Assembly (NCBI RefSeq): GCF_000427095.1
Contig: NC_021487.1
Location: 1,689,949-1,753,948 of the forward strand
Origin: Chthonomonas calidirosea T49
GTDB lineage: Bacteria; Armatimonadota; Chthonomonadetes; Chthonomonadales; Chthonomonadaceae
DNA length: 64,000 bases
Reading direction: 5' to 3'
Position numbers and translations under genes: made by a program. Below, one piece after another: positions 1 through 64,000 of this stretch (within the stretch, counting starts at the first letter, position 1; each line of letters starts with the position of its first letter). The notes under the pieces are model-generated. The model searched no databases and was not told where the DNA came from. It saw nothing but the letters and a program-made list of their open reading frames with translations.

Positions 1-177
1 GTAGGGGCAGGCCCCTGTGCCTGCCCATTTTACCCCTGTGCCTGCCCATTTGGAATCCCATGCCTACCCATGTATCCCACAATTTGCCTAAAACGGGACG
101 ATTGTGGGAAATCCCATTGGGCGACCACGGGGGGTCGCCCCTACATATACCCCCATCCATCTCTCCCCCTGGGAGAG
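1..177. repeat. Cluster of palindromic and direct repeats
   Basis: This gene-free stretch upstream of rpmB is made of short repeats. CCCCTGTGCCTGCCCATTT occurs twice in tandem (12-30 and 33-51), and the first copy also pairs with GGGGCAGG at its left. TCCCACAAT (75-83) is inverted at 101-109. GGGCGACC (119-126) pairs with GGTCGCCC (133-140). CTCTCCC (161-167) pairs with GGGAGAG (171-177). Similar G/C-rich arms recur at 3827-3847, 5730-5749 and 37634-37657, so this looks like a dispersed palindromic family of the genome. No coding signal is credible here. Confidence 0.75.
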
Positions 178-195
178 GGCCGGGAATCGGCGTTC

Positions 196-225
196 TTGAC
201 ACGGTAGCCTTTGCTACGGTATACT
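196..225 (+). promoter_or_regulatory. Sigma-70-like promoter of rpmB
   Basis: TTGACA at 196-201 and TATACT at 220-225 are separated by 18 bases. The predicted start of transcription leaves a leader of roughly 35 bases before the rpmB start codon. The promoter sits directly after the palindromic repeats. Confidence 0.8.
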
Positions 226-267
226 GCTGCCACTTTAGAACAACGCTATCTGGTTAGGAGAAATTTC

Positions 268-543
268 ATGTCGCGCGTATGTCAGGTGTCGGGCGTTGGG
301 CCGATGAAAGGCCATCGCAAGCGACACCCCCACAGCGGAGCGTGGAAACTGCGAGCGCCCAAAAAGAACCATACCTTCGTGCCGAATCTGCAAACCGTCA
401 CCGTGCAAACACCCGAAGGGAAGGTGCGTTTGAAGGTCACCACCAGCGTGCTCACTAGCCACGAGTTTCAGGACTACCTTAGCGGGGTAAAGCCCTTACC
501 GGAAGAGATCATCAAAAAGGCGCGTCCGCGCTCAAAAAAGTAA
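268..543 (+). CDS. rpmB: Large ribosomal subunit protein bL28
   Basis: A 91-residue basic protein matching bL28, which binds 23S rRNA in the large subunit. It opens with MSRVCQVSGVGPMKG, and the family-typical core NHTFVPNLQTVTV lies near residues 33-45. An upstream in-frame start at 211 exists, but 268 is chosen because TAGGAG lies just before it and because this N-terminus matches the family. The two CxxC pairs of zinc-binding bL28 are absent; only one Cys remains, so this is a zinc-independent form. It is transcribed alone from the promoter at 196-225 and ends at a strong hairpin at 552-585. Confidence 0.95.
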   Translation: MSRVCQVSGVGPMKGHRKRHPHSGAWKLRAPKKNHTFVPNLQTVTVQTPEGKVRLKVTTSVLTSHEFQDYLSGVKPLPEEIIKKARPRSKK

Positions 544-551
544 AGCCATAG

Positions 552-585
552 GCGAAGAGCTCCTACCAACGTAGGGGCTTTTCGC
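552..585 (+). terminator. Hairpin terminator shared by rpmB and the glutaredoxin gene
   Basis: A 15-pair stem (552-566 with 571-585, two G-U pairs, loop CAAC) follows the rpmB stop codon and contains TTTT in its right arm. It reaches the last base of the converging glutaredoxin-like gene, so it could end transcription from both sides. Confidence 0.65.
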
Positions 586-872
586 TAACAACGGCCTCCA
601 AGCTCTCCTTCCTCACGCCGCCGCTTATATGCCGCCAAAACCTCGCGCAGCTCCTTATCCGAAGGCTCCACTAACACAAGGCGCTCCTCCGGTATCGCTT
701 CTATAAGAATGGTAGGAACTTTCCCCACATTCCCGTTCACCGCGCGCATCGCTTCCTCCGCACACGGGGTCCGCTCGATGTCAATCTCCACAAAGTCAAC
801 CTCTGCCTCTTTTAACACCTGGCGCGCGCGCAGGCAGTCGGGGCACCACGCCGTGCTGTAGACAACAATCAA
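585..872 (-). CDS. Glutaredoxin/thioredoxin-like protein
   Basis: A 95-residue thioredoxin-fold protein. The N-terminal strand MIVVYSTAWCPDCLRAR carries the redox pair CPDC at residues 10-13. VGKVPTILI near residues 50-58 holds the cis-proline expected of glutaredoxins. A long charged C-terminal helix ends the protein. It probably reduces protein disulfides or mixed disulfides in the cytoplasm; the partner is not visible. The start is TTG at 870-872, with GGGG about eight bases upstream. It lies 79 bases downstream of the zinc-ribbon membrane protein gene on the same strand and may share its transcript. Unusual Cys residues also occur near 37 and at the C-terminus. Confidence 0.8.
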   Translation of the reverse strand: MIVVYSTAWCPDCLRARQVLKEAEVDFVEIDIERTPCAEEAMRAVNGNVGKVPTILIEAIPEERLVLVEPSDKELREVLAAYKRRREEGELGGRC

Positions 873-951
873 TTCTATCCCCTACCTAAGGCGTTAAATC
901 AAAACCCTTTTCCTATTTTTATACGCTCACCCGGTGTTCAAATGTTAGGCT

Positions 952-1737
952 TCACACATGAGAAGGTGCCTCGTCACGCACCGTCACCTGCGCCCCTAAG
1001 CTCTCCAGCTCCCTTCGCAGACTCTCGGCCTCTAGCGCCGGTATGTCGAAGGCGACAATGAGCGGCGTGGTGATGGATGTGGTCTGTAACAACATCTTTG
1101 CCTGCTCGTCATTCACCCCCATCTCACGCCGCAGAATGGCGATAAGTTGCGGCTCGGCCGAGGGCGGATAGGAGCGCATTAATACCGTCTGGTTTGAAGC
1201 CCCTAAACGCACAGCAGGACTTTGTACCCGCACCAACACCGAGTCGGGCAACGGCTCTGGCTCCTTGCCCTTCTTCGGATGCACCTGAATAGAGAGTCCA
1301 CACCGATCACAAATGTAGTGATCAACAATAGAAGCTACTTTGTAGTCTATATTGCATTTCGGACAAGCCACAACGGTGATGGGAACCATATGCCCGTCTT
1401 GATAGTAGATCGTCCGCTTGCAGTGCTCGCAGATGAAATCCTCCATCGGTGGCTCCACAAGAACGTTGACCTCCTCACAGTAAGGACAGACCACCTGAGA
1501 ACCTTTAATACGACTCAATCGTAGCAAATAGAGTGCAGGAATTAACACCACAAGCGTGCCGAGGATCAGTAAGGCCAGCAACGCTTCGTCCGCCGTACGA
1601 CGCTCGCTTACCGGGAGCCCGTCACGTATCATCCTCCCGATAATCAACAAGACACCGAGGACGACAGCCCTCTTTACAACGCTGACAACCGCAGCGGTGT
1701 ACTCCTCCTCCTTCAGCTCGGAAACGAGTTTTGCCAT
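952..1737 (-). CDS. Membrane protein with two zinc ribbons and an L7/L12-like C-terminal domain
   Basis: A 261-residue protein. Two hydrophobic segments near residues 14-36 and 48-72 anchor it. Two zinc-ribbon pairs follow: CPYC with CEHC (about 82-105) and CPKC with CDRC (about 123-146). After a linker the last 75 residues, with EQAKMLLQ and EAESLRRELESLGAQVTV, resemble the C-terminal domain of ribosomal protein L7/L12 (EAKDLVE, AEALKKALEEAGAEVEV). The longer frame to 1779 is rejected because AAGGAGGAGAG precedes the ATG at 1735-1737. A consensus promoter at 1930-1958 and a leader of nearly 190 bases with a hairpin precede it. The function is unknown. The ribbons suggest binding of protein or nucleic acid at the membrane, which is inference. 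Confidence 0.75.
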   Translation of the reverse strand: MAKLVSELKEEEYTAAVVSVVKRAVVLGVLLIIGRMIRDGLPVSERRTADEALLALLILGTLVVLIPALYLLRLSRIKGSQVVCPYCEEVNVLVEPPMEDFICEHCKRTIYYQDGHMVPITVVACPKCNIDYKVASIVDHYICDRCGLSIQVHPKKGKEPEPLPDSVLVRVQSPAVRLGASNQTVLMRSYPPSAEPQLIAILRREMGVNDEQAKMLLQTTSITTPLIVAFDIPALEAESLRRELESLGAQVTVRDEAPSHV

Positions 1738-1869
1738 CTTCTCTCCTCCTTCTTGGAAGGACACAGAGGAAGAGACCACAACCTACAGGCTCTTCCAACA
1801 GCAGCGAACCGACCGGATAACTTATTTATTGGACGTTACAACTTCGCCCGCGTTTCATGTATTTGCGAA

Positions 1870-1901
1870 ATCGCCTTCGGCTAAATTCGGCAGAAGGCGA
1901 T
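1870..1901 (-). other. Hairpin in the leader of the zinc-ribbon gene
   Basis: ATCGCCTTC (1870-1878) is inverted as GAAGGCGAT (1893-1901) around a 14-base loop. It lies between the promoter at 1930-1958 and the start at 1737, so it would be in the 5' untranslated RNA. It may be a structured leader or a dispersed repeat. No T-run follows on the minus strand, so it is not a typical terminator. Confidence 0.5.
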
Positions 1902-1929
1902 ATCTAGCCATTAAAGAACAATCAAGAAC

Positions 1930-1958
1930 AGTATAGCGTCTTTCCCAAGCGTTGTCAA
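1930..1958 (-). promoter_or_regulatory. Consensus promoter of the zinc-ribbon membrane gene
   Basis: On the minus strand TTGACA (1953-1958) and TATACT (1930-1935) are 17 bases apart. The nearest downstream gene on that strand starts at 1737, leaving a long leader. Confidence 0.8.
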
Positions 1959-2042
1959 GAGGGCTCTTTCTAGAGATGACCTCAAATCGGGTAGACTATA
2001 CGTCTGAAATCGTTTCGTTAAGGAGTTCGGCGCCGCCATCCC

Positions 2043-3137
2043 ATGAAAGTTGGCATCATCGGCCTGCCTCAAACAGGTAAAACAAGTCTCTATAATGCCC
2101 TGACGCGCTCCAACGTGAACCTGAGTCAGTTCGACCCCAAGCAGATTCACGTCGGCGTGGTCGCCGTGCCCGATCCGCGCTTCGACTATGCAGTAGAAAA
2201 ATGTCGTCCCAAAAAGGCGACGCCGGCGACCATCGAGTTTACCGAAGGCGGCCCGCGCATTGAAACGGGTGGGCCGGCAGGCCGGACCACCAAATTTGGA
2301 ACCGACTTCTTCGCCCATGTGCGCCTTATGGACGCTCTGGTGCTGGTTGTGCGCGCCTTTGAGGACGAACGTGTTCCCCCACCAGAAAACGGCATTAACC
2401 CGCTGCGTGAAGCCCAACAGGTGCAGGAGGAGCTGATCTTTGCCGATCTCATGGTGATAGAGGGGCGTCTCGAACGACTTGAAAAAGCGCGTCAACAAAA
2501 GCGCCAAAACCCCGCCGAGGCGGTTGAATACGATGTGCTCCAACGCCTCAAAGCGCACCTCGAAACCATGCAACCGGTGCGTACCTTTCCGCTGACACCC
2601 GAAGAGGAGCGTGCACTGCGCAGCTACGCCTTTGTATCCGGCAAGCCGCTGCTACTTGTGGCCAATATCAGCGAAAACCAGGTAGGGCAAGCAGCGCCCG
2701 AACCGCTTGCTCGCTTCGCCGTGCAGCAGAACCTGCCGCTGATTCCCCTATGTGCTCGCGCCGAGATGGAGGTCGCCCAAATGGCCCCCCAAGAAGAACA
2801 AGAGTTCCTGCAAGCCCTCGGCATCGCCGAACCGGCTCGAAATCGCCTTATCCGCGCTGCCTACGAAGCGCTGGGGCTCATTAGCTTTTTTACGGTAGGT
2901 GAGGATGAGGTGCGCGCCTGGACCATCCCTCAAGGCACGACTGCTGTGGGGGCCGCGGAAAAGATTCACTCTGACCTTGCCCGCGGTTTCATCCGCGCCG
3001 AGGTCATCGCCTTCGACGATTTTCAGGCCGCAGGGGGCTGCTGGGAGGAGGCCAAAGCCGCCGGAAAGATGCGCCTCGAAGGCAAAGAGTACGTCGTGAA
3101 AGATGGCGACATCGTGCATATCCGCTTTAAAGTGTAA
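2043..3137 (+). CDS. ychF: Redox-regulated ATPase YchF (Obg-related)
   Basis: A 364-residue TRAFAC-class nucleotide hydrolase of the YchF/Ola1 group, which prefers ATP and associates with ribosomes. The P-loop is GLPQTGKTS near residues 7-15, where most YchF proteins have GLPNVGKST. The altered NKxD-like region LLVANISEN is near residue 201, as known for YchF. A central helical region and a C-terminal TGS-type domain follow, the latter from about 280 to the end, with YVVKDGDIVHIRF. Length matches the family. The ATG follows GGCGCCGCCATCCC with only a weak ribosome site. No clear promoter could be defined between 1960 and 2042. Confidence 0.93.
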   Translation: MKVGIIGLPQTGKTSLYNALTRSNVNLSQFDPKQIHVGVVAVPDPRFDYAVEKCRPKKATPATIEFTEGGPRIETGGPAGRTTKFGTDFFAHVRLMDALVLVVRAFEDERVPPPENGINPLREAQQVQEELIFADLMVIEGRLERLEKARQQKRQNPAEAVEYDVLQRLKAHLETMQPVRTFPLTPEEERALRSYAFVSGKPLLLVANISENQVGQAAPEPLARFAVQQNLPLIPLCARAEMEVAQMAPQEEQEFLQALGIAEPARNRLIRAAYEALGLISFFTVGEDEVRAWTIPQGTTAVGAAEKIHSDLARGFIRAEVIAFDDFQAAGGCWEEAKAAGKMRLEGKEYVVKDGDIVHIRFKV

Positions 3138-3215
3138 AACGCCCTAACGCTAAACGAAGCGATGGTTCTATCCGTAAAGAATACGTCACCCGCAACGCTG
3201 GTATTAGGAGAGAGC

Positions 3216-3824
3216 ATGCAAGACGTAAAAATACTCATTGCCGAGGACGACGCGCTGCAGCGTCTTGACTTGAAACGGATGCTGCAGCAGCTCGGCCACA
3301 GCGTCGTTGGGGAGGCGGAAGATGGTGAAGAGGCTTGCCGCCTGGCGCGCAACCTCCGCCCCGACCTCACCATCCTCGACATCATGATGCCCAAAATCGG
3401 TGGCCTCGAAGTGGCAGAGACGCTCAGCAAAGAACGCATCTGTCCCGTGCTGATGCTCACCGCCTACAGCGACGCCCCCATGATCGAGAGAGCCTGCAAG
3501 GCCGGTGTCTTGGCCTACCTGGTGAAGCCCTATCGCCAACAGGAGCTCCAACCGGCCATCACCATCGCCATCGCACGTTACCGCGAGCTGCTCGCACTGG
3601 AGGGAGCTCTGGAAAGTACTCGCGAAGAACGGGAACTGGTAGAGCTCATGGCCAAAGCGCAACGCGCGCTGATGTATCTGCATGAACTGACTGAACGAGA
3701 GGCCGAGCGGCGCCTACAGGCGCTTGCGCTCTCCTCCGGGCGCTCCCTGCGCGAGGTGGCCGAAGCGGTTCTCCTCGCCTACGAAACCACCTCTGAATCT
3801 CCCAAAAGAGGGCGCCGACGCTAG
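3216..3824 (+). CDS. Response regulator with ANTAR RNA-binding domain
   Basis: A 202-residue two-domain regulator. The receiver occupies about residues 1-120 with acidic DD near 12-13, phospho-acceptor Asp in LTILDIMMP near 55, Thr in MLTAYSD and Lys in LVKPY. A coiled linker follows, and then an ANTAR-type three-helix segment (about 145-190) with AKAQRALMYLHELTEREAERRLQ, split here only by reading. ANTAR proteins bind paired stem-loops in nascent RNA and prevent termination. The start at 3216 is preferred over 3162 because TTAGGAGAGAGC precedes it. No cognate histidine kinase lies nearby; its RNA targets may be elsewhere. It ends at a strong terminator. Confidence 0.9.
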   Translation: MQDVKILIAEDDALQRLDLKRMLQQLGHSVVGEAEDGEEACRLARNLRPDLTILDIMMPKIGGLEVAETLSKERICPVLMLTAYSDAPMIERACKAGVLAYLVKPYRQQELQPAITIAIARYRELLALEGALESTREERELVELMAKAQRALMYLHELTEREAERRLQALALSSGRSLREVAEAVLLAYETTSESPKRGRRR

Positions 3825-3826
3825 TT

Positions 3827-3847
3827 GGGCGACCTAGACGGTCGCCC
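3827..3847 (+). terminator. Intrinsic terminator after the ANTAR regulator
   Basis: GGGCGACC (3827-3834), loop TAGAC, GGTCGCCC (3840-3847), then TTTGTCT. The same 8-base arms occur in the repeat cluster at 119-140, which suggests that the repeat family and terminators overlap. Confidence 0.8.
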
Positions 3848-3903
3848 TTTGTCTCAGTCTACTCCAACGAACCTGCCCTCCGTGAACCTCCCTTTAACCA
3901 AGC

Positions 3904-4851
3904 TTAACTGCCTATAGCACGAAGATAGCGCCCAGGCAGTAACTTGCCCAAATGGCTCTCCAAATACCGAGAAGCCTCCACCACCTTCTCCAAAACCACG
4001 CCTGTCTCTATGCCCATGCCCTGCAAAAGCACTAGCAGATCCTCCGTCGCCACGTTCCCCGCCGCCCCCGGAGCAAAGGGACAACCTCCCGCCCCACCCG
4101 AGGCCGCATCGAATGTGGCAATTCCTAGCTCTAAACCCGTTAACACGTTTGCAAGGGCCAAACCCCATGTATCGTGAAAATGCAATGCGACGCGCTCCCA
4201 TGGCAAAATGGGGGCGAGAACCTCTAGCAACTCCACCACGTCCGTCGGCACGGCGTGGCCGATGGTATCGGCCAACGAAACTTCGGCTACCCCAATCTCT
4301 AACAACGCCTCCACCACAGAACGTACCTGCAGAGGGGAGATACGCCCCTCATAGGGACAGTAAAAGGCCGTAGAAACGTAGCCGCGCACCCGCACTCCTT
4401 CCTGCTGGGCCTCTCGACAGACCGCCCGAATCTCTTCAAGAGCCTCTCTTACCCCCATGCCGATATTGCGCTGAGAAAAAGTCTCGCTGGCCGCCGCCAA
4501 AACCGCAACCGATCGAACCCCCGCCGCCAACGCCCTTTCTAGTCCGCGCCGATTGGGCACCAGCCCCGTGTAACGCACCCCGCTAGAAAAACGGAGCTGT
4601 CCGCAGAGCGCCTCCGCATCCGCCAACGCAGGCACCCGCTTCGGGCTCACAAAAGAGGTGATCTCGATTTCGCTAAACCCCGCCTCGGAAAGCAGAGAGA
4701 TATAGCGCGCCTTCACCTCCGTGGGCAAAACCACCGACTCGTTCTGAAGGCCGTCCCGCGGCCCGACCTCCACCAATCTAACTCGTCGCGGTACCTTCGC
4801 CAGATGCCCGCTCACCGCGCGCACTCGCTCTACAAAATCGCTGTCCTGCAT
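3904..4851 (-). CDS. liuE: Hydroxymethylglutaryl-CoA lyase
   Basis: A 315-residue TIM-barrel lyase that splits HMG-CoA into acetyl-CoA and acetoacetate, the last step of leucine breakdown. VEVGPRDGLQNE near residues 27-38 carries the catalytic Arg-Asp pair. HFHDTWG near 225 supplies metal ligands, and GGAGGCPFAPGAAGN near 258 is the family signature with the active-site Cys. Length is normal. It is the last gene of a minus-strand operon with methylglutaconyl-CoA hydratase and biotin carboxylase genes, which fixes its role as HMG-CoA lyase rather than another family member. It is 91 bases downstream of the small membrane-protein gene. Symbol by analogy with Pseudomonas liu genes. Confidence 0.92.
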   Translation of the reverse strand: MQDSDFVERVRAVSGHLAKVPRRVRLVEVGPRDGLQNESVVLPTEVKARYISLLSEAGFSEIEITSFVSPKRVPALADAEALCGQLRFSSGVRYTGLVPNRRGLERALAAGVRSVAVLAAASETFSQRNIGMGVREALEEIRAVCREAQQEGVRVRGYVSTAFYCPYEGRISPLQVRSVVEALLEIGVAEVSLADTIGHAVPTDVVELLEVLAPILPWERVALHFHDTWGLALANVLTGLELGIATFDAASGGAGGCPFAPGAAGNVATEDLLVLLQGMGIETGVVLEKVVEASRYLESHLGKLLPGRYLRAIGS

Positions 4852-4942
4852 TCTCTTTCACTTTCTGCACCAATATCTGCATGGGCCTCCCTTAAGCGAG
4901 AACCCCGCTGCTAACCGATACCACGCCGCTCGTCTGCCTTCC

Positions 4943-5422
4943 CTATGCGGCCTTTAGCTGTTTCCGAAGCTGCGCGATCCGCAACAACGTAAGGAGACAG
5001 GCGACCCCGTTGATGATCTGCAAAATGCGCCAATAGTGGGCTAACCCCGAAGACCATCTAAGGACATCCGACAACGCCAACTCGCATTGAGCAGGCGACT
5101 GAGGAAGGTAGAGCACCGGTGTGACATGGCCAACTACCAGCGTGTCGAATGTTTCGGGCGACACCGGGCTTCTACCCGTGTACGTGCGATCCGATACGGT
5201 GTAGCGAAAATAGACCATGTCGCCCGACGTCGTCGCCCGCTTCGCGGTAATGGTGGCCATCGTTTGCACCCCCCGCGCTAACAACAGGTGGAAACGTTGC
5301 GCTCGCACTTCTACCGCCTGAATGGAAAACTGCAGCGCTCCAATGACGAATACAAACAGAAACAGGAAAATGACGTAGCTAGGCAGAAGCCGCTTTTTTC
5401 TAGCACGAGAGGCAGCGTTCAT
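4943..5422 (-). CDS. Small membrane protein, DUF3592-like
   Basis: A 159-residue protein with a transmembrane segment near residues 13-35 and a second hydrophobic helix near the C-terminus (about 128-145). Between them is a beta-rich extracytoplasmic stretch with DMVYFRYTVSDRTYTGRSPV and VTPVLYLPQSPAQCEL, a pattern seen in DUF3592-type proteins. The start at 5420-5422 overlaps the stop of the biotin-carrier gene as ATGA, so the two are translationally coupled. The in-frame extension to 5482 lies inside the upstream gene and is rejected. Its place in a leucine-degradation operon is unexplained; no enzymatic role is evident. Confidence 0.7.
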   Translation of the reverse strand: MNAASRARKKRLLPSYVIFLFLFVFVIGALQFSIQAVEVRAQRFHLLLARGVQTMATITAKRATTSGDMVYFRYTVSDRTYTGRSPVSPETFDTLVVGHVTPVLYLPQSPAQCELALSDVLRWSSGLAHYWRILQIINGVACLLTLLRIAQLRKQLKAA

Positions 5423-6003
5423 TCTTTGGTTAACTCCACCAACGTCTCCCCATGCGATACCAGCTGCCCGGCATGTACCCATAACCGCTTCACCTGTCCA
5501 GCATAGGGCGCAGCCATCCGCATTACCACCTTCATGGCCTCAAGCACCAATAGCGGCTGTTCCTTCTCTACCAACTGCCCTTCGCTCACTAACACCTCCG
5601 AGACCACGCCCACCATCGGCGCCCGGATAAGCCCAGCGTCCTCATGCGTCTGCAGCTCACCGCTGCCTTCCTCCACACGCGTAAAGAGATAGACCTGCCC
5701 TTGCCAAGATATCGCCAGACGCCCATTGAGGGGCAGGACGCCCTGCCCCAGAAAATCATACGATTTTCTGGAGGTCTCAGTATCAGCCCTAAGCTCAACA
5801 ATCGGTACGCGCAGGAGTCGCTCCGGTTGCCCTTCGGCATCGCAGAGCGCTATCTCAACCCAAGGAGCCCTTCTCGCACTTCGCACACGAACCCGATGGG
5901 TTCGCCCATTCGGCAACGTAACCTTATAAGTTTCGCCCTCACCCTCTATTTCAAAGCCTATTGGGCTCTCCGAGTCCGCTTCTAAACGATACTGGTAACG
6001 CAT
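5419..6003 (-). CDS. Biotin carboxyl carrier protein of an acyl-CoA carboxylase
   Basis: A 194-residue protein. The C-terminal biotinyl domain (about 120-194) has the biotin-accepting Lys in LVLEAMKVV near residue 158. The N-terminal part resembles the linker region between biotin carboxylase and carrier domains of methylcrotonyl/propionyl-CoA carboxylase alpha chains. It is encoded 9 bases after the biotin carboxylase gene, so the alpha chain is split into two polypeptides here. A double palindrome (5730-5771) lies inside the coding sequence and encodes a linker of about 14 residues. The neighbouring leucine-degradation genes suggest the substrate is methylcrotonyl-CoA. Confidence 0.88.
   Translation of the reverse strand: MRYQYRLEADSESPIGFEIEGEGETYKVTLPNGRTHRVRVRSARRAPWVEIALCDAEGQPERLLRVPIVELRADTETSRKSYDFLGQGVLPLNGRLAISWQGQVYLFTRVEEGSGELQTHEDAGLIRAPMVGVVSEVLVSEGQLVEKEQPLLVLEAMKVVMRMAAPYAGQVKRLWVHAGQLVSHGETLVELTKE
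5730..5771. repeat. Double palindrome inside the biotin-carrier gene
   Basis: GGGGCAGG (5730-5737) pairs with CCTGCCCC (5742-5749) around ACGC. Directly overlapping, CCAGAAAATC (5748-5757) pairs with GATTTTCTGG (5762-5771) around ATAC. Both are perfect and keep the frame open. The first arm pair matches the repeats at 1-50, so this seems to be a dispersed palindromic element inserted in frame. Confidence 0.75.
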
Positions 6004-6012
6004 ACATCTTCC

Positions 6013-7518
6013 TTATGTGTTTCGCCAACGACCCACTAGGCACCATGGGTTCAACGGCTTTTGAGAGTCCGCGAGAGAGGCCCCGCGAAAAACAGCCGAA
6101 GGTTCGGCTTGAACGCTCGCCGCAGCGAGGGCCAACAGCACCTCATCGGGAGGCTCTGTAAACGCCCTCCATCCGGCAAAATGCTCCTCAAGAAAACGGG
6201 TTGACAGATCGCCCTCACGAAAGGCAGGGTGGCGGATAATGTCGAGCAGATAGGCTTGGTTCGTCTTGATTCCCACTCCATGCGTCTCCATGAGAGCGCG
6301 CTCGAGTCGGGCCAAAGCCTCCGACCGCGTTTTCCCGAAAGCGATGATCTTGGCCAACAGGGGGTCGTAGTAGGGTGGGATGAAGCTTCCACTCTCTAAG
6401 GCCGTATCCACACGTATCCCCGGCCCTTCGGGCGCTTGCCAGAACTGCATCGTCCCCGGCGAGGCAAGAAACTGGTTCTCCGGGTCTTCCGCGCAGAGGC
6501 GCACCTCTATGGCGTGTCCCATGAGGGCGATCTCCTCCTGTGCATAAGGCAGAGGGTGCCCCTGCGCCACATGGAACTGAAGCCGCACCAGGTCGAAGCC
6601 GGTTACCGCCTCCGTCACCGGATGCTCTACCTGAAGACGGGTATTGACCTCCAAAAAGTAGAACCGCGGTTCCGGGGCATCCGCCTCTACCAGAAACTCC
6701 ACGGTGCCCGCTCCCACGTAGTTTGCTGCCTTGGCGATGCGCACGGCCGCCTCGGTTAACCCCTTTCGCAAGGCGGGGCCGACCCCACAGGAAGGGCTTT
6801 CCTCCACGATCTTTTGATAGCGGCGCTGAATCGAGCACTCGCGTTCAAATAGATGGATGACGTTGCCCTGCGAATCGCCTAAAATTTGAACCTCCACATG
6901 GCGTGCGCGGGGAATGTAGCGTTCAAGGAAGATTCGATCGTCCCCAAAAGCCGCCAGAGCCTCGCTGCGTGCGGCCGCAAGCGCCTCCGGCAGTTGCGCC
7001 AGGTCGGAGACGATCCGCATGCCACGCCCACCACCACCGCCGGCCGCTTTGAGGATGAGCGGGGTGCCGATGCGCTTTGCCTCTCTCACAAGCCGACGCT
7101 CTGACCTATCGTCACCTGTATACCCGGGCACGGTGGGCACACCTATCCGCTCCGCAAGGGCGCGTGCAGCGCATTTGTCCCCTAGTTGCTCAATGGTCTC
7201 GGGCGAGGGTCCCACAAAAACGATCCCCTGCGCGCGACAGGCCGCGGCAAAATCGGCGTTCTCAGAGAGAAACCCGTAGCCGGGGTGCACCGCGTCGGCA
7301 CGGGCACGACGTGCTACCTGAAGCAAGCGCTCTATGTTCAGGTAGCTTTCACGGGCCGGCGCAGGCCCTAAAAGATAGGCCTCATCCGCCAAGGCCACAT
7401 GCATCGCATCCCGATCCGCCTCTGAATAGACCGCGATGGTGTGAAACCCTATCTCTTTGCACGTGCGCAAGATTCGCACGGCGATCTCACCTCGATTGGC
7501 TACAAGCACCCGATTCAC
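6013..7518 (-). CDS. Biotin carboxylase subunit of acyl-CoA carboxylase (probably methylcrotonyl-CoA)
   Basis: A 501-residue ATP-grasp enzyme that carboxylates biotin on the carrier protein using ATP and bicarbonate. The N-terminal VLVANRGEIAVRI, the glycine-rich ATP loop KAAGGGGGRGM near residue 159, the ERECSIQRR segment near 225 and FLEVNTRLQVEHPVTE near 280 are all present. The C-terminal 50 residues go beyond the usual 450-residue subunit and resemble the start of the alpha-chain linker. It overlaps the upstream hydratase gene by four bases. The carboxyltransferase (beta) subunit is not in the window. The leucine context favours methylcrotonyl-CoA; propionyl-CoA or acetyl-CoA cannot be excluded. 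Confidence 0.9.
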   Translation of the reverse strand: MNRVLVANRGEIAVRILRTCKEIGFHTIAVYSEADRDAMHVALADEAYLLGPAPARESYLNIERLLQVARRARADAVHPGYGFLSENADFAAACRAQGIVFVGPSPETIEQLGDKCAARALAERIGVPTVPGYTGDDRSERRLVREAKRIGTPLILKAAGGGGGRGMRIVSDLAQLPEALAAARSEALAAFGDDRIFLERYIPRARHVEVQILGDSQGNVIHLFERECSIQRRYQKIVEESPSCGVGPALRKGLTEAAVRIAKAANYVGAGTVEFLVEADAPEPRFYFLEVNTRLQVEHPVTEAVTGFDLVRLQFHVAQGHPLPYAQEEIALMGHAIEVRLCAEDPENQFLASPGTMQFWQAPEGPGIRVDTALESGSFIPPYYDPLLAKIIAFGKTRSEALARLERALMETHGVGIKTNQAYLLDIIRHPAFREGDLSTRFLEEHFAGWRAFTEPPDEVLLALAAASVQAEPSAVFRGASLADSQKPLNPWCLVGRWRNT

Positions 7519-8312
7519 GGCAGTGTCTCGTGGAAGGAGGGGCGCCGCTTCTCAAGAAATGCGCGAAAACCCTCCCTAGCCTCGGCGCTCATACGACGCT
7601 CTATTAAATAGAAGACCGTTATGTCGGCCGTCTCCGCCATGGGGAAGGTCGCCGGCGAAAAACCTTGAAGATGCAACAGCAGTCGCTTCACGGCCGCAAT
7701 GGCCTCCGGCCCGCACTGAAGAATGGCTTCGACTTTACGCTCTATGGCCTCATCGAGAGCGTTTGGCATTGCGACCTGCTGTACCAAACCGATGCGTAAA
7801 GCCTCCGTTGCCGTAATACGCTCCCCGGTCACGAACAGAGCTCTTGCCGTGCCTAGCCCCACCTTTTGAACCACCCAGGGCGCAATGGTGGCCGGTATCA
7901 GGCCGATGCGCACCTCGCTAAACGCAAAAAACGCCTCCTCCGCAGCGATGGCAATATCGCATACGGCCGCAAGCCCCGCCCCGCCCCCTATAGCCGCCCC
8001 ATGCACCCGCGCAATGGTAACTCCGGGGAAATTGCCGATCGCCTGAAACATCTGTTGTAGCGCCATAGCCTGCGCCCGTTGCGTGTCAAAATCGGCCTCC
8101 GTAAGGCGCTGCATCTCCTCAATATCGGCCCCGGCACAAAACGCGGGGCCTTCGCCCCGTAGCACCACCACACGCGCCTTGCCTGCCAACCGATGAAAAG
8201 TCCGCGTCAGCGCCGTGCTCAGCTCACTGTTTAAAGCGTTACGCACCTTCGGACGGTTGAGCGTAACCGTCGCAAGCGCCCCACGTTGTTCTATCCGCAA
8301 AAAGGCTCTCAT
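7515..8312 (-). CDS. liuC: Enoyl-CoA hydratase/isomerase family, probably methylglutaconyl-CoA hydratase
   Basis: A 265-residue crotonase-fold protein. The oxyanion-hole segments are FCAGADIEEM (about 58-67) and GGGAGLAAVCDIAIA (about 104-118). EVRIGLIPATIAPWVV near 126-141 has the proline-alanine-threonine pattern seen in 3-methylglutaconyl-CoA hydratases. It would hydrate methylglutaconyl-CoA to HMG-CoA, the substrate of the lyase four genes downstream. It is the first gene of the minus-strand operon and overlaps the biotin carboxylase start by four bases. No obvious promoter could be fixed in the 170 bases before it. Confidence 0.85.
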   Translation of the reverse strand: MRAFLRIEQRGALATVTLNRPKVRNALNSELSTALTRTFHRLAGKARVVVLRGEGPAFCAGADIEEMQRLTEADFDTQRAQAMALQQMFQAIGNFPGVTIARVHGAAIGGGAGLAAVCDIAIAAEEAFFAFSEVRIGLIPATIAPWVVQKVGLGTARALFVTGERITATEALRIGLVQQVAMPNALDEAIERKVEAILQCGPEAIAAVKRLLLHLQGFSPATFPMAETADITVFYLIERRMSAEAREGFRAFLEKRRPSFHETLP

Positions 8313-8483
8313 ATCCCTTGTTTCGCTTTCTACATCTCATCGTGCACCCCATTTTTGTTGTTATGTTCTCTCTTTACCAGCTTTTCTCCTGCACTCCTCA
8401 AGCTTCCACCGCCATCACCCCGGCCCTTGAATCTTTTTGCTAAAATAGGAGACAAAATTCTACTATATGGAGGACGAATAACG

Positions 8484-9245
8484 ATGGCTCGCTCGTTGCA
8501 CAACCGGTTTGAAGGAGCGTTCGACCGTGCGCTTCAACCGCTCTATCGCCCCCTCTGCCGCTATGCAGCCAGGCGCGTCGGCACACAAGACGCGGAAGAC
8601 GTTGTCCAAGAAGCGCTTCTCGCCGCTTGGAATGCGCGGGACGACCGCGACGTCATTCCACCCCCCTCCGAATTCCTTGCTTGGCTTCGCCGGTTTGTGG
8701 ACTACGCCTGTGCCAGTTACCTTCGACGGCGCTTTCTCCATCCCGTCGAAACGCTCACGGAAGCGCAAGAACAGACCATCGAGCAGCGTCCGGCCCCTCC
8801 ACCCCTTACCGAACTGCTTCTCCGCTATCGTCAAGAGCTTTATCGCCTCCTTCAGACGGTGCCCCTCACCCAACGCCAACACTTTTGCCTCAGCGCTTGG
8901 CTTAACGGTCAAAGCCAGTTCCAGATCGCCGCTACCCTTCGGGTTGACCCCAAAACCGTGTGGGAGCACCTCGATGCCGCCACGCGCAAACTTAGCCGTG
9001 CGGCAAAAACGGAACAGATCGCCATCCTCGAAGTCTACTATGCCGAGGTTCACCGCCCCATCTACCAAGCCCCTGAAACCGTGGGCGCACGCCTCGCACG
9101 CGAAAAACTCGCCGCTTATACCCCCCATTCCTCCCCTAAAGCCTCACGCCCTACCGCAAAAGCCAAGCCCTCTTCCTCTACGAAAAGGCAGGACTCGGTT
9201 CAGCAGACGAAGAATATTCCGTCCAAACGAGCATCAAGGAGGTAG
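8484..9245 (+). CDS. ECF-like sigma-70 factor with basic C-terminal tail
   Basis: A 253-residue sigma factor. Region 2 lies near residues 14-90 with YAARRVGTQDAEDVVQEALL; region 4 lies near 130-172 with LTQRQHFCLSAWLNGQSQFQ and a helix-turn-helix. After region 4 comes a tail of about 60 residues rich in Ser, Lys, Pro and Ala, unusual for ECF factors. The start at 8484 has TGGAGGA ten bases upstream; the longer frame from 8286 is rejected. The stop is followed after two bases by the ATG of the MDR dehydrogenase, so they are one transcript. No anti-sigma factor is adjacent. Whether it controls its own operon is not visible. Confidence 0.85.
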   Translation: MARSLHNRFEGAFDRALQPLYRPLCRYAARRVGTQDAEDVVQEALLAAWNARDDRDVIPPPSEFLAWLRRFVDYACASYLRRRFLHPVETLTEAQEQTIEQRPAPPPLTELLLRYRQELYRLLQTVPLTQRQHFCLSAWLNGQSQFQIAATLRVDPKTVWEHLDAATRKLSRAAKTEQIAILEVYYAEVHRPIYQAPETVGARLAREKLAAYTPHSSPKASRPTAKAKPSSSTKRQDSVQQTKNIPSKRASRR

Positions 9246-9247
9246 CG

Positions 9248-10285
9248 ATGCCCAAAGAGATTGTTACGAAAACCGGTGAAGCCTTTTGGTTCCGCGAGTA
9301 CACCCTTCCCCCCCTTCAAAACGACGAGGTGCGCATTCAGGTTACTTTCGCCGCCCCTAAACACGGAACTGAACTAAAGGCGATCACCGGCAGCGTTTTT
9401 GACCGCAAGCGGTGGGACAAAACGCTGCGCATCTTCCTACCGAAAGAGGAACCTACTTCGCCGCCCACCGAACGCACTATCGGTAATATGGTGGTGGGAA
9501 CGGTTATCGAGGTGGGAGCCAACGTCGAACGGTGGAAGGTTGGCGACCAGGTGTTCGGATACGGCCCCGTACGCGAAATCCATCAGGCCAAAGAAACCCA
9601 TTGGCATGCCCTCGGTACCCTCAGCCCAAGCGATGCCGTCTGCACCGATCCGGCGCATGTAGCCTTCGTGGCCGTGCGCGACGGTAACATCCGCGTCGGC
9701 GACGATGTGGCTATCTTCGGTTTAGGGGCCATCGGCCAGATGGCCGTACAGGTAGCCAGAGTTGCCGGAGCACATGCCGTTTTTGGCGTAGATCCCCTCG
9801 CCATTCGGCGAGACTGCGCCGAGCTTTATGGCGCTAAGGCCACCTTCGACCCCACCGTCTGCGACGTGGGCTTGGCGATTAAACAGGCCACAAACGGTTG
9901 CGGTGTCGATGTCTCTGTGGAAACCTCTGGCAGCGCCTCAGCCCTTCACGAGGCCATCCGCTGCCTCCGCCAATGTGGAACCGTTGTGCATGTGCCCTGG
10001 GGCCCTCAGAACGCGACCGACCTCCACCTCGACGAAGAGTTTCACCTCAATCGTCCAACTATCGTTGGCAGCCAAGCTTGGGAGGGTTGGGGCAACCCCG
10101 ATCGCTCTTACCCTCTGTGGACTCCGCAACGCGCTTTTGAAACCACGATAGAGCTATTTCGCCGAAAACTCCTCTCCGGTGCAGGCGTCGTAAACCCCAT
10201 TCTCTCCTTTGCCGATGCTCCTTCTACCTTGGCCGAACTCTTTCACCACCCGGAACAGACGATCAAAGTCGGCATTCAATTTTGA
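9248..10285 (+). CDS. MDR-family (alcohol dehydrogenase-like) oxidoreductase, zinc ligands missing
   Basis: A 345-residue medium-chain dehydrogenase/reductase. The Rossmann NAD(P) site is VAIFGLGAIGQMAVQVARVAG near residues 154-173 (read with its core GLGAIG). Where classical alcohol dehydrogenases have a zinc-ligand Cys and GHE motif, this one has PKHGTELK near 37-44 and IGNMVVGTV near 78-86, so the catalytic zinc site seems absent. It is closer in style to BchC-like or quinone-reductase-like members. SAGGAGGTAGCG-type spacing to the upstream sigma stop shows coupling. The substrate is unknown. A sugar or polyol role is possible in this saccharolytic context but is only a guess. Confidence 0.8.
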   Translation: MPKEIVTKTGEAFWFREYTLPPLQNDEVRIQVTFAAPKHGTELKAITGSVFDRKRWDKTLRIFLPKEEPTSPPTERTIGNMVVGTVIEVGANVERWKVGDQVFGYGPVREIHQAKETHWHALGTLSPSDAVCTDPAHVAFVAVRDGNIRVGDDVAIFGLGAIGQMAVQVARVAGAHAVFGVDPLAIRRDCAELYGAKATFDPTVCDVGLAIKQATNGCGVDVSVETSGSASALHEAIRCLRQCGTVVHVPWGPQNATDLHLDEEFHLNRPTIVGSQAWEGWGNPDRSYPLWTPQRAFETTIELFRRKLLSGAGVVNPILSFADAPSTLAELFHHPEQTIKVGIQF

Positions 10286-10436
10286 GGAGCATATAGTCTT
10301 CTAGTATCCTCGATAGCGCATTGAAGTAGCATAAGGCGCCGCAATGCCCGCCGACATTCCCTGAAATGCCTCTTGCTCTGGCTGCGGCGCCGTCCGTCTA
10401 TGTGCTGTTCAGCAAATGAAGTCGATCCGCTATCTC

Positions 10437-11378
10437 TTAATCCATTGGGTCTACCACAAAGATCACATGAAAGCGATCCAGAAAGCCATCGCGCGCGTTC
10501 AGCCTTGCCAGACGCTCCGCGTCGGCCTGACTTAGCACCACGTCGGCGTGGACCGGCGAGTTCGATCCACCGATCGCCCGAAGAATTAGCGGATGGGAAC
10601 CCGCCTCCGGCAGCTGACGTGCCTGCGCGATGCTATGGGCATAAACCACAATGCCGTGCTCGATAACGAAGTTGGGGTCTGCATAGACCGTTCCCCAGAC
10701 CTCCGTGCCGTCGGCGGCGTAGATTTTCGGCGACATATCTCGCTGCACCCGATAGCCTCGTGCATCAATAATAACGGATGTATAGGGTGTGCTATCTTCG
10801 TCAACTTGCGGCCGAACACTCGGCAACGGGGTACTAGGAGCGGGCACCGCCTCTGTTCCCAGAGTCCCCCTATCGCCGTTATCGGATGTCCCCTCACGCT
10901 GGGGCACCAAAGCTGAACGAAAAGCTTCCGCTACGCTCCCGTTGCCGTAGAGGGGCGCCGCCATGGTCACCTCTACCATGGAATCGCGTCCCTCACGAAT
11001 ACGCCGTTCCGAAATGAAACGAGGGTGATGTAGCAGCCCCTCCACCTCTGCGCGAATGGTGGCATCACGCGCCATATACTCCTGGCCGGTGGTCACGGCG
11101 TCTATGTGCACGTGATGGATGGCCATCAGCAGGTTACGCATGGCGTCAAGGATGGCGTAGTCGCGCGCCTTGAGATAGGCCACGGCATCGTTGGAGACGT
11201 TATTGGGAATCGCTCCGAGCCCAATGGCGTAGATGGTGTTCTCCGTCCAGTCTATGGAGCCATGCGGCCCCACACGTTCGATATCGTCATCGGCGCGCCG
11301 TGAGGCGGCGTAAAGACCCACCGGCACCACGAGCAGGCCGGCGAGCAAAATAGAGAGCAGACAACGTCCTCTTTGCAT
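10437..11378 (-). CDS. LPP20/FlgP-like exported protein
   Basis: A 313-residue exported protein with signal peptide (residues 1-25, cut after YAASR or near it). The core (about 40-150), with ARDYAILDAMRNLLMAIHHV and then a glycine- and charge-rich region, resembles LPP20/FlgP outer-membrane proteins. A Pro/Ser linker (about 170-195) leads to a C-terminal domain beginning TSVIIDARGYRVQRDMSPKI, which is clearly paralogous to the C-terminus of the FlgO-like protein at 12600-14021 (LLVDARNMPVQRDMSLRI). It is third in a minus-strand operon. Its start has AAAGGAGTG upstream but lies 92 bases inside the previous frame, which is suspicious for an indel there. Location is probably the outer membrane or periplasm. 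Confidence 0.7.
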   Translation of the reverse strand: MQRGRCLLSILLAGLLVVPVGLYAASRRADDDIERVGPHGSIDWTENTIYAIGLGAIPNNVSNDAVAYLKARDYAILDAMRNLLMAIHHVHIDAVTTGQEYMARDATIRAEVEGLLHHPRFISERRIREGRDSMVEVTMAAPLYGNGSVAEAFRSALVPQREGTSDNGDRGTLGTEAVPAPSTPLPSVRPQVDEDSTPYTSVIIDARGYRVQRDMSPKIYAADGTEVWGTVYADPNFVIEHGIVVYAHSIAQARQLPEAGSHPLILRAIGGSNSPVHADVVLSQADAERLARLNARDGFLDRFHVIFVVDPMD

Positions 11379-12591
11379 GAAAAGACACTCCTTTCCTTAA
11401 AGAATAAGGCCCCCGAACTGCCGAAGAGGGCGCCTCGCGCGGGACCTGATAGACGAGAGACGCCCCCTGCATAGACACAAGTTTTAACGGAAGCCCCGGA
11501 ATCTGGCCGAGGCGCAACGCCACATCCTGAGTAGCTAAACATGACCGAAAGATAATATCGTAGCTGCCTGCTTGATGCTGCCGCCGAAGGATATCGCAGA
11601 ACCCACGCATGCCCTCTAGGGCCTCGCACAGTCGGCTCTCCTTAGCCCCAGCCAACCCGATGACGCGCAGCGCTACCGGATGGCCGTCCATGCGTTCTTT
11701 AGCCCAGCGCGCCGGTATCTCCTGGGTAAACAGCGTACGGCTCTGTTGCATCAACGTATCCACCGCGTTCTGAGCGGCCTGCTCGGCCGCCAGAGCATCG
11801 CTTTGAAAACTAACCCCCTTCGCTTCCGCCTGAGCCACAAACAGCGTCTCCAGGCTCCAAGGAGAGACGGCTTCAAGGGTCAGATGCGCCTGATAGACGG
11901 CCACCACATCGCCTACATGATAGGGGCTTTGCGCATCGCCAAGCCGCACGGCCGGAACGAGCTGCAATTGGCCCCGCAACACGATATCGGCCGGCAAAGT
12001 CTCCGCCAAATCGTAGCCGGCCGACCGCAGGCGCAGCTCCAGCTCTTGCTGAGCCACTTGGGCACAATCCGGCGCTGTCGGGCAGGCGATCTTCACCAAG
12101 AGACGGGGGTTGCCAAGGTCGTTGTAGGCATCGCGAATATCGCCAAGCGATTGAATGGTGGAAAGCTTTGCCACATCGGCCTCGATCTGCAGACAGAGGA
12201 GGCGTCCGTTCGGGCCAGGAGCGATCGACTCCACATGCACCGATTCAGGAACCAGACGCCACGAACGGATGAAACCTGCCGTTTGATTCTCCACCTCGTC
12301 ATGCAGAGTGCGATAGTTCTCCCCGAAAGTACGCGCCCGAATGAAGACCCCCGTTGCCATCTCCACCGCATTGCGCTTGGCGTCCCAAATGGCCTCCTCC
12401 TCGGCGGCAGCTCCATCTATCCCTAAAGGTGCCATTCCGGATGCGATGACATGTACAAGGCCGACGTCCTCCTTGGTGGTGGACAGAGAAGACGCCGGTT
12501 TTGAAGCGCCCGGAGCCGGAACCGTTGCGGGCGCTGTCTCTCCTTGAAGCCATAAGTGCATACCGACGAAAATCGGAAATAGACAGAGCAT
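11287..12591 (-). CDS. FlgT-like envelope protein (3' end possibly frameshifted)
   Basis: A 434-residue exported protein. The N-terminal signal is weakly defined (MLCLFPIFVGMHLWLQG). VIASGMAPLGIDGAAAEEEA starts a FlgT N-terminal-like domain (about 48-140) with NYRTLHDEVENQTAGFIRSW. It is followed by a domain with LGNPRLLVKIACPTAPD and a third domain near 300-400. FlgT belongs to the H-ring of Vibrio flagella; the domain also occurs outside flagella. The last 30 residues are Arg-rich and overlap the next gene by 92 bases. Removing one base from the C5 run at 11410-11414 would end the frame around 11398, just before the next ribosome site, so the tail is doubtful. Confidence 0.65.
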   Translation of the reverse strand: MLCLFPIFVGMHLWLQGETAPATVPAPGASKPASSLSTTKEDVGLVHVIASGMAPLGIDGAAAEEEAIWDAKRNAVEMATGVFIRARTFGENYRTLHDEVENQTAGFIRSWRLVPESVHVESIAPGPNGRLLCLQIEADVAKLSTIQSLGDIRDAYNDLGNPRLLVKIACPTAPDCAQVAQQELELRLRSAGYDLAETLPADIVLRGQLQLVPAVRLGDAQSPYHVGDVVAVYQAHLTLEAVSPWSLETLFVAQAEAKGVSFQSDALAAEQAAQNAVDTLMQQSRTLFTQEIPARWAKERMDGHPVALRVIGLAGAKESRLCEALEGMRGFCDILRRQHQAGSYDIIFRSCLATQDVALRLGQIPGLPLKLVSMQGASLVYQVPREAPSSAVRGPYSLRKGVSFHAKRTLSALYFARRPARGAGGSLRRLTARR

Positions 12592-12599
12592 AGGCCCTT

Positions 12600-14021
12600 C
12601 TACCTATCGGCATCCACAAGGATGCAGACGTTCCAGTTCCATAGGAAGTGATCGCGCCGATCCTCGGCCAAAATACGATCGGCATCGGTGCGAGAGATAA
12701 TAATGTCATCCCCCTGTACCCGCAGTGCAACCACCCGCATGGGGTGCACGCCGGCGCGACGCGTTTCGGCCGATGTGTGGGCGTAAGAGGCCGTCCCCTC
12801 CACATCCACAAAATCGGGGTCGGGCATGTGTTCGGGCGGAGGATAGACCAGTCGCCCATCCTCATCCAAAATGCGCAAGCTCATGTCCCGTTGCACCGGC
12901 ATATTGCGTGCGTCTACCAACAAGCCGGTGTATTGGGGAGATGCCGTCTCGGCAGAAGCTCTCAAAGCCGAAGAAGGTACGGTGGCAGCCACAATAGGTT
13001 CCGAATCCGCCTCTGAAGGAGCTCCTGGTGCCCGCGACACAATCGTCCTCACAAAAAGCCACGTGGCCGGGTCTTGCGGGCGCAACGGCTCGCTCGGCAT
13101 CCAAAGCCCTTGTGCCAGCGCCGTATTCACGTAAGGGCGTGCCCAATAGGGGATTGCGCCCCCATCCACAAGCTGAGCGACCTCACGCCCCATGTCCGAT
13201 ATCTGGTCAGGAGGAATAAGGGCGCGCACGACGGCAACAAGCGTGCGAAGACGCGAAACCGCAGCGTTCGGATGAGTCATCGTAAAAGACACTTTCCCAA
13301 AGCGCTGCAGATAGCGCACCAGCTCCCCCTCGGTCACCACCTGATCATCGGGAGGCTGCGCCACTGCAGAGGAGGGAGACGGCTGAGACGATGGCGAACT
13401 GAGAGATCCCTGCGCGATCGCTGTGTCCGATCCGATAGCAGGAGAATCGGATATGGTGCGTAGCTGTAAAGAACGATTCTCCGCGTCGGAGTCGAGCTGC
13501 AGATCTTTCCCCGTAAGGCGCAGGTGTAAAAGACGAGCCAAACGGTTCACGAGCCCCAAAATATCGTCTGCAGGGCCGGCCACGTTAGCGGCTCCGCCCG
13601 GGCTAACGCGCCCCGTGTCCACGTTGAGCAGGCGCACGTTCAAAATGAGGCGATTGCCCACCTGCAGGTAGCTGCCGACGATAAGATGGTTTGCTCCAAC
13701 AAGTCGCCCAACCTTTTGAACTTGCGGCTCGGTCAGCCCGGTCGCCTGCAGTTTTAACTCCGTTAACACACGGCTTATCTCGTCCCGCTCCACCATGTGC
13801 AGAATGGGGGATTGGGCCAGATCGGTCAGTAGCGTATCGGCCAAGAAGCGGCCGAAATCCTTGTCTTTTCCGGAAAAGTCGGCTACGGCAATAATGAGTT
13901 CGGACGCATCGGCGCGAGGGGTTGGCGCCACCGTATTAGGAGGGCTCGCGAGGGCGACCGCGAAAAGCCCGCAAAGCAGCGCCAAGCCGATGCCGCAAGG
14001 GAAGATAGGCCACCGTGGCAT
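12600..14021 (-). CDS. FlgO/CsgG-like exported protein with C-terminal domain shared with the LPP20-like protein
   Basis: A 473-residue exported protein. A signal peptide (about 1-26) precedes IAVADFSGKDKDFGRFLADT and LGANHLIVGSYLQ-type sequence (here VGANHLIVGSYLQVGNRLIL), typical of FlgO/CsgG domains (about 38-140). A Pro/Ser linker follows. A segment near 280-330 with IPYWARPYVNTALAQGLW resembles an S-layer-homology repeat. The C-terminus (about 375-473) is paralogous to that of the third gene. ATG at 14021 with AAAGGAGAATCC upstream is preferred over 14063. It is first in a three-gene minus operon. In Vibrio, FlgO, FlgP and FlgT sit at the outer membrane; here no other flagellar gene is seen. 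Confidence 0.72.
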   Translation of the reverse strand: MPRWPIFPCGIGLALLCGLFAVALASPPNTVAPTPRADASELIIAVADFSGKDKDFGRFLADTLLTDLAQSPILHMVERDEISRVLTELKLQATGLTEPQVQKVGRLVGANHLIVGSYLQVGNRLILNVRLLNVDTGRVSPGGAANVAGPADDILGLVNRLARLLHLRLTGKDLQLDSDAENRSLQLRTISDSPAIGSDTAIAQGSLSSPSSQPSPSSAVAQPPDDQVVTEGELVRYLQRFGKVSFTMTHPNAAVSRLRTLVAVVRALIPPDQISDMGREVAQLVDGGAIPYWARPYVNTALAQGLWMPSEPLRPQDPATWLFVRTIVSRAPGAPSEADSEPIVAATVPSSALRASAETASPQYTGLLVDARNMPVQRDMSLRILDEDGRLVYPPPEHMPDPDFVDVEGTASYAHTSAETRRAGVHPMRVVALRVQGDDIIISRTDADRILAEDRRDHFLWNWNVCILVDADR

Positions 14022-14564
14022 GCTGGATTCTCCTTTCTGAAAGCGCTCTTGGAGCGCAAGCATCTTGCTTGCACGAAAGTAACCAGAGAAAGCGCTCTAG
14101 AGCCCGCCTTCACTGTGAACTTTTAGGATTCTGCGCTTGGCCGTCCTTGTTCTATCTGAAACGAACAGCGGTCAAGCAAGTGACACGACGCATCGAAATT
14201 TTCGGCTAGTGCGCACCAGGCGCACTACAAAGTATCCTGGCGTTCAGCACGCAAGCAGATTCATTCGAATTTTAGTCTCTTCCTATGCGCTATTATATCT
14301 CCTTTTCAACAAAACATCATGTGCTATTTTGCAAAATTCAATGCGAACGACCTGTTTATAAGCAGGAATCGAGGGGCCGATCCCCGAATGTATTTGTGTG
14401 CTTCGTGTGCAGCCGTGGATGCAAAACCGTCATGCCCTAAGGAAAGGGGTCTTATCGTCAACAAAAGGCCAGGTTCTGGGCAATATCTTTTCTGCATCCT
14501 AATTCTCCACCCGCGCCCCCGTGACGTGGCCGTAGAAGTAGTAAAGAAAGCGAGGTGCAGTAGG
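14022..14564. other. Long intergenic region between the FlgO-like gene and a receiver gene
   Basis: About 540 bases between divergent genes. On the minus strand TATAAT (14292-14297) could be a -10 element for the FlgO-like operon, but no good -35 is visible and the leader would be about 270 bases. On the plus strand open frames here lack ribosome sites and read as noise. I see no RNA gene or clear repeat. Confidence 0.4.
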
Positions 14565-15007
14565 ATGGCCGAGACGCCGCTTGCATCACGCACGTTGCTG
14601 GTGGTAGATGATGATCGACAACAAACCGATCTCCTCCGGCAACTTATCTCGCGGCACGGCTATCGAGTCCTTGCCGTGAGAAGCGCCCAAGAAGCGCTCG
14701 ATCTTATCCGATGCTCCACGGAATCGATCGATCTCGTAATTACCGACATCACCATGCCGGATATGACAGGGCTCGAGTTGGCCCAGCGACTTCTCATAGA
14801 ACGCCCTGAACTGCCCATCATTCTCGTGAGCGGAATAGGGATAGAGAGCGAAAGCACCGACCTTGAGGGACAGGGCTTTGGCTTCGAGACGAAGGCCCAA
14901 TCGCTGCCCCCAACGTCGTGGATAGACTGCAAAAACCCTATAGAAGTCGTCAACTGCTAAGCCGTATCGAGCGGATTTTGGAGGAACGAAAACACACCGA
15001 TAACTAG
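14565..15007 (+). pseudogene. Response regulator receiver, frameshifted
   Basis: The frame from ATG 14565 (GAGGTG upstream) encodes a receiver with DDDR near residue 15, phospho-acceptor Asp in LVITDITMPDMTG near 59 and Ser in ILVSGIG, then stops at 14960 without the conserved Lys-Pro. That motif exists one frame over: codons to the stop at 15005-15007 read LQKPYRSRQLLSRIERILEE. Adding one base to the C5 run at 14907-14911 joins the two parts into about 147 residues. This is either a sequencing or assembly indel or a true loss of function. The intact product would be a single-domain receiver, without a DNA-binding output. It is 42 bases before PBP1A. Confidence 0.75.
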
Positions 15008-15013
15008 CATCTC

Positions 15014-15043
15014 TTGACAGTTTATGCCTCCTTCGCGAATAAT
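15014..15043 (+). promoter_or_regulatory. Possible promoter giving a leaderless PBP1A message
   Basis: TTGACA (15014-15019) and AATAAT (15038-15043) are 18 bases apart. Transcription would begin about seven bases later, at the ATG at 15050. No ribosome site precedes that ATG, which fits a leaderless message but does not prove it. Confidence 0.4.
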
Positions 15044-15049
15044 GTCTGT

Positions 15050-17515
15050 ATGACTAAGCGTGCAGCAAAAGCCGCTTCGGGGCAGACAAAAGGTAGTTTA
15101 CGCGTCTCCTCTGCCATGCGGCGCAGCCCAAGGGGGCGCATTAAAAACCTTCTGGCTCTTCTCTTCCTTATGGGGGAGCTCGTTGTTGCCGCACTGCTCA
15201 TCGTGGGGCTCGCGATCTTCTATCGCTTTTCAAGTGACCTACCCAACGTTAATCTGTTGTCCAGCCAATCCCTCATCCCCGCCGCCACCTCCATCTGGTC
15301 GGAAGATGGTGTACTCCTAGGCACCCTGCAACAGATCAACCGTAAACCGGTTCCCCTTAACGAGATCTCCCCCTTTCTGAAAGATGCTACTATCGCCATT
15401 GAAGACCATCGCTTCTATCATCATTTCGGTATAGATATCAAGGGCATCTTGCGCGCCGCCTACATTGACCTTACCGGAGGTAACCCCACCCGTGAAGGCG
15501 CCAGTACCCTGACCCAACAGCTCGTGCGCAATGTCGGCATCTTCGGCCTTAACCACCAAAAAAGCTATGCGCGCAAAATTCGTGAAGCCCTCATCGCAAT
15601 GCGCGTCGAACAGCTCTATAGCAAAGATGAAATTCTCGATCTCTACCTCAATAACGTCTACTACGGAGCCGGCGCCTATGGAGTCGAAGCCGCTGCACGC
15701 ACCTATTTTGGGAAGTCGGCTGCCGATCTCGATCTCTCTCAAGCCGCTCTGCTCGCCGGTCTGCCTCAACTCCCCTCTGCCTACTCGCCCTTCTCACATC
15801 CTGACCGCGCCATCGAACGGAGAGATGAGGTGCTCGACGCTATGCTCCGTTACGGCTACATCAACCGCGCTCAGTACGAAGCCGCAAAATCGGAGCAGCT
15901 CCATTTTGCGACACCTCCCCGCACGCGCAAGGGCTATAACTTCAAAGCACCCTATTTTGTCTGGTATGTTCTTAACGACCTCATCCGCCGATATGGCCTC
16001 GACTTCGTGGAATCGGGACTTAAAATTCAAACTACCCTTAACTGGAAGATGCAACAGGCGGCCGAAAAAGCGTTGGAGCAAGGGCTTGAGCGCGCCAGCT
16101 ATACCGGTGCCAACCAGGGCTGTCTCGTCTGCCTCGATAACAGCAATGGAGCTATTCGCGCCATGGTAGGAGGCCGTAGTTTTCTGGCTAGCCAATTCAA
16201 CATCGTCACCCAAGGACTCCGCCAGCCCGGCTCCACGTTCAAACTGTTCGACTACGCCGCCGCCTTCGATACCGGCAAAGCAGACCTTAATACTACTTTT
16301 CGCGATGAACCCATCGTCTATCCCAACAGCCATAAGCTTGTTCACGACTTCGAAAACTATACGGGCCGCAGTATGACCTGCAAAGAGGCCATTGCCCGCT
16401 CGGTAAATACCATTGCCGTGCAGGTGGCCGAGCTCGTGGGCATAAAAACGGTCATCGCCTACGCCCACCGCATGGGCATTACCACCCCTATCGCCCCCTA
16501 CTATCCCTCTGCCATCGGTGCCTCCGCCGTCCATCCTCTCGATCTTTGTGTGGCCTACTCGGTGGTCGCCAACAACGGCATTCTGCGCAAACCGATGGCC
16601 TTACTGCGTGTAACCGATGCGGAAGGGAACATTGTAGAAGAACATTTCCCTCAAGAACAGGACGGGCTCCTGCGCAAATCCACCATCGATCAACTTAATG
16701 AAGCCTTTGAGGCGGTGGTAACCGAAGGAACGGGTGTGGCCGCTCGCGGCGATGATAGCAACGGCATCGTGCCCAATGCCCATGGGAAAACGGGCACCAC
16801 CTCTGATTTCCGCGATGCCTGGTTCGCTGGCTACACGCCGGAGCTAACAACCGTTATCTGGTGCGGTAGAGTGCACCATGGGCGCTATCTGCCCATGAGT
16901 AACGGCCAAGGCGGTGTTGTGTGTGCCCCCATCTGGCACGACTTCATGATCAAAGCCGTGCCCATCGAGCAAAAATATCTTGCAGCGCTTAACCCCGCTC
17001 CGCCAGCTCCACAACCTAAACCCGCGTCCCCCAAACCGGCCCCCCAAACCCAACCGGCTCAGCTTCAGCAGCCCTCCACCCCTTCGAACAACTCCACATC
17101 GTCGGCCTCTCCCACCACCGCCGCCCCAACTCCGAGCGCGCCTTCATCCCCTCTGCCTTCTAACTCCCAGTCCGGCGGAACTTCGCTTAACAATACAGGT
17201 AGTCCGATACCTCCAACGCCCACAAATCCGTCTACCCCCAATTCAAACGATCTCCTCCCCTCCCCTCAAAACGTGTCTACACCCCCTGCGACCAACGCAC
17301 CCACCCCATCTCACTTGGCTCCCAACCACATCGCCGCGCCCCCCACACCGCCCAAACATAAGTCCGACCCCATGGTAACCGTCACCATTTGTGTCGACTC
17401 GCATGAAAAGGCCACTATCTGGTGTCCCGCAACCATTACCGTGCAGATGCCGGCCTCCCAGGCCCGCAAACTTAAAACCTGCCCCCTTCATAAACCACCT
17501 CCTGGCGCTGGCTGA
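15050..17515 (+). CDS. Penicillin-binding protein 1A (transglycosylase and transpeptidase)
   Basis: An 821-residue class A PBP that polymerises and cross-links peptidoglycan at the cytoplasmic membrane. A basic N-terminus leads to one membrane helix (about 35-58). The GT51 domain has EDHRFYHHFG near 118 and EGASTLTQQLVRN near 155. The transpeptidase has the catalytic Ser in PGSTFK near 394, SVNT near 450 and HGKTGTTSDF near 579. From about 640 to 780 the protein is almost only Pro, Ser, Thr, Asn and Ala, a cell-wall-spanning or disordered tail, ending in a short Cys-containing domain with VTVTICVDSHEKATIWCP. A TTG start at 15014 is possible, but 15050 gives a normal N-terminus. Confidence 0.93.
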   Translation: MTKRAAKAASGQTKGSLRVSSAMRRSPRGRIKNLLALLFLMGELVVAALLIVGLAIFYRFSSDLPNVNLLSSQSLIPAATSIWSEDGVLLGTLQQINRKPVPLNEISPFLKDATIAIEDHRFYHHFGIDIKGILRAAYIDLTGGNPTREGASTLTQQLVRNVGIFGLNHQKSYARKIREALIAMRVEQLYSKDEILDLYLNNVYYGAGAYGVEAAARTYFGKSAADLDLSQAALLAGLPQLPSAYSPFSHPDRAIERRDEVLDAMLRYGYINRAQYEAAKSEQLHFATPPRTRKGYNFKAPYFVWYVLNDLIRRYGLDFVESGLKIQTTLNWKMQQAAEKALEQGLERASYTGANQGCLVCLDNSNGAIRAMVGGRSFLASQFNIVTQGLRQPGSTFKLFDYAAAFDTGKADLNTTFRDEPIVYPNSHKLVHDFENYTGRSMTCKEAIARSVNTIAVQVAELVGIKTVIAYAHRMGITTPIAPYYPSAIGASAVHPLDLCVAYSVVANNGILRKPMALLRVTDAEGNIVEEHFPQEQDGLLRKSTIDQLNEAFEAVVTEGTGVAARGDDSNGIVPNAHGKTGTTSDFRDAWFAGYTPELTTVIWCGRVHHGRYLPMSNGQGGVVCAPIWHDFMIKAVPIEQKYLAALNPAPPAPQPKPASPKPAPQTQPAQLQQPSTPSNNSTSSASPTTAAPTPSAPSSPLPSNSQSGGTSLNNTGSPIPPTPTNPSTPNSNDLLPSPQNVSTPPATNAPTPSHLAPNHIAAPPTPPKHKSDPMVTVTICVDSHEKATIWCPATITVQMPASQARKLKTCPLHKPPPGAG

Positions 17516-17621
17516 AGCTCTCCCTTAAAATGGGAGAAGAAGAGGCCTCCTCTTACAAGCTGATCTCCAAAAAGAGTCTGCATGCGCTGTCAGCTTCTTT
17601 TGCCAATTTGTGTGTTTTCTG

Positions 17622-17650
17622 TTGACACACTCATGGCCCTGTGTTATAAT
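17622..17650 (+). promoter_or_regulatory. Perfect consensus promoter of the small-membrane-protein/prepilin pair
   Basis: TTGACA (17622-17627) and TATAAT (17645-17650), 17 bases apart. Both hexamers are exact sigma-70 consensus. The leader to the first start codon is about 75 bases. Confidence 0.9.
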
Positions 17651-17731
17651 AAAAAAGAGATAAACGATAATAGACGAGAATAGAATTTACTGCTGTCCTG
17701 TCGAAACGTTACGTGACGGAGGTGAGGAGAA

Positions 17732-17968
17732 TTGAACCTGAAAGAAAAATCGGTTTCGCCCGTAGTTGCCGCCATCATTATCCTCGTTATCATTGTCATT
17801 GCCGGAGCGCTGATCTATCGCTATTCCGGTCCACCAGCCCACTCTGGGATGACCCCTGAAATGGCGCAGCAACTCAAAAAGATGTTCGGCAATGGGGCTC
17901 CTGGTTCTGGCGGTGGCGCACAAAATCCCTACGCTGGCCACCAACCGGCGGGAGCACCGCAACACTAA
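17732..17968 (+). CDS. Small membrane protein paired with a DUF1559 prepilin (copy 1)
   Basis: A 78-residue protein. After a short charged start ([12 protein letters not shown]) one strongly hydrophobic helix spans about residues 10-32. The rest is Gly/Pro/Gln-rich with [13 protein letters not shown]. The start is TTG with GGAGGTGAGGAGAA just upstream. It resembles the protein at 23005-23217: same size, same SP-V-A-I-hydrophobic-YRY pattern and a Gln-rich tail. Each lies next to a DUF1559 prepilin gene. It is too short for a pilin and lacks a prepilin cleavage motif. I infer an accessory membrane subunit for prepilin handling; no family is recognised. Confidence 0.75.
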
Positions 17969-17974
17969 CCACTT

Positions 17975-17994
17975 ACTGCCTTATCGCAGGCAGT
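17975..17994 (+). terminator. Hairpin between small membrane protein and prepilin genes
   Basis: ACTGCCT (17975-17981) pairs with AGGCAGT (17988-17994), followed by CTTTTTC. It sits inside the two-gene unit, so it probably attenuates transcription into the prepilin gene or stabilises the upstream message. Confidence 0.6.
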
Positions 17995-18038
17995 CTTTTT
18001 CATCACAAAATAACACTAAAAAAACAGGAGGATTCGTT

Positions 18039-18863
18039 ATGAGATCTCGCGGTTTTACATTGATTGAGCTGCTTGTAGTTATCGCCATTATAGCGATTCT
18101 TGCAGCTATCCTGTTCCCCGTGTTCGCACAGGCACGCGAACAGGCCCGTACCAGTATGTGCCTCTCAAACATCAAACAGCTTAGCCTTGGCGCCCAGATG
18201 TACACGCAGGACTACGACGAGCGCTTTCCTTCATGGAACTGGCCTTTCTTCTGCAATGGAGGAAATAACGGCGCTCCTCGCGACTCCGCCGCTTTCTGGA
18301 CGATGGCGATCTACCCCTATGTGAAGAACACCGGGGTCTACCAATGCCCCGACGATGCCCTTCGATGGAACGACGCCTGGGCAACCTGCAGCGATGATGG
18401 TGGTAAGGACGATATGTTCGCCCCCATTAACCCAGCAACCGGGAAAGCCTGCAACTTTTGGGATGGCTGTAACCCGAAATATGTCTCCTACGCAATTGAC
18501 GAATCGCTCGATGGAGGCTGGCCAACCAATACGCTAGCCGGCGTGCCTACTCCTGCCAACTGGGCGCTCTTCGCCGACTGCGGCTCGCAACTGGCCGACA
18601 TATGGGTGTGGCAACAGCCCAATGCGCAAAATGCCAACAACATCTCGGCTCGCATCGCTTTCTCCAATCAAGGATGCTGTCTTATTTGGCAGGGGAGCCA
18701 ACCGGCTTCCTATTTCCTCTCAAAGTATAGCCAGTCGTTCCTCGACAACCTCACCCGCCATCATGGGGGCGAGAACGTGAGCTTCGTGGATGGACATGCG
18801 AAATACATGCGATGGACGAATCTCACCTGGGTTAATCTAACGACCGGCACGCTGCCACAGTAA
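18039..18863 (+). CDS. DUF1559-type prepilin (copy 1)
   Basis: A 274-residue type IV prepilin-like protein. The leader MRSRG is followed by [20 protein letters not shown], the cleavage site and hydrophobic helix; processing would occur after Gly5. [20 protein letters not shown] then leads to the DUF1559 globular domain with Cys-rich loops. The C-terminal signature [14 protein letters not shown] (His-x9-Asp-Gly type) is near residue 250. ATG 18039 has ACAGGAGGA upstream. These proteins are abundant in Planctomycetota and Armatimonadota and are thought to form pseudopilus-like structures; what they secrete is unknown. Paralogue: 23343-24197. Confidence 0.9.
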
Positions 18864-18894
18864 AAACAGAGAAACCCAAGCGAGGCTAAAACTT

Positions 18895-18924
18895 GTGGCC
18901 TAAAGGCGCATGCCTTTAGGCCAC
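18895..18924. terminator. Bidirectional terminator between convergent operons
   Basis: GTGGCCTAAAGGC (18895-18907), loop GCAT, GCCTTTAGGCCAC (18912-18924): a perfect 13-pair stem. T-rich sequence follows on both strands (TTTCATTTC and AAGTTTTAG), so it can end both the prepilin unit and the TPR operon. Confidence 0.85.
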
Positions 18925-18926
18925 TT

Positions 18927-20246
18927 TCATTTCTTAGGCGTCGCTGTTGTTGGTAACGACCATTCCGTTATAGGGCGACCGGCTCGGTGTAGGGCGTTCT
19001 TTAGTTCTGCCATGGCAACCCTATTATGAGGATCGAGCCGACACACTTCGCTAAACTCAATGATGGCACGAGGCAAGTTACCTGTTTTAAGGTAGAACTG
19101 AGCTAATTTAAGATGGATCGGCACCGAATGCGCGTTATTCAGAAGCTGCATACTTAATGCTTGGCCAACAGCAGCTTGATGACGAGCCTGCAGGCTTTTG
19201 CGGATAAGCGCCAAACCGGCCGCTCGTTGTCCCAACGCGACATAGGCTCGCCCAAGCAGCAGACCCACATTCTCCAAATTCGGTGCGCGCTCATAAACGG
19301 GTTGCCAGGCCTGAACCGCGCCCTTCAGATCCCCCTTGGTTTGCAGCGCTTTTCCCTTCTCAAAAAGCGCTTCTAAGTTATACGGCTCCTGATGAAGCAC
19401 CGCATCCGTATCTTGCAGCGCCCTATCTGGTTGCCCCAAGGTGTTGTAAAGCTTCGCGCGTTGCACCAATAGGGGATCGGGATTCGAGGCATGCGCGATC
19501 GCTTCGTTAAGTGCTGTAAGCGCCTTACTCGGCTTATCGGAAAGGGAGTAGACCTCGGCTAGCGAGCCGAGTACGGTAGGGTCGGTTGGAGCGAGTTGGC
19601 GTGCAAACAACAGCTCTTTTTCGGCTTTGATAAGGCTTAGCGATTGGGAGTAGGCGATAGCGAGAGCCACATGCAGTTGTGCCACGTTAGAATGTGCTTT
19701 TAAAGCATGTTTTAGCAGAGAGATGGCGTCCTGATTCCATCCTAGCTTCAGATAGAGCCAGCTAAGCCCAAGGATCGCTTGAAGATTGTTGGGGTCAAGC
19801 GCCAGAGCACGCTCGTATTCGAGCAGGGCCATATCCTCTTTCCTATCTTTCGTTAGGCAGTCGGCATAAGCAGCATGAAGGCCGGCGTTTCGTGAGTCTA
19901 ACTGCACGGCTAACTGCCATTGTGTATCGGCTTCGGCAAAGCGGTTCTGTTGTTGTAAGAGGTCGGCATAGAACGCATGCGTTTTTGGATCGTTGGGGCG
20001 GAGGTTTACGGCCAGCGCTGCCTGCTGCAGGGTTTCGGTTGCTCTTTGGTGCGCCACCTGCATCGCTTGCCACTGTTTTTCTTGTCGTTGCAACTGGGCG
20101 ATCTGCTGCCGAATGCGTATCTGCCAAGGCAGCGTGATAAGGCCTCCAAAAGCCACTAAGACAAGTAGAATCAGTAGAAGCCGTAGACGCTTTTTGTCGG
20201 GTGCACTCTTCATAGATTTTGAAGGATCTTCTCTAGAAACTGACAT
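18927..20246 (-). CDS. Membrane-anchored TPR protein (paralogue A)
   Basis: A 439-residue protein. A basic N-terminus and one membrane helix (about residues 20-42, LRLLLILLVLVAFGGLITL) are followed by a coiled stretch and then about nine TPR-like units to the end (for example ALALDPNNLQAILGLSWLYL). It is a close paralogue of the next gene upstream, 20319-21635, with the same anchor and repeat order, so it arose by tandem duplication. ATG 20246 is chosen because AGGAAAG lies just before it; a TTG at 20276 is possible. It is the last gene of the five-gene prepilin operon. TPR proteins usually scaffold assemblies; here probably pseudopilus or secretion parts (inference). Confidence 0.75.
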   Translation of the reverse strand: MSVSREDPSKSMKSAPDKKRLRLLLILLVLVAFGGLITLPWQIRIRQQIAQLQRQEKQWQAMQVAHQRATETLQQAALAVNLRPNDPKTHAFYADLLQQQNRFAEADTQWQLAVQLDSRNAGLHAAYADCLTKDRKEDMALLEYERALALDPNNLQAILGLSWLYLKLGWNQDAISLLKHALKAHSNVAQLHVALAIAYSQSLSLIKAEKELLFARQLAPTDPTVLGSLAEVYSLSDKPSKALTALNEAIAHASNPDPLLVQRAKLYNTLGQPDRALQDTDAVLHQEPYNLEALFEKGKALQTKGDLKGAVQAWQPVYERAPNLENVGLLLGRAYVALGQRAAGLALIRKSLQARHQAAVGQALSMQLLNNAHSVPIHLKLAQFYLKTGNLPRAIIEFSEVCRLDPHNRVAMAELKNALHRAGRPITEWSLPTTATPKK

Positions 20247-20318
20247 CTTTCCTGCTAGGGAATGAGGAGGAGCCAAAAAGCAGTTTTAGCATGAGAAGCG
20301 TAGCTCGGCAGAGACACT

Positions 20319-21635
20319 TTAATGGCTTGGAGTTGTTGCTAAAGACAGCTCCGTTAAGGGGCGGCCAGCCTTTTGGAGGGCTATCTTTAGCCCCTCTCTT
20401 CCGGCAGCATTGTGGGGGTCGAGCTGACAAACCGCTCGAAACTCGATGATGGCGCGAGGCAGATTGCCGATGCGAAGATAGTATTGCGCCAAACGGAGAT
20501 GGAGAGGCACAGAATTGGGTGCGTTCATAATCTGGCGGCCTAAAGATTGCCACTCGTCAGCATCGCGCATCCTTTGCAAACTTTCTTGAACTAACTCCCT
20601 ACCAGCAGCCCGCCTACCTAATGCGATGAGAGCGCGCCCTAACAATAACCCTACGTTGTCCATGTCTGGTGCGCTATCGTAGACGAGCTGCCAAGCGCGT
20701 ATCGCACCCCGCAAATCCCCCTTAAACTGCAGCGCTCTCCCTTTCTGGAAGAGCGCCTCTAAATTATGCGGGTCTTGGCGTAACACCGTTTCCGCATCCA
20801 GCAGAGCCTTATCCGGTTGGCCAATGGTATTGTAGATTTTAGCGCGCTCTAAAAGAAGCGGGGTTGGATCGGACACCTGTGCAATGGCCTGATCGAGGGT
20901 TACAAGAGCTTTTTGGGGGTTGTTGGCAGTCCAATAGACCTCCGCCAATGGGCCAAAAATGGAAGGGTCGTGCGGATCGAGCTGTTGCGCCTTTAACAGC
21001 TCTCTTTCCGCCTCGCTCAAGCGAGTCAACTGAAAATAGGCCATCGCGAGCGTTTCATGTAGTTTGGAGGAATCCCCATGGGCCTTCAATTGACGCTTCA
21101 ACAGCGCCAATGCATTTTGGTTCCATCCGAGCGTGATGTAGCGGAGCGCCAACCCAAGGGCTGCGCGCAAGTTGTTGGGGTCGAGACGCAGGGCGCGTTC
21201 ATACTCGAGCATGGCCACATCCTCTTTCCCGTTTCCATCCAGACAAGCAGCGTAGGCCACGTGCAGGTTGGTGTCTTTAGGGTCAAGCAGCACCGCCTTT
21301 TGCCACTGCTCTTCGGCCTCTGAAAAGCGGCCCTGCTGCTCCAGTAAAGCGGCGTAGCGAGCGTGGGCTGCAGGGTCGTTCGGATGTAGCTGTACCTCCT
21401 GCGCTGCCTGTTGAAGGGCTAAATTCATCTGCTCCTGAGCGCGCTGCAGCGCCTGCCGTTGCAACTCTTGTTGGTGCAAAAGCGCGAGATGGCGGCGAAT
21501 GCGAATCTGCCACGGGAGGCTTACAATGCCCAATAGAATGACAAATGCCAATAGCCCCAATAAGAATCGGAGTCTTTTCTGCTCTACTATCCTTTTGTGT
21601 TCCTCTGTTTCCACTCTAATCTTCGATCGTTTCAC
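20319..21635 (-). CDS. Membrane-anchored TPR protein (paralogue B)
   Basis: A 438-residue protein with a basic N-terminus (MKRSKIRVETEEHKRIVEQK), a membrane helix near 24-44 and about nine TPR-like units. LPWQIRIRRHLALLHQQELQ, right after the anchor, is nearly the same as in paralogue A. The start is GTG at 21633-21635 with GAGGATAG upstream, four bases after the stop of the TPR lipoprotein gene, so translation is coupled. Sequence between duplicates has diverged evenly, which suggests both copies are kept under selection. No catalytic motif is visible. Confidence 0.78.
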   Translation of the reverse strand: MKRSKIRVETEEHKRIVEQKRLRFLLGLLAFVILLGIVSLPWQIRIRRHLALLHQQELQRQALQRAQEQMNLALQQAAQEVQLHPNDPAAHARYAALLEQQGRFSEAEEQWQKAVLLDPKDTNLHVAYAACLDGNGKEDVAMLEYERALRLDPNNLRAALGLALRYITLGWNQNALALLKRQLKAHGDSSKLHETLAMAYFQLTRLSEAERELLKAQQLDPHDPSIFGPLAEVYWTANNPQKALVTLDQAIAQVSDPTPLLLERAKIYNTIGQPDKALLDAETVLRQDPHNLEALFQKGRALQFKGDLRGAIRAWQLVYDSAPDMDNVGLLLGRALIALGRRAAGRELVQESLQRMRDADEWQSLGRQIMNAPNSVPLHLRLAQYYLRIGNLPRAIIEFRAVCQLDPHNAAGREGLKIALQKAGRPLTELSLATTPSH

Positions 21636-21639
21636 CTAT

Positions 21640-22956
21640 CTATCCTCCCCGCAAAGCGATCTGATGCGCCTCCGTGCGCCTTCCCATGGCCAGCAGTGCC
21701 CCTTTCAGTCCCTCAAGGGCTCTCTTATCGCTTGGGCGCAAGCGCAAAGCCTCTTTGTATTCTACAACCGCATCGTTGTAGATGCCGAGCCGCATGTACC
21801 ACTTCGCCATCCGCAGATGCGACACGGGATCGGCAAAATGGCTATTGACAAGATCACGTGCAGTCCCGTAGCTTATCGAGTTATTCTTGATGGTCTCATA
21901 GAAGTGAATCAACTTCGTCCCTCCCGCCCTATCGCCCTCACGCACCTTCAAACGTCCTAACTGAAAAGCCACATCCTCGAACGCTGGATTCGTCTGGTAG
22001 GACTGTTGAAAAGCCGTTAAGGCATCCTGCGTTTGTCCCATCAATAGATAGGCTTTCCCCTCACGATAGTAGGCCTCAGCCACAAGATCAGAGCGCTTCT
22101 GGGCTAAGACGGTTTGAAGGGCATTTTTCGACAGCGCAAGCGCCTCCGGAAAAGATTTCGGGTCTCCAATGCGCTCTAAGGTGTAGGCCAAGAGTAATTG
22201 AAGACGTGCGCTCGTTGGGCTGTGCTGAAGGGCAACACGAATGGTCTGTTCTGCTTCGGGAAGCTGTTCCGCAGCGGTAAGATAGGAAGTTAGGTAAAAA
22301 GCGATGTCCTCATCTTGAGGATGCTGAGCGAACAGATGTTGCAGAATTCGAATAGCCTTTTGGGTATGACCGGTTTCAAAAAGGTAACGTGCCTCCAAAA
22401 AAGAGACATTGGGATTATGGGGCGTCAGCCTCTTGACGGTTTGCAGAATCGGTGGAATCAACTCAAGCCAATGAAGCTCTAGGTAGATTTCCATCAGCCG
22501 GAGATAAACATTGGGGTCTTTAGCCTTTAAGCTCACGAGGTGACGTAATGCCTCTATCTCCAGGTCGGTATATCCGGCATCCTGATAGAGCCTAGCGAGC
22601 AAAACGAAAGGCGCCTGTGCATGAGGAGCTACGCGGGCGGCCTTGAGAAGTGCACGAACTCCCTCAGCAACTTTCCCTACTGCGAGCGCCATCTCTCCAT
22701 AACGCATAAGCGCCGTGGGGTCTTTAGGGTGTTGCTGTAGCTGCTGGTAGGCCTTGTGGAAGTCTTGTAGCGTCGGTGGAGCAGGAGCTTCAGGGGTACG
22801 AACCGGCAGAGGGGGTTTAAAAGTTTGGAGCTCCTTTGACGAAATACGTGCTACCTCTGGAGAAGATGCATGTTTAGAGGAGAGGCCGATAGGAGTGCAT
22901 CCTGAGGAAAATAGAGCGGGAAGAGTGATGATTAACACTCCCATCGGCTTCTTCAT
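21640..22956 (-). CDS. TPR lipoprotein
   Basis: A 438-residue lipoprotein. The signal MKKPMGVLIITLPALFSSGC ends in a lipobox with the lipidated Cys at residue 20. TPR-like units fill the rest (about 55-430), e.g. ALMRYGEMALAVGKVAEGVR and DALTAFQQSYQTNPAFEDVA. TTG and ATG codons at 22989 and 22983 extend the frame, but the lipoprotein signal starts best at 22956. It lies 48 bases downstream of the small membrane protein and 4 bases before the next TPR gene. A pilotin-like or outer-membrane scaffold role resembling PilF/PilW is possible by analogy only. Confidence 0.75.
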   Translation of the reverse strand: MKKPMGVLIITLPALFSSGCTPIGLSSKHASSPEVARISSKELQTFKPPLPVRTPEAPAPPTLQDFHKAYQQLQQHPKDPTALMRYGEMALAVGKVAEGVRALLKAARVAPHAQAPFVLLARLYQDAGYTDLEIEALRHLVSLKAKDPNVYLRLMEIYLELHWLELIPPILQTVKRLTPHNPNVSFLEARYLFETGHTQKAIRILQHLFAQHPQDEDIAFYLTSYLTAAEQLPEAEQTIRVALQHSPTSARLQLLLAYTLERIGDPKSFPEALALSKNALQTVLAQKRSDLVAEAYYREGKAYLLMGQTQDALTAFQQSYQTNPAFEDVAFQLGRLKVREGDRAGGTKLIHFYETIKNNSISYGTARDLVNSHFADPVSHLRMAKWYMRLGIYNDAVVEYKEALRLRPSDKRALEGLKGALLAMGRRTEAHQIALRGG

Positions 22957-23004
22957 AATAGAGTGCCTTAGACGGATCGGCATGCTCAAGTCAAACGCGA
23001 AGAG

Positions 23005-23217
23005 CTATCGTCCAGCACTTGTTCCAGTTCCAGGCCGACCGGGCTGAGCGGTTTGGGTCGGTGGATGCTGTCGAAGCTGTTGCCAGTGCTTTAAATTCTC
23101 CTGGGTCACATCCGCATTAGGGCCACCGGAAATATAGCGATAACCGAAGAAAATGGCGAGGATGATCGCTATCACGATAATGGCAATGGCAACACCCGGC
23201 GAAACGTTCTGCTTCAT
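23005..23217 (-). CDS. Small membrane protein paired with a DUF1559 prepilin (copy 2)
   Basis: A 70-residue protein: MKQNVSPGV, one hydrophobic helix (about residues 8-28) ending FFGYRYISGG, then a Gln/Pro-rich tail with NLKHWQQLRQHPPTQ. ATG with GAAGGAGTTTAAGC upstream. It is the counterpart of 17732-17968. In this copy the prepilin gene comes first and the small protein second, the reverse of copy 1. No known family is recognised. Confidence 0.75.
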   Translation of the reverse strand: MKQNVSPGVAIAIIVIAIILAIFFGYRYISGGPNADVTQENLKHWQQLRQHPPTQTAQPGRPGTGTSAGR

Positions 23218-23270
23218 AGCTTAAACTCCTTCATTAGAGCGTCCCGAAACACCCCTTATTGCCAAGGAAA

Positions 23271-23334
23271 GTGCCTCCAAGGAGGAATAGGTTCGGAACC
23301 TATCCGGACTACGGCGTTATACACTTGGAGGCAC
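23271..23334 (-). other. Nested hairpin between prepilin and small membrane protein genes
   Basis: GTGCCTCCAAG (23271-23281) pairs with CTTGGAGGCAC (23324-23334). Inside, ATAGGTTC (23287-23294) pairs with GAACCTAT (23296-23303). The structure fills the 125-base gap inside the operon and may act as partial terminator, processing site or 3' stabiliser of the prepilin message. On the minus strand no long T-run follows. Confidence 0.6.
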
Positions 23335-23342
23335 TCGTCTAT

Positions 23343-24197
23343 CTACTGTAGCCCACCGTTAAACAGATCGAAAGTGATCTGGCGAGCACGCATCCATTTT
23401 ACATGGCCATCGGCGAATCCGATGACATCTCCCTCAGAATGGCGCGCTTGCTGATCGAACAGGCTCGCATATTGGGAGATATCTGGGCGATAATCACCAA
23501 TATCGTCTTGAGCCGCACCACACGTGGCCGTATTGCTCCAACAGTCGGCAGGAGCATTCGGATAGGCGACACGAGAGATGATGTAGTGGTGAGTTGGATC
23601 GTTGGGATCCGAAGATGGTGTCCATCCTGTCGTTAAGCCGATGATACAATCAGCCACCAGCAGGGTCTGCGCCGGTTTTGGCAAGGCGGCCTGTGAGCAG
23701 CCGCTAGTCCCCTGATTGCATACATTGCCATCCTCTAGCGGCTCACTCATCGCATAGCTAATGGTGGCGTTGGCCATGGCAGGCGTAATGCCCACCTGAA
23801 TGGGAGTTTGACCGCTTGTTATCCAAGCCCATATCCCATTTTGGGTAATTGTAGAGTGATCATTCGTGCTTGGACACGTAAAGAGCTGAGAATTTTTGAT
23901 ATAGGGATAGATGGAGTTAAACCAAACCGATTCGAAGTGGCCACACGCCGAGGGGTTATCGGATCGCGGACATCCACCCTGTGTCGAAGAATACCACCAG
24001 CTCCAGTAGGGGAAGAATTCATCATAGTCCTGCGTGTACATCATAAACGCAAGACTGAGCTGCTTAAGGTTGGATGTGCAGCTCGCCTGCCGTGCCTTTT
24101 CTCGCGCCTGGGCGAACACCGGGAATAGGATCGCCGCAAGTATCGCGATAATCGCGATAACTACGAGAAGTTCAATTAGTGTAAACGCTTTTTTCAT
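23343..24197 (-). CDS. DUF1559-type prepilin (copy 2)
   Basis: A 284-residue prepilin-like protein with leader MKKA directly followed by [20 protein letters not shown]. The leader residue before Phe is Ala rather than Gly, which prepilin peptidases often accept. The globular domain has paired Cys residues ([19 protein letters not shown]) and the C-terminal signature [17 protein letters not shown] has TAAAGGAGAAACAGCACT upstream. It is first in a five-gene minus-strand operon and is driven by the promoter at 24387-24415. Paralogue of 18039-18863, but the globular parts differ a lot, so the two could be different subunits. Confidence 0.9.
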
Positions 24198-24386
24198 AGT
24201 GCTGTTTCTCCTTTACCTGTTGATATTTTCTAGGGGAGTTCGCTCGAAATCTAAGCCCTTGTGTAAACGAGCTTATGTTTTTCGATACCTTTCGAATGTT
24301 GCAGATAGTCTAAGTCCTATAGGCCCTCCATAACTGAGAGGTTTTTCTGGTTATTTGCCTCCTTTCTATTCCCATTTGTTACTTTA

Positions 24387-24415
24387 TTTATAACATAGCC
24401 TCTGCCGTTTGTCAA
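24387..24415 (-). promoter_or_regulatory. Near-consensus promoter of the prepilin/TPR operon
   Basis: On the minus strand TTGACA (24410-24415) and TATAAA (24387-24392) are 17 bases apart. The leader to the prepilin start is about 180 bases, long enough for regulation. The remaining gap (24416-24598) up to the phosphodiesterase gene shows nothing else clear. Confidence 0.82.
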
Positions 24416-24598
24416 GAGATATTTTTTTCTTGAATAGGCGCTAGCCCTAATTTGCAAATAGTCTCTAGACCCTATGCACGCCTATTCTCTTTGCCAAATG
24501 TTCCCTGATAATACGGTCGTCTTCATAATGGAACTCACAGGAATAGAGGATGTCGAAAGAAACCGTTTTGCGACGTTTCCCTAGCGTTAAAGAAGGCC

Positions 24599-25291
24599 TC
24601 ATGTTTTTAATCTATCCGCTCGATTCGTGATGATCCCATCCACAAGCGCATAAAAATGCCCCATCAAAGCCTCCTCATCTACCGTCCAAACGTAGATGCG
24701 CTTCCCATATGCCCGCAATACCTCGATGCGCTCCGGCGTCAGTAACGGAAACTCCCAGGTGACGATGGGCGTATCTAATTCCGCAATCCACTCTGAAAAG
24801 GCTTTCGCCTGTAAAAGGGTCTCCTCACGACGGCTGAGGGTCAACGAAAGCGGTAAGGTGGGATCGAGTTGGCGAAAACGAGCGCGACTTGCCGTTCCAG
24901 CACCCGCCACGATCTTCTCTTCCGAGCCGAGCGGCGACAGCGCAACGACCACCTTCTCCTCTATATCGCCCCCCTCACACTTCATGTCGGCCATTACCGC
25001 CACGCGGCCTCGCGCCCATGCAACCAACTCCTCTAGGCGTGGTACCCCCTCGCCCGCCCCTAAATCTATCTTGGCAAGCGCCCCCGCCGTCTGCTCGGCG
25101 ATCTTATAAACATGCCCGCGCACATCCCTTACCTCCGGATCGTGCGCTAGTACCAGAGTACCATCCGCCGCCTGACGCACGTCGCACTCCACCATCCGAC
25201 AGCCTAACTTCGCCGCCTCCTGGAAACTGCGCAAGGTGTTTGCTGGAAAAGCATAAGGGAAACCACGATGCCCCACTCCGATACATCCCAC
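24599..25291 (-). CDS. Glycerophosphodiester phosphodiesterase family protein
   Basis: A 230-residue TIM-barrel enzyme, the size of a bacterial cytoplasmic GDPD. GHRG near residues 7-10 and HD near 50 supply the two catalytic His; VECDV near 34-38 supplies the Glu and Asp metal ligands. The common PENT is PANT here. IYVWTVDEEALMGHFYALVD-GIITNRADRL closes the barrel, as in the family. It hydrolyses glycerophosphodiesters to glycerol-3-phosphate and an alcohol. GTG start with AAGGAGGGTGTAACC upstream. It is divergent from yifB and separate from the prepilin operon. Confidence 0.88.
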   Translation of the reverse strand: MGCIGVGHRGFPYAFPANTLRSFQEAAKLGCRMVECDVRQAADGTLVLAHDPEVRDVRGHVYKIAEQTAGALAKIDLGAGEGVPRLEELVAWARGRVAVMADMKCEGGDIEEKVVVALSPLGSEEKIVAGAGTASRARFRQLDPTLPLSLTLSRREETLLQAKAFSEWIAELDTPIVTWEFPLLTPERIEVLRAYGKRIYVWTVDEEALMGHFYALVDGIITNRADRLKT

Positions 25292-25415
25292 AGGGTTACA
25301 CCCTCCTTCTAAATTTCACCTACTTTTTACCCCGCCATTCCCCTTTCCTAGCAGGATTCAATAGGGGCAAAGGAGAATAGAGATGCAATTTTTTGTATAG
25401 AAGGAGCTGCCCAAC

Positions 25416-27017
25416 ATGTTGGCTCGCGTGCTCTCTAGCACCATCCTCGGAATCGATGCCCATGAGATCTACGTTGAGGTAGACGTCAGCCCCGGAATGC
25501 CCTCCACCACCATCGTCGGTCTGCCGGATACCGCCGTCAATGAGAGTAAAGAGCGGGTGCGCACGGCGCTAAAAAACTCCGGTTTTCAGTTTCCCTACGA
25601 CAAACGCGTCACCATTAACCTTGCCCCTGCCGACATTCGCAAAACCGGGCCCAGCTTCGACCTACCTATTGCTGTCGGACTTCTCGTCGCCACAGGGCAG
25701 CTCCCAGCAGACCACATTGAGGGCGCTCAAATCGTGGGGGAGCTCTCCCTCGATGGCAACGTACGCCCTGTAAGTGGGGTGCTTCCGATCGCCATCGGGG
25801 CCAGAGCCCACGGTCGAAAGCGTTTCTACGTGCCCAAAGAGAACGCCCGTGAGGCCGCCGTCGTGGCCGATATCGCCGTCTATCCTATCGGCAGCCTTCA
25901 TGAAATGGCCCTTGCCCTCACTATGCCCGAGCGGGCCGCCCCTATGCCCTACGACCCCACGCTCCTCCATCCCGATACGCCCCAATTCATCCACGACTTC
26001 GCCGATGTCAAAGGCCATGGTCATGTCAAACGCGCTCTTGAAGTCGCCGCGGCCGGCGGACACAACGTTCTGCTTATCGGCCCTCCCGGCAGCGGCAAAA
26101 CCATGATGGCGCGCCGTCTTCCCTCCATTTTGCCCCCGCTCTCCGTGGACGAGGCCCTCGAAGTCACCAAACTCTACTCCGTGGCTGGCCTCCTCACCGC
26201 CGAGTTGGCGCTCATCAACACACGCCCCTTTCGATCGCCCCACCACACGGTCTCGACCGCTGCCCTCGTGGGCGGCGGCACCATCCCCCGCCCAGGCGAG
26301 GTAAGCCTTGCACACCACGGGGTCCTCTTCCTCGACGAGCTGCCCGAATTTGCACGCGATGCGCTTGAGGTGCTGCGTCAGCCTCTCGAAGATGGCGTTG
26401 TGCAGATCTCCCGCGTGAACGCCTCCTACGCCTATCCCGCCGATTTCACCCTCGTTGCCGCCATGAACCCCTGTCCCTGCGGCTACTTCGGCGATATCTT
26501 TCGCCAATGTACCTGCCAACCTAGCAGCGTGCAAAAGTACCTGAAAAGGGTCTCCGGCCCCCTGTTGGATCGTATTGACCTCCATGTAGAGGTGCCCCGC
26601 CTCTCCGAAGAGGAGCTGCTTACCGCCCACACCGGCGAGACCTCGGAAGCCATCCGCGAGCGCGTGTGTCGCGCTCGCCGCATCCAGTCTCAACGCTTTG
26701 CCCAACCTCTACCGCAAAACGCAAAACCCCCCTCCGGTGAGAAAGCAACGCCCCCCGAACCTCCTACCCGACGTATCTACTGCAACGCCCAAATGGGGCC
26801 GCGAGAGCTACGCGCCTACTGCCCCCTCCGACCGGAGGTGAAAACGCTTCTACGCGCCGCCATCCAACAACTCGGCCTCTCCGCCCGTGCCTACGACCGC
26901 CTGCTGAAAGTGGCGCGCACCATCGCCGATCTCTGTGGCTCCGAAGAGGTCCAGACCGCCCACGTGGCCGAAGCTATCCAGTATCGCAGCCTCGACCGAA
27001 AATTTTGGAGCGGCTAG
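25416..27017 (+). CDS. YifB/ComM-family Mg-chelatase-like AAA+ ATPase
   Basis: A 533-residue protein. The N-terminal ChlI-like domain (about 1-165) contains [20 protein letters not shown]. The AAA+ core has Walker [14 protein letters not shown] near 222 and Walker [11 protein letters not shown] near 300, sensor-type [10 protein letters not shown] near 350, and a C-terminal ChlI domain with [19 protein letters not shown]. ComM homologues form hexameric helicases that extend branch migration in natural transformation; other members are uncharacterised. Full length and intact. ATG with AGAAGGAGCTGCCC upstream. With the nearby prepilins, competence is imaginable, but no other competence gene is seen. 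Confidence 0.92.
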
Positions 27018-27168
27018 TCCCTGTCCCCAAAAACCGGAAAAGTCTCCGGAAATCTGACGTAAGGGCGCTCGCGAAGAGGCACAAACCGGCCTTCTCGAAA
27101 TCTCAAAAACGATGGTTGTGTAACCGCGCTTTTCAAAAAAGCGTATGGAAAAGAAGAACGGATGCATC

Positions 27169-27197
27169 TTGACAGCATCCCTTTGCAAAAGTAAAAT
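27169..27197 (+). promoter_or_regulatory. Promoter of the MarR/efflux operon
   Basis: TTGACA (27169-27174) and TAAAAT (27192-27197), 17 bases apart, directly before the marR-like gene. Autoregulation by the MarR protein would be expected at or near this site, but no clear operator palindrome was found. Confidence 0.78.
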
Positions 27198-27221
27198 ATC
27201 TCTATATCCCAAGCAAAGGCC

Positions 27222-27818
27222 ATGAAAAAAACTAACAACGCAAAAACGAGGTGCTGTGAACATACCGACCTGCCCCTTGAACGTGCCCTCATCCGCGTGG
27301 TAAGAGCCACCCTGTTTGCTCAACCGCCTCAACCGGAGATGGACGCTCTCCCCATGGCTCAAATGCGCCTCCTCTGGATGGTCTACCATATGCCGCAAGC
27401 AACCATGAAGGAGTTCAGTGAAAAACTGGAGGTCTCTCAGTCCACCGTTACCCAACTTGCCGAACGCCTGATCCGCCGTGGCCTTATTCTGCGCTTCCAC
27501 GACAGCAAAGACCGACGGCTCGTGCGGCTTTCTCTGAGTGAACAAGGGCACCGTCTCCTCGAAGAATCGATGGCACAAGTGCACGCTACCCTGCAAGAGA
27601 TATGGAATCGACTAGGAGAAGAGGATCGCCCTAAGGTGATGGAAGGCCTCGAAATCTTAGGCCGAGTGGCCGAACAGTTTCGCATCGAGCAAGGGCGCTC
27701 TCCTCTTACATGGCGTGAGGAGAGCCTCGCTCAACCCCCCGAAACCTCCGATCCGATCGCTCAACCCATGGTAGACCTCATGGCGCGACGCATTCGCGGA
27801 AATATTAGGGAATCCTAA
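27222..27818 (+). CDS. MarR-family transcriptional regulator
   Basis: A 198-residue winged-helix regulator. The helix-turn-helix lies near residues 60-85 (ATMKEFSEKLEVSQSTVTQL), and the wing DSKDRRLVRLSLSEQGHRLL near 94-113 is typical. The N-terminus (25 residues) and the C-terminal 45 residues go beyond the MarR core. AAAGG precedes the ATG. It is first in the operon with TolC, MacA, MacB and ABC ATPase genes, so it probably represses the pump and releases DNA on binding a toxic compound. That is inferred from the well-known arrangement of such operons. Confidence 0.88.
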   Translation: MKKTNNAKTRCCEHTDLPLERALIRVVRATLFAQPPQPEMDALPMAQMRLLWMVYHMPQATMKEFSEKLEVSQSTVTQLAERLIRRGLILRFHDSKDRRLVRLSLSEQGHRLLEESMAQVHATLQEIWNRLGEEDRPKVMEGLEILGRVAEQFRIEQGRSPLTWREESLAQPPETSDPIAQPMVDLMARRIRGNIRES

Positions 27819-27917
27819 AAACTTGTGAATACTTTCGCCTCGCTCGGTCGTCCATATAACGATAGCGTTCTCGTTTTTCCAAAAATCTATGCCGACGGAA
27901 AGGAACAGGATACCGCA

Positions 27918-29471
27918 ATGTACGCTTCCATCTGCCGCTATACGCTGCTACCGGCTCTCTTCGCCTCCTCTCTCAGCTTGGCAACATGCGTGGCTGCAGG
28001 TCAAACAAACCCTACGAATAATTCCCAATCTATTCAAACTCCCGCAGAAAAACGCTACGGCATACCTCCAAACCCAACCATCGGAGCCCAACCTAGCCTC
28101 GATCTCTCCCAACCGCTTACCCTCGATAGGGCCATTCAAATCGCTCTCCAACGCCAGAATACCATCGCCATCGCCGCCGCTCAACGCGACTCAAGCCGCG
28201 CTCAAGTGGTGGCTGCACGCTCTTCCTACTTCCCACAAATTACGCCGAGCTTTCAATATCAGACGAATCTCACTCCCATCGAAAGCAGTGCCTTCGGAGC
28301 AGGAGGCCCCACAAGCCACTCGTTCTCAAGTGAAACACGTACAGAGGCCATCGTCGCAAAACAGCTGATCTGGGATGGGGGAATTCGTGAGGCCACCGTC
28401 CAACAGGCCCGCAATACCCTGTTCGCCGATGAATATAACCTCGGCAATACCCGCCAAGATGTCATCCTGAACGTTACCCAAAGCTACTATGCGCTCCTGC
28501 GCGATCGCGCTCTCGTGAAAGTGCAACAGACCAACGTCCAGCTCGCTCAAACCACTCTCGAATCCATTCAGGAACAGGTGCGCGTGGGCAATGCTGCCCC
28601 AGCCGATACCCTCCAAGCACAGTCCAATCTTGCCAACGCGAAGGTGTCCCTTCTACAAGCGCAAGCCGTCGTCTACGACGATGAGGCCCAATTGAAAAAT
28701 GCGATGGGTGTGGTTACCTCCCAACCGCTCGTTCTTGCCGATCAATCCCTTCCGCAACCTGACCCCACACCCGATCCCCACTCCGTTGACTACTATACTC
28801 AGCTTGCCTACCAAAACCGTCTCGACATCAAGCAACAGCAGGCCGCCATAGATGCCCAGACCGATCTCCTCCGCATCGCACGCCTCCAAGCGGGCATCAA
28901 CGTCAACGCCTCCGTCACCGAGGGATATCAGTTCGATCCCGTTTCCGGGGAAGAGCGCGTCTTCTCTGTCTCCCTCTCCTATCCTCTCTTCGATGCGGGG
29001 CTTTCCCGCTCAAAAGTGCGCGAAAACGAGGCGCTGCTTACCCAGCTCGAACGCCAGCTCGACCTGATTGAACAGAACATACGTCTTAACATCGAACAAG
29101 ACTACCGCAACCGTGAGGTGGCTCGACAACAGGTGGTCGCCGCGGATGCCGCCGTACAGGCCGGCCAAACCAACTACGATGCCGCCCTCGCTAAACAGCA
29201 AAACGGGCTTATCAACGTGCTTGACGTGATCAACGCCCAACTGCAGCTCGTAACCGCTCAACAGCAACAGGTAAACGCCCTCTACAGCTACTACATCGCC
29301 AACGCACGGCTGCTGCGCGACATCGGAATGAACGACCCCGAATGGCACCCAGACGTTCCTGCCGCCGTGCAAAAACAGTTCTCCGCCAATGCAACGCCGT
29401 CGGAGGCCACCGATAAGCAGCAAGCCGCCTCGCTTCTACGCGATCCTCTGCTAGACGCACGGAGACCCTAA
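27918..29471 (+). CDS. TolC-family outer-membrane efflux protein
   Basis: A 517-residue TolC-like channel. A signal peptide covers about residues 1-25 (LLPALFASSLSLATCVAAGQ). Two homologous halves each carry long alpha-helical repeats: TLDRAIQIALQRQNTIAIAA starts the first and LDIKQQQAAIDAQTDLLRIA the second; NVLDVINAQLQLVTAQQQQV near 430 is a typical OEP motif. It forms the outer-membrane exit duct of the tripartite pump. The start at 27918 has AAAGGAACAGGAT upstream; the longer frame from 27825 would bury the signal peptide. The MacA-like gene begins two bases after its stop. Confidence 0.9.
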   Translation: MYASICRYTLLPALFASSLSLATCVAAGQTNPTNNSQSIQTPAEKRYGIPPNPTIGAQPSLDLSQPLTLDRAIQIALQRQNTIAIAAAQRDSSRAQVVAARSSYFPQITPSFQYQTNLTPIESSAFGAGGPTSHSFSSETRTEAIVAKQLIWDGGIREATVQQARNTLFADEYNLGNTRQDVILNVTQSYYALLRDRALVKVQQTNVQLAQTTLESIQEQVRVGNAAPADTLQAQSNLANAKVSLLQAQAVVYDDEAQLKNAMGVVTSQPLVLADQSLPQPDPTPDPHSVDYYTQLAYQNRLDIKQQQAAIDAQTDLLRIARLQAGINVNASVTEGYQFDPVSGEERVFSVSLSYPLFDAGLSRSKVRENEALLTQLERQLDLIEQNIRLNIEQDYRNREVARQQVVAADAAVQAGQTNYDAALAKQQNGLINVLDVINAQLQLVTAQQQQVNALYSYYIANARLLRDIGMNDPEWHPDVPAAVQKQFSANATPSEATDKQQAASLLRDPLLDARRP

Positions 29472-29473
29472 AA

Positions 29474-31237
29474 ATGAAAAAGAGATATGTCCACCTGCTC
29501 GTTCCTTGGCTCTTCCTTACCGGGTGTAATCTCCTCGGTTTGGGAGAAAAAGGAGGTCAAGTTCACTATCGTGTCGCTGCCGTAACCCAAGATATGGTGC
29601 GCAAAACCGTCTCTGCCACTGGCGTGCTCACCCCTTGGACAACCGTAGATATTAAAAGCCGCGCCGGCGGGCGCATCATTAGCCTCCCTGTAGACGATGG
29701 CACGGTTGTTAAAAAAGGACAAGTGGTTGCTCTCATTGACCCTTCGGATACGCTGCTTACCTACTACTCGGCCAAAGCGGATATTGATGCCAACCGGGCG
29801 CGCGTGGTAGAAAGCCAGAAAGATCTTCAACTGCAACTAAAAGAAGGACAGATCGGAATTGATACCGCCAAAGCCAACTTAAAAGCGGCTCAAGCGCAGG
29901 CAGCTGCCGCTCAGGCCAACTATCAGTCCGCCCAAACCGATGCCGACAACGCGAAAGCGCTCTCCGATGCCAACATCGCCAGCGCTCGAGCTACCCTCGC
30001 CGCGCAACAGGCCAAGCTCGACCAAATGAAAAACGCCACCATTCCCCAAGAGCGCGCTCAAGCCCAAGCCGATCTGCAACAGGCTAAAGCCAACCTTATC
30101 AACGCCGAAGCCCAACTAACGCGACAAAAAGCGCTGCTGGCCAAAGGATTTGTTGCTCAATCAGAGGTAGACCAAGCCCAAGCCGCACGTGATGTGGCCG
30201 CCGCAACTGTGCTTCAAGCCCAAGCCAAAGTGGATACCCTCGATAAAGAGCTCGACCAGGACTTGAAGGCGCAAGAGGCTCAAGTGGCTCAGGCCAAAGC
30301 GGCTCTTGATACAGCCCTCGCCCAGGCCTCCCAAGTACAAACGAAGCAATTGGCCGCCCTCGCGGCCAAAGCTAATGCGCAACAGGCCCTTGCCACGGTG
30401 AAACAGGCACAGGTGAAACTCCAGGACGCTCAGGCCCAATTGATCAATAACATCATCCGCGCCAAGCAGATCGAAGAGGCCAAAGCTGCTGTCATTAAAT
30501 CGAATGCAGCCTATGCCGACGCGAAGGTGCAGCTGAACGATACCCGCATTACCGCCCCAATGGATGGTGTGATCCTTCAAAAGTATGTCGAACAGGGAAC
30601 CTTCATTACCTCCGGCATGTCGTTTAACTCCTCCGGCACCAGCATTGTGCAACTCGGCGATATCTCCCGTATGTACGTAGATACCAGCGTGGATGAGACC
30701 GATGTGGCCAATATCCAAATGGGGCAGAAAGTGGAGGTCACCTTTGACGCCTATCCCTCTATTCCCTTCGACGGCAAAGTTATCCGCATTGAGCCGCAGG
30801 AGGTTGTGAACCAAAACGTTACCACCCTCCATGTCCGCGTAGAGGTAGATAATAGCAACGTGGCCTATCGTCTCCTACGCCCCGGCATGAACGCCACGTG
30901 TGAGTTTATTGTGGATGAGAAGGACGACGTGACCTGTATTCCCAATGAGGCCTTGCAAACGGCTAACGATGGAAGCTACTATGTTCTTGTGGCAACAGGG
31001 GGACACCAGGCCCCGCCCGATCCAGGAGGCTCGCCCGATCCCTCCGTACTGGAAGGCTGCCATATCGAACGCAGACCCGTGCAGATCGGCTTGCAAGGCG
31101 ACGACACCACCGAGATCACCGAAGGGCTCAAAGTCGGTGAAAAAGTGGTCACACAAACCATCCAGCCGATCAACAGCGCCACGGCCTCTACCAGCGGTGG
31201 GTTTGGCGGCGGTGGGCCAGGCCCAGGGCGCCGCTAG
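29474..31237 (+). CDS. MacA/HlyD-like periplasmic adaptor lipoprotein
   Basis: A 587-residue membrane-fusion protein. The signal peptide ends in lipobox LFLTGC (Cys at about residue 18). The barrel-sandwich half-motif VKKGQVVALIDPSD lies near 76-89. A very long coiled-coil hairpin follows (about 95-345, Ala/Gln-rich, with the second half starting around 210), longer than in E. coli MacA. NDTRITAPMDGVILQKYVEQ marks the return to the lipoyl domain, then the beta-barrel with TSVDETDVANIQMGQKVEV. The C-terminus is Gly-rich. It links the inner-membrane ABC permease to TolC. The extra-long hairpin may suit a wide periplasm or a short TolC. Confidence 0.9.
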   Translation: MKKRYVHLLVPWLFLTGCNLLGLGEKGGQVHYRVAAVTQDMVRKTVSATGVLTPWTTVDIKSRAGGRIISLPVDDGTVVKKGQVVALIDPSDTLLTYYSAKADIDANRARVVESQKDLQLQLKEGQIGIDTAKANLKAAQAQAAAAQANYQSAQTDADNAKALSDANIASARATLAAQQAKLDQMKNATIPQERAQAQADLQQAKANLINAEAQLTRQKALLAKGFVAQSEVDQAQAARDVAAATVLQAQAKVDTLDKELDQDLKAQEAQVAQAKAALDTALAQASQVQTKQLAALAAKANAQQALATVKQAQVKLQDAQAQLINNIIRAKQIEEAKAAVIKSNAAYADAKVQLNDTRITAPMDGVILQKYVEQGTFITSGMSFNSSGTSIVQLGDISRMYVDTSVDETDVANIQMGQKVEVTFDAYPSIPFDGKVIRIEPQEVVNQNVTTLHVRVEVDNSNVAYRLLRPGMNATCEFIVDEKDDVTCIPNEALQTANDGSYYVLVATGGHQAPPDPGGSPDPSVLEGCHIERRPVQIGLQGDDTTEITEGLKVGEKVVTQTIQPINSATASTSGGFGGGGPGPGRR

Positions 31238-31264
31238 AGCCGTAGAGAAGGGAGGAAAAAAATC

Positions 31265-32485
31265 ATGAAAGCCGCCTTTATCGCCGCTATCCGTGGGGTT
31301 GCAACCAACAAACTGCGCTCCCTCCTCACCATGCTTGGCGTCATCTTCGGGGTGGCCGCGGTCATCGTGGCTGTCGCCTTGGGACAAGGTTCTCGCGACG
31401 CCGCCCTACGCCGCTTCCAACGCCTCGGCACCACCACCCTCACCGTGCTGCCCGGTCGCCAGAGCCGCAACGGCGTCTCCTTCGCCTTCGGCTCCGCCTC
31501 TACCCTCAAAATTGACGACGTCCCCTTCCTTCTGCGCGGCTGCCCCGACGTGGTGGCCGTATCGCCGGAACAACAGAAATTCGAGCAAGTAAAATACGGC
31601 GATCAGAATACCAACACCACCGTGTTCGGTTGCGGTCCCGACTTCATGCAGATTCGCCGATTCGACCTCGCTGCCGGCCGCTTCTTCACCCGCTCCGAAG
31701 ATACCTCCCGTCGCCCCGTCTGTGTGCTCGGTTGGACGGTCTATACCACCCTCTTCCTCAACAATGCCCCCGCAGTCGGGAGGAACATCTATATCAACGG
31801 GCAAAATTTTAAGGTCGTAGGCGTGTTTGCAGAACGAGGAGGGGGAGGCTTTGTGAACGAGGATGACCGCGTGTATGTGCCTATTCGTACCGGCCTACAA
31901 CGACTTTTCGGAGGAGAAAACCTCCTCTCCAGTATGTCGGTGGAAGGGCGTAGCGAGGAGGTGATGCAGCGCGCCCAAGACGAGATAACCGAAGTGCTGC
32001 GCAAACGCCACAATATCCCCGATTCCAAACCCAACGATTTTATCATCTTCAACGCTGGGGTCGCCGCACAAAACAGTCGTGACCAGGCCGAAGATTTTCA
32101 GCAGCTTATTAGCTATCTTGCCGCCGTAGCCCTCATCGTAGGAGGGATCGGCATCATGAACATCATGCTGGTATCGGTAACCGAACGCACCCGCGAGATC
32201 GGCGTGCGAAAAGCCATCGGTGCCAAACGACGCAATATCCTTCTGCAGTTTCTGCTTGAAGCCGTCTTTATCTCGCTAACAGGAGGCATTATCGGAGTTA
32301 TCATGGGGGTGCTCTTTACCCTGTACGCGCTCCCCTATCTCAAACCCCAATGGGAAACGGCACTTACCGTGCCGCCCCTGTTTCTCGCGTTCGGCTTCTC
32401 CTTCCTGGTCGGTATCTTCTTTGGGTTCTATCCCGCCATGAAGGCCTCGAAGCTAAACCCAATAGACGCCCTTCGCTACGAGTAG
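31265..32485 (+). CDS. MacB-like ABC transporter permease
   Basis: A 406-residue FtsX-type permease. The first membrane helix lies in KLRSLLTMLGVIFGVAAVIV, followed by a large periplasmic MacB_PCD domain (about 45-265) and three C-terminal helices; RTREIGVRKAIGAKRRNILL is the conserved coupling segment. The ATPase is a separate polypeptide encoded two genes later, unlike E. coli MacB, in which both are fused. It acts as mechanotransmitter for export of periplasmic substrates. AGGGAGGAAAAAAATC precedes the ATG. Confidence 0.9.
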   Translation: MKAAFIAAIRGVATNKLRSLLTMLGVIFGVAAVIVAVALGQGSRDAALRRFQRLGTTTLTVLPGRQSRNGVSFAFGSASTLKIDDVPFLLRGCPDVVAVSPEQQKFEQVKYGDQNTNTTVFGCGPDFMQIRRFDLAAGRFFTRSEDTSRRPVCVLGWTVYTTLFLNNAPAVGRNIYINGQNFKVVGVFAERGGGGFVNEDDRVYVPIRTGLQRLFGGENLLSSMSVEGRSEEVMQRAQDEITEVLRKRHNIPDSKPNDFIIFNAGVAAQNSRDQAEDFQQLISYLAAVALIVGGIGIMNIMLVSVTERTREIGVRKAIGAKRRNILLQFLLEAVFISLTGGIIGVIMGVLFTLYALPYLKPQWETALTVPPLFLAFGFSFLVGIFFGFYPAMKASKLNPIDALRYE

Positions 32486-32512
32486 TGCTAAAATCGTTAC
32501 AAGGAGATGGTT

Positions 32513-33109
32513 ATGAACACCAAACAACTGCTAGCAATGGGTGCAGCGCTTCTTGCCGTATCGCTCTACGGCGCCGCTGCAAAGGCCCAAGGGCCTGGTG
32601 GTCAAGGCGGCCCTCCGCCAGAAATCATGGCCAAAATACGAAAATGGCAAGCTTGGCAAAAACAACATAAAAACGCTAGCCAGCTCGGCCAAGAACTTTA
32701 CCAGCTCGAAATGCTGAACCAACAACCCGGTTATGCGCTTAACAAGCAGCAGTCCGCCAAACTCGTGGCCATTTTGAAAGCATGGCGCCATAAACCCACG
32801 ATGTCGGAGGAGCAGGCGCATAACGTGTTGAAACAGATCGGCAGCCTTCTCACCGTGCGCCAAATCCAAAAGATGACGACGCTCGCTCCGCCTTGGCAGC
32901 GCCGCCCCGGTGGGCCAGGAGGTGGCCCTCCACCAGGAGGCCGACCAGGCGGAGGGCCGCCGGGTGGAGGCTTCAACTTCCCCGATCCGCCTTCAGGTGG
33001 CTTTAATCCACTGAACCCCGACACACTGCCCTTCCCGCCCATGCGCGATAGGGCCAAGCGGGGGCTTGATGCGTTCATCGCGACCCTGCAAACTCAGGCA
33101 AAACGCTGA
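32513..33109 (+). CDS. Small exported protein in the efflux operon (Spy-like helices, Gly/Pro-rich tail)
   Basis: A 198-residue exported protein with signal peptide (cut near YGAAAKAQ). The central helical part (about 38-125) has LNKQQSAKLVAILKAW and LLTVRQIQKM, reminiscent of the paired LTxxQ-like helices of Spy/CpxP chaperones. A Pro/Gly tract (about 127-160) follows, then a short C-terminal helix. The first ATG (32507) overlaps the ribosome site AAGGAG, so 32513 is used. It lies between the permease and ATPase genes of a MacAB-TolC operon. A periplasmic chaperone or stress sensor is plausible, but homology is weak. Confidence 0.65.
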   Translation: MNTKQLLAMGAALLAVSLYGAAAKAQGPGGQGGPPPEIMAKIRKWQAWQKQHKNASQLGQELYQLEMLNQQPGYALNKQQSAKLVAILKAWRHKPTMSEEQAHNVLKQIGSLLTVRQIQKMTTLAPPWQRRPGGPGGGPPPGGRPGGGPPGGGFNFPDPPSGGFNPLNPDTLPFPPMRDRAKRGLDAFIATLQTQAKR

Positions 33110-33124
33110 AAGGTAGTTGACCCC

Positions 33125-33892
33125 ATGTCCGATGTGATCATTGAGGTCACAAACGTTCATAAAATCTACCGGATGGGCAAGACGGAGGTGCACGCCCTGC
33201 GCGGCGTCTCCGTCTCCATCCGAAGAGGCGAGTTCGTGGCCATCATGGGCCCTTCCGGCTCCGGAAAATCCACCTTCATGAACATCGTGGGCTGCCTCGA
33301 CACGCCCACTCGTGGCTCCTATAAGCTGGATGGCATCGAAGTCGCCAAACTTAACGACAACCAACTTGCCGAAATTCGCAACCGCAAAATTGGTTTCGTC
33401 TTCCAAACCTTCAATCTGCTGGCGCGCACAACCGCCCTGGAAAACGTGGAGCTGCCAATGCTCTATAGCAACGCGCGCAACCGCCGTCAAATGGCCATTC
33501 GCGCCTTGGAAATCGTTGGGCTGGGCGAACGCCTTCACCACAAACCCAACGAGCTGTCCGGCGGCCAACAACAGCGCGTTGCCATCGCCCGTGCGCTCGT
33601 AAACGACCCGCCCATCCTCTTCGGAGATGAGCCTACCGGCAACCTCGACTCGCGAACGAGCGAAGAGATTATGGCCATCTTCCAACGCCTGCATAGGGAA
33701 GGCAAAACGGTGGTGCTTGTAACCCACGAACCCGACATCGCCGAACATGCCGAGCGCATCATTCGATTTCGTGATGGTAAGGTGGTCGCGGATGAACCGG
33801 TTCTCAATCGCCGGATCGCTGAGGTAGAGCTGGAAAGGCTCGGCGGGCCGCTTGAGGAAGAAGATACCGAGCTGCTTTCTGAAACCACTTAG
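33125..33892 (+). CDS. ABC transporter ATP-binding protein (MacB/LolD type)
   Basis: A 255-residue ATPase. Walker [10 protein letters not shown] near residue 42, Q-loop FVFQTFNLL near 92, signature LSGGQQQR near 144, Walker [13 protein letters not shown] near 163 and the switch His in LVTHEPD near 200 are all intact. The C-terminal 30 residues go beyond the core and are acidic. It energises the permease encoded at 31265-32485. It is the last gene of the efflux operon and converges with sixA, with a gap of nine bases. Confidence 0.92.
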
Positions 33893-33901
33893 GATTGGTC
33901 T

Positions 33902-34396
33902 CTAGACCGCTTTGGCGATAAGACACAGCTGCTTGGGCGTAAGCAGCCAAAGAAGAAGGCCACTGCGGGGCTGGAGATCAAACACCTCTACGCAAGCAAG
34001 CCCGGCCTTTTTCATCTTTACGTTGCCGCCGCAAAGCCAGGCGATATTTCCGCTCAACGTGGGTTCATGCCCCACCAACAGCAGTCCCTCCTGAGGCCTT
34101 CGCTCCTGCACAAGGGTCTGCAACGTTGGAGGATCAAATAGGCCGGGTTGGAGGCGCGCCTCGACCACGAAGCGCTCTTTCGGCCAATGGAGAACGTCCG
34201 CCAAAATCTCGGCGGTCTCTAAGGCGCGCGCATAGGGGCTTGTAAGAAGGACGTCGAACGAGAGATCGAGCGCTTTGATGCCGAGGGCAACACGCTTCAT
34301 CTCCGCAATACCCTCCGAGGTGAGATGGCGCTCGGCATCCTTCAGGTGAGGACGTGGATCTTCTGCAAGTCCATGACGAAGGAAATAGAGTCGCAT
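33902..34396 (-). CDS. sixA: SixA-type phosphohistidine phosphatase
   Basis: A 164-residue histidine-phosphatase protein. LYFLRHGLAED near residues 3-13 contains the catalytic RHG; the second core His is in LLVGHEPTLSG near 107. SixA proteins remove phosphate from histidine of phosphorelay or PTS domains. Compared with E. coli SixA the C-terminus is normal. ATG with GAGGTGACCG upstream. It lies 25 bases after a zinc-ribbon gene, presumably co-transcribed. The target in this organism is unknown. Confidence 0.88.
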   Translation of the reverse strand: MRLYFLRHGLAEDPRPHLKDAERHLTSEGIAEMKRVALGIKALDLSFDVLLTSPYARALETAEILADVLHWPKERFVVEARLQPGLFDPPTLQTLVQERRPQEGLLLVGHEPTLSGNIAWLCGGNVKMKKAGLACVEVFDLQPRSGLLLWLLTPKQLCLIAKAV

Positions 34397-34421
34397 CGGT
34401 CACCTCGGAGAGGAGAAGAGG

Positions 34422-34760
34422 CTACTCTTCTCGTAGAGGATTGGGAATATTTTGGAGGCGTTCCAGCTTCCGACGAAACTCACGCATCTCGTCTAAAGTG
34501 ATAGCCCCCATACGGGCAAAGCGCGTTTTTTCGGCCTCACTAAGCTCTACCGAGATGTCGCTCAGGAGGTCGGCCTCCCACTCCTCTTGTCGGATGAAGT
34601 GTTCTCCCAAACGCTTACAGCGCGAGCAGCGATAGCGGATATAGACGTAGGTGGGACCGAACTGCCGCATCAAGTAGCCTTGTCGCACCACATCGCGCTG
34701 ATATATGCGCTGACCACACCGACACCTCAATCCGCGCATCATCGGTTTCTGTTCCTCCAT
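34422..34760 (-). CDS. Small zinc-ribbon protein
   Basis: A 112-residue protein. The zinc ribbon is formed by CRCG near residues 12-15 and CSRC near 43-46. An acidic helical C-terminus with ELSEAEKTRFARMGAITLDE follows. The in-frame TTG at 34811 would add 17 residues without a ribosome site; ATG 34760 has only a distant GGAG, so the start is uncertain. The ribbon plus helix layout is seen in small transcription- or ribosome-associated proteins, but no family is recognised. Confidence 0.7.
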   Translation of the reverse strand: MEEQKPMMRGLRCRCGQRIYQRDVVRQGYLMRQFGPTYVYIRYRCSRCKRLGEHFIRQEEWEADLLSDISVELSEAEKTRFARMGAITLDEMREFRRKLERLQNIPNPLREE

Positions 34761-34866
34761 GTCGTTGCCCGTGGCTCCGAAAGACTCGCGAACCCGCGCA
34801 AACGACTTCAAGCGGAGCAGGGGCGCTACCGCTACGAAGGCTTTCTATAGCGAACCTTCTACTTGA

Positions 34867-34895
34867 ATTATACCATGCCACGGCCTCTAAAGTTG
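34867..34895 (-). promoter_or_regulatory. Extended -10 promoter for the zinc-ribbon/sixA pair
   Basis: On the minus strand TGGTATAAT gives an extended -10 with exact TATAAT at 34867-34872. The -35 position 17 bases away reads CAACTT, which is poor. The region upstream of GH27 on the plus strand shows no equally good promoter. Confidence 0.5.
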
Positions 34896-34992
34896 CCAGG
34901 AAGACACACAGTGCAACACGCCTCCTCTCTGTCCTGCAGGAGAACGCTGTCCCAGAAAAGAATCTCTTTTTAACTCTCAATAGGTCTCGACG

Positions 34993-36315
34993 ATGAAAAG
35001 AGCACTACAAAGCGTTCTCTTTTTGTTCCTGTTCGTGCAACCCCAAGTCTTTCAAAAAGCTGCAAAAGCTCCGAAACCCTTCATGGGCTGGAGCAGCTGG
35101 AGCCTCGAAGCCGTGCGCTCCCCAAGCTATAACGGGGAGGATTGGCTCACCGCCGAACACGTTAAAGAGCAGGCTGACGCCATGCACCGCCTGTTACAGC
35201 CCTACGGCTATCTCTACATCAACCTCGATTCGGGCTGGAAAGGAGGCTACGATGCTTTCGGTCGTCCCCTGCCCGACCGTAAAAAGTTTCCTGAAGGCAT
35301 TGCAGCTATCGCGCGCTATGTACACCGCTACGGCCAAAAACTCGGCATCTACTACACCGTCGGCATCTGGGGCGATCTCTATCAAGCGAACCCTCAAATA
35401 CTTGGTACCTCCGCTCACCTACGCGACATTCTTGTGCAACCGCCCACCCCAGGCAACGGTTGGGTCAACGGCACCTACAAAATAGACTTCTCAAAACCGG
35501 CGGCCAAAGCCTACATCGCCTCGATCGCTCAGGAGTTCGCTAACTGGGGGGTAGACCTCCTTAAGCTCGACGGCGTAACCCCAGGCTCCGACCATAACGA
35601 CCTCTCCATAGATAATCGCGCGGAAGTGGCCGCTTGGGCCCAAGCCCTTGCCCATACCGGGCGCCCCATCTGGCTCGAGCTATCCTGGAACCTCGATCCC
35701 CACTATGCCGACTTTTGGCAACGCTACGCGAACGGATGGCGCATCACCGACGATATAGACCGCTACGGCCCCACGCTGACGAGCTGGCCTCAGGTAAAAG
35801 TGCGTTTCGAGGCGGCTGCACGGTGGTACCAAAATGCCGGCCCCGGCAAGGGCTGGAACGACTTCGACTCGCTGGATATTGGTAACGGTGCCCTCGATGG
35901 CCTTACCGACGCGGAGCGCCAAACGATGATGACTCTCTGGGCCATCGAGTGCTCCCCACTCTACCCCGGTGACGACCTCACCCACCTCGACTCCTACGGT
36001 CTTCGCCTGCTCACTAACACCGAGGTCATCGCCGTAGACCAGGCCGGCCGCCCTGCCCATCCCGTACGTTTCGGCTCCCAACAAGTATGGGCGGTACAAA
36101 ACGCAGATGGCAGCCTCGTTGTCGCCCTTTTTAACCTCGACGATCAGGCCACCGTTCCAGTTACCGTTACCTGGTGGGAGCTCGGCCTTACCGGCCCAGT
36201 AAAAGCACACGATCTCTGGAGCCATCGGGATCTCGGCATCTACAACGATCGCTTCACACAGCTTCTCGCACCCCATGCTTGCTGCCTTGTGCGTCTGATC
36301 CCGCAACAAAATTAA
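34993..36315 (+). CDS. Exported GH27 alpha-galactosidase-like glycoside hydrolase
   Basis: A 440-residue enzyme. After a signal peptide (about 1-25) the TIM barrel begins with PFMGWSSWSLEA. The catalytic nucleophile is Asp in LLKLDGV near residue 190, and the acid/base is in RITDDID near 252; both positions match GH27. WNDFDSLDIGNGALD near 300 and SPLYPGDDLTHLD follow, then a C-terminal beta-sandwich (about 345-440). It probably releases terminal alpha-galactose, or beta-arabinopyranose as some family members do, from plant polysaccharides. There is only a weak ribosome site. It precedes a GH16 gene, suggesting polysaccharide use. Confidence 0.88.
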   Translation: MKRALQSVLFLFLFVQPQVFQKAAKAPKPFMGWSSWSLEAVRSPSYNGEDWLTAEHVKEQADAMHRLLQPYGYLYINLDSGWKGGYDAFGRPLPDRKKFPEGIAAIARYVHRYGQKLGIYYTVGIWGDLYQANPQILGTSAHLRDILVQPPTPGNGWVNGTYKIDFSKPAAKAYIASIAQEFANWGVDLLKLDGVTPGSDHNDLSIDNRAEVAAWAQALAHTGRPIWLELSWNLDPHYADFWQRYANGWRITDDIDRYGPTLTSWPQVKVRFEAAARWYQNAGPGKGWNDFDSLDIGNGALDGLTDAERQTMMTLWAIECSPLYPGDDLTHLDSYGLRLLTNTEVIAVDQAGRPAHPVRFGSQQVWAVQNADGSLVVALFNLDDQATVPVTVTWWELGLTGPVKAHDLWSHRDLGIYNDRFTQLLAPHACCLVRLIPQQN

Positions 36316-36431
36316 GTGCAGACCCTACCCATCCGCCTCGCATAGGGCGGAGTCTGCTGATGAAAACCACACCCCCATTTTGTGCTATACTAAAATGGAA
36401 CACTCGAACAAACTTACTAGGAGCTCATGCC

Positions 36432-37271
36432 ATGTGGCGCACGGTTGCAAAAATCATTTCCGGTCTCCTCGTGCTCTTCTTCGCCGTTCTCGGCCTCGGC
36501 GCTGTCCGAGCTTTCCCGCGAACCGAGCCGGGTGTGAACCATAACGATCACGCCGACCTCGCTGACCTTCCCCATGTATCCGACCCGCGAACACTTGGCT
36601 ATCACCTCACCTTCGACGACGAGTTCAAAGGGAACCATCTCGATACCTCTAAATGGATCGACTCCTACCCCGATGGCGTGCGCACCCATAGCAACGGGGA
36701 ACAAGAGTACTATGCCCCCGACGGCTATCGCGTGCGCAATGGCCACCTCGAACTCATCGCGGAACGGCGCTCCATGGGCGGCATGCCCTACACCTCCGGC
36801 ATCGTTACCACCTACGGTAAGTTCGCACAGCAGTACGGATGGTTCGAGATCCGCGTCAAAGTTCCAAAGGGGAAAGGCCTCTGGCCTGCTTTTTGGCTGT
36901 TGCCCACCGATAAAAGCTGGCCGCCCGAAATAGATGTCTTTGAGATTTTAGGCCATCAGCCCAACAAGGTCTATATGACGAACCACTATGTGGGTGAGGA
37001 TCCCAGCCACGTGGGCGATAGTGGGAGCTTTGTAGGCCCCGATTTCTCCGCTGGCTATCACACGTTCGCAGTGCAGTGGACGCCCACAGCCCTCACTTGG
37101 TACGTGGATGGAACTCCTCGATTTCGCACAACGCGCCATATTCCCCATGTCCCCATGTATCTGCTGGTGAATCTCGCCGTGGGCGGCTATTGGCCGGGCA
37201 TGCCCGACAACACCACCCACTTCCCTGCCATCATGTACGTGAAGTACGTACGCGTCTATCAAAAGGGATGA
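36432..37271 (+). CDS. Exported GH16 endo-beta-glucanase-like enzyme
   Basis: A 279-residue beta-jelly-roll hydrolase. One N-terminal hydrophobic helix (about 5-26) is a signal or anchor. The catalytic motif EIDVFE near residues 166-171 has nucleophile and acid/base Glu in the laminarinase spacing. WPAFWLLPTDKSWP and WTPTALTWYVDG are typical of beta-1,3- and mixed-linkage glucanases. ATG 36432 has CTAGGAG upstream. TGCTATACT (TATACT at 36386-36391) before it may be an extended -10. The stop overlaps the start of the S4 gene as ATGA. Confidence 0.9.
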   Translation: MWRTVAKIISGLLVLFFAVLGLGAVRAFPRTEPGVNHNDHADLADLPHVSDPRTLGYHLTFDDEFKGNHLDTSKWIDSYPDGVRTHSNGEQEYYAPDGYRVRNGHLELIAERRSMGGMPYTSGIVTTYGKFAQQYGWFEIRVKVPKGKGLWPAFWLLPTDKSWPPEIDVFEILGHQPNKVYMTNHYVGEDPSHVGDSGSFVGPDFSAGYHTFAVQWTPTALTWYVDGTPRFRTTRHIPHVPMYLLVNLAVGGYWPGMPDNTTHFPAIMYVKYVRVYQKG

Positions 37272-37495
37272 ATAAAACCCTCGTGCCCCTGCGAGAAGAA
37301 TATATCACCTTGGGGCAACTGCTGAAGCTGATAGGAGCCATCCCTACCGGAGGAGCTGTACGTGCCTTCCTGACCACCACCACCGTCTACGTAAACGGTG
37401 AGCCGGAAAACCGACGGGGACGCAAACTCTACCCTGGAGATACGGTGACGTTCGATGGCAGGAGTTATCAAATAACCAAAGGAGAACATCCCTAA
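37268..37495 (+). CDS. S4-domain RNA-binding protein, YaaA-like
   Basis: A 75-residue protein composed of one S4 fold: EYITLGQLLKLIGAIPTGGA, VYVNGEPENRRGRKLYPGD and VTFDGRSYQI. This matches the small YaaA/RlbA group often coded next to recF in Firmicutes. It probably binds structured RNA. Its start overlaps the GH16 stop by four bases, so translation is coupled, an odd partnership. A GGCCGT/ACGGCC hairpin (37498-37519) follows the stop. Confidence 0.85.
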   Translation: MNKTLVPLREEYITLGQLLKLIGAIPTGGAVRAFLTTTTVYVNGEPENRRGRKLYPGDTVTFDGRSYQITKGEHP

Positions 37496-37633
37496 ACGGC
37501 CGTGCGCCTCACGACGGCCTTGATCGCGCGACAGACGAACCTACCGCCGATCCTATGGCCGTCTTACAGCGGCCTTGCTGGCAATAGGCCAGCCGCGAGC
37601 CTATTTCGCCATCGAACCAAACGATGCAAATGT

Positions 37634-37657
37634 AGGGGCGCAAGGCGTTGCGCCCCT
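37634..37657 (+). repeat. Palindromic repeat with T-run
   Basis: AGGGGCGCAA (37634-37643), GGCG, TTGCGCCCCT (37648-37657), then TTT. The GTAGGGGC opening is shared with the repeats at position 1. The rest of the gap between the S4 and DUF58 genes (37496-37852) holds only the small hairpin at 37498-37519 and a possible extended -10 TGCTAAAGT near 37775. Confidence 0.7.
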
Positions 37658-37852
37658 TTTTGCGCACGCCAGGCGGCATTGGCCGTTTCAAGGATGCTCC
37701 TGAGCGCATCAGCCGGTGTGGGTGCGGGTTGCAGTTTGAGTTGGACGGTGCGTTGCGCTTCGGTTGCAGAATGTGCTAAAGTGTACCGTGCTCTTGATAG
37801 GCGTCAGCCACTTAACAACGAAGGGGGCGCGTTTCCTCCGCGCGCACGTGTT

Positions 37853-39128
37853 ATGATCTTTCAACGGCGTTGGCTCCTCCTCTTCTTTTTGGGAACCGGT
37901 TTCTTCCTCGCCAGCGGTCTCCTACCTGGACTGCGCTGGGCTGGCATCGATTGGGCCATAGGACTGGTGGCGCTTGCCCTGCTCGACTGGGCTCTCCTGC
38001 CCTCGACCTTCGCCTTCGATGTCTACCGCGAAGTAGACGAACGACTAGCCCTCGACACCCCCGCTCCACATCGAACTGCTCGATTCCCCACCGGAGGCGT
38101 TTCAAAACGACCTGCCCCATCTCCCCTTCACCCTCCATGTTCCAGCCTCGAACCGGCAAACGGTAACCTATCGCCTTCATCCCAACCGCCGTGGCGACTA
38201 CGCCTTTGCCAACATCACCGTGCGGCTTTACGGCCCGCTGGGGCTCGTCGGGCGAGTGCTCTCCATACCGGCTGTCCAGGTCGTTAAGGTCTATCCGGGT
38301 CTGCGCGAGCTAACCCGTTTTAACCTGGCAGCCCAACGCCGCCAGCTTCAGCAGATAGGGGTGCGACGCGCCCATCGCCATGGCATCGGCAGCGAATTTG
38401 AAAGCTTGCGCGACTATGTGCCCGACGATGAGATTCGCCATATAGATTGGAAAGCCACCGCACGTAAGGGGCATCTCGTGACCCGCCAGTATGAGCTGGA
38501 ACGATCCCAAAACATCCTAATGATGTTGGATGTAGGGCGCACCATGTGGGGAGAACTCGAAGGCCGTGCCAAAATAGACTATGCCATTCAAGCCGCCCTC
38601 CTTCTGGCCCACGTGGCCTCCTTCTTCGACGATAGGGTGGGGCTGCTTGCCTTCTCCAACCGTATCTATACCTTCCTCCCCCCACGTCGTGGCCGTCAAC
38701 AGAGCTACGCCGTTCTCGAAGCCCTTCACAACCTTTACGCAGACCTTGAAGAGCCGGATTACCGAACCGCCTTCCATTTTTTAGAAGAGCGCTGGCCACG
38801 CCGTTCTCTGCTGATCTGCTTTACCGACCTGTGGGACCCCGTCTCAGCTCGTAGCCTCATCGCCACTCTCGCGGCCCAACAGCCGCGCCACCTGCCCGTC
38901 GCCGTCACGCTACTTAACACCTCCTGGGTGCGCGCCCGCGAGCAGCCGCCAGAGACCGCTGAGGCGATCTTTCAAAAGGTCGCCGCCCTCGAAACCCTCC
39001 AACAACGCGATCAAGCGCTGCGCCTATTGGCGCAAAAAGGGGTTTTAGTGGTAGATTCTTCTGCAGAGAAACTCTCGGTCGAGTTGGTGAACCGCTATTT
39101 GGAGATCAAAGAGCGTATGTTGCTCTAA
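37853..39128 (+). pseudogene. DUF58-family protein, frame broken
   Basis: The first frame (from ATG 37853) encodes two membrane helices (LLLFFLGTGFFLASGLLPGL and IGLVALALLDWALL) and FDVYREVDERLALDTP, then loses similarity after about 38060. The next frame, open from about 38065 to 39128, continues with IELLDSPPEAF, TVTYRLHPNRRGDYAF and the DUF58 core GSEFESLRDYVPDDEIRHID plus WKATARKGHL. Besides the frame change at the C5 run 38058-38062, about 15-18 residues expected between the two parts are missing, so a small deletion is likely. DUF58 proteins have a VWA-like fold and usually sit with MoxR ATPases; none is here. Confidence 0.75.
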
Positions 39129-39241
39129 AAAGCAGGTAATGCAAATTTTGCAAACCTGGCGTAAAAATCCTATTTTCTAATTTTCGTGGTTTGTGTCATA
39201 ATGTAGGAGATTGCGAGCCGAGCCTGGGGAGACGTAGAGCT

Positions 39242-40288
39242 GTGCTGACTTTACTGCGCGAGACGCTAGGGCGCTTCTCTCGCGATATGGGGATCGACCT
39301 GGGAACCGCCAACACACTGGTGCATGTGCGGGGGAAAGGCATCCTCTTGCGTGAGCCCTCTGTGGTGGCCATCGCCACCGATACCGGAAAACCTATCGCC
39401 GTCGGCGAAGAGGCCAAACGGATGTTAGGTCGAACGCCGAGCAGCATTACCGCTATTCGCCCACTGCGCGACGGAGTGATCTCCGATTTCGAGCAGACCG
39501 AGGCGATGATCCGCTATTTCATTCAAAAGGTCTATCGTCGAAACGCCCTTTTACCGCCGCGGGTGGTCATTGGGGTTCCCTCTGGCGTCACCGAGGTCGA
39601 AGAGCGTGCGGTCATCGAGGCCACGAGAAAAGCAGGGGCGCGTGAAGCCTATACCATCGAGGAACCGATGGCTGCCGCCATCGGCGCTGGCCTGCCCGTC
39701 TCTGAGGCCACCGGTTCGATGATTGTGGACATCGGCGGCGGCACCACCGAAGTGGCTGTCATCTCTCTTGGCGATATCGTGGTGAGTCGCTCGGTGCGCG
39801 TGGCCGGTGATGAGATAGATGAGGCCATCGTCAACTATGTGCGGCGCACCTATAACCTCTCCATCGGAGACCGCATGGCCGAAGAGGTGAAGATCGCCAT
39901 CGGCTCCGCCTATCCATCCGGCCCCGATAAACAGTACGAAGTGCGTGGTCGAGACCTGCTCTCCGGACTGCCGCGCAGCGCCCTGCTAACAAGTTGCGAA
40001 ATCCGTGAGGCCATTCAAGAGCCGGTTCACACCATCGTCGAAGCCGTAAAAATGACGCTGGAAAGCACCCCACCAGAGCTCGCTGCCGATATCTATGAGC
40101 AGGGCATTACTCTTGCCGGAGGCGGTGCCCTTCTGGAAGGGCTGGATAAACTGCTGACTCGTGAAACCTGTATGCCCGTCCATGTCACTCCAGACCCGCT
40201 CTGCTGTGTGGTGTTGGGCGCTGGCCGCTTTCTGGAAGAGCTGGATGCTAACCCCGCCATGCGTCGCGCCCTCCGTGGTGGACGCTAG
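39242..40288 (+). CDS. mreB: Rod-shape-determining actin-like protein MreB
   Basis: A 348-residue bacterial actin. [19 protein letters not shown] (phosphate 1), [33 protein letters not shown] (phosphate 2) and [15 protein letters not shown] are all present. It forms membrane-bound filaments guiding lateral wall growth. GTG at 39242 with TGGGGAGA upstream is preferred; a TTG at 39191 would add 17 non-conserved residues. TTGCAA (39148-39153) and TATTTT (39171-39176), 17 bases apart, may be its promoter. It is followed by mreC and a damaged mreD. Confidence 0.95.
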
Positions 40289-40318
40289 TCCCAGCCGGCA
40301 CTCTTAGGGGTTACCACC

Positions 40319-41143
40319 ATGCTGCCGCCGGAACGCCCACACGGACACCTCCGTTATAAGGCGCTGCTGCTGCTTCTACTGCTCGGTACCCTAGCCGGCG
40401 CATGGCATAATCGCCTTGTTGCCCATGGACGTCCCGACCCAGTTACCACCTGGACTCGCACCGCTCTGGCCTACCCGGCCAGCACGTTAAACCGGTTTTC
40501 GCGATGGTGTGGTCGCAATTTCGGCTGGGTTCTTCGGGGTAGCGCCCTCGAACGCGAAAATCGCCGTTTGCGTGCCGAAGTGGAGCGTCTGAAGGCCGAA
40601 AACGCGAGCCTTCAAGAGGCCGCAGCCGAAAATGTGCAGCTGCGACAAGACCTCGGCTTCGTACGCACGCTCCCTAAACCTCCCCTCGCTGCCTGGGTGA
40701 TCGCCCTACGTCCCGATCCGAATTTTAATACCATCGTTATCTCGCGCGGAAGCAACGACGGGGTACATGTGCATAGCGTTGTTGTCACTCGCGACGGTCT
40801 CGTAGGCCAAGTCAGCGAAGTGACCCCCAACACCGCAACCGTTGTGCTCCTCACTGATCGCAATGGCATGGTGGGCGCGCGCGTACAGCGGGCTTCCTCG
40901 CGAGCCGTCGGCCTCTGCCGTGGCGACTATTCGCCCCTCATTCCCCTCATAGACCTGGCCGGCGATGCCGATATTTGCCCCGGCGATAAAATTGTAACTG
41001 CCGGCTACGGCGTTTTTCCTCCAGGCATTCCCATCGGCACCGTGGTGAGCGTACAAGTCGATCAAGGCCATACCAGCAAACAAGCCCTTGTGAAACCTGC
41101 TGTAGACTTCAATCGGCTCGAAGAGGTCTACGTGCTGCGATGA
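40319..41143 (+). CDS. mreC: Rod-shape-determining protein MreC
   Basis: A 274-residue bitopic membrane protein. One membrane helix lies near 12-33 (LLLLLLGTLAGAW). A coiled coil spans about 70-105 (LERENRRLRAEVERLKAENA), followed by two beta domains with VISRGSNDGVHVHSVVVTRD and GDKIVTAGYGVFPPGIPIGT. MreC bridges MreB to PBP2/RodA on the outer face of the membrane. Full length. Its stop overlaps the mreD start (ATGA). Confidence 0.95.
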   Translation: MLPPERPHGHLRYKALLLLLLLGTLAGAWHNRLVAHGRPDPVTTWTRTALAYPASTLNRFSRWCGRNFGWVLRGSALERENRRLRAEVERLKAENASLQEAAAENVQLRQDLGFVRTLPKPPLAAWVIALRPDPNFNTIVISRGSNDGVHVHSVVVTRDGLVGQVSEVTPNTATVVLLTDRNGMVGARVQRASSRAVGLCRGDYSPLIPLIDLAGDADICPGDKIVTAGYGVFPPGIPIGTVVSVQVDQGHTSKQALVKPAVDFNRLEEVYVLR

Positions 41144-41646
41144 GCTTCGGCAAACGCCTCCTGTTGTTCATCGTCCTCCCGCTTATGGCGGCCATCTTTC
41201 AGTTTGCATGGGCAGGCCGCATCGCTATTGAGGACGCCACTCCCCAACTCGCCGCTTCTGCTCACCACGTTGGGGCCACCTTTTGCACCGCAAACGAGGG
41301 GCCGTGTTAGGGTTTATTTAACGGCTTTCTGTTTGCCTCTATCTCTCCTCTCATCGGCGGAGGGCTCGGGGGCCTTATCATGGGCAGCACGTTGGTTGGC
41401 TTTGGCATCGGATGGCTAGGCGAGCGAGTCTTTCGCGGCAGCACCTTTCTAGCCCCCTTCTTCGCCGCTGCCGGCACCTTGGTAGCCGCGCTGATCTATC
41501 TGGTGGCCGCTCCGCCGCCGATTCTCCTCCATTGGCTTTTGGTTACCGGCAAAACCACCCTCTACAACATGGTTCTCGCCATCCCGCTCTACCCCCTCCT
41601 ACGTTGGCTCCTCGGCGCCCACCAAAATACGCACGCCATTGCCTAA
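41140..41646 (+). pseudogene. mreD: Rod-shape-determining protein MreD, frame disrupted
   Basis: The frame from ATG 41140 begins like MreD (MSFGKRLLLFIVLPLMAAIF, then EDATPQLA) and hits TAG at 41308-41310; the same frame resumes with NGFLFASISPLIGGGLGGLI and runs to 41646 with four further hydrophobic helices. Between 41251 and 41318 the MreD-like peptide is spread over the other frames: LLLTTLGPPFAPQ in one and RGAVLGFI in another. Removing one base each from CC (about 41252), AAA (41292-41294) and TTT (about 41315-41320) gives a continuous MreD. Three small insertions in 70 bases point to poor local sequence or real decay. Confidence 0.72.
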
Positions 41647-41666
41647 CGGGAGTAGGAGATAGAAAG

Positions 41667-41695
41667 TAGGGAATAGCAGTAAAAACCATTCCCTA
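41667..41695. repeat. Hairpin between mreD and the PhyH gene
   Basis: TAGGGAAT (41667-41674) pairs with ATTCCCTA (41688-41695) around a 13-base A-rich loop. It lies between convergent genes and may serve as a weak terminator. Confidence 0.45.
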
Positions 41696-41717
41696 TTCGC
41701 AAAAACCGATGCTCAAA

Positions 41718-42623
41718 CTAGGCCGCCCGCCAAAACTCACCATGTGGATAACGATAGGTGGGCAACTCCTCGCCCGGGGCCAGCTTCACCTGATTCCATG
41801 GGGCCGGTGGGTGGTAGACATAGGGAACCTCGTCGGCAGGAATGTAGTCCGCACGGCGACGACGCTCTAAGCACGCCAACAGCACCCTCTGCTTGTGAAG
41901 AATATATTCGGGTGTATGCGGCCCCAACTCCGCCTCTACATGAGCCGTTCGAAACTCATAGTACACGACACGGCGCAGCTTTTCCGATGCGTTCTCCGGT
42001 GAACCGTGAATCACCAAGATATTGTGCAAAAGCACGTCTCCAGGCGACATGAGGGCGGGAACAGCCCCCGAGGCCTCAAAATCGGCACGGGTGTGGTCTT
42101 TTGCATGCGCTTGTAACCACGCTTTGGCCTGTTCCTGGCTCCAAAGATGACTCCCTGGAATCACCCAAACACAGGTATCGTGGTCGGCCGGATCGAGATA
42201 AAAATCTACATTAAAGATGGGGGTATCCCCTACATGTTCGGTGCCCGCATCTCGATGCCATGGTATCACAATGCCTTCTCCTGGCAGCTTAAGCACCATC
42301 GAATCCCACGTGGGAATGAGATCGGGCCCCATCAGCTTCTCCACCGTGTTCAGAATGAACGGATGACCAAGCAACACCTTCATCTCGTCCTTCTTGTCAA
42401 TCACATACTCGATCCGTTGCAACACCGGTTGACCGGTTTTATGTCCACGCCCATACATGAAATCGGGGTGGTTGCGAACGGTTTCACTTCCATAGCGCGT
42501 AAGGTCGTCCATCGCCGCTTGAACCCGAGCGAGCTCTGTGGGCGCAAGGACATTACGCAAAATGAGATAGCCGTTTTCGTGAAAGAAGCGAGCTTCCTCA
42601 TCCGAGATCACCGTGCGTGCCAT
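41718..42623 (-). CDS. Phytanoyl-CoA dioxygenase (PhyH) family protein
   Basis: A 301-residue Fe(II)/2-oxoglutarate oxygenase. The iron ligands are His and Asp in IPWHRDAGTEH near residue 122 and the distal His in LVIHGSPENAS near 211. MSPGDVLLHN and RRVVYYEFRTAH complete the family pattern. The substrate is unknown; the family covers lipids, ectoine and secondary metabolites. ATG has GAGAGGAGGCC upstream. TATAAT on the minus strand (42678-42683) is a possible -10. It stands alone between convergent mreD and the decayed prepilin region. Confidence 0.87.
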   Translation of the reverse strand: MARTVISDEEARFFHENGYLILRNVLAPTELARVQAAMDDLTRYGSETVRNHPDFMYGRGHKTGQPVLQRIEYVIDKKDEMKVLLGHPFILNTVEKLMGPDLIPTWDSMVLKLPGEGIVIPWHRDAGTEHVGDTPIFNVDFYLDPADHDTCVWVIPGSHLWSQEQAKAWLQAHAKDHTRADFEASGAVPALMSPGDVLLHNILVIHGSPENASEKLRRVVYYEFRTAHVEAELGPHTPEYILHKQRVLLACLERRRRADYIPADEVPYVYHPPAPWNQVKLAPGEELPTYRYPHGEFWRAA

Positions 42624-42731
42624 TTCGGCCTCCTCTCACAAAGGAATATAAATGGCAGTATGCGCTGCCGTTCTTACATTATACTGCGATTTCCGAGAGA
42701 AGCCTGCTGAAAGACAGTGGACTAGCAGGTG

Positions 42732-43310
42732 CTATTTGTACGCGGGTGCTTCCTGATCAAGCAGTGCACAGCCATTGGTAAAGTCGGGATAGTTTTCCGA
42801 CCAACCGTTCATCCGACAGATAGCATCGGGCTTTAGGTGTTTTGCATGCAGATCGGCAAACAGCCAATTGCAAGCACCATTATAGCTTTGGAACGGGCCT
42901 TGGGAATCGCTATCGGGGCCGCGAAGCGGGATGAACCAATCGCCGAGATCGGGGAAGCTCCAGCGCGTTTCCAGAAGCAAAACAAGGCTAGAAGCATCGC
43001 TGATCTCAGCTTCATAGCGCGGTCGGGCCATTGGCTGGCCATACCAACATGGCGGCACCCCCTCATTAAAGAAGCTTCTGTTGTAGCCATAAGAGATGGC
43101 AAGCCACTGCGCCTTCGGATAGAGCAGGTTTGTCTCATCTCCTGGCACACTCGCATATCCGTTGGTGCTCCATGCGTCGCCGTTCGATGGGCAGCGGAAC
43201 ACATCGAGGTTCTTCACATAGGGCAAAACCTCACGTTTCCAAGTTGATACTGCTGCCCTCCAGACAGGTACGTCCCCTTGCCCAGCGAGTTTGGGGTGTA
43301 AACGAGTATC
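42732..43310 (-). pseudogene. DUF1559 prepilin remnant lacking the N-terminus
   Basis: The frame from 43310 to 42732, bounded upstream by TGA (43311-43313), contains VLPYVKNLDVFRCPSNGDAW and other DUF1559-like segments (YGYNRSFF, CNWLFADLHAKHL in place of FADGHAK). No ATG with ribosome site exists; the only usable codon near the conserved part is TTG at 43226. The prepilin leader and hydrophobic helix are missing and were not found in any frame up to 43.9 kb. It looks like a decayed or truncated paralogue of the prepilins at 18 and 24 kb. Confidence 0.65.
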
Positions 43311-43371
43311 TCAGTAGGTTGTTACTATCCGATAGCTAATTCTGCCTGATTTCAAGCGATCAGGCACTCTC

Positions 43372-43509
43372 TCATGAACGCCCAGAACGGTGCTTACTGA
43401 GGGCTTCCCCAAAAGACTTTTGTGCTTCTTGCCCGAAAGAGCAGGAGGGGTCTAGGAGCAGTAAAGCCCCTAGACCTAATAACACCAAATTCAAATATCC
43501 AGTTCGCAT
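43372..43509 (-). CDS. Possible small exported peptide
   Basis: A 45-residue frame: a hydrophobic stretch (LNLVLLGLGALLLL) then CSFGQEAQKSFGEALSKHRS, reading like a signal peptide plus a short mature part. ATG with AGGCAGGGC upstream. A hairpin (TGCCTGAT at 43343-43350 with ATCAGGCA at 43359-43366) follows. It may be real or part of a decayed gene between the Cys-rich frame and the prepilin remnant. Confidence 0.35.
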   Translation of the reverse strand: MRTGYLNLVLLGLGALLLLDPSCSFGQEAQKSFGEALSKHRSGRS

Positions 43510-43532
43510 CTTAAGCCCTGCCTATCTCTCGA

Positions 43533-43901
43533 TCACAAGCCACAGATTTGCGTATAGTTTGTCGTTGAGCTTACCGGTGGACCGGCGCAATTGGTGCCAG
43601 TAGGCCAGATCTCAACGATACTACACTTTGTTGTGTAAAAGTTGCTGCAGTAGGCATTCGGAACACCTCCAGGTTCGCACTGAAAATGGGGCCAGTATGT
43701 TAGCTTTTCAAAAGCTTCGAGCCCCCAGTTGAGTGCACGCACGCAGTTTTTTGGAGTCCCGTTACACATAGTCTTCGTGCACACCATGCCGGTACAGAGG
43801 TATTCCGACAAAGATTCCATTGCTTTCATACCTCTACACATAAGTTGACAGCAGGGACATGCGAAATGCAATACCCTTTTTAGGGACAATATTCCGCACA
43901 T
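43533..43901 (-). CDS. Cysteine-rich small protein of unknown function
   Basis: A frame of about 122 residues with 14 Cys, including CPCCQLMC near residues 15-22 and a regularly spaced series (YLCTGMVCTKTMCNG, KNC, FQC, AYC, TKC, TNC, QIC). The start is uncertain: ATG 43901 lacks a ribosome site; ATG 43820 has GAGG ten bases upstream and would give 95 residues with nine Cys. No signal peptide is evident. The protein could bind metal or be disulfide-rich. It neighbours the prepilin remnant on the same strand. It may be a chance frame, though composition favours coding. Confidence 0.45.
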   Translation of the reverse strand: MCGILSLKRVLHFACPCCQLMCRGMKAMESLSEYLCTGMVCTKTMCNGTPKNCVRALNWGLEAFEKLTYWPHFQCEPGGVPNAYCSNFYTTKCSIVEIWPTGTNCAGPPVSSTTNYTQICGL

Positions 43902-44078
43902 CGTTGGCAAATTTTATAGCGACGAACTTATCTCCCCTCGTACATGCCCGACGGGATTTGTTAGTGTCGAGTCGCTCTGCAACAGGTCGTCCCGCTAGAA
44001 ACCTGCTGGCAACAGGCGCTCTGCCCCTCTGCTACCGGATGACCACCATCGAGGCTCCAACGGATGCAGGATGCCGAT

Positions 44079-44108
44079 TTGCCAAAAAGCGGCAGGGAAC
44101 GGTAAAAT
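44079..44108 (+). promoter_or_regulatory. Probable promoter of mfd
   Basis: TTGCCA (44079-44084) and TAAAAT (44103-44108), 18 bases apart, about 100 bases before the mfd start. Confidence 0.5.
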
Positions 44109-44207
44109 AGCATCGCATTATGCCATACGCGTACCTCTATCGGAAGAAAGAAGGCGAAGGCCGCTGATTTCGGCATTCGCCGTTTTGTGCTGCGTAACCC
44201 AATAACC

Positions 44208-47200
44208 ATGAGCCTTAAAGAGCTTCTATCGCTAGCCGATCAACTTACAGGCCTCGATACGCTGGTCAGTGCCCTGCGCGACTCGCCATCGCCCACCATC
44301 GCGCAAATAGAAGGCCTGGCTGGCACCGCCAAGGGCTTCTTGCTGGCACACCTTACTACCGCTCTCCAACGGCCTATCCTCCTTATAACCTACCAGCAAG
44401 AACAAGCCCAACGGCTTGCCGATGACCTTCTTCATTTCGGCCTTCCCAGTGAAAGCGTGGCCGTTTTACCGGCCTCGCCAAGCCTCTTTACCCCCGACGA
44501 TGTGGTTGACCACCATCTTATCGGAGAACGCCTGAGCGCCCTAAAGCTCCTAGGGCAAAACCGGCCATGCGTGGTTATCGGTGTTATCGAGGCTATACTG
44601 CGCCGAACCATCCCACCCGCCTACCTTCAACAGGAAAGCCTTCGCCTAGAGGCCGAAACTGAGGTAGACCTCGACACCATCCTACACCGACTTGTGAAGC
44701 TCGGCTATCTCCCTACCCTCACCGTTACCCAACCCGGAGAGTTTAGCCGCCGGGGCGGCATCCTCGACATCTATCCCTCCACCGCTGAGGCGCCAATACG
44801 AATCGAGCTCTTCGGCGATACCATCGATTCGATCCGCGCTTTCGATGTAACCACACAGCGCTCCATCCGCCGAGAGGCCTGGGCAGAGATCGCCCCCGCC
44901 CGTGAGGCCGTCCTCGAACCGCAGCGGATCGTCGAAGCCCTTCATCGCATAAAAACGAGGCTTGAAACCCGCCGCGCCGAACTGCTCGCGCAAAAAACAC
45001 GAGAGGCTACCAAAGCTGCCGAGCGTCTTACCGAACTGGTGGAGGCCGATCTAGTCGCCCTCGAACAAGGTACTGGATTTAACAGCTTGGAGCGCTACAT
45101 TACCTATATCGTCCCAGAAACTATCTGCGCTCTCGACCATCTGCCACCCGATGGAATGGTCGTGCTCGATGAACCACACCAGGTGCAAGAGCACTGGCTG
45201 CGGCATGATGCCGATCTGCGCTCCGCTCGCGAACGCCACTATGAACGTGGAGAGCTTCTCGACCTGGAACCTCCCATCCTGCCCCTAGAGGAAGGATACG
45301 CGCGACTTCAACAGCATCGCCTCCTGCTGCTGACCCTGCTTGCACGCCATGTCGAGCCGTTTACTCCCCTCTGCTTTCTTCAGGTGCATTCGGCCGCCAT
45401 GGAAAGCTACCGCGGCCGGCTCTCCCTGCTTGCAGATGAGATAGGCACCTGGCTGACAAATGAATGTCGTGTGGTCATCGCCTCCGACCAACCGCAGCGC
45501 GTGCGCGAGATATGCGCCGAACTGCATCTGCCAGTGCAACCCAAAGAACAGACTCCGCACAACCCCGGCCTCTATGTGCAGGAGGGACGCCTTCGCGCCG
45601 GCTTCAAATTCACCGATCTTAAGCTCTATGTGCTGACCGATGCGGAGCTGTTCGGCGCCGCTCGACCCGTTCGCTCCCATCGCAAGGTGGCCGGGGGTGT
45701 GGCCATCAGCTCCCTGCTCGATCTGCGCGAAAACGACTACGTGGTTCACATCCATCACGGCATCGGCATCTATCGGGGCCTCGTCCGTCGCCAAATTGAT
45801 GGCACCGAACGCGATTTCCTCTTCATCGAATATGCCGGCGGAGATAAGCTCTATGTGCCCGCCGATCAGATTGACCGCATCCAGCGCTATATAGGAGCCG
45901 ATGGGGCTCCCCCTCAGATCAACCGCATTGGCGGAGGCGACTGGCAGCGCACCAAGCGCAAAGTGCGCGAACAGGCTAAGCAGATGGCGGCAGAGCTGCT
46001 GCGCCTCTATGCTGCCCGCGAGGCCGCCACACGCCCTCCCTTCGGCCCCGACACCCCGTGGCAGATCGAAATGGAGGAAGCCTTCCCCTACGAAGAGACC
46101 CCTGGGCAACTACAGGCCATTCAAGAGGTAAAAGCCGACCTCGAACGCGAACGCCCCATGGATCGCCTCATCTGCGGCGATGTGGGCTTCGGTAAAACCG
46201 AGGTTGCCATCCGTGCCGCCTTTAAAGTGGTATCTGCCGGTAAACAGGTGGCTATTCTCTGCCCTACCACCGTGCTTGCCGCTCAGCACCACGCCACCTT
46301 CTCGGAACGCCTCGCCGCCTACCCCATCACCATCGAACTGCTCTCGCGCTTCCGTACTCGCGCTGAGCAGCGCAAAACGGTGGAAGGCCTGCGAACGGGC
46401 AGCGTGGATATCGTCGTGGCCACCCATCGTCTCCTCAGCAAAGACGTGGAGTTCAAAGACCTCGGACTGCTTATCATAGACGAAGAGCAGCGATTCGGGG
46501 TAGCCCAGAAAGAGCGCCTCAAAAAACTCCGCACCTCGGTGGATGTGCTGACCCTTACGGCCACCCCCATCCCGCGCACCCTCTCGATGGCCCTCTCCGG
46601 ACTGCGCGACATGAGCCTCATCGAAGACCCACCCGAAGGACGTATGCCCGTTATTACCTATGTGCGTGAGTATGATGATGAGCTAGTTCGTGATGCCATT
46701 CTGCGAGAGTTGGAGCGCGATGGGCAGGTCTACTTTGTCCATAACCGCGTCGAATCGATCTACCATGTGGCGCAGCACCTGAAAAAGCTCATCCCCGATA
46801 TGCGCATCGAGGTGGGGCATGGGCAGATGTCGGAAGAGGAGCTTGAACAGGTTATGTTTGATTTTTACCATCATAAGGCGGATGTGCTGCTGTGTACCAC
46901 CATCATTGAAAACGGCCTCGATATCCCCAACTGCAACACCATCCTTATTGATAATGCTGACCACATGGGGCTCGCACAGCTCTATCAGTTGCGCGGTCGC
47001 GTAGGACGCTCCAACCGTCAAGCCTATGCCTATCTGCTCTACCGCCCCAACAAGGTGTTGCGCGAGGATGCCGAGCAGCGGCTTGCGGCCATTCGTGAGT
47101 TTTGCGCTCTGGGCAGCGGCTACAAAGTCGCCCTGCGCGATCTGGAAATTCGCGGGGCAGGGAATCTCTTGGGGGCCGAGCAGAGCGGTGCCATGCTGAG

Positions 47201-47749
47201 TGTGGGGTTCGACCTCTATTGCCAACTTCTTTCCCAAGCCGTGCAGGAGCTGCGCGGCGAAGAGCCCATAGAGGACATGCTTCCCGCCGTCGATCTGCCC
47301 GTCACCGCCTACATCCCCGAAAGCTATATCCCCGGCGAGGCGGAACGTATCTACTTCTACAAGCACCTCAGCGGCGCCCGCACCCTCAAAGCATCGAAAA
47401 CCTTCAGGCCGAACTAGAAGATCGATTTGGCGATCCACCGCGGCCCGTCTGGGAGGCGCTGGCCATCCTGCGTATCCGCCTTCGCTGTAAAGAGATCGGC
47501 ATCGCAAGCATTAAAGGGGATCGAAGCGGCCTCACCATTCGATTCGCCCCGCATGTTCGCCTCACCCCCGAAGCCATTCGGTTGCTGAACCACGCCTTTA
47601 AAGGCCATCGTTTCACGTCGGAAGGGGTTATCCTGCCTCTTACCAGCCATAAAGTGCGCGAGCAGGTGGAAGAGATGATCGAGGTTCTGGATAAAGCGCT
47701 GGCTTACGGCAAAAAGCCCGAAATGGCCTCCTTGCCCACCCAGAGATAG
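44208..47749 (+). pseudogene. mfd: Transcription-repair coupling factor Mfd, one-base frameshift near the 3' end
   Basis: A frame of 1069 residues from ATG 44208 stops at 47417. It carries the UvrB-like N-terminal domains, the RNA-polymerase-interacting domain (LRENDYVVHIHHGIGIYRGL near 505), helicase Walker A GDVGFGKTE near 656, DEEQ box [11 protein letters not shown] near 757 and the RecG-like motif LQLRGRVGRS-type (YQLRGRVGRSNRQAYAYLLY). The C-terminal domain continues in another frame to 47749 (SIENLQAELEDRFGDPPRP onward). One extra A in the AAA at 47388-47390 restores a protein of about 1180 residues, the normal Mfd length. I favour a sequence error; if real, the UvrA-regulating C-terminal domain is lost. 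Confidence 0.88.
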
Positions 47750-47841
47750 GTCGCCCATAACACCAACGTTTTCTTGGCCCCTAAAAGCACTGAACGGGGT
47801 ATGATCTGTTTCAAAATATCAAGGAGAGAGCGATCGCCCCT

Positions 47842-49944
47842 ATGGAAGCACATGGCTCCCTACCCCTATCGGCCGAAAGCCGTCGTCTCTTAGCGGCCGT
47901 TCGAGCGCTGCAATCACCAGGCCAGCCCCTCACGCTGGCTCATTGGCTGCTGGTACTTCTCGGCCAACATCGCGGCTTGGTAGAACAGATGGCCAAAGAC
48001 ATTCATCCCGAGATGCTCCTTCCCTTGCTTCAACGTCGTCTGCAGCAAGGCCAACGCGAGCCGCAGCTTCCGGAAGAGGAGGTGATTGCCGAGGCGGGGC
48101 GCATTGCACAAGCAGGAAACAGAGCCCAAATCGAAGTGCGCGATCTCTGCGCAGTCATCCTTACCCGCGCAGGCTATGCTTTGGAAGAGCCGGTTCCTCT
48201 GCTGAAAAACACCCCTGAAGAGCAGCCCTTCTGTCCCCTCCTGGACCGCTATGGAAGAGATTTAACGCGCGCCGCTCGCGAAGGTCGCCTCTCTGCCGTC
48301 GTGGGGCGTGAAGAGGAGATACAGATGGTTATAGAGACCCTCTGCCGTCGCACCAAACGCAACCCAGCTCTCATCGGGCCAGCAGGTGTTGGGAAAACGG
48401 CCATCGTGGAGGGCTTAGCCCAATATATCGCGCGCGGCGACGTGCCACCCCTTCTCCAAAACGCCCATCTTTGGGCCATCGAACCGGCCTCCCTCCTCGC
48501 AGGCACCCATGTGCACGGCGAGTTTGAGGAGCGCGTGCAAGCCCTCCTCGCCGAAGCCCGTCGCACCGGCGTGCTGCTTTTTATTGATGAGATGCATACC
48601 ATTATGCGCGCCGCCGGAGGAGGCAGCGACCTCGCCAACCTCCTAAAACCGGCACTGGCCAGTGGTGAGATCGCCTGTATCGCCGCTACCACCGACGATG
48701 AATACCGCCGCTTCATCGAAGCCGACCCCGCCCTCGAACGGCGTTTCCAACCCATCCGCATTCAAGAGCCAACGCTCGCCCAAACAAGTGCCATCCTAAA
48801 AGCCCTCCGCGACGAGCTTCAGCGGCTGCGCGGCGTCAGCGTTAGCGATGGAGTGCTCCAGCAGATCTTAGAGGTGGCCCATACCTGCCTCCGCAACCGC
48901 TGCTTTCCCGATAAAGGCGTGGACCTGCTGGAACAGTGCGTCGCCCATGCCCTGGCAAAAGGGCAAACCGAGGTCCGCGAAAGCGACGTAGCCGAGATAA
49001 CCCGCCGTATGACGGGCGTGTTGCTGACGCCCGCCGAACGCATTGCACGCCTGAAACAGGTTTTGCAGGAACGCTCTTTGATGCTACCTAGCGATGCCGA
49101 AGCGCTTGTGCATCGTCTCAGTGTCAGCCTGCGCGGCCTCGACACCCACCCCGAACGCCCCAATGCGACCCTCTTGCTCATAGGAGAGATGAGCTACCTG
49201 GCGCGCCCGCTGGCAGAGGCCATCGCCGAAGCCGTCTACGGCGATGCCGCCCGCCTCGTAGATATTGACCTTGCTGGTATGCGTGAGGCGCACGACATCT
49301 CCCAGTTCATCGGCTCGCCCCCAGGCTACGTGGGCTACGAAAGCCGTCTGCCCATCCATCAAATCGCCCAGCTTGGAAGCTGCGTGTTCCTCTGCCGCAA
49401 CATCGAATCCTGCCACAAAAGCCTTCGTAGCCTGCTAGCTCAAGCCATCGCCACCGGCCTTCTCACCGACTCGTGCGGCAAACGCATCTTCCTTAGCGAT
49501 ACCATTACGCTGCTCTCCGCCGATATAAACCCGGAACAGATTCGTAAGATGGGATTGGTCGGAGGTCATACGAAACCGACACCAGACCCGCGAGAGCTGG
49601 CCGAAACGGTGCTTGAACCCGATCTCGTGGAGCAGATGGATGAGGTGTGTCTAAGGGCGCCCTCGCCCGCACAATGCGAAGCCCTCCTTGCCACTCCCTG
49701 CCTGCAAACGCTTATCCAACGCTATCACGCGCAGGGCATCGAGTTGAACTGGGACGCCACGGCGCTGGAGTGGCTGCTGCAACGCCAGCAACATGCCGCG
49801 CACCCGCGCGACTGGGAGCGTGAAATAGACGAGCAGTTAGGCGCGATTCTAGAGCCCTACCTACCCGATGTGCCCGGCGAAATGACTCCCCTCACCGTCA
49901 CTATCTTCCAATACGACAACACCCTCCGGGCGCGCATCGCGTAG
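47842..49944 (+). CDS. ClpA/ClpC-like AAA+ protein with degenerate second ATPase domain
   Basis: A 700-residue Clp-type protein. The N-domain (about 1-110) is divergent. The first AAA+ domain is intact: GPAGVGKTAIVEGLAQYIAR near 178, LLFIDEMHTI near 248, the sensor segment ATTDDEYRRFIEADPALERR and an arginine finger. The second domain keeps the pore loop GSPPGYVGYE near 490 but has NATLLLIGEMSYLARPLAEA where Walker A GPTGVGKT should be, and SCVFLCRNIESCHKS instead of the acidic Walker B. So the second ring probably cannot hydrolyse ATP. No ClpP-binding IGF/L loop was noticed. A specialised unfoldase or scaffold is inferred. AAGGAGAGAGCG lies upstream. Confidence 0.85.
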   Translation: MEAHGSLPLSAESRRLLAAVRALQSPGQPLTLAHWLLVLLGQHRGLVEQMAKDIHPEMLLPLLQRRLQQGQREPQLPEEEVIAEAGRIAQAGNRAQIEVRDLCAVILTRAGYALEEPVPLLKNTPEEQPFCPLLDRYGRDLTRAAREGRLSAVVGREEEIQMVIETLCRRTKRNPALIGPAGVGKTAIVEGLAQYIARGDVPPLLQNAHLWAIEPASLLAGTHVHGEFEERVQALLAEARRTGVLLFIDEMHTIMRAAGGGSDLANLLKPALASGEIACIAATTDDEYRRFIEADPALERRFQPIRIQEPTLAQTSAILKALRDELQRLRGVSVSDGVLQQILEVAHTCLRNRCFPDKGVDLLEQCVAHALAKGQTEVRESDVAEITRRMTGVLLTPAERIARLKQVLQERSLMLPSDAEALVHRLSVSLRGLDTHPERPNATLLLIGEMSYLARPLAEAIAEAVYGDAARLVDIDLAGMREAHDISQFIGSPPGYVGYESRLPIHQIAQLGSCVFLCRNIESCHKSLRSLLAQAIATGLLTDSCGKRIFLSDTITLLSADINPEQIRKMGLVGGHTKPTPDPRELAETVLEPDLVEQMDEVCLRAPSPAQCEALLATPCLQTLIQRYHAQGIELNWDATALEWLLQRQQHAAHPRDWEREIDEQLGAILEPYLPDVPGEMTPLTVTIFQYDNTLRARIA

Positions 49945-49963
49945 AGACAAAAAAGCCGTTGGT

Positions 49964-50794
49964 TTAACCCAATAGAAGTTGCCCGTCATCCCACCAGGCC
50001 GGTTTCACTTCGGAAACCAACAGCAGATCGGGGAAGAGACGCTCCAGTTGCGCATGAAACACTCCCACGTCGCCCGTGGTGAAAAGCTGATGGCGCGGCA
50101 CGTCAGGCGTCTTAAGAGAAGACAACTTTTCGCCAACCATCTCCGCGGTGGGTTCGGCCGGATCTACATACACAAACTGCGGGCTGAGGCGCCTTAAGAG
50201 AGGAAGCAGAAAAGGATAGTGCGTACAACCCAATATCACCGTATCTACATCGCGAGATTCCAATTCATGCAAGTAGCGACAAGCGGCCTCCCGTGCCGCC
50301 TCGCTCCCCTCCGCACCGGCCTCCACAAGGGGAACAAAGGCGGGACAAGCGACCTCGTACACCTCCACATCGGGCGCGACTCGGCCTAGCGTCTGGCGGT
50401 AGGCACCGCTCTGAACCGTCCCTTCTGTGGCAAGCACCCCAATACGGCCGTTCCGCGTACGCTTTACGGCCGCTCGCACCCCCGGCTCAACCATCCCCAA
50501 AACGGGCACATGAGGGTATTTTGCCTGAACGACCGGCAAAGCGACGGCCGAAGAGATGTTGCACGCCATCACCACACCCACACACTCGCTAACGCCATCT
50601 CTTTTGGCTAACAGCGCCTCGCTGATGCCGCAGGCAAACGCGCGCACCTCCTCTAAGGGACGCCCACCATAAGGCACATGCGCCTGATCCGCAACATACC
50701 AGATCGGCATACGCGGGGCCACCTTGCGAAGGGCATGTACCACCGTCAACCCTCCAACACCCGAATCGAACACGCCGAGGAACGGAACGCTCAC
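49964..50794 (-). CDS. murI: Glutamate racemase
   Basis: A 276-residue enzyme supplying D-glutamate for peptidoglycan. GVFDSGVGGLTVVHAL near residue 7, the first catalytic Cys in VMACNISSAVALP near 79 (usual ACNT is ACNI here) and the second in ILGCTHYPFLLP near 190 are present. The start is GTG, overlapping the stop of the GerM gene (GTGA). Length is normal. Confidence 0.93.
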   Translation of the reverse strand: MSVPFLGVFDSGVGGLTVVHALRKVAPRMPIWYVADQAHVPYGGRPLEEVRAFACGISEALLAKRDGVSECVGVVMACNISSAVALPVVQAKYPHVPVLGMVEPGVRAAVKRTRNGRIGVLATEGTVQSGAYRQTLGRVAPDVEVYEVACPAFVPLVEAGAEGSEAAREAACRYLHELESRDVDTVILGCTHYPFLLPLLRRLSPQFVYVDPAEPTAEMVGEKLSSLKTPDVPRHQLFTTGDVGVFHAQLERLFPDLLLVSEVKPAWWDDGQLLLG

Positions 50795-51330
50795 GGGGCA
50801 ACCTCGTTGCGCTCTGAGGTTTTCTGGCTGTCTGGCTGAGAGGGCAGATCCGCAACGGGAAAAGGCGTTGTCCAGTCCGTCATTTGACTTTGAAAAGGTT
50901 TCCCCTCCACCGTAACGGCCATCATCCTTACGCCCGGAATACCCTGTAAGGCGCGACGAAGCGCCTTTTGGGCCTCCGATTCGGTTGTGTCGCCCATATT
51001 GGCCAGCTGATTAAAGGCGCTGTTAAAATCCAAATAGGCCACGCCATCCTTTACCCGCGCCCCCAACAGTTTCGTGCCCCGCGGCAACACCGGGTAGGAC
51101 GTCGTTGCCTGCTCCTTCAATAAGCGGTTGATCGCATCCGTAACAGGGGTTTCACTAACCGTGCTTGGTGGCTGGGTAACCGGCGGCGACGTCACAGGCG
51201 CGGGCGGTACGGTGTTGGTAGGCCCAGAAGGGCTCGTAGACGACGGTTTGTTGCATCCCGTGAGCCACACGGACAACAAAACGGTTGTAAACCCATAAAG
51301 CAAAAAGCGATTTCTATCTATGCTCTTCAT
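50791..51330 (-). CDS. GerM-domain (spore/germination-like) lipoprotein
   Basis: A 179-residue lipoprotein. The signal ends in SVWLTGC, with Cys at about residue 26. A Pro/Thr/Ser linker (about 28-62) leads to a GerMN domain (about 65-155) with GTKLLGARVKDGVAYLDFNS and VTVEGKPF. GerM-like proteins bind or organise peptidoglycan; outside spore formers they are general envelope proteins. Coupling to murI supports a wall function. The promoter is at 51407-51436. Confidence 0.83.
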   Translation of the reverse strand: MKSIDRNRFLLYGFTTVLLSVWLTGCNKPSSTSPSGPTNTVPPAPVTSPPVTQPPSTVSETPVTDAINRLLKEQATTSYPVLPRGTKLLGARVKDGVAYLDFNSAFNQLANMGDTTESEAQKALRRALQGIPGVRMMAVTVEGKPFQSQMTDWTTPFPVADLPSQPDSQKTSERNEVAP

Positions 51331-51406
51331 AGTGAACTATCTCGGCCAATGTCGGCTCGCAGCGTACGCGAGGCGGGTTCGCTTCCCCGTCTCTTAAACC
51401 GCAGGC

Positions 51407-51436
51407 AGTATACTGTGCGCTCCGCCTTATTGTCAA
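51407..51436 (-). promoter_or_regulatory. Promoter of the GerM-murI operon
   Basis: On the minus strand TTGACA (51431-51436) and TATACT (51407-51412), 18 bases apart, the same layout as the rpmB promoter. The rest of the 330-base gap (51437-51661) has no recognisable feature. Confidence 0.82.
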
Positions 51437-51661
51437 TCGGACGCCCTTTTGGGTACACGCACAACCTCATCTCTACACGAAACGGTGTCCCCTCCACAAA
51501 GGGAGACGAAGAGCGGGGAGGCAAGCCCGCTCGCCGTTCTCAAACCAAGTCCAGCGGTATACCTTGAAACCCAAAATAACGTAAACAGGAATACAAAAGA
51601 AGGGAAATAGGTGCCCAAAGAGGAATAAACGGATTTAAGGAAGGGAAACAGAGAAAACGCT

Positions 51662-52063
51662 ATGAACCCGTCGAGCACGCCTACGGTGCTGATCGTCAAT
51701 CCCGATCTGCTCTCCTCATCTCGACTAGAATCCGCACTGAAAAGCTTGGGTTGGTCGGTCATCACCGCCCGCACCCAAGATGAGGCCTTGGCGCGTCTGC
51801 ATCATCTAACGCCTACGTTGGTTCTGATCAACTTTAATATTGAGGGACTGCAGCCTCTGGTCATCACCGAACGCGCCAAAAGCCTTCATCCCTCTATCAA
51901 AGTGCTTGGCTTCGTCTCTCATACCCGTCTTAGCGAGATGCGCCCGAAAGCGCAGATCGCCGGCTGCGATAAGCTCGTGGCCAACTCAGCACTGCAAGAG
52001 CGCCTACCGCAGATCCTCGCGGGCCTCTTTCCAAAGCGAGCCGCCCTAAAAAACGCTAAATAG
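51662..52063 (+). CDS. Pseudo-receiver (response-regulator fold without phospho-acceptor)
   Basis: A 133-residue protein with receiver-like alternation: VLIVNPDLLSSSRLESALKS, then LVLINFNIEG where the acceptor Asp should be (Asn here), then VLGFVSHTRL and a final helix. The acidic pair near the N-terminus is reduced to one Asp and the Lys-Pro motif is replaced by KLVANSA. It therefore cannot be phosphorylated in the usual way and may act by protein contacts. It precedes the MutL-like gene by 25 bases. Confidence 0.75.
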   Translation: MNPSSTPTVLIVNPDLLSSSRLESALKSLGWSVITARTQDEALARLHHLTPTLVLINFNIEGLQPLVITERAKSLHPSIKVLGFVSHTRLSEMRPKAQIAGCDKLVANSALQERLPQILAGLFPKRAALKNAK

Positions 52064-52088
52064 AGCCTGCCGTGTGCTAAAATTGCCT

Positions 52089-53948
52089 ATGTCCACCGCC
52101 AAAATGCTCATAGACCCCAACCGAGTTCGCTCTATTCTCGCTACCGATTGCGGCAGTACTACCACAAAAGCCATTCTCATTGAGAAACAGCCGGATGGCG
52201 CCTACCGCCTCATCTGCCGCGGTGAGGCGCCCACCACCGTCGAAGCGCCGTTCGACGACGTGACCATCGGCGTTACCAACGCCATCCGCGAGGTAGAGGA
52301 GCTGTGCGGGCGCCGTCTCCTCGACGATGGCGGGGAACCGCTGACACCGCAACAAGAGGATGGATCGGGGGTAGACCTCTATCTTTCGACTTCCAGCGCC
52401 GGCGGAGGGCTGCAGATGACCGTGATCGGCGTGGTAAAGCGAATGAGCGCGGAAAGCGCCCAGCGCGCCGCCCTTGGCGCCGGAGCCATTGTCATTGATG
52501 TGCTCGCTACCGACGACGGCCGTAAAGACTTTGAGCGCGTGGAACGTCTGCGCCAGCTTCGACCCGATATCCTCCTCATGGCCGGAGGCACCGATGGCGG
52601 TACCGTTATCCACCTCGTGGAAATGGCCGAGATGCTGCTTGCCGCCGACCCGCGCCCCCGTCTCGGCCACAACACCAAACTGCCCGTCATCTATGCCGGC
52701 AATCCCGACGCCTACCCCCAGGTGGCCGAGATTCTGAATGGACATTTCGACCTCCGCCAAGTTCCTAACCTCCGCCCTAGCCTAGAACGAGAAAACCTCG
52801 GGCCAGCACGCGAGGCCATTCATGAGGTCTTTCTACAACACGTCATGCAACAAGCTCCAGGCTACAGCAAGCTGCTGAACTGGACCAGCGCCGACATCAT
52901 GTCTACCCCCAACGCCGTCGGTAAAATTATGCAGACCATCGCCGAACAGCAGGGCATCAACCTCCTCGGCGTGGACATCGGAGGCGCTACCACCGACGTC
53001 TTTTCCGTTTTTGATGGTCACTTTACCCGCACCGTCTCCGCCAACTTGGGCATGTCCTACTCCATCTGCAACGTCCTCGCGGAGGCGAAAATCGCCCGCA
53101 TCTGCCGCTGGCTCCCCTTCCCTGTCGAGCCCTCCGAAGTTCGTAATCAGCTGCGGAACAAGATGATCCGCCCCACCACCATCCCACAGCTTCTCACCGA
53201 CCTCTTGCTGGAACAGGCCGTCTGTCGTGAAGCGCTCGCCCTCGCCTTCGAGCATCACAAATCGCTGGCCAGAGACCTGTTCGGCGTCGCTCAGGCCAAA
53301 AACGTTGGCCAGATCTTCGAGCAAAAAACCTCCAAAAGCTTCATCAACAGCCTCGATCTAGATATGATCGTGGGTTCAGGGGGTGTGCTCTCCCATGCAC
53401 CCCTTCGCGCTCAAGCCGCCCTTATGATGCTGGATGCCTTCCAACCGGAAGGCTTTACGCTGCTCACCGTCGACTCCATCTTCATGATGCCTCAACTCGG
53501 CGTGCTCTCTACCCTCCATCCGGAGGCCGCAACCCACGTGTTCCAACGTGACTGCCTCGTCTATCTGGGAACATGCATTGCGCCGATCGGCGTAAGCAGA
53601 GAGGGAGAGCCCTGCGTTACCGTTGAGGGGGAAGGCTGGAAAGATACGGTGCCGTTTGGAGCGCTTCGGCTCTATTCGCTAGGACTTAACGCGGCCGGCG
53701 AGCCGATGGAACAAGAGATAACGGTGACCCCCTCGCGTGCCTTCGATTTAGGCGCCGGACGTGGGCGCGCCGTGCGACGCGTCGTGAAAGGCGGGGTGGT
53801 AGGCCTGATCGTGGACGCGCGCGGGCGGCCATTGCAACTGCCAGCCGACCCAGAGGCGCGCCTCCACTGCCTGCAGCAATGGTATCGCGCACTGAATATA
53901 CCCCTGCCGCAACAAAACCGAACCGTGGTAGAGACCAACGTATCATGA
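52089..53948 (+). CDS. MutL/GlmL-like ASKHA-fold protein (glutamate mutase accessory-like)
   Basis: A 619-residue ASKHA ATPase. Phosphate-1 motif ILATDCGSTTTKAIL near residue 18 and phosphate-2 motif LLGVDIGGATTDVFSV near 300 are intact. DILLMAGGTDGGTVIHLVEM and MIVGSGGVLSHAPLRAQAAL match the 'glutamate mutase L' family, coded beside adenosylcobalamin mutases in clostridia and thought to handle the cofactor. No mutase subunit is in this window, so the role here is open. An in-frame GTG at 52074 is possible. TAAAAT at 52078-52083 places transcription start near the ATG, and there is no ribosome site. It overlaps the next gene by ATGA. Confidence 0.85.
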   Translation: MSTAKMLIDPNRVRSILATDCGSTTTKAILIEKQPDGAYRLICRGEAPTTVEAPFDDVTIGVTNAIREVEELCGRRLLDDGGEPLTPQQEDGSGVDLYLSTSSAGGGLQMTVIGVVKRMSAESAQRAALGAGAIVIDVLATDDGRKDFERVERLRQLRPDILLMAGGTDGGTVIHLVEMAEMLLAADPRPRLGHNTKLPVIYAGNPDAYPQVAEILNGHFDLRQVPNLRPSLERENLGPAREAIHEVFLQHVMQQAPGYSKLLNWTSADIMSTPNAVGKIMQTIAEQQGINLLGVDIGGATTDVFSVFDGHFTRTVSANLGMSYSICNVLAEAKIARICRWLPFPVEPSEVRNQLRNKMIRPTTIPQLLTDLLLEQAVCREALALAFEHHKSLARDLFGVAQAKNVGQIFEQKTSKSFINSLDLDMIVGSGGVLSHAPLRAQAALMMLDAFQPEGFTLLTVDSIFMMPQLGVLSTLHPEAATHVFQRDCLVYLGTCIAPIGVSREGEPCVTVEGEGWKDTVPFGALRLYSLGLNAAGEPMEQEITVTPSRAFDLGAGRGRAVRRVVKGGVVGLIVDARGRPLQLPADPEARLHCLQQWYRALNIPLPQQNRTVVETNVS

Positions 53949-54607
53949 ACGGAACACCAACACCTGCACGCCCCGAACGGAAAGCAACGCTGCGTTTGGG
54001 GCAAAGAGAGTTGAACTACATCACGCTTGTCGTCGCTCTCATCGTTATCGTCGGCGTGCTTTGGGGCGGCTATCGTGGCTTCATGAGCTTTAAAGCCCAA
54101 CGCGATATCGTCATCGCCCAAGAGAACCTGCATACCCTCTATAGCGCCATGCTCTTATATAGCAAAGATTTTGATGGGAAGCTTCCCAAAGCAGATCACT
54201 GGACCGATGCCATCCTCGGCTATCTCTCGGCCTCTAGCAGCCGCCCAGGTGGGCGCGAAGCTTTCTTGCATGGGCCTGCCGACAACGGCGAGGTCGGCTA
54301 TGCCTTTAACACCTACGCCTCGGAGTACAATTTCGAGCCCAGCGGCTCCTTCACCCAAAAATCCAATGCCGACGCCCAGCCTTCCATAGACCCTGATAGA
54401 ACCGTGCTGCTTATCGAAAAGCCTAATGCCCCTCCCAACGCCACGGTAAGCATTCCGCCCATCAACAACGTCAACGACCAAGCTATTCTGTATAAGGCGC
54501 TCTCGTTTCCTCACAATACCGGCGATCCGGAGAACGCCAAAACCGTTATCCTCTACCTCAGCGGACGCATTGATGTTGTCACCCGACGCGATATGCGTCC
54601 ACAATAG
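53945..54607 (+). CDS. Prepilin-like membrane protein without cleavage motif
   Basis: A 220-residue protein with one membrane helix (about 28-48, YITLVVALIVIVGVLWGGYR) preceded by a basic cytoplasmic tail. NLHTLYSAMLLYSKDFDGKL then resembles the post-helix segment of DUF1559/type II secretion pseudopilins. The globular part ends AKTVILYLSGRIDVV, echoing the FxDGH region. The prepilin leader is absent, so it may stay anchored as a minor-pseudopilin-like part. It is coupled to the MutL-like gene. Confidence 0.7.
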   Translation: MNGTPTPARPERKATLRLGQRELNYITLVVALIVIVGVLWGGYRGFMSFKAQRDIVIAQENLHTLYSAMLLYSKDFDGKLPKADHWTDAILGYLSASSSRPGGREAFLHGPADNGEVGYAFNTYASEYNFEPSGSFTQKSNADAQPSIDPDRTVLLIEKPNAPPNATVSIPPINNVNDQAILYKALSFPHNTGDPENAKTVILYLSGRIDVVTRRDMRPQ

Positions 54608-54621
54608 CGGAGGACTTGCCC

Positions 54622-55776
54622 ATGAGTACCGCCTACACCCCCGGCCTTAAAGTCTCTTCCTATACCCACATCGAAAAGGAGAGACGCCTACCGGTGAAGG
54701 GAAGAGTGCTGGTAAAGGAAGGCGACGCGGTATGGCCGGACACGGTGGTAGCCCGCGCCGAGTTGCCAAGCCCCATGCAGACCATTCGCCTTGCCGCCCA
54801 GCTCGGTATAGAGCCCTCGGCGTTGCCAACCGTTCTCAAAATGAAGCAGGGCGACCAAGTCCAGAAAGGAGACCTTTTAGCCGAAACGCGCGGCCTTTTT
54901 GGGCGCTTTTTCCGCAGCCGGTTCTACTCCCCTCTCAGCGGCACCCTAGAGCTTATCTCACCGACCACAGGCAATATCGGCATTCGTCCCCCTCCGCTGC
55001 CGGTAGAGCAACGTGCCTATGTGCGTGGGCATGTTCTGCGGGTGCTTCCGCAAGAGGGGGTGGTGATTCATTGTACCGGGGCGCTCGTACAGGGTATCTT
55101 TGGGGTTGGAGGCGAGCGTTTAGGCACCCTTCATGTGGTAACTAGCGGACCCGATAGTCCCCTCACCGAGCACCACATCCATGAAAAGCATCAAGGCGGC
55201 GTTGTGGTGGGCGGCAGCCTTGTTACGCCCGAAGCCTTGCGCAAAGCCGCCGAGATGGGTGTTGCTGGCATCGTCTGCGGAGGCATTGTAGATACCGACC
55301 TCATCGCCTTCCTGGCCGATACGCTCAACGACCCCAACTACGACATCGGCGTCGCCATCACCGGTCAAGAGCCCATCCCCTTCACACTTATTCTCACGGA
55401 AGGTTTCGGCCCCATCCCTATGGCCGAGCGTACCTTCCGCCTGTTCTGCCATCTGGAGGGTCAACAAGCCTCCATCAACGGCGCCACCCAAATAAGGGCA
55501 GGGGTACTTCGCCCAGAAGTCATTGTACCGCTAGGCTCCCATGAAGACAGCTCTCCAGAGGCCGATACCCAACCTACTCAAGCGCTTGCCGTTGGCACAC
55601 CCATTCGCCTGATACGCGCGCCTTACTTCGGGGCGATCGGTGAGGTCGCCGAGTTGCCCACAGCCCCCGAACCCGTTGAATCGGGCGCCGTGGTGCGTGT
55701 ATTGCGCGCGAAACTGGCCGACGGCCGTGTTGTCACCGTCCCTCGTGCCAACGTCGAGATCATCGAAGTTGTTTAA
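54622..55776 (+). CDS. KOW-like C-terminal domain protein linked to the MutL-like gene
   Basis: A 384-residue soluble protein. The N-terminal part has short beta repeats with RLPVKGRVLVKEGDAVWPDT and LKMKQGDQVQKGDLLAETRG, similar to lipoyl/barrel-sandwich half-motifs. A middle alpha/beta domain has HQGGVVVGGSLVTPEALRKA and GVAGIVCGGI. The C-terminus (about 320-384) with GTPIRLIRAPYFGAIGEVAE and RVVTVPRANVEIIE resembles a KOW motif. GCGGAGGA precedes the ATG. It is third in the cluster. I do not recognise an enzyme class. Confidence 0.7.
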   Translation: MSTAYTPGLKVSSYTHIEKERRLPVKGRVLVKEGDAVWPDTVVARAELPSPMQTIRLAAQLGIEPSALPTVLKMKQGDQVQKGDLLAETRGLFGRFFRSRFYSPLSGTLELISPTTGNIGIRPPPLPVEQRAYVRGHVLRVLPQEGVVIHCTGALVQGIFGVGGERLGTLHVVTSGPDSPLTEHHIHEKHQGGVVVGGSLVTPEALRKAAEMGVAGIVCGGIVDTDLIAFLADTLNDPNYDIGVAITGQEPIPFTLILTEGFGPIPMAERTFRLFCHLEGQQASINGATQIRAGVLRPEVIVPLGSHEDSSPEADTQPTQALAVGTPIRLIRAPYFGAIGEVAELPTAPEPVESGAVVRVLRAKLADGRVVTVPRANVEIIEVV

Positions 55777-55861
55777 GGAGGCTCGCTGCGCTATGCCCAC
55801 AACAAGACGGTGTAACTACCTCTTCCCTCACAATTTCTACTTGCCATAAAGGAACGATTCT

Positions 55862-56368
55862 ATGAACAACACACCTCATCCTAACAGCAGCGTGCCGCAA
55901 CCACGCGCCTCTGATCTCGCCCGCATTCAAGGCGGTGGGCTCACGCTGCTCGTCGTCACCCAAAAAGACCCGCTCTCTCTCTATCTCTTCCTTAATGGGC
56001 GTGAGATAGCACAACCCGATGTTGAAAGCATGACGATCCTTCTTCAAGGCCCTAACGCGGACTCCGAAGGGACTATCCATGCGTCGCTCTCTTACTACGT
56101 GCCAAGCATTAGCGGTGGCAAAAACACACAGACCATAGCGCTCTTTCCGGGCACTGTGGAGATTCTTGTCGAAACAAGGCGCATCCAAATCAGCTGCCCC
56201 TTTCCAAATACCTTCGATGGGCTTTGGGTGGGTCTTGGCCTGCGTCCAGATGGCTCCCCCCATGAGCTAACAGGCCTTCAGGCGTTCCACTTTTTGTTGG
56301 AGGGCACCCTCCTACATGCTGAGCTAACGTGGGTTAGCGGCGAGACAGAAACCATTTTGGACGAGTAA
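55862..56368 (+). CDS. Conserved-looking protein of unknown function
   Basis: A 168-residue soluble protein, beta-rich, without signal peptide or Cys pairs. Segments such as LTLLVVTQKDPLSLYLFLNG and VEILVETRRIQISC suggest a beta-sandwich. AAAGGAACGATTC precedes the ATG. It lies 85 bases after the KOW-like gene and ends at a strong terminator, so it may be the last gene of that transcript. No family is recognised. Confidence 0.6.
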   Translation: MNNTPHPNSSVPQPRASDLARIQGGGLTLLVVTQKDPLSLYLFLNGREIAQPDVESMTILLQGPNADSEGTIHASLSYYVPSISGGKNTQTIALFPGTVEILVETRRIQISCPFPNTFDGLWVGLGLRPDGSPHELTGLQAFHFLLEGTLLHAELTWVSGETETILDE

Positions 56369-56375
56369 CCAAAAA

Positions 56376-56401
56376 GGCCCAAGGAGATATCTCCTTGGGC
56401 C
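56376..56401. terminator. Bidirectional terminator, perfect 26-base palindrome
   Basis: GGCCCAAGGAGAT (56376-56388) is followed directly by its reverse complement (56389-56401). TTTTT follows on the minus strand. It separates the convergent units on both sides. Confidence 0.85.
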
Positions 56402-56424
56402 CACGTTTGCTTTTCCTATCCAGT

Positions 56425-58167
56425 CTAGTGGATAAGGATCTGGTCGTTGGCCGGAATAGATACCCCGTTCACCTGGGCAAACGGCGTTCCAAACCCCGAG
56501 GCTGAGACAGGGATCAACAACACCGTCCCATTTTGAGCCGAAGGTTGTTGAGCGCCCACCACCACATATTTCCCGTCCAAGGTAAAGCCCAATGTGGTTA
56601 TACTGCCAAGATTGTAAGACTGGCCTCCCACGGTGAAGCTGGGACTGTAGATGCTGCCTACCTGCGCTAAATTGCCGGTATCCACGCCGGAAAGCAGAAT
56701 CAGCCCTACATCCGCACCCACCACGGCCAGCTTGCCGTCCGGCGAAATGGCCACCGCATGAAGCGCCGATACACCGCTCAATGCTAGCCGAGAGCCGTGT
56801 CGTTCAGGCCGAACCACACGACGACTTGTCAGCGACATCGAAGCTGGAGCATTTAGGTGAACCGAACGTACCGACGGGCTGTTCGGCAGACCAACGATAA
56901 GGCTCGCAGTGAATTGGCTATTACTATTCCCGATAACAACCGCCCGGCTTGAATCCACAGGGCTGATCGCCATACCATCTCGGCCATCCTCCATGCCCTG
57001 AGCGCCCAGTGCCGCTAAATCGGCGGTCTGTGTAAAGGTATAGCCACCCCCACTTGCCGGTGCAATCGAGAACACCGTAAGGCCGGTGCCACCACGCGCC
57101 AGCAGCACTTTGCCGTCGTTCGAGATAACAACGCCATCCCGATTACTGGGAATGGGAATGGTGCCTGCTGTCACCGGGTTGCCTGAAACAATGCCGGATA
57201 CCACGAGCAGCTGCGAGGACGAGTCGCCCGATACAACAGCCGTATCTCCGTTGGGCATGATCGCGATGGAATCTCCGTCGCCACCATAATTGGAAATGTC
57301 TAACGTGTTCGACGACACGGTTGGGTTGCCCAACTGAACGCCGGAGAAGAAGCGAACCGTGTTGCCTCCATCCACCAGTACACCTTGCGAACCGTCCGGC
57401 GTTAATGCCTGTCCGTCCAGGTCATAGGCGTTGGCTACCGGTAAATTGGTGACCACCGGGCTGGTGAGGTAAGCGTTGTTCTGAATGAACTGCACGATTT
57501 GCAATCCCTTTTTTCCTCCCTGCTCATCTGCAAGGATCGCCACTCCGTAGTTGGCGTAGGCAGTGCTCGTCCCCGGAGCAGGTTTATAGATGAGCAGCGT
57601 GCTCGGCAACGTTACGCCCGGTAAAGCAGCCGAGGGTGGCTGCTGGGTAAGGCCCCCATTAGTGCCCACAAGGAAGGTTCCTATGTCTACCCACTGGCCG
57701 TTGCTGCCACCACTGCTTTGGAACGTCGCCAAGTTCAGCGAAGTGCCTGCTGGAAAGCCGGATAGGCCCGTGGCACCAATGGATACCGGCTGAGCGAACT
57801 GAGTGAAACCGGCGGTACCAACGGCTAGCTTGAAAGCCCCCACATACTGGTTGCCCGCATTGGGCGTGAAACGACTTAGTCCGGCCGCTTTGGTAAACGA
57901 AGGGATGGAGTTGGCATCCAACGGCGTAATCGTGACCTGCGTTGGTCCTGAAACCGCCCCAGGAGGGAAGTTAAACGTATAGGTGGCTTTTCCTTGAGTG
58001 ACGTTCATGCTTCCCCCAGCCGAAGTGATGGTCTGGGTAACACCGCCCGGAGTGGGGCCGCCAAGGCTGCCCCCACCACCTCCACCGCATCCCCAAAGCA
58101 GCAGGGAGCTGGTAATGACCGCGAGACCGGTGAGGGTCACGCGATAGCAAACTGTTTGAAAGCGCAT
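56425..58167 (-). CDS. Lipoprotein with ZU5-like domain and beta-propeller-like repeats
   Basis: A 580-residue lipoprotein. The signal ends in SSLLLWGC, followed by a run of glycines. A ZU5-like domain (about 38-85: TYTFNFPPGAVSGPTQVTIT) follows. From about 200 repeats with SVAIMPNGDTAVVSGDSSS-like wording (here DSIAIMPNGDTAVVSGDSSS) and AVAISPDGKLAVVGADVGL mark a WD/YncE-like propeller to the end. ATG 58167 has AAAGGAGAAAGC upstream; the extension to 58278 is rejected. It is third in the minus-strand operon of large exported proteins. Confidence 0.8.
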   Translation of the reverse strand: MRFQTVCYRVTLTGLAVITSSLLLWGCGGGGGGSLGGPTPGGVTQTITSAGGSMNVTQGKATYTFNFPPGAVSGPTQVTITPLDANSIPSFTKAAGLSRFTPNAGNQYVGAFKLAVGTAGFTQFAQPVSIGATGLSGFPAGTSLNLATFQSSGGSNGQWVDIGTFLVGTNGGLTQQPPSAALPGVTLPSTLLIYKPAPGTSTAYANYGVAILADEQGGKKGLQIVQFIQNNAYLTSPVVTNLPVANAYDLDGQALTPDGSQGVLVDGGNTVRFFSGVQLGNPTVSSNTLDISNYGGDGDSIAIMPNGDTAVVSGDSSSQLLVVSGIVSGNPVTAGTIPIPSNRDGVVISNDGKVLLARGGTGLTVFSIAPASGGGYTFTQTADLAALGAQGMEDGRDGMAISPVDSSRAVVIGNSNSQFTASLIVGLPNSPSVRSVHLNAPASMSLTSRRVVRPERHGSRLALSGVSALHAVAISPDGKLAVVGADVGLILLSGVDTGNLAQVGSIYSPSFTVGGQSYNLGSITTLGFTLDGKYVVVGAQQPSAQNGTVLLIPVSASGFGTPFAQVNGVSIPANDQILIH

Positions 58168-58286
58168 AGCTTTCTCCTTTCTATGTTTCGACCCGAACGT
58201 GAACTGCATTGCACTCTTCAGATCTTCACCCCTCTCTCCACCGAGAGACGCCAGACCGCACTGCTGCAAAAGGCCCATCTAGCGTT

Positions 58287-58320
58287 TTTGCTACAACCCC
58301 CCTTCGGGGGTTGTAGCAAA
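58287..58320. other. Strong hairpin between the Fn3 and lipoprotein genes
   Basis: TTTGCTACAACCCCC (58287-58301), loop CTTC, and its reverse complement at 58306-58320: a 15-pair stem. On the minus strand it is followed by A-rich, not T-rich, sequence, so it may protect the message end rather than terminate. Confidence 0.6.
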
Positions 58321-58329
58321 CGGTTCGCA

Positions 58330-61300
58330 CTACGGCACCTTGAAACTAACCGGTTGTTGAGGAGGTGCCGAGATATTTCCGCTCTTGTCAATGGCGCGCA
58401 CAATGTAGAGGTAGGTAGGGCCAGAGCGGACATTGTAATCGGTGAAGCTCGTAGGTGGAGTTCCGCCGTTACCAGGCAATACGGCCAGTTGGATGTAGTT
58501 AGGTAGCGCGTTATTGGTCGGCTGAATGGCACGATATACCACATAGCCTCCTGCACCGCTGGCAGGTGCTGTCCAACTAAGCCTGGCTGCACGCTGCGCG
58601 GCGTCGTAGCTCACCGAAACATTCTGAGGAGGATCGGCCTTTACCTTGAAGGCCGACCCATCCATCGGATGCGCGGGAAAGGAACGGTTATCGTCTTGAT
58701 CCACGGCAACCACCGTGTATTCATAGGTCACCTCGGGCTCGGCGCTCGTATCTACAAATTCCACGGGTTCGGTAGTGCCAGATGGCACATCTACTTCACC
58801 GATCTGTGTGTAGTTCTTGAGATCGAAAAACCCAAGCAGAGCGGGATCTATGTTAACTATCTTTGAGACCCCACCCTCTGCGACCTCACCTTTGAAGAGT
58901 TGGCTAAGCGCAAGCGCGGGTGACTGCTGTTGCCTTACTCCGAAACGACTGGACGCCGCGAAAGCGACTTGTGCCTTCTGATCGTTCGCTATAAGGTTTT
59001 TACCGGCGAACACAGACGCAGCATGCACTTGCTGAAGCTTAACGTTAAGGTTTTGGATGTGGGTTGCCGCGGAGGTGGTTGGAGTAGAGGCTGCCGGCGT
59101 GGTCGTTATGAAAGGCTTCACGGTGATGAAGGGTTTTGCAGGTGCCACTGACCCTGTGGTAGGACGCGATTGGCTGGAACTAGTGGCCGGGGCCACAAGG
59201 CCTGCATGATGGAACACCTCGCCCAAATTTTTGAGTGTCCCCAGGTTGACGGTTACGGTTGAGGGAACCGCCTGGCGGTAGACCAAGAACTTCACCACCT
59301 CTTCGTTGGGTGGGTTAGGCACCACGGCTAGGGTCACCTTGCCCTCTTCATTGGCCACCACTTTTTGCAGAACGGGGGTGCTAGGAGGCTGTGTGGAGGG
59401 CACACGAAATTGAATCACGGTAGGTTGGGCGCTTGCAATGCCCCATCGGGTCACAGCTTCCACTCGATAGGCGTAGTAAGTAGCACGGCTTCGGGGCATT
59501 GGGTCGGTAAACTGAGTCTGGTCGGTCTCGCCAAGCAGCTTCCAATCTAACGGGGCTGATATCGATACAATCGGCACGTACTTAGCGATTATCTGCCCGT
59601 TGGCACCAAAAATGTTACTGTTTGACCGAACATACAGAAACGGCTTGCGATTCTGAGCCTGTGCCTTTGTGAGAGGCAATGGACGTTGCAGAGGTGCGAG
59701 CCCACCTTTAAAAGTGATACTTTGCGAGCCAGGGGGCGGTGGCGGGCCGGCCGGAGCCGCAGCCTGTGTGTTGGGCGGGAAGTAGCCGGTGAGGCTGGCA
59801 CGGTAGATGCGATAGCGCATGCCCTTGGTGGTGTTGACCGCCGACCAGGTTAGGGTAACACTGCCACCGATATCGGCGGGCAGAGCGTCCGAGAAATCTT
59901 GGAGGTTTATTATGGTAGAATGGGGTGTTGTTAACCCGACAACCTGCTTAGACTGAATCGCCAGCAGAGTTGATGGCACTCCTGTTCGTTTATTGGCATT
60001 GGTACGATTGATGCGAAAGTTCGGAGGCGCCAGCCCCAGAGCCCTGGGATCGCACAGATACCGAGAACGCTGTTGCATCTCCGCCGTTTGAGCGCTCTTG
60101 GTGAAAGACGCCTTTAGGTTGGCCGGGCCGGGCGGCGCGACCCCGAGGGGAACCGCCACCACGTTGGTGGCAGCAGGCGTGGAATCGCGTAGGTTTGCCG
60201 GGTAATCGGCGGTCACTAGGTAGCGGTAGTAGTGATCTGGAACAATGGTAGTATCGGTAAAAGTAAGAACAACCTTCTGAGCCACGCTTTGAATGCTCGC
60301 GGTATCTACCCCTGCTGCCGCTAACTCTTTCCACGTCTCAAGGCCAGATAGAACAAAGCCTTTCTGCCCCGGTGCCGCATGACCGATCTGCATCATGATT
60401 TTTGGCGCCAGTTTCTGCTGGCCATTTTGGAGGTTGGCGTGGAACTTTTGGAGCTTCGCTCCAGCTAAGAGCTCTATGACCCGAGCGGGAGGAGCACTGT
60501 CCTGCCCATACGGCTGACCTTGAATAGGCTGAGGCGTAAGCAGCTGCGGAGGTGCATTTGGCTGCTCGGTGTCTATGCGAAAGATGCGATAAACGGGGGA
60601 ACCCACCGCGTCATTTGGGGACCTGTTCCAAAGTACCACTACTACTGGTTTTTCAAGTGACACTACTATTTGTCCAATCGGAGTTGTTATTCGTCCTTCG
60701 GCAATTAGAGACGCTTGCGCGCCGGTAACCGGGGACGGAGTGCGCCAGTCCTCCATATTCATCTGTACCGTGGTGGGTTGGCTTACCCGACCAAAGGCGT
60801 CCGTCAAGGTGATCTTATAGGTAAGCGGCTCGATAGGGGCATTGTCGTCCGTGAAAGTGATGAGCGAGGGAGTTCGCGAACCATTGGCGTTCTGATAGCT
60901 CACCATGATCGGATGGTCGTTAATTTTGACTCCTTGCGGATGCGCTTTGTCGATACGCCACACAACGTAGGCGCCCGTCACCAAGGTCTTCATAACGTTC
61001 ACTGGCGGGTCCGTCCAGTGAAACGCCACGGAGTGAACGCCGGTTTGAATGGGCGCCTCCACGTCAGGGGCTGGAGGTTGAGGATCCTTGCCCACCGTAA
61101 TGGTCACGGTGGCAACATCGTTAGGACTTTCAGTGCCCTTATCATCTATAGCGCGCAGCGCGTAGGTGATCTGCTGCCCGTTCTGCACGTTTTGATCGGT
61201 GTAAGACATCCCGAGCGCATCGGCAAGCGATGGATTGACGAGCGCGGCAAGTTGAAGCTGCTGACGCCGCCGTATGGTCTCCTCTTCAGGGGTTAGTTTT

Positions 61301-61851
61301 CTTCCTGGAGGCAACGGCTGCGGGTTGAGCTGCCCGTTCCCTTTCCGAAACATGAGAGTATGGTAGCGTTGCAGCGCTTGCGGCACAGCAATGATCGGCG
61401 TTTTGCCCTGATGCAGCTTCCATAGCTGTGGTGCCGTGAGCGCGCTCTGCTGCTTTAGCACGGTGCCGTAGGCCTTGAAAGCCTCACGGCTGACATGCGT
61501 GGTATCCCGTGGAAGGGCTTTCTGGAAAAAGCCCGCCTGTGGCAGACCGCCAGCAACTTGCACCGGCCTCCGTAAGACCGTCACTATCTCAGGCTTAAGG
61601 GTACCAGGCTTCGTTGTGATCGGCTGCGTGTTAACTTTGGTTCGTTGCCCGTTCACAATGCGATAAAGGTTATAGCCACCCGGTGCCAACCAGCTATCAA
61701 TGGTAACCCATCGAAGGCGCACTTCCGGCTTGGTGTTGGGGTTGGCCGTGGCCGCCATTAGCGACACGGTATCTGCACGAACCTGCCAACCGGCAAGTCC
61801 CACAAAAGCGAATAGAGCGAGCATGGTATGGGCATGTAAAGGTTTTCTCAT
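58330..61851 (-). CDS. Very large exported protein with fibronectin-III-like domains
   Basis: A 1173-residue exported protein. The signal peptide is about residues 1-26 (ending WQVRAD). Fn3-like units recur: VRLRWVTIDSWLAPGGYNLY near 42, SVAFHWTDPPV near 275, SVTLTWSAVNTTKGMRYRIY near 675 and ARLSWTAPASGAGGYVVYRA near 1088, with the pattern 'YxVYR' and 'YxYxVxAxD'. Between 910 and 970 it has a Pro/Ser/Thr linker. No catalytic motif is seen. It is probably a surface adhesin or scaffold. ATG with AAGGAGGAACAAAA upstream, 39 bases after the preceding gene. Confidence 0.82.
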   Translation of the reverse strand: MRKPLHAHTMLALFAFVGLAGWQVRADTVSLMAATANPNTKPEVRLRWVTIDSWLAPGGYNLYRIVNGQRTKVNTQPITTKPGTLKPEIVTVLRRPVQVAGGLPQAGFFQKALPRDTTHVSREAFKAYGTVLKQQSALTAPQLWKLHQGKTPIIAVPQALQRYHTLMFRKGNGQLNPQPLPPGRKLTPEEETIRRRQQLQLAALVNPSLADALGMSYTDQNVQNGQQITYALRAIDDKGTESPNDVATVTITVGKDPQPPAPDVEAPIQTGVHSVAFHWTDPPVNVMKTLVTGAYVVWRIDKAHPQGVKINDHPIMVSYQNANGSRTPSLITFTDDNAPIEPLTYKITLTDAFGRVSQPTTVQMNMEDWRTPSPVTGAQASLIAEGRITTPIGQIVVSLEKPVVVVLWNRSPNDAVGSPVYRIFRIDTEQPNAPPQLLTPQPIQGQPYGQDSAPPARVIELLAGAKLQKFHANLQNGQQKLAPKIMMQIGHAAPGQKGFVLSGLETWKELAAAGVDTASIQSVAQKVVLTFTDTTIVPDHYYRYLVTADYPANLRDSTPAATNVVAVPLGVAPPGPANLKASFTKSAQTAEMQQRSRYLCDPRALGLAPPNFRINRTNANKRTGVPSTLLAIQSKQVVGLTTPHSTIINLQDFSDALPADIGGSVTLTWSAVNTTKGMRYRIYRASLTGYFPPNTQAAAPAGPPPPPGSQSITFKGGLAPLQRPLPLTKAQAQNRKPFLYVRSNSNIFGANGQIIAKYVPIVSISAPLDWKLLGETDQTQFTDPMPRSRATYYAYRVEAVTRWGIASAQPTVIQFRVPSTQPPSTPVLQKVVANEEGKVTLAVVPNPPNEEVVKFLVYRQAVPSTVTVNLGTLKNLGEVFHHAGLVAPATSSSQSRPTTGSVAPAKPFITVKPFITTTPAASTPTTSAATHIQNLNVKLQQVHAASVFAGKNLIANDQKAQVAFAASSRFGVRQQQSPALALSQLFKGEVAEGGVSKIVNIDPALLGFFDLKNYTQIGEVDVPSGTTEPVEFVDTSAEPEVTYEYTVVAVDQDDNRSFPAHPMDGSAFKVKADPPQNVSVSYDAAQRAARLSWTAPASGAGGYVVYRAIQPTNNALPNYIQLAVLPGNGGTPPTSFTDYNVRSGPTYLYIVRAIDKSGNISAPPQQPVSFKVP

Positions 61852-61890
61852 TTTTGTTCCTCCTTCTCTTGATGGATTTAAGCGCCATAG

Positions 61891-64000
61891 CTAGAACGTG
61901 AAGGTGTAGCCTACATCTAGGTTGCCCCCCACGGTGCCAACCCCGGGAAGATCAACGCTCACACCTGCGTTGAGATCTCCCGAAGCCGTTAGCTGATCAT
62001 TTTGGTACTGTATGCCAAGAGCTCCGTTCAGGTAGGCCGAAAGGCCTGCACTCACGGTTGCGAAAACGATATGGGCAGAGAGCTCAATCGAAGCGCTGGC
62101 GCCTGCGGCTACGAACCCTCCGAAAGTTAACCCGTTGTTGTAGCCTATGCTGACATAGGCTTTGAAATAGGCACTAGCGCTCACATCGTAGTCGAGCGTA
62201 ATGCCCCAACCTACGCTGCCGCTTGAGTGAAATCCCGCTTCAACATCTAGCGCTGCGGCAAAGGAGAAGCTGTCATTGGTGTGGTCTATATCAACAGCCG
62301 CTTTCACCGATGCAAAATTCAGGAGATCAATCTCGATGGGATTGTCTATCTGCAATTGATACTGACCCACATCCGCGTGGATTGGCCCTCCTAAGTGCAG
62401 GTATTGGGTATTCGGGTCAATATGCAGCACAATCTGCCCACCCGCATGAATGATCTTATGATCACGTGATGGGATGTTGATATCGGCGGCCAAAGAGGCC
62501 TGGAAGGTCGCAGCAGAGGGATTTATATAGATATCCCCAATCAGCACCCTATCGTGCTTAGATGGATCGGCGGGTATATGATTATTATCAACAGGATCCA
62601 GCAGGTAGCCGTTGCCGTGCAGATCGATAACGAGCGGATTTGTGGAAACTGTGAGGGTAAAGTCGCCCCAAAAGGTGTTCTGATCCATTGTTTCCAAGCG
62701 GATACCGGCGCAGAATATCCAGCTAGTTTGTCCGTTGGCAATCTCTTGATCAGATAGAGGTACAAGCTGGTCAACCTTGGGAATGCCGCTTGTCACCCCG
62801 TTGGCAGATTTTACGTTGTGACCAATCGCTCCCATAAATCCCCCAAGGCCCAACCCAGAACTGCCCAGGGGAATGGGCTGAGGCAGTTGAATACCAGCTC
62901 CCACAAACCAGGCATGCTTAGCGACGAGAAATTCCGCTTGAAAGCCCGTTCCGGAGCCCAGACATTCCAGGGTTAGAGAAACCTGGCCGTCGAGATAGCT
63001 ATCGTTGTAGCCATGCGGCGGATCGGGTTTATGAAAATCCACCTGGCCGCTAACATGGACTAGATGTTGGATCTCGCAGTCCACAGCGATGGAGCCCAGG
63101 CTAGGTGGCCCATGTTGGTAAAACTTGATTCCGTCGAAGTTGCCCTGAACAGAGATGGGCAGATCACCAGAAAGCTTCACGTTGCCGGTAAGTCCAATCC
63201 ACATCCCTTTCTGTTGATCCGTTCCAAAACCCAATTGACGTATCTCGAGCTCTGCGGGGCCCAGGCTGATGTCGTAAGGGTTGTTCAGGTTGAGCCAAGC
63301 GCCGCCCAGTTGGAAGTGGCCATCGCTGCCAACTTCAAGGTCTGTGAGGTCGAGCGTCGCATTGCTAAGCACGCTAGCATTGCCGTTAAACTGTATTTGA
63401 CCGGTTAGCGCAAAAATCCATTTGTCATTTGGTTGCTTTTCGACCTTGCCCTGTGAGATGTGAAGAGAACAAGGGAAGTCTTGGGACTGGATCGTTTGAT
63501 CGGCTTCTATGGCCAAGCTAACGTCGCCGGTGTTCGAAAAGGAACCCGACAGGCCCAGATTTCCCCCAAGGCTAGGCAGTTTCATATTCCCATCGAACCG
63601 ACAGTCTTGGATCCGGTTGTGGCCTATATCGAACGCAAGGTCATTGAGGGTGATATTCACTGAGCCCACCTTATCAACGTTCACGTTATTGAGGCTTACA
63701 GCGCCACTAACCCCATTTTGGTCTATGTAGAAGTTCTGCACCTGCACCTTGGCGGGCTGGCCATTATTCTGAAAGGCGCTTGGCAGCGTGAGGGTCGCCT
63801 GTTGAATAAAGATGCCGCGCCAACTGGCAGGAAGGGGCTGCCCAGTAGCCGGATCTTTCTCTGCAGGGTCGCCTTTTGTGGAGGAAAAATCCACAACTAC
63901 GGTGCTTCCTGTCGGAAGGGTGAGCCCCAGGCCGTTCCAAGTGAGATCGATCTCCTGCGGTAGTTGGACGCTCGCAAACAGATTATCCCCGCCCACACCG
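61891..64000 (-). CDS. C-terminal part of a giant exported beta-rich protein (cut by the window edge)
   Basis: The frame is open from the right edge (position 64000) to the stop at 61891, so about 702 C-terminal residues are visible and the start is outside. The sequence is dominated by repeated beta-strand units such as NNVNVDKVGSVNITLNDLAF and GQIQFNGNASVLSNATLDLT, similar in style to AsmA/TamB-like or filamentous beta-helix proteins. From about 600 Ser/Ala/Gly-rich strands end GGNLDVGYTFTF; a terminal Phe is common in outer-membrane barrels. Function is not recognised. It is first of three co-directional genes encoding large exported proteins. Confidence 0.7.
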   Translation of the reverse strand, partial: GVGGDNLFASVQLPQEIDLTWNGLGLTLPTGSTVVVDFSSTKGDPAEKDPATGQPLPASWRGIFIQQATLTLPSAFQNNGQPAKVQVQNFYIDQNGVSGAVSLNNVNVDKVGSVNITLNDLAFDIGHNRIQDCRFDGNMKLPSLGGNLGLSGSFSNTGDVSLAIEADQTIQSQDFPCSLHISQGKVEKQPNDKWIFALTGQIQFNGNASVLSNATLDLTDLEVGSDGHFQLGGAWLNLNNPYDISLGPAELEIRQLGFGTDQQKGMWIGLTGNVKLSGDLPISVQGNFDGIKFYQHGPPSLGSIAVDCEIQHLVHVSGQVDFHKPDPPHGYNDSYLDGQVSLTLECLGSGTGFQAEFLVAKHAWFVGAGIQLPQPIPLGSSGLGLGGFMGAIGHNVKSANGVTSGIPKVDQLVPLSDQEIANGQTSWIFCAGIRLETMDQNTFWGDFTLTVSTNPLVIDLHGNGYLLDPVDNNHIPADPSKHDRVLIGDIYINPSAATFQASLAADINIPSRDHKIIHAGGQIVLHIDPNTQYLHLGGPIHADVGQYQLQIDNPIEIDLLNFASVKAAVDIDHTNDSFSFAAALDVEAGFHSSGSVGWGITLDYDVSASAYFKAYVSIGYNNGLTFGGFVAAGASASIELSAHIVFATVSAGLSAYLNGALGIQYQNDQLTASGDLNAGVSVDLPGVGTVGGNLDVGYTFTF

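Follow-up and report, generated by a model that had tools for sequence, protein, structure and literature searches.

In Vibrio, the flagellum is surrounded at the level of the outer membrane by a ring, the H-ring, formed by the proteins FlgO, FlgT and FlgP, of which FlgO and FlgP are outer-membrane lipoproteins carrying a lipobox. The components of the H-ring have been described mainly from Gammaproteobacteria, and disks of FlgP from Campylobacterota. An insert in FlgP correlates with ring formation (PMC12222027), and homologues of FlgT were not found in epsilon-proteobacteria (PMC5758724). Here, we describe an operon for FlgO-, FlgT- and FlgP-like proteins from Chthonomonas calidirosea T49, a member of the Armatimonadota, found in a window (the whole stretch of DNA analysed) of 64 kb, and discuss the structure that its products may build.

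The operon and the domains of its products

The operon consists of consecutive ORFs on the minus strand which encode, in the 5' to 3' direction, a FlgO-like (P3), a FlgT-like (P2) and a FlgP-like protein (P1). The genes and the domains of their products are the following:

10437-11378, minus strand: P1, FlgP/LPP20-like protein with the shared C-terminal domain (ORF, 313 aa)
10449-10787, minus strand: shared C-terminal domain of P1, assigned to Tp0624 D2 (5jir_B match)
10941-11267, minus strand: FlgP/LPP20 (SHS2) domain of P1 (family profile against solved FlgP)
11287-12591, minus strand: P2, FlgT-like protein (ORF, 434 aa; FlgT_N in relatives, AF2, Foldseek)
12166-12462, minus strand: FlgT_N-like SHS2 domain of P2 (alignment and secondary structure of the model)
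12600-14021, minus strand: P3, FlgO/CsgG-like protein (ORF, 473 aa from the ATG at 14021; Pfam, model, fold search)
12612-12935, minus strand: shared C-terminal domain of P3, assigned to Tp0624 D2 (5jir profile match, Foldseek)
13020-13361, minus strand: degenerate S-layer-homology (SLH) region of P3 (relatives' profiles, alignment, helices of the model)
13569-13895, minus strand: FlgO/CsgG/LpoB-like domain of P3 (profiles, fold search)

The start of P3 was placed at the ATG after AGAAAGGAG, with a ribosome-binding site recognised by eye, whereas the mechanical ORF begins at 14063; the ribosome-binding site of P1 is AAGGAAAGGAG at 11398-11388, and the final ~45 residues of P2, in the stretch overlapping the P1 gene, are disordered. 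No convincing sigma-28-like promoter was recognised in the sequence preceding the operon, a sigma-70/terminator scan at the operon yielded nothing exceeding shuffled sequences, and by eye the lipobox cysteine is absent from P1 and P3.

P3 is composed of a signal peptide, a FlgO/CsgG/TolB-N fold, the SLH-like region and the shared C-terminal domain. It matches the Pfam family CsgG above the cut-off (4.6e-8), and this model outscores that of FlgO (PF17680), which reached 22.2 bits with hmmscan, against a cut-off of 22.6, and 24.5 bits, above the cut-off, in the genome search. FlgO is matched by 11 of the 13 relatives of P3 and LpoB by 10 (best 8.2e-10), and structures of LpoB, TolB, CsgG and PelC are found among the fold-search matches; as judged from its sequence, P3 is a FlgO homologue. 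The SLH domain was detected in 7/13 aligned relatives (best 1.7e-7) and not in P3 of the window itself, in which the corresponding region is predicted to form helices.

Scans of the single sequences of P1 and P2 gave no Pfam or NCBIfam match and, since both proteins were missed in this way, alignments of their relatives were used. Among 20 relatives of P1, LPP20 is matched by six and FlgT_N by five, and the family profile matches the solved FlgP 9hmf_C (E 4.6e-16) as well as 9yfg, 9yec, 9yds and 8z5n. This profile runs ungapped over the hairpin insert of the solved FlgP, so that P1 can be regarded, at the level of sequence, as a FlgP homologue with an SHS2/LPP20 fold and its hairpin insert. 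For P2, FlgT_N is matched by 6 of the 15 aligned relatives (best 1.9e-7), and in the AF2 model (pLDDT 78) and the alignment the SHS2 domain bears a two-strand insert after the helix. The two best Foldseek matches of this model are both FlgT, namely 8z5n_0 (6.6e-8) and 3w1e (7.9e-8), over ~390-400 columns, with low TM-scores (0.24-0.29), as expected if the domain orientation differs. FlgT is the best match of the predicted structure among all those solved, which identifies P2, at the level of predicted structure, as a FlgT homologue.

The preliminary description of this DNA had recognised three exported FlgO-, FlgT- and FlgP-like proteins in a row, and this is borne out by profiles, by the sequences of solved structures and by fold searches: FlgO is matched by P3, FlgT_N and LPP20 are reached through the alignments of relatives, and structure prediction leads from P2 to FlgT. 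It had also pointed out a domain common to the C-termini of the first and third proteins, which it was unable to assign. The two domains are indeed related (36.8% identity, E 2e-16), and an assignment can now be given. The domain of P1 matches 5jir_B with an E-value of 2e-15 (chain residues 134-264), that of P3 matches 5jir at profile level (2.6e-7), and 5jir is also the best Foldseek match of P3, with 29-31% identity. On profiles and predicted structure, the common domain is D2 of Treponema Tp0624, the boundaries of which are Y198-C317 (PMC5104382).

The flagellum of the genome and the distribution of the operon

The observation that no flagellar gene lies nearby holds for the whole 64-kb window, in which comparison of all ORFs with a flagellar protein set gave one chance match (E 0.002) and no flagellar gene. 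The same genome, however, contains FlhA, FlgH, FliG and flagellin, together with FlgB/C/E/F/G/A/I/K/L/D, FliF/H/I/K/L and MotA/B, and thus encodes a flagellum with an L-ring (FlgH) and a P-ring (FlgI). The suggestion that the three proteins serve another machine loses its premise, because this flagellum is present; what speaks for it is the occurrence of related operons in genomes without a flagellum. A complete flagellar cluster in the genome had been named as the finding that would contradict the suggestion, and in substance it does so, since the flagellar genes are there, although, instead of forming a single cluster, they are distributed among four or more loci at distances of 0.24-0.8 Mb from the operon.

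The operon is conserved. The complete set, with the C-terminal domain on both the FlgO- and the FlgP-like protein, was counted in 18 genomes of Armatimonadota, which represent 8 genera and are flagellated without exception (at genus level 8/8, p ~0.06), and in the supported clade of P1, comprising 25 rows, 22 are flagellated and the other three belong to one genome. Considering all P1-positive Armatimonadota genomes, 59/75 are flagellated vs 153/216 of the others (p 0.12), and 16 of the 75 have neither FlhA nor FliG. In Desulfobacteria the fusion of FlgP and D2 is present in 109/162 flagellated vs 74/129 non-flagellated (FlhA-negative) genomes (p 0.088). The co-occurrence of all P1 relatives with FlhA, not significant in these two phyla, was discarded as a proof of flagellar function. 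Similarly, the figure of 27/33 flagellated genomes in other phyla was not taken as proof because it has no control group; the control later provided by Desulfobacteria was weakly enriched.

Operons pairing a FlgP-like protein carrying the C-terminal domain with a FlgT-like one are also found in genomes without FlhA, FlgH and FliG (e.g., G015 and G237), and trio-like operons in G015, in G016 and at L139, the last in a genome without FlhA; among the genomes that lack flagella, several are assembled incompletely. In nearly all genomes the operon stands alone, and there are several paralogous loci per genome. In three genomes of genus g132, relatives of P1 are found within a few kb of fliA, where a flagellar cluster ends, and in Halanaerobium a divergent trio (FlgT_N, LPP20 with the C-terminal domain, FlgO) immediately precedes flagellin.

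A putative ring for the flagellum or for another structure

The same genome encodes a flagellum, even if far away, and it is for this reason most likely, though well short of certain, that the three proteins build an H-ring- or basal-disk-like ring around the LP-ring of the cell's own flagellum. On this view, the ring set encoded by the operon would be located at the outer membrane and in the periplasm and would be homologous to the H-ring of polar flagella and to the basal disk. In such a ring, P1 would use its SHS2 fold and hairpin to oligomerise at the outer membrane, P2 would connect the ring of P1 to the flagellar L- and P-rings and P3 would complete it, while the SLH-like region may anchor it to the cell wall and the D2 domains that P1 and P3 carry could provide contacts between subunits or with the wall. 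We infer that the ring would encircle the LP-ring and buttress the motor, its genes lying apart from flagellar loci that are themselves scattered. Counted for a flagellar ring were the presence together of all three H-ring components, the L/P-ring flagellum, the 18 flagellated genomes out of 18, the largely flagellated clade of P1 and the linkage in g132 and Halanaerobium; counted against it were the lone operon, the weak flagellar enrichment, the p-value of ~0.06 at genus level, the related operons in genomes without FlhA, FlgH and FliG, the missing lipobox and the lack of a sigma-28-like promoter.

A less probable but serious alternative is that the proteins form a flagellum-independent ring or scaffold of the outer membrane and peptidoglycan. 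According to this reading, the FlgO/FlgT/FlgP folds make up an envelope module of earlier origin, which the flagella of some lineages recruited, and its original role, the stabilisation of the envelope or an outer-membrane ring of its own, has been kept here. This would agree with the FlhA-negative Desulfobacteria and the Armatimonadota without FlhA and FliG that carry related proteins, with the trio-like operons mentioned above, with the multiple paralogous loci, with the SLH-like region and with the presence of D2 in an envelope protein of Treponema. However, the architecture of the window has been seen only in flagellated genomes, its clade is nearly entirely flagellated, relatives adjoin flagellar genes in two phyla, and the incomplete assemblies reduce the weight of the non-flagellated cases.

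The two remaining readings start from neighbouring genes and both are improbable, the second even more so. The preliminary description had proposed the prepilin system a few kb away as the machine served, and a prepilin gene does lie ~4 kb from the operon (17892-18863) in a genome with secretins. Nevertheless, with 58 prepilin motifs across 3.44 Mb, ~1 per 59 kb, one of them near the operon is unremarkable; secretins are near-universal (197/200 Armatimonadota genomes) and the trio is rare, which makes a linkage with pili by phylogenetic profile impossible. Furthermore, neighbourhood clustering revealed no recurrent neighbour across lineages, apart from one ABC-transporter block in one family, and the proposed link is left without support. 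Alternatively, P3 could activate, in the manner of LpoB, the class A PBP encoded by the divergent gene at 15014-17515, with the operon acting in peptidoglycan synthesis, as the LpoB matches of its relatives and of its fold, and the closeness of this PBP1A gene, might suggest. The fold is unspecific, with matches of equal quality to TolB, CsgG and PelC, and P1 and P2 would be left without a role. The link to PBP1A was dropped, as the adjacency is not conserved among the relatives examined.

Comparison with known systems

The N-terminal domain of P3 has the fold of CsgG, LpoB, TolB-N and PelC; unlike these proteins, which act in the export of curli, in PBP activation and in the Tol and Pel systems, it is encoded in a trio accompanied by no such conserved partner gene. 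In Treponema pallidum Tp0624, the D2 domain common to P1 and P3 is located between D1 and an OmpA-like domain, whereas its fusion partners in the operon described here are FlgP- and FlgO-like domains. The family of the N-terminal domain of P1 aligns ungapped with the ring-forming hairpin of C. jejuni FlgP, the protein of the Campylobacter basal disk (PMC12222027), but the solved FlgP has 171 residues and is devoid of D2. With the Vibrio H-ring the locus shares the three protein types in one operon and a genome encoding an L/P-ring flagellum; it differs in that P1 and P3 have no lipobox and carry Tp0624 D2, to which P3 adds the SLH-like region, and in that the operon is unlinked to flagellar genes.

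It may tentatively be proposed that FlgO, FlgT and FlgP constitute an old, flagellum-independent outer-membrane ring module, widespread in diderms including non-flagellated ones, often joined to D2 and co-opted on several occasions to serve as H-ring or basal disk; if so, the operon described here would belong to it in either case, with or without a function in the flagellum. The outer-membrane rings may predate their flagellar role, and the origin of flagellar outer-membrane disks can be tested directly in those genomes without flagella in which the set has been kept. The full FlgO-FlgT-FlgP operons of Armatimonadota, Halanaerobium and deltaproteobacterial genomes, which have D2 in common with a treponemal envelope protein, suggest that such rings are much older and more widespread than the cases studied so far.

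Genes and reading frames of the operon

The three genes lie in a row on the minus strand, where the preliminary description had placed them:

12600-14021, minus strand, first gene (5' to 3'), FlgO/CsgG-like protein P3
11287-12591, minus strand, second gene, FlgT-like protein P2
10437-11378, minus strand, third gene, FlgP/LPP20-like protein P1

Strong Shine-Dalgarno sequences precede P3 and P1, both of which carry a clear N-terminal hydrophobic export signal, and a short hydrophobic stretch can be seen by eye at the N-terminus of P2. P2 and P1 overlap out of frame by 92 bases (window 11287-11378); relatives of P2 stop about 45 residues sooner and the extra tail of P2 is predicted to be disordered, so this lineage may have lost the original P2 stop codon. 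Farther along the window, at 15014-17515 and divergent from the operon, lies the gene of a class A penicillin-binding protein whose C-terminal tail is long and rich in proline, serine and threonine; a response-regulator ORF separates it from the operon. A role of P3 as LpoB-like partner of this protein is unsupported, since the adjacency is not conserved in the relatives examined. Three successive TPR-repeat proteins of about 440-450 aa each, the first two apparently tandem paralogues, are encoded on the minus strand at 18927-22989.

Homology of the three proteins and their shared domain

The proposed resemblance to FlgO, FlgT and FlgP is supported for all three proteins. P3 by itself matches CsgG (4.6e-8), and FlgO right at the cut-off; its 13 aligned relatives match CsgG (13/13), FlgO (11/13) and LpoB (10/13); seven of them contain an S-layer-homology (SLH) domain, which is degenerate in P3. 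In the structural model of P3 (pLDDT 76; pTM 0.35, making domain placement unreliable), the N-terminal domain matches TolB/CsgG/PelC/LpoB folds and the C-terminal domain that of Treponema Tp0624. Neither P1 nor P2 alone had a match in the Pfam scan; of 20 P1 relatives, however, six match LPP20 and five FlgT_N, and FlgT_N is found in 6/15 members of the P2 family. The first half of the P1 profile matches solved FlgP chains (9hmf, 4.6e-16; also 9yfg, 9yec, 9yds and 8z5n), and the alignment crosses without a gap the FlgP hairpin insert, which correlates with ring formation in FlgP-type proteins (PMC12222027). For the AlphaFold model of P2 (pLDDT 78), the top two matches among all solved structures are FlgT in the LPHT-ring structure (6.6e-8) and the FlgT crystal structure (7.9e-8); they span nearly the full length, yet the TM-scores are low, which would fit a different orientation of the domains.

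P1 and P3 indeed have a common 'DARxxxVQRDMS' C-terminal domain (CTD; 36.8% identity, E 2e-16). Previously considered unassignable, it is domain D2 of Tp0624 (Y198-C317), because Tp0624 (5jir) is matched by both the second half of the P1 profile (2e-15) and the C-terminal domain of the P3 model. D2 is part of a tandem unit called previously uncharacterised (PMC5104382).

Occurrence with and without flagella

The whole 64-kb window is devoid of flagellar genes. From the lack of such genes nearby, another machine had been suggested; by the criterion set out with it, that suggestion loses its premise, since a flagellum is encoded elsewhere in the genome (3.44 Mb, single contig; operon at 1.70 Mb). 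FlhA, FlgH, FliG and flagellin markers are present, together with FlgF-G-A-H-I-K-L, FliK, FlgD, FlgE, MotA/B, FliL, FlgB, FlgC and FliF-G-H-I, some named by similarity to other flagellar proteins or by sequence reading rather than by profile. These genes are spread over at least four places (1.46-2.49 Mb), so that an unlinked accessory operon is unsurprising. One flagellin-like gene (G000:C1:1458401-1459667; locus L187 of this genome, about 8402-9616), adjoining apparent FliD and FliS genes, has its N-terminal region split across two frames; a second, in a single frame, lies at 2.19 Mb.

P1 relatives occur in 75 of 291 Armatimonadota genomes and P2 relatives in 68. Eighteen genomes, from 8 genera, were counted as having the complete set (FlgO-SLH-CTD, FlgT, FlgP-CTD), some of them entered on adjacent P1/P2 matches rather than a fully annotated locus; FlhA is present in 18/18. 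In a tree of 76 FlgP-CTD proteins, P1 falls within a supported clade with 25 members: 22 belong to flagellated genomes, and the single genome G237 supplies the other three. Two independent ties to flagella are provided by the Armatimonadota genus g132, whose P1 relatives are encoded within a few kb of fliA, where a flagellar cluster ends, and by Halanaerobium saccharolyticum, where a divergent FlgT - FlgP-CTD - FlgO trio immediately precedes a flagellin gene.

Across the family the tie is weak. With flagellated status called from marker genes and phylogeny not fully corrected, 59/75 P1-positive Armatimonadota are flagellated vs 153/216 other genomes (p 0.12), the remaining 16 having neither FlhA nor FliG; in a control class around a Desulfobacteraceae genome, the fusion occurs in 109/162 flagellated vs 74/129 non-flagellated genomes (p 0.088). 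FlhA is present in 27 of 33 named genomes of other phyla carrying the fusion, a share to be read against that control. Operons with FlgP-CTD, FlgT-like and FlgO-like genes exist in genomes without FlhA, FlgH and FliG (such as G015, 95% completeness), so a genome can carry the set and have no flagellum; G237 (91%) has FlgP-CTD with FlgT-like genes. Another genome without FlhA, FlgH or FliG (G212, 88% complete) carries three FlgP-CTD-type genes in tandem (L058, 1291-4859). Several Desulfobacteraceae-type genomes (L159, L160, L161, L162, L163, L168) share a FlgP-CTD neighbourhood, often with a 164-aa gene before and a 283-aa gene after on the opposite strand, in which no match to flagellar genes was found.

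A probable ring and its relation to known systems

The operon is real, conserved and H-ring-like, and the most economical reading of its product is an assembly similar to the Vibrio H-ring or the Campylobacter basal disk. P1 would form rings at the outer membrane, P2 would connect them to the L/P rings, and P3 would complete the ring and might, by way of the SLH-like region, make contact with the cell wall. Homology, domain layout and a flagellum encoded in the genome are established, the ring itself, its place and the wall contact being inferred. The main competing reading, a flagellum-independent envelope ring derived from the same old module, would suit the genomes devoid of flagellar markers, the ties to flagella favouring the H-ring-like assembly. 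The earlier suggestion of a ring for the prepilin system a few kb away has nothing behind it: prepilins number 58 in the genome, secretins are near-universal and linkage to pilus genes is not conserved.

That the host is flagellated is the ordinary side of the finding; its interest lies in the same parts being present where no flagellum is encoded. No description of H-ring-like rings in Armatimonadota was found in the openly accessible literature searched. The architecture is new: unlike FlgO and FlgP of the Vibrio H-ring, P1 and P3 show no lipobox by eye, each carries a D2 domain, and P3 has an SLH-like region besides.

Follow-up and report, generated by a model that had tools for sequence, protein, structure and literature searches.

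A predicted subfamily of Clp/Hsp100 proteins whose second AAA+ ring has lost its ATPase motifs

How the two rings of ClpA, ClpC, ClpB and Hsp104 share ATP hydrolysis and grip has usually been studied with engineered mutants. In Pex1/Pex6 and NSF, also AAA+ proteins of two rings, one ring is weak or silent and the other hydrolyses most of the ATP; they are eukaryotic, lie outside the Clp family and are not known to dock on ClpP. An excerpt of PMC10149685 names an LGF loop as the element that attaches ClpC to ClpP and distinguishes it from ClpB. The same excerpt describes ClpI of Actinomycetota, a separate double-ring Clp clade found by bioinformatics, which occurs with and without the ClpP-docking motif and keeps the features of ATP hydrolysis and unfolding. 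The protein described here is like ClpI in being a separate double-ring clade revealed by bioinformatics, but, unlike ClpI, it has a second ring (D2) that is dead as an ATPase. We found neither a Clp with a dead D2 nor an operon joining TY-Chap and Clp genes among the listed titles and abstract openings of open-licence papers.

The gene was noted in the window, a stretch of 64,000 nucleotides from the genome of Chthonomonas calidirosea T49, which consists of one contig of 3,437,861 bases. It is a single open frame with no interruption (Table 1). Upstream of it lies mfd and downstream, on the opposite strand, murI; neither clustered with neighbours at other loci, and with crude gene calls we found no conserved neighbours of the window gene. 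We noted that mfd, at window positions 44187-47749, is split over a frame at 44187-47417 and an overlapping one at 47102-47749; from about 47.39 kb onwards its conserved end is read in the latter. This is an apparent frame break, either real or from assembly.

Table 1. Features of the dead-D2 Clp gene; positions are those of the window, residues those of the protein
Feature	Position	Strand	Remarks
Whole Clp/Hsp100 gene with dead D2	47842..49944	+	700 aa; ATG 47842, stop 49944
N-terminal region, ~residues 1-116, helical	47842..48189	+	shorter than in canonical Clps; alignment, AlphaFold
D1 AAA+ domain with lid, ~residues 132-392	48235..49017	+	Pfam, alignment, AlphaFold
D1 Walker A GPAGVGKT, kept	48376..48399	+	alignment
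D1 pore loop THVHG	48505..48519	+	Val224 in place of the canonical KYRG aromatic; alignment
D1 Walker B LLFIDE, kept	48574..48591	+	alignment
D1 arginine fingers Arg300-Arg301 (ALERRF), kept	48739..48744	+	alignment
D2 AAA+ domain without ATPase motifs, ~residues 393-700	49018..49941	+	alignment, AlphaFold
GLDTHPERPN stretch with one-residue insert	49135..49164	+	insert common to the mirror group, absent from canonical Clps
GEMSYLARP at the D2 Walker A place (lost)	49183..49209	+	canonical GPTGVGKT; alignment
D2 pore loop GSPPGYVGY with Tyr496, kept	49312..49338	+	protein reads IGSPPGYVGYE; alignment
VFLCRN at the D2 Walker B place (lost)	49384..49401	+	canonical V(V/I)L(L/F)DE; alignment
MGL at the ClpP-docking loop position	49549..49557	+	G-[FLY] kept in family; low pLDDT 570-577; alignment
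Gln598 at the D2 arginine-finger place (lost)	49633..49635	+	alignment

The Pfam models AAA, AAA_lid_9 and AAA_2 matched the protein, and the Clp-type order of D1 followed by D2 was found by Pfam, by alignment and by fold matches to ClpC, ClpA and ClpB. Its best NCBIfam scores were all to Clp models and all far under the curated cut-offs, the top one being ClpB (361 bits against a cut-off of 1232.1), so that no curated NCBIfam model includes it. There was no Clp_N match in the Pfam scan, and some structure alignments begin at residues 5-12. The AlphaFold model (27 rows; mean pLDDT 83.3, pTM 0.61) gave D2 the AAA+ order of strands and helices, and residues 570-577 fell below a pLDDT of 50, as expected of a flexible loop. 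When this model was searched with Foldseek, the best 13 rows were all ClpC chains; ClpC was also the best row in VIA-align (Z 32.2, rmsd 16.6, 642 residues aligned).

Like ClpC and ClpA, the dead-D2 Clp has the D1-D2 order, the D1 ATPase motifs, the D2 pore loop GxPPGYVG and G-[FLY] at the docking position. Unlike them, it has no D2 Walker A, Walker B or arginine finger, has lost the pore aromatic of D1, has a shorter N-terminal region and carries an insert of one residue ahead of the place where the D2 Walker A used to be. Alignment with canonical Clps shows no middle-domain segment, unlike ClpC; ClpA also has no middle domain. It resembles ClpB and Hsp104 in that the ClpB model gives its highest NCBIfam score and in that its D1 is about 50% identical to the ClpB of its own genome, but it differs from them in scoring far under the ClpB cut-off, in having no middle domain, in carrying the docking motif and in its dead D2.

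The earlier note, made from the letters of the window, had called for a search for other Clp genes in the genome, and three ordinary Clps were indeed found besides the dead-D2 one; one of them (L002) passes the ClpB model. D1 of the window protein is 46-50% identical to these three paralogues and D2 merely 27-30%. The genome also encodes ClpS and has two matches to ClpP, one strong and one weak.

To place the window protein among its relatives we used several collections. Long family matches occurred in 12 of 61 genomes, these being its own, which is counted, and those of relatives (L001 and L008-L018, the last of which stops short of D2). In Armatimonadota, a profile of the dead D2 matched at E <1e-100 in 16 of 291 genomes, the window's own again counted. 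A scan of named genomes gave 56 loci; the D2 Walker A is missing wherever the family score is high. As other Clps, L115, L117, L119-L129 and L131-L133 were excluded, their Walker A motifs being intact where the sequence reaches. The motif counts given below come from 43 distinct sequences including the window's, several of them partial, with duplicates across two collections counted once and with gaps and X left out of each count. They belong to Armatimonadota, Chloroflexota, Acidobacteriota, Krumholzibacteriota and Eiseniibacteriota, and one (L089) comes from a record labelled Eubacteriales. Long frames in L104, L116 and L092 were considered as fusions; their N-terminal stretches contain no non-AAA+ Pfam domain and seem to be read-through from ahead of the real start codon, and the candidate fusion partners were rejected. 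In two loci of Chloroflexota (L114:5524-8490 and L118:4792-8439) there are three AAA+ domains in tandem, the first with a Walker A ending in GKE or GKD, the middle one live and the last dead.

The loss of the ATPase motifs from D2 is a property of the whole set. GK[ST] was found in the D2 of none of the 43 sequences, the catalytic Glu in 0/41 and the Walker B Asp in 6/41; the arginine finger was kept in a single sequence of 41 (L113) and the sensor-1 Asn, which is also lost in the window protein, in two of 41. The GAR motif of sensor 2 is not recognisable in D2, and two alignments place this stretch differently, so the Arg may be kept. In contrast to the two ATPase-competent AAA+ domains required of Clp proteins of this kind, the family, by these motif counts, would have one. 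The pore tyrosine of D2, however, is present in 39 of the 41 sequences, missing in L114 and L118. Translation, alignment and the 43 sequences thus confirm what the earlier note had read from the window alone, a D2 without Walker A and Walker B that keeps the pore loop GSPPGYVGYE.

The dead domain has also been kept. For D2, pN/pS was 0.088 in the pair L040/L041, in which synonymous sites are saturated, and 0.080 in L108/L094, compared with 0.047 and 0.056, respectively, for D1; in both pairs computed, D2 is under purifying selection. These values, both below 0.1, and the same losses in 43 distinct sequences from several phyla make it very improbable that D2 is decaying or is an artefact of sequence errors, even if the apparent frame break in the adjoining mfd indicates that errors or decay can occur nearby. 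Since relatives from several phyla share the losses, they are due neither to chance nor to base-calling error. A typical D2 restored by error correction, which the earlier note had named as the result that would overturn its reading, is excluded by these independent relatives; together with the low pN/pS they rule out a sequence error or a pseudogene.

In D1, by contrast with D2, the ATPase motifs are invariant. With gaps and X set aside, the Walker A lysine was present in 40/40 family sequences, and the Walker B Asp and Glu (DE) and the arginine fingers in 42/42 each. The aromatic of the D1 pore loop, however, is missing from its position in 40 of 41 sequences, L102 being the sole exception, compared with Y or F in 30/30 canonical rows. 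The view that the first ring is fully intact, therefore, holds for its ATPase motifs and fails for its pore loop, where the window protein has V. In four of the 34 dead-D2 rows (L092, L104, L055 and L061) the next position of the loop holds a Tyr or Trp, which, to judge by the alignment, could stand in for the aromatic.

We noted that the family also carries a motif where other Clps have the ClpP-docking loop. All 39 of 39 family sequences have G-[FLY] there, with F after the G in 31, L in 7 and Y in 1. When 34 family rows were aligned with 30 canonical rows and 14 rows of the mirror group (described below), the motif came to share columns with the [MI]G[FIL] of ClpC-like rows. The motif is absent in L002, the ClpB by model, and in the rows grouping with L002 in the tree. 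Like the D2 pore tyrosine, it is absent in L114 and L118. G-[FLY] is a short motif within a loop of variable length, and a HMMER alignment to a single ClpC sequence put the docking stretch about three residues off. The motif favours a function together with ClpP over one as a regulator.

A comparison with other Clps in a phylogeny had been proposed in the earlier note, and it set the family apart. The tree contained 70 rows, comprising 34 dead-D2 rows (nine of the 43 family sequences, partial or with unread stretches, were omitted), 30 canonical rows including E. coli ClpA, and six of 14 rows of the mirror group. All 34 dead-D2 rows fell on one side of a branch with SH-aLRT 100, forming a separate clade that does not group with the ClpC-like rows or with ClpA, and all 30 canonical rows likewise with SH-aLRT 99. 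In trees of the single domains, the support for the dead-D2 and canonical sides was 100 and 96 for D2, and 49 and 88 for D1. By these sequence comparisons, the dead-D2 proteins form a distinct and conserved subfamily of Clp/Hsp100, so far without a name.

The mirror group (L064-L077), left out of the set of 43, consists of Clps of one Armatimonadota family. Like the dead-D2 Clps, they have the one-residue insert in GLD.R..RPN (34/34 dead-D2 rows and 6/6 mirror rows examined, compared with 0/30 canonical rows) and a GF-type docking motif, with GF at the docking position in 14/14. Unlike the dead-D2 Clps, they lost the Walker motifs of D1 and keep those of D2: in a pattern search, 14/14 had the Walker A G....GK[ST] in D2 and none in D1, and the DE pattern of Walker B was missing from D1, with VLLDE in D2 in 14/14, the latter having served as the filter by which the 14 rows were selected. 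In the six rows aligned, the Walker A of D1 has GRR at its end, and the alignment is gapped at the pore loop of D1. Because of the SH-aLRT of the canonical side (99 at full length, 88 for D1 and 96 for D2) and the common insert, the two groups are likely sisters that lost opposite motors, with long-branch attraction a possible source of the grouping.

Of the 39 distinct loci that could be tested, 19 have a gene of about 147 aa directly downstream of the Clp gene and on the same strand. This search used a profile in six frames, because gene calls were crude (longest open frames, on the wrong strand in some G+C-rich loci); L038, L047, L061 and L116 end too early to be testable. By record label, the 19 loci are from Chloroflexota (10), Armatimonadota (4), Krumholzibacteriia (3), Acidobacteria (1) and Eisenbacteria (1), and all six of the downstream proteins that were scanned passed the 27-bit cut-off of TY-Chap1 (PF22551). 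In the other 20 testable loci, the window included, no TY-Chap gene lies directly downstream. In the window's genome, PF22551, one relative and a 16-row TY-Chap profile all gave no match, the first two of these searches being without a positive control and not proving absence alone. The 16-row profile matched at 1e-6 in six of 291 Armatimonadota genomes; three strong matches adjoin a dead-D2 Clp, and around the three weaker ones there was no dead-D2 Clp within about 1.5 kb or less on either side. Thus, of the 16 Armatimonadota genomes in which the dead-D2 match is strong, just 3 gave a TY-Chap match and 13 gave none. In an excerpt of PMC9503650, TY-Chap1 is unified with T3SS and YbjN peptide-binding chaperones and placed in ADP-ribose systems; 'AAA' does not occur in the main text of that paper. 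We consider the TY-Chap/YbjN-type protein a candidate adaptor of the dead-D2 Clp.

On balance, we favour a reading in which D1 would be an ATPase motor without grip, and D2, passive but able to grip, would sit docked on ClpP, with a TY-Chap adaptor serving the machine where the operon is present. Six copies would form a double ring that hydrolyses ATP in D1 only; the movements of D1 would pass to the passive D2 ring, whose tyrosine loops may hold the substrate, and the flexible G-[FLY] loops would attach it to ClpP, into which substrates would be drawn, perhaps with little force. In operon lineages the TY-Chap/YbjN-type protein may bring clients to the short N-terminal region; as no TY-Chap was detected in the window's genome, clients there would be recognised in another way. 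The motif counts, the clade, the low pN/pS of D2, the model, the presence of ClpP in the genome and the TY-Chap operon in 19 loci count for this reading. Counting against it are the shortness of the docking motif in its variable loop, the HMMER offset, the exceptions L114 and L118 and the missing TY-Chap in 20/39 loci and in 13 of the 16 Armatimonadota genomes, together with the lost aromatic of D1, which raises the question of how D1 strokes would move substrate.

The same loss speaks for the main rival, which we judge rather unlikely: a ClpP-independent remodeller or chaperone, in which D1 would alter client complexes N-terminally without threading, D2 would be a scaffold that holds the hexamer, and TY-Chap would be a co-chaperone. 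The missing aromatic in 40/41 sequences argues against ordinary threading by D1, the union of TY-Chap1 with T3SS and YbjN chaperones (excerpt of PMC9503650) suits a co-chaperone, and the docking motif and pore tyrosine are missing in L114 and L118. A pure scaffold, however, does not explain why G-[FLY] is kept in 39/39 and the D2 tyrosine in 39/41 sequences. It is more improbable still that the protein is a regulator that mixes into, or caps, the hexamers of a normal cellular Clp and slows or redirects them. Mixed rings are conceivable, since D1 is 46-50% identical to that of the three canonical Clps in the genome, but a poison subunit has no need of fully conserved D1 ATPase motifs, and the family forms its own clade, with a D2 that is only distantly similar to those of its own paralogues. 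The 'specialised unfoldase' of the earlier note stands in outline, given the separate clade, the D1 ATPase motifs and the purifying selection on D2; unfoldase activity itself is a prediction from sequence.

The division of motor and grip between the rings, if the preferred reading is correct, may extend to the whole lineage. As a tentative and somewhat doubtful extension, the lineage would have split two jobs: in the dead-D2 branch D1 would have stayed the motor, with grip and ClpP dock left to D2, and in the sister branch the motor would be the other ring. The dead-D2 Clp would then drive a protease, docked on ClpP and fed by TY-Chap, with one ring producing the force that the other exerts. 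The D1 ATPase motifs without the aromatic, and the D2 aromatic and docking motif without ATPase motifs, represent a separation that evolution made and kept across several phyla, and hence a natural test of how two-ring machines share work. If the dead-D2 Clp still feeds ClpP, a ring can exert force that its neighbour has generated. The linked TY-Chap gene would, moreover, suggest a function for chaperones that until now have been a prediction from sequence.

Several further genes were noted beside the family. In two Armatimonadota loci (L045:7309-7899 and L046:541-1161) the Clp gene is followed by a different protein of about 200 aa, perhaps YbjN-like and perhaps a replacement for TY-Chap; the two proteins resemble each other by eye, and one scored 21.8 bits against the YbjN cut-off of 22, the other being unmatched. 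In four Chloroflexota loci (L085:8681-10924, L086:4108-6387, L088:3167-5473 and L093:3272-4312) a third gene follows Clp and TY-Chap. Its product is about 750 aa where complete and gave no Pfam match in the two that were scanned (L085 and L088); the model, which begins with an alpha/beta part, contains long helices and is rich in beta structure at its end, has a mean pLDDT of 56, too low for a claim about the fold. A defence-system reading was rejected, PADLOC giving only weak matches. In two Levilinea loci (L108:8187-11015 and L094:8193-11033) the Clp gene overlaps an open frame by a few bases, which in L108 encodes a response regulator-PAS-GAF-GGDEF protein, with a PAS-like sensor kinase after it.
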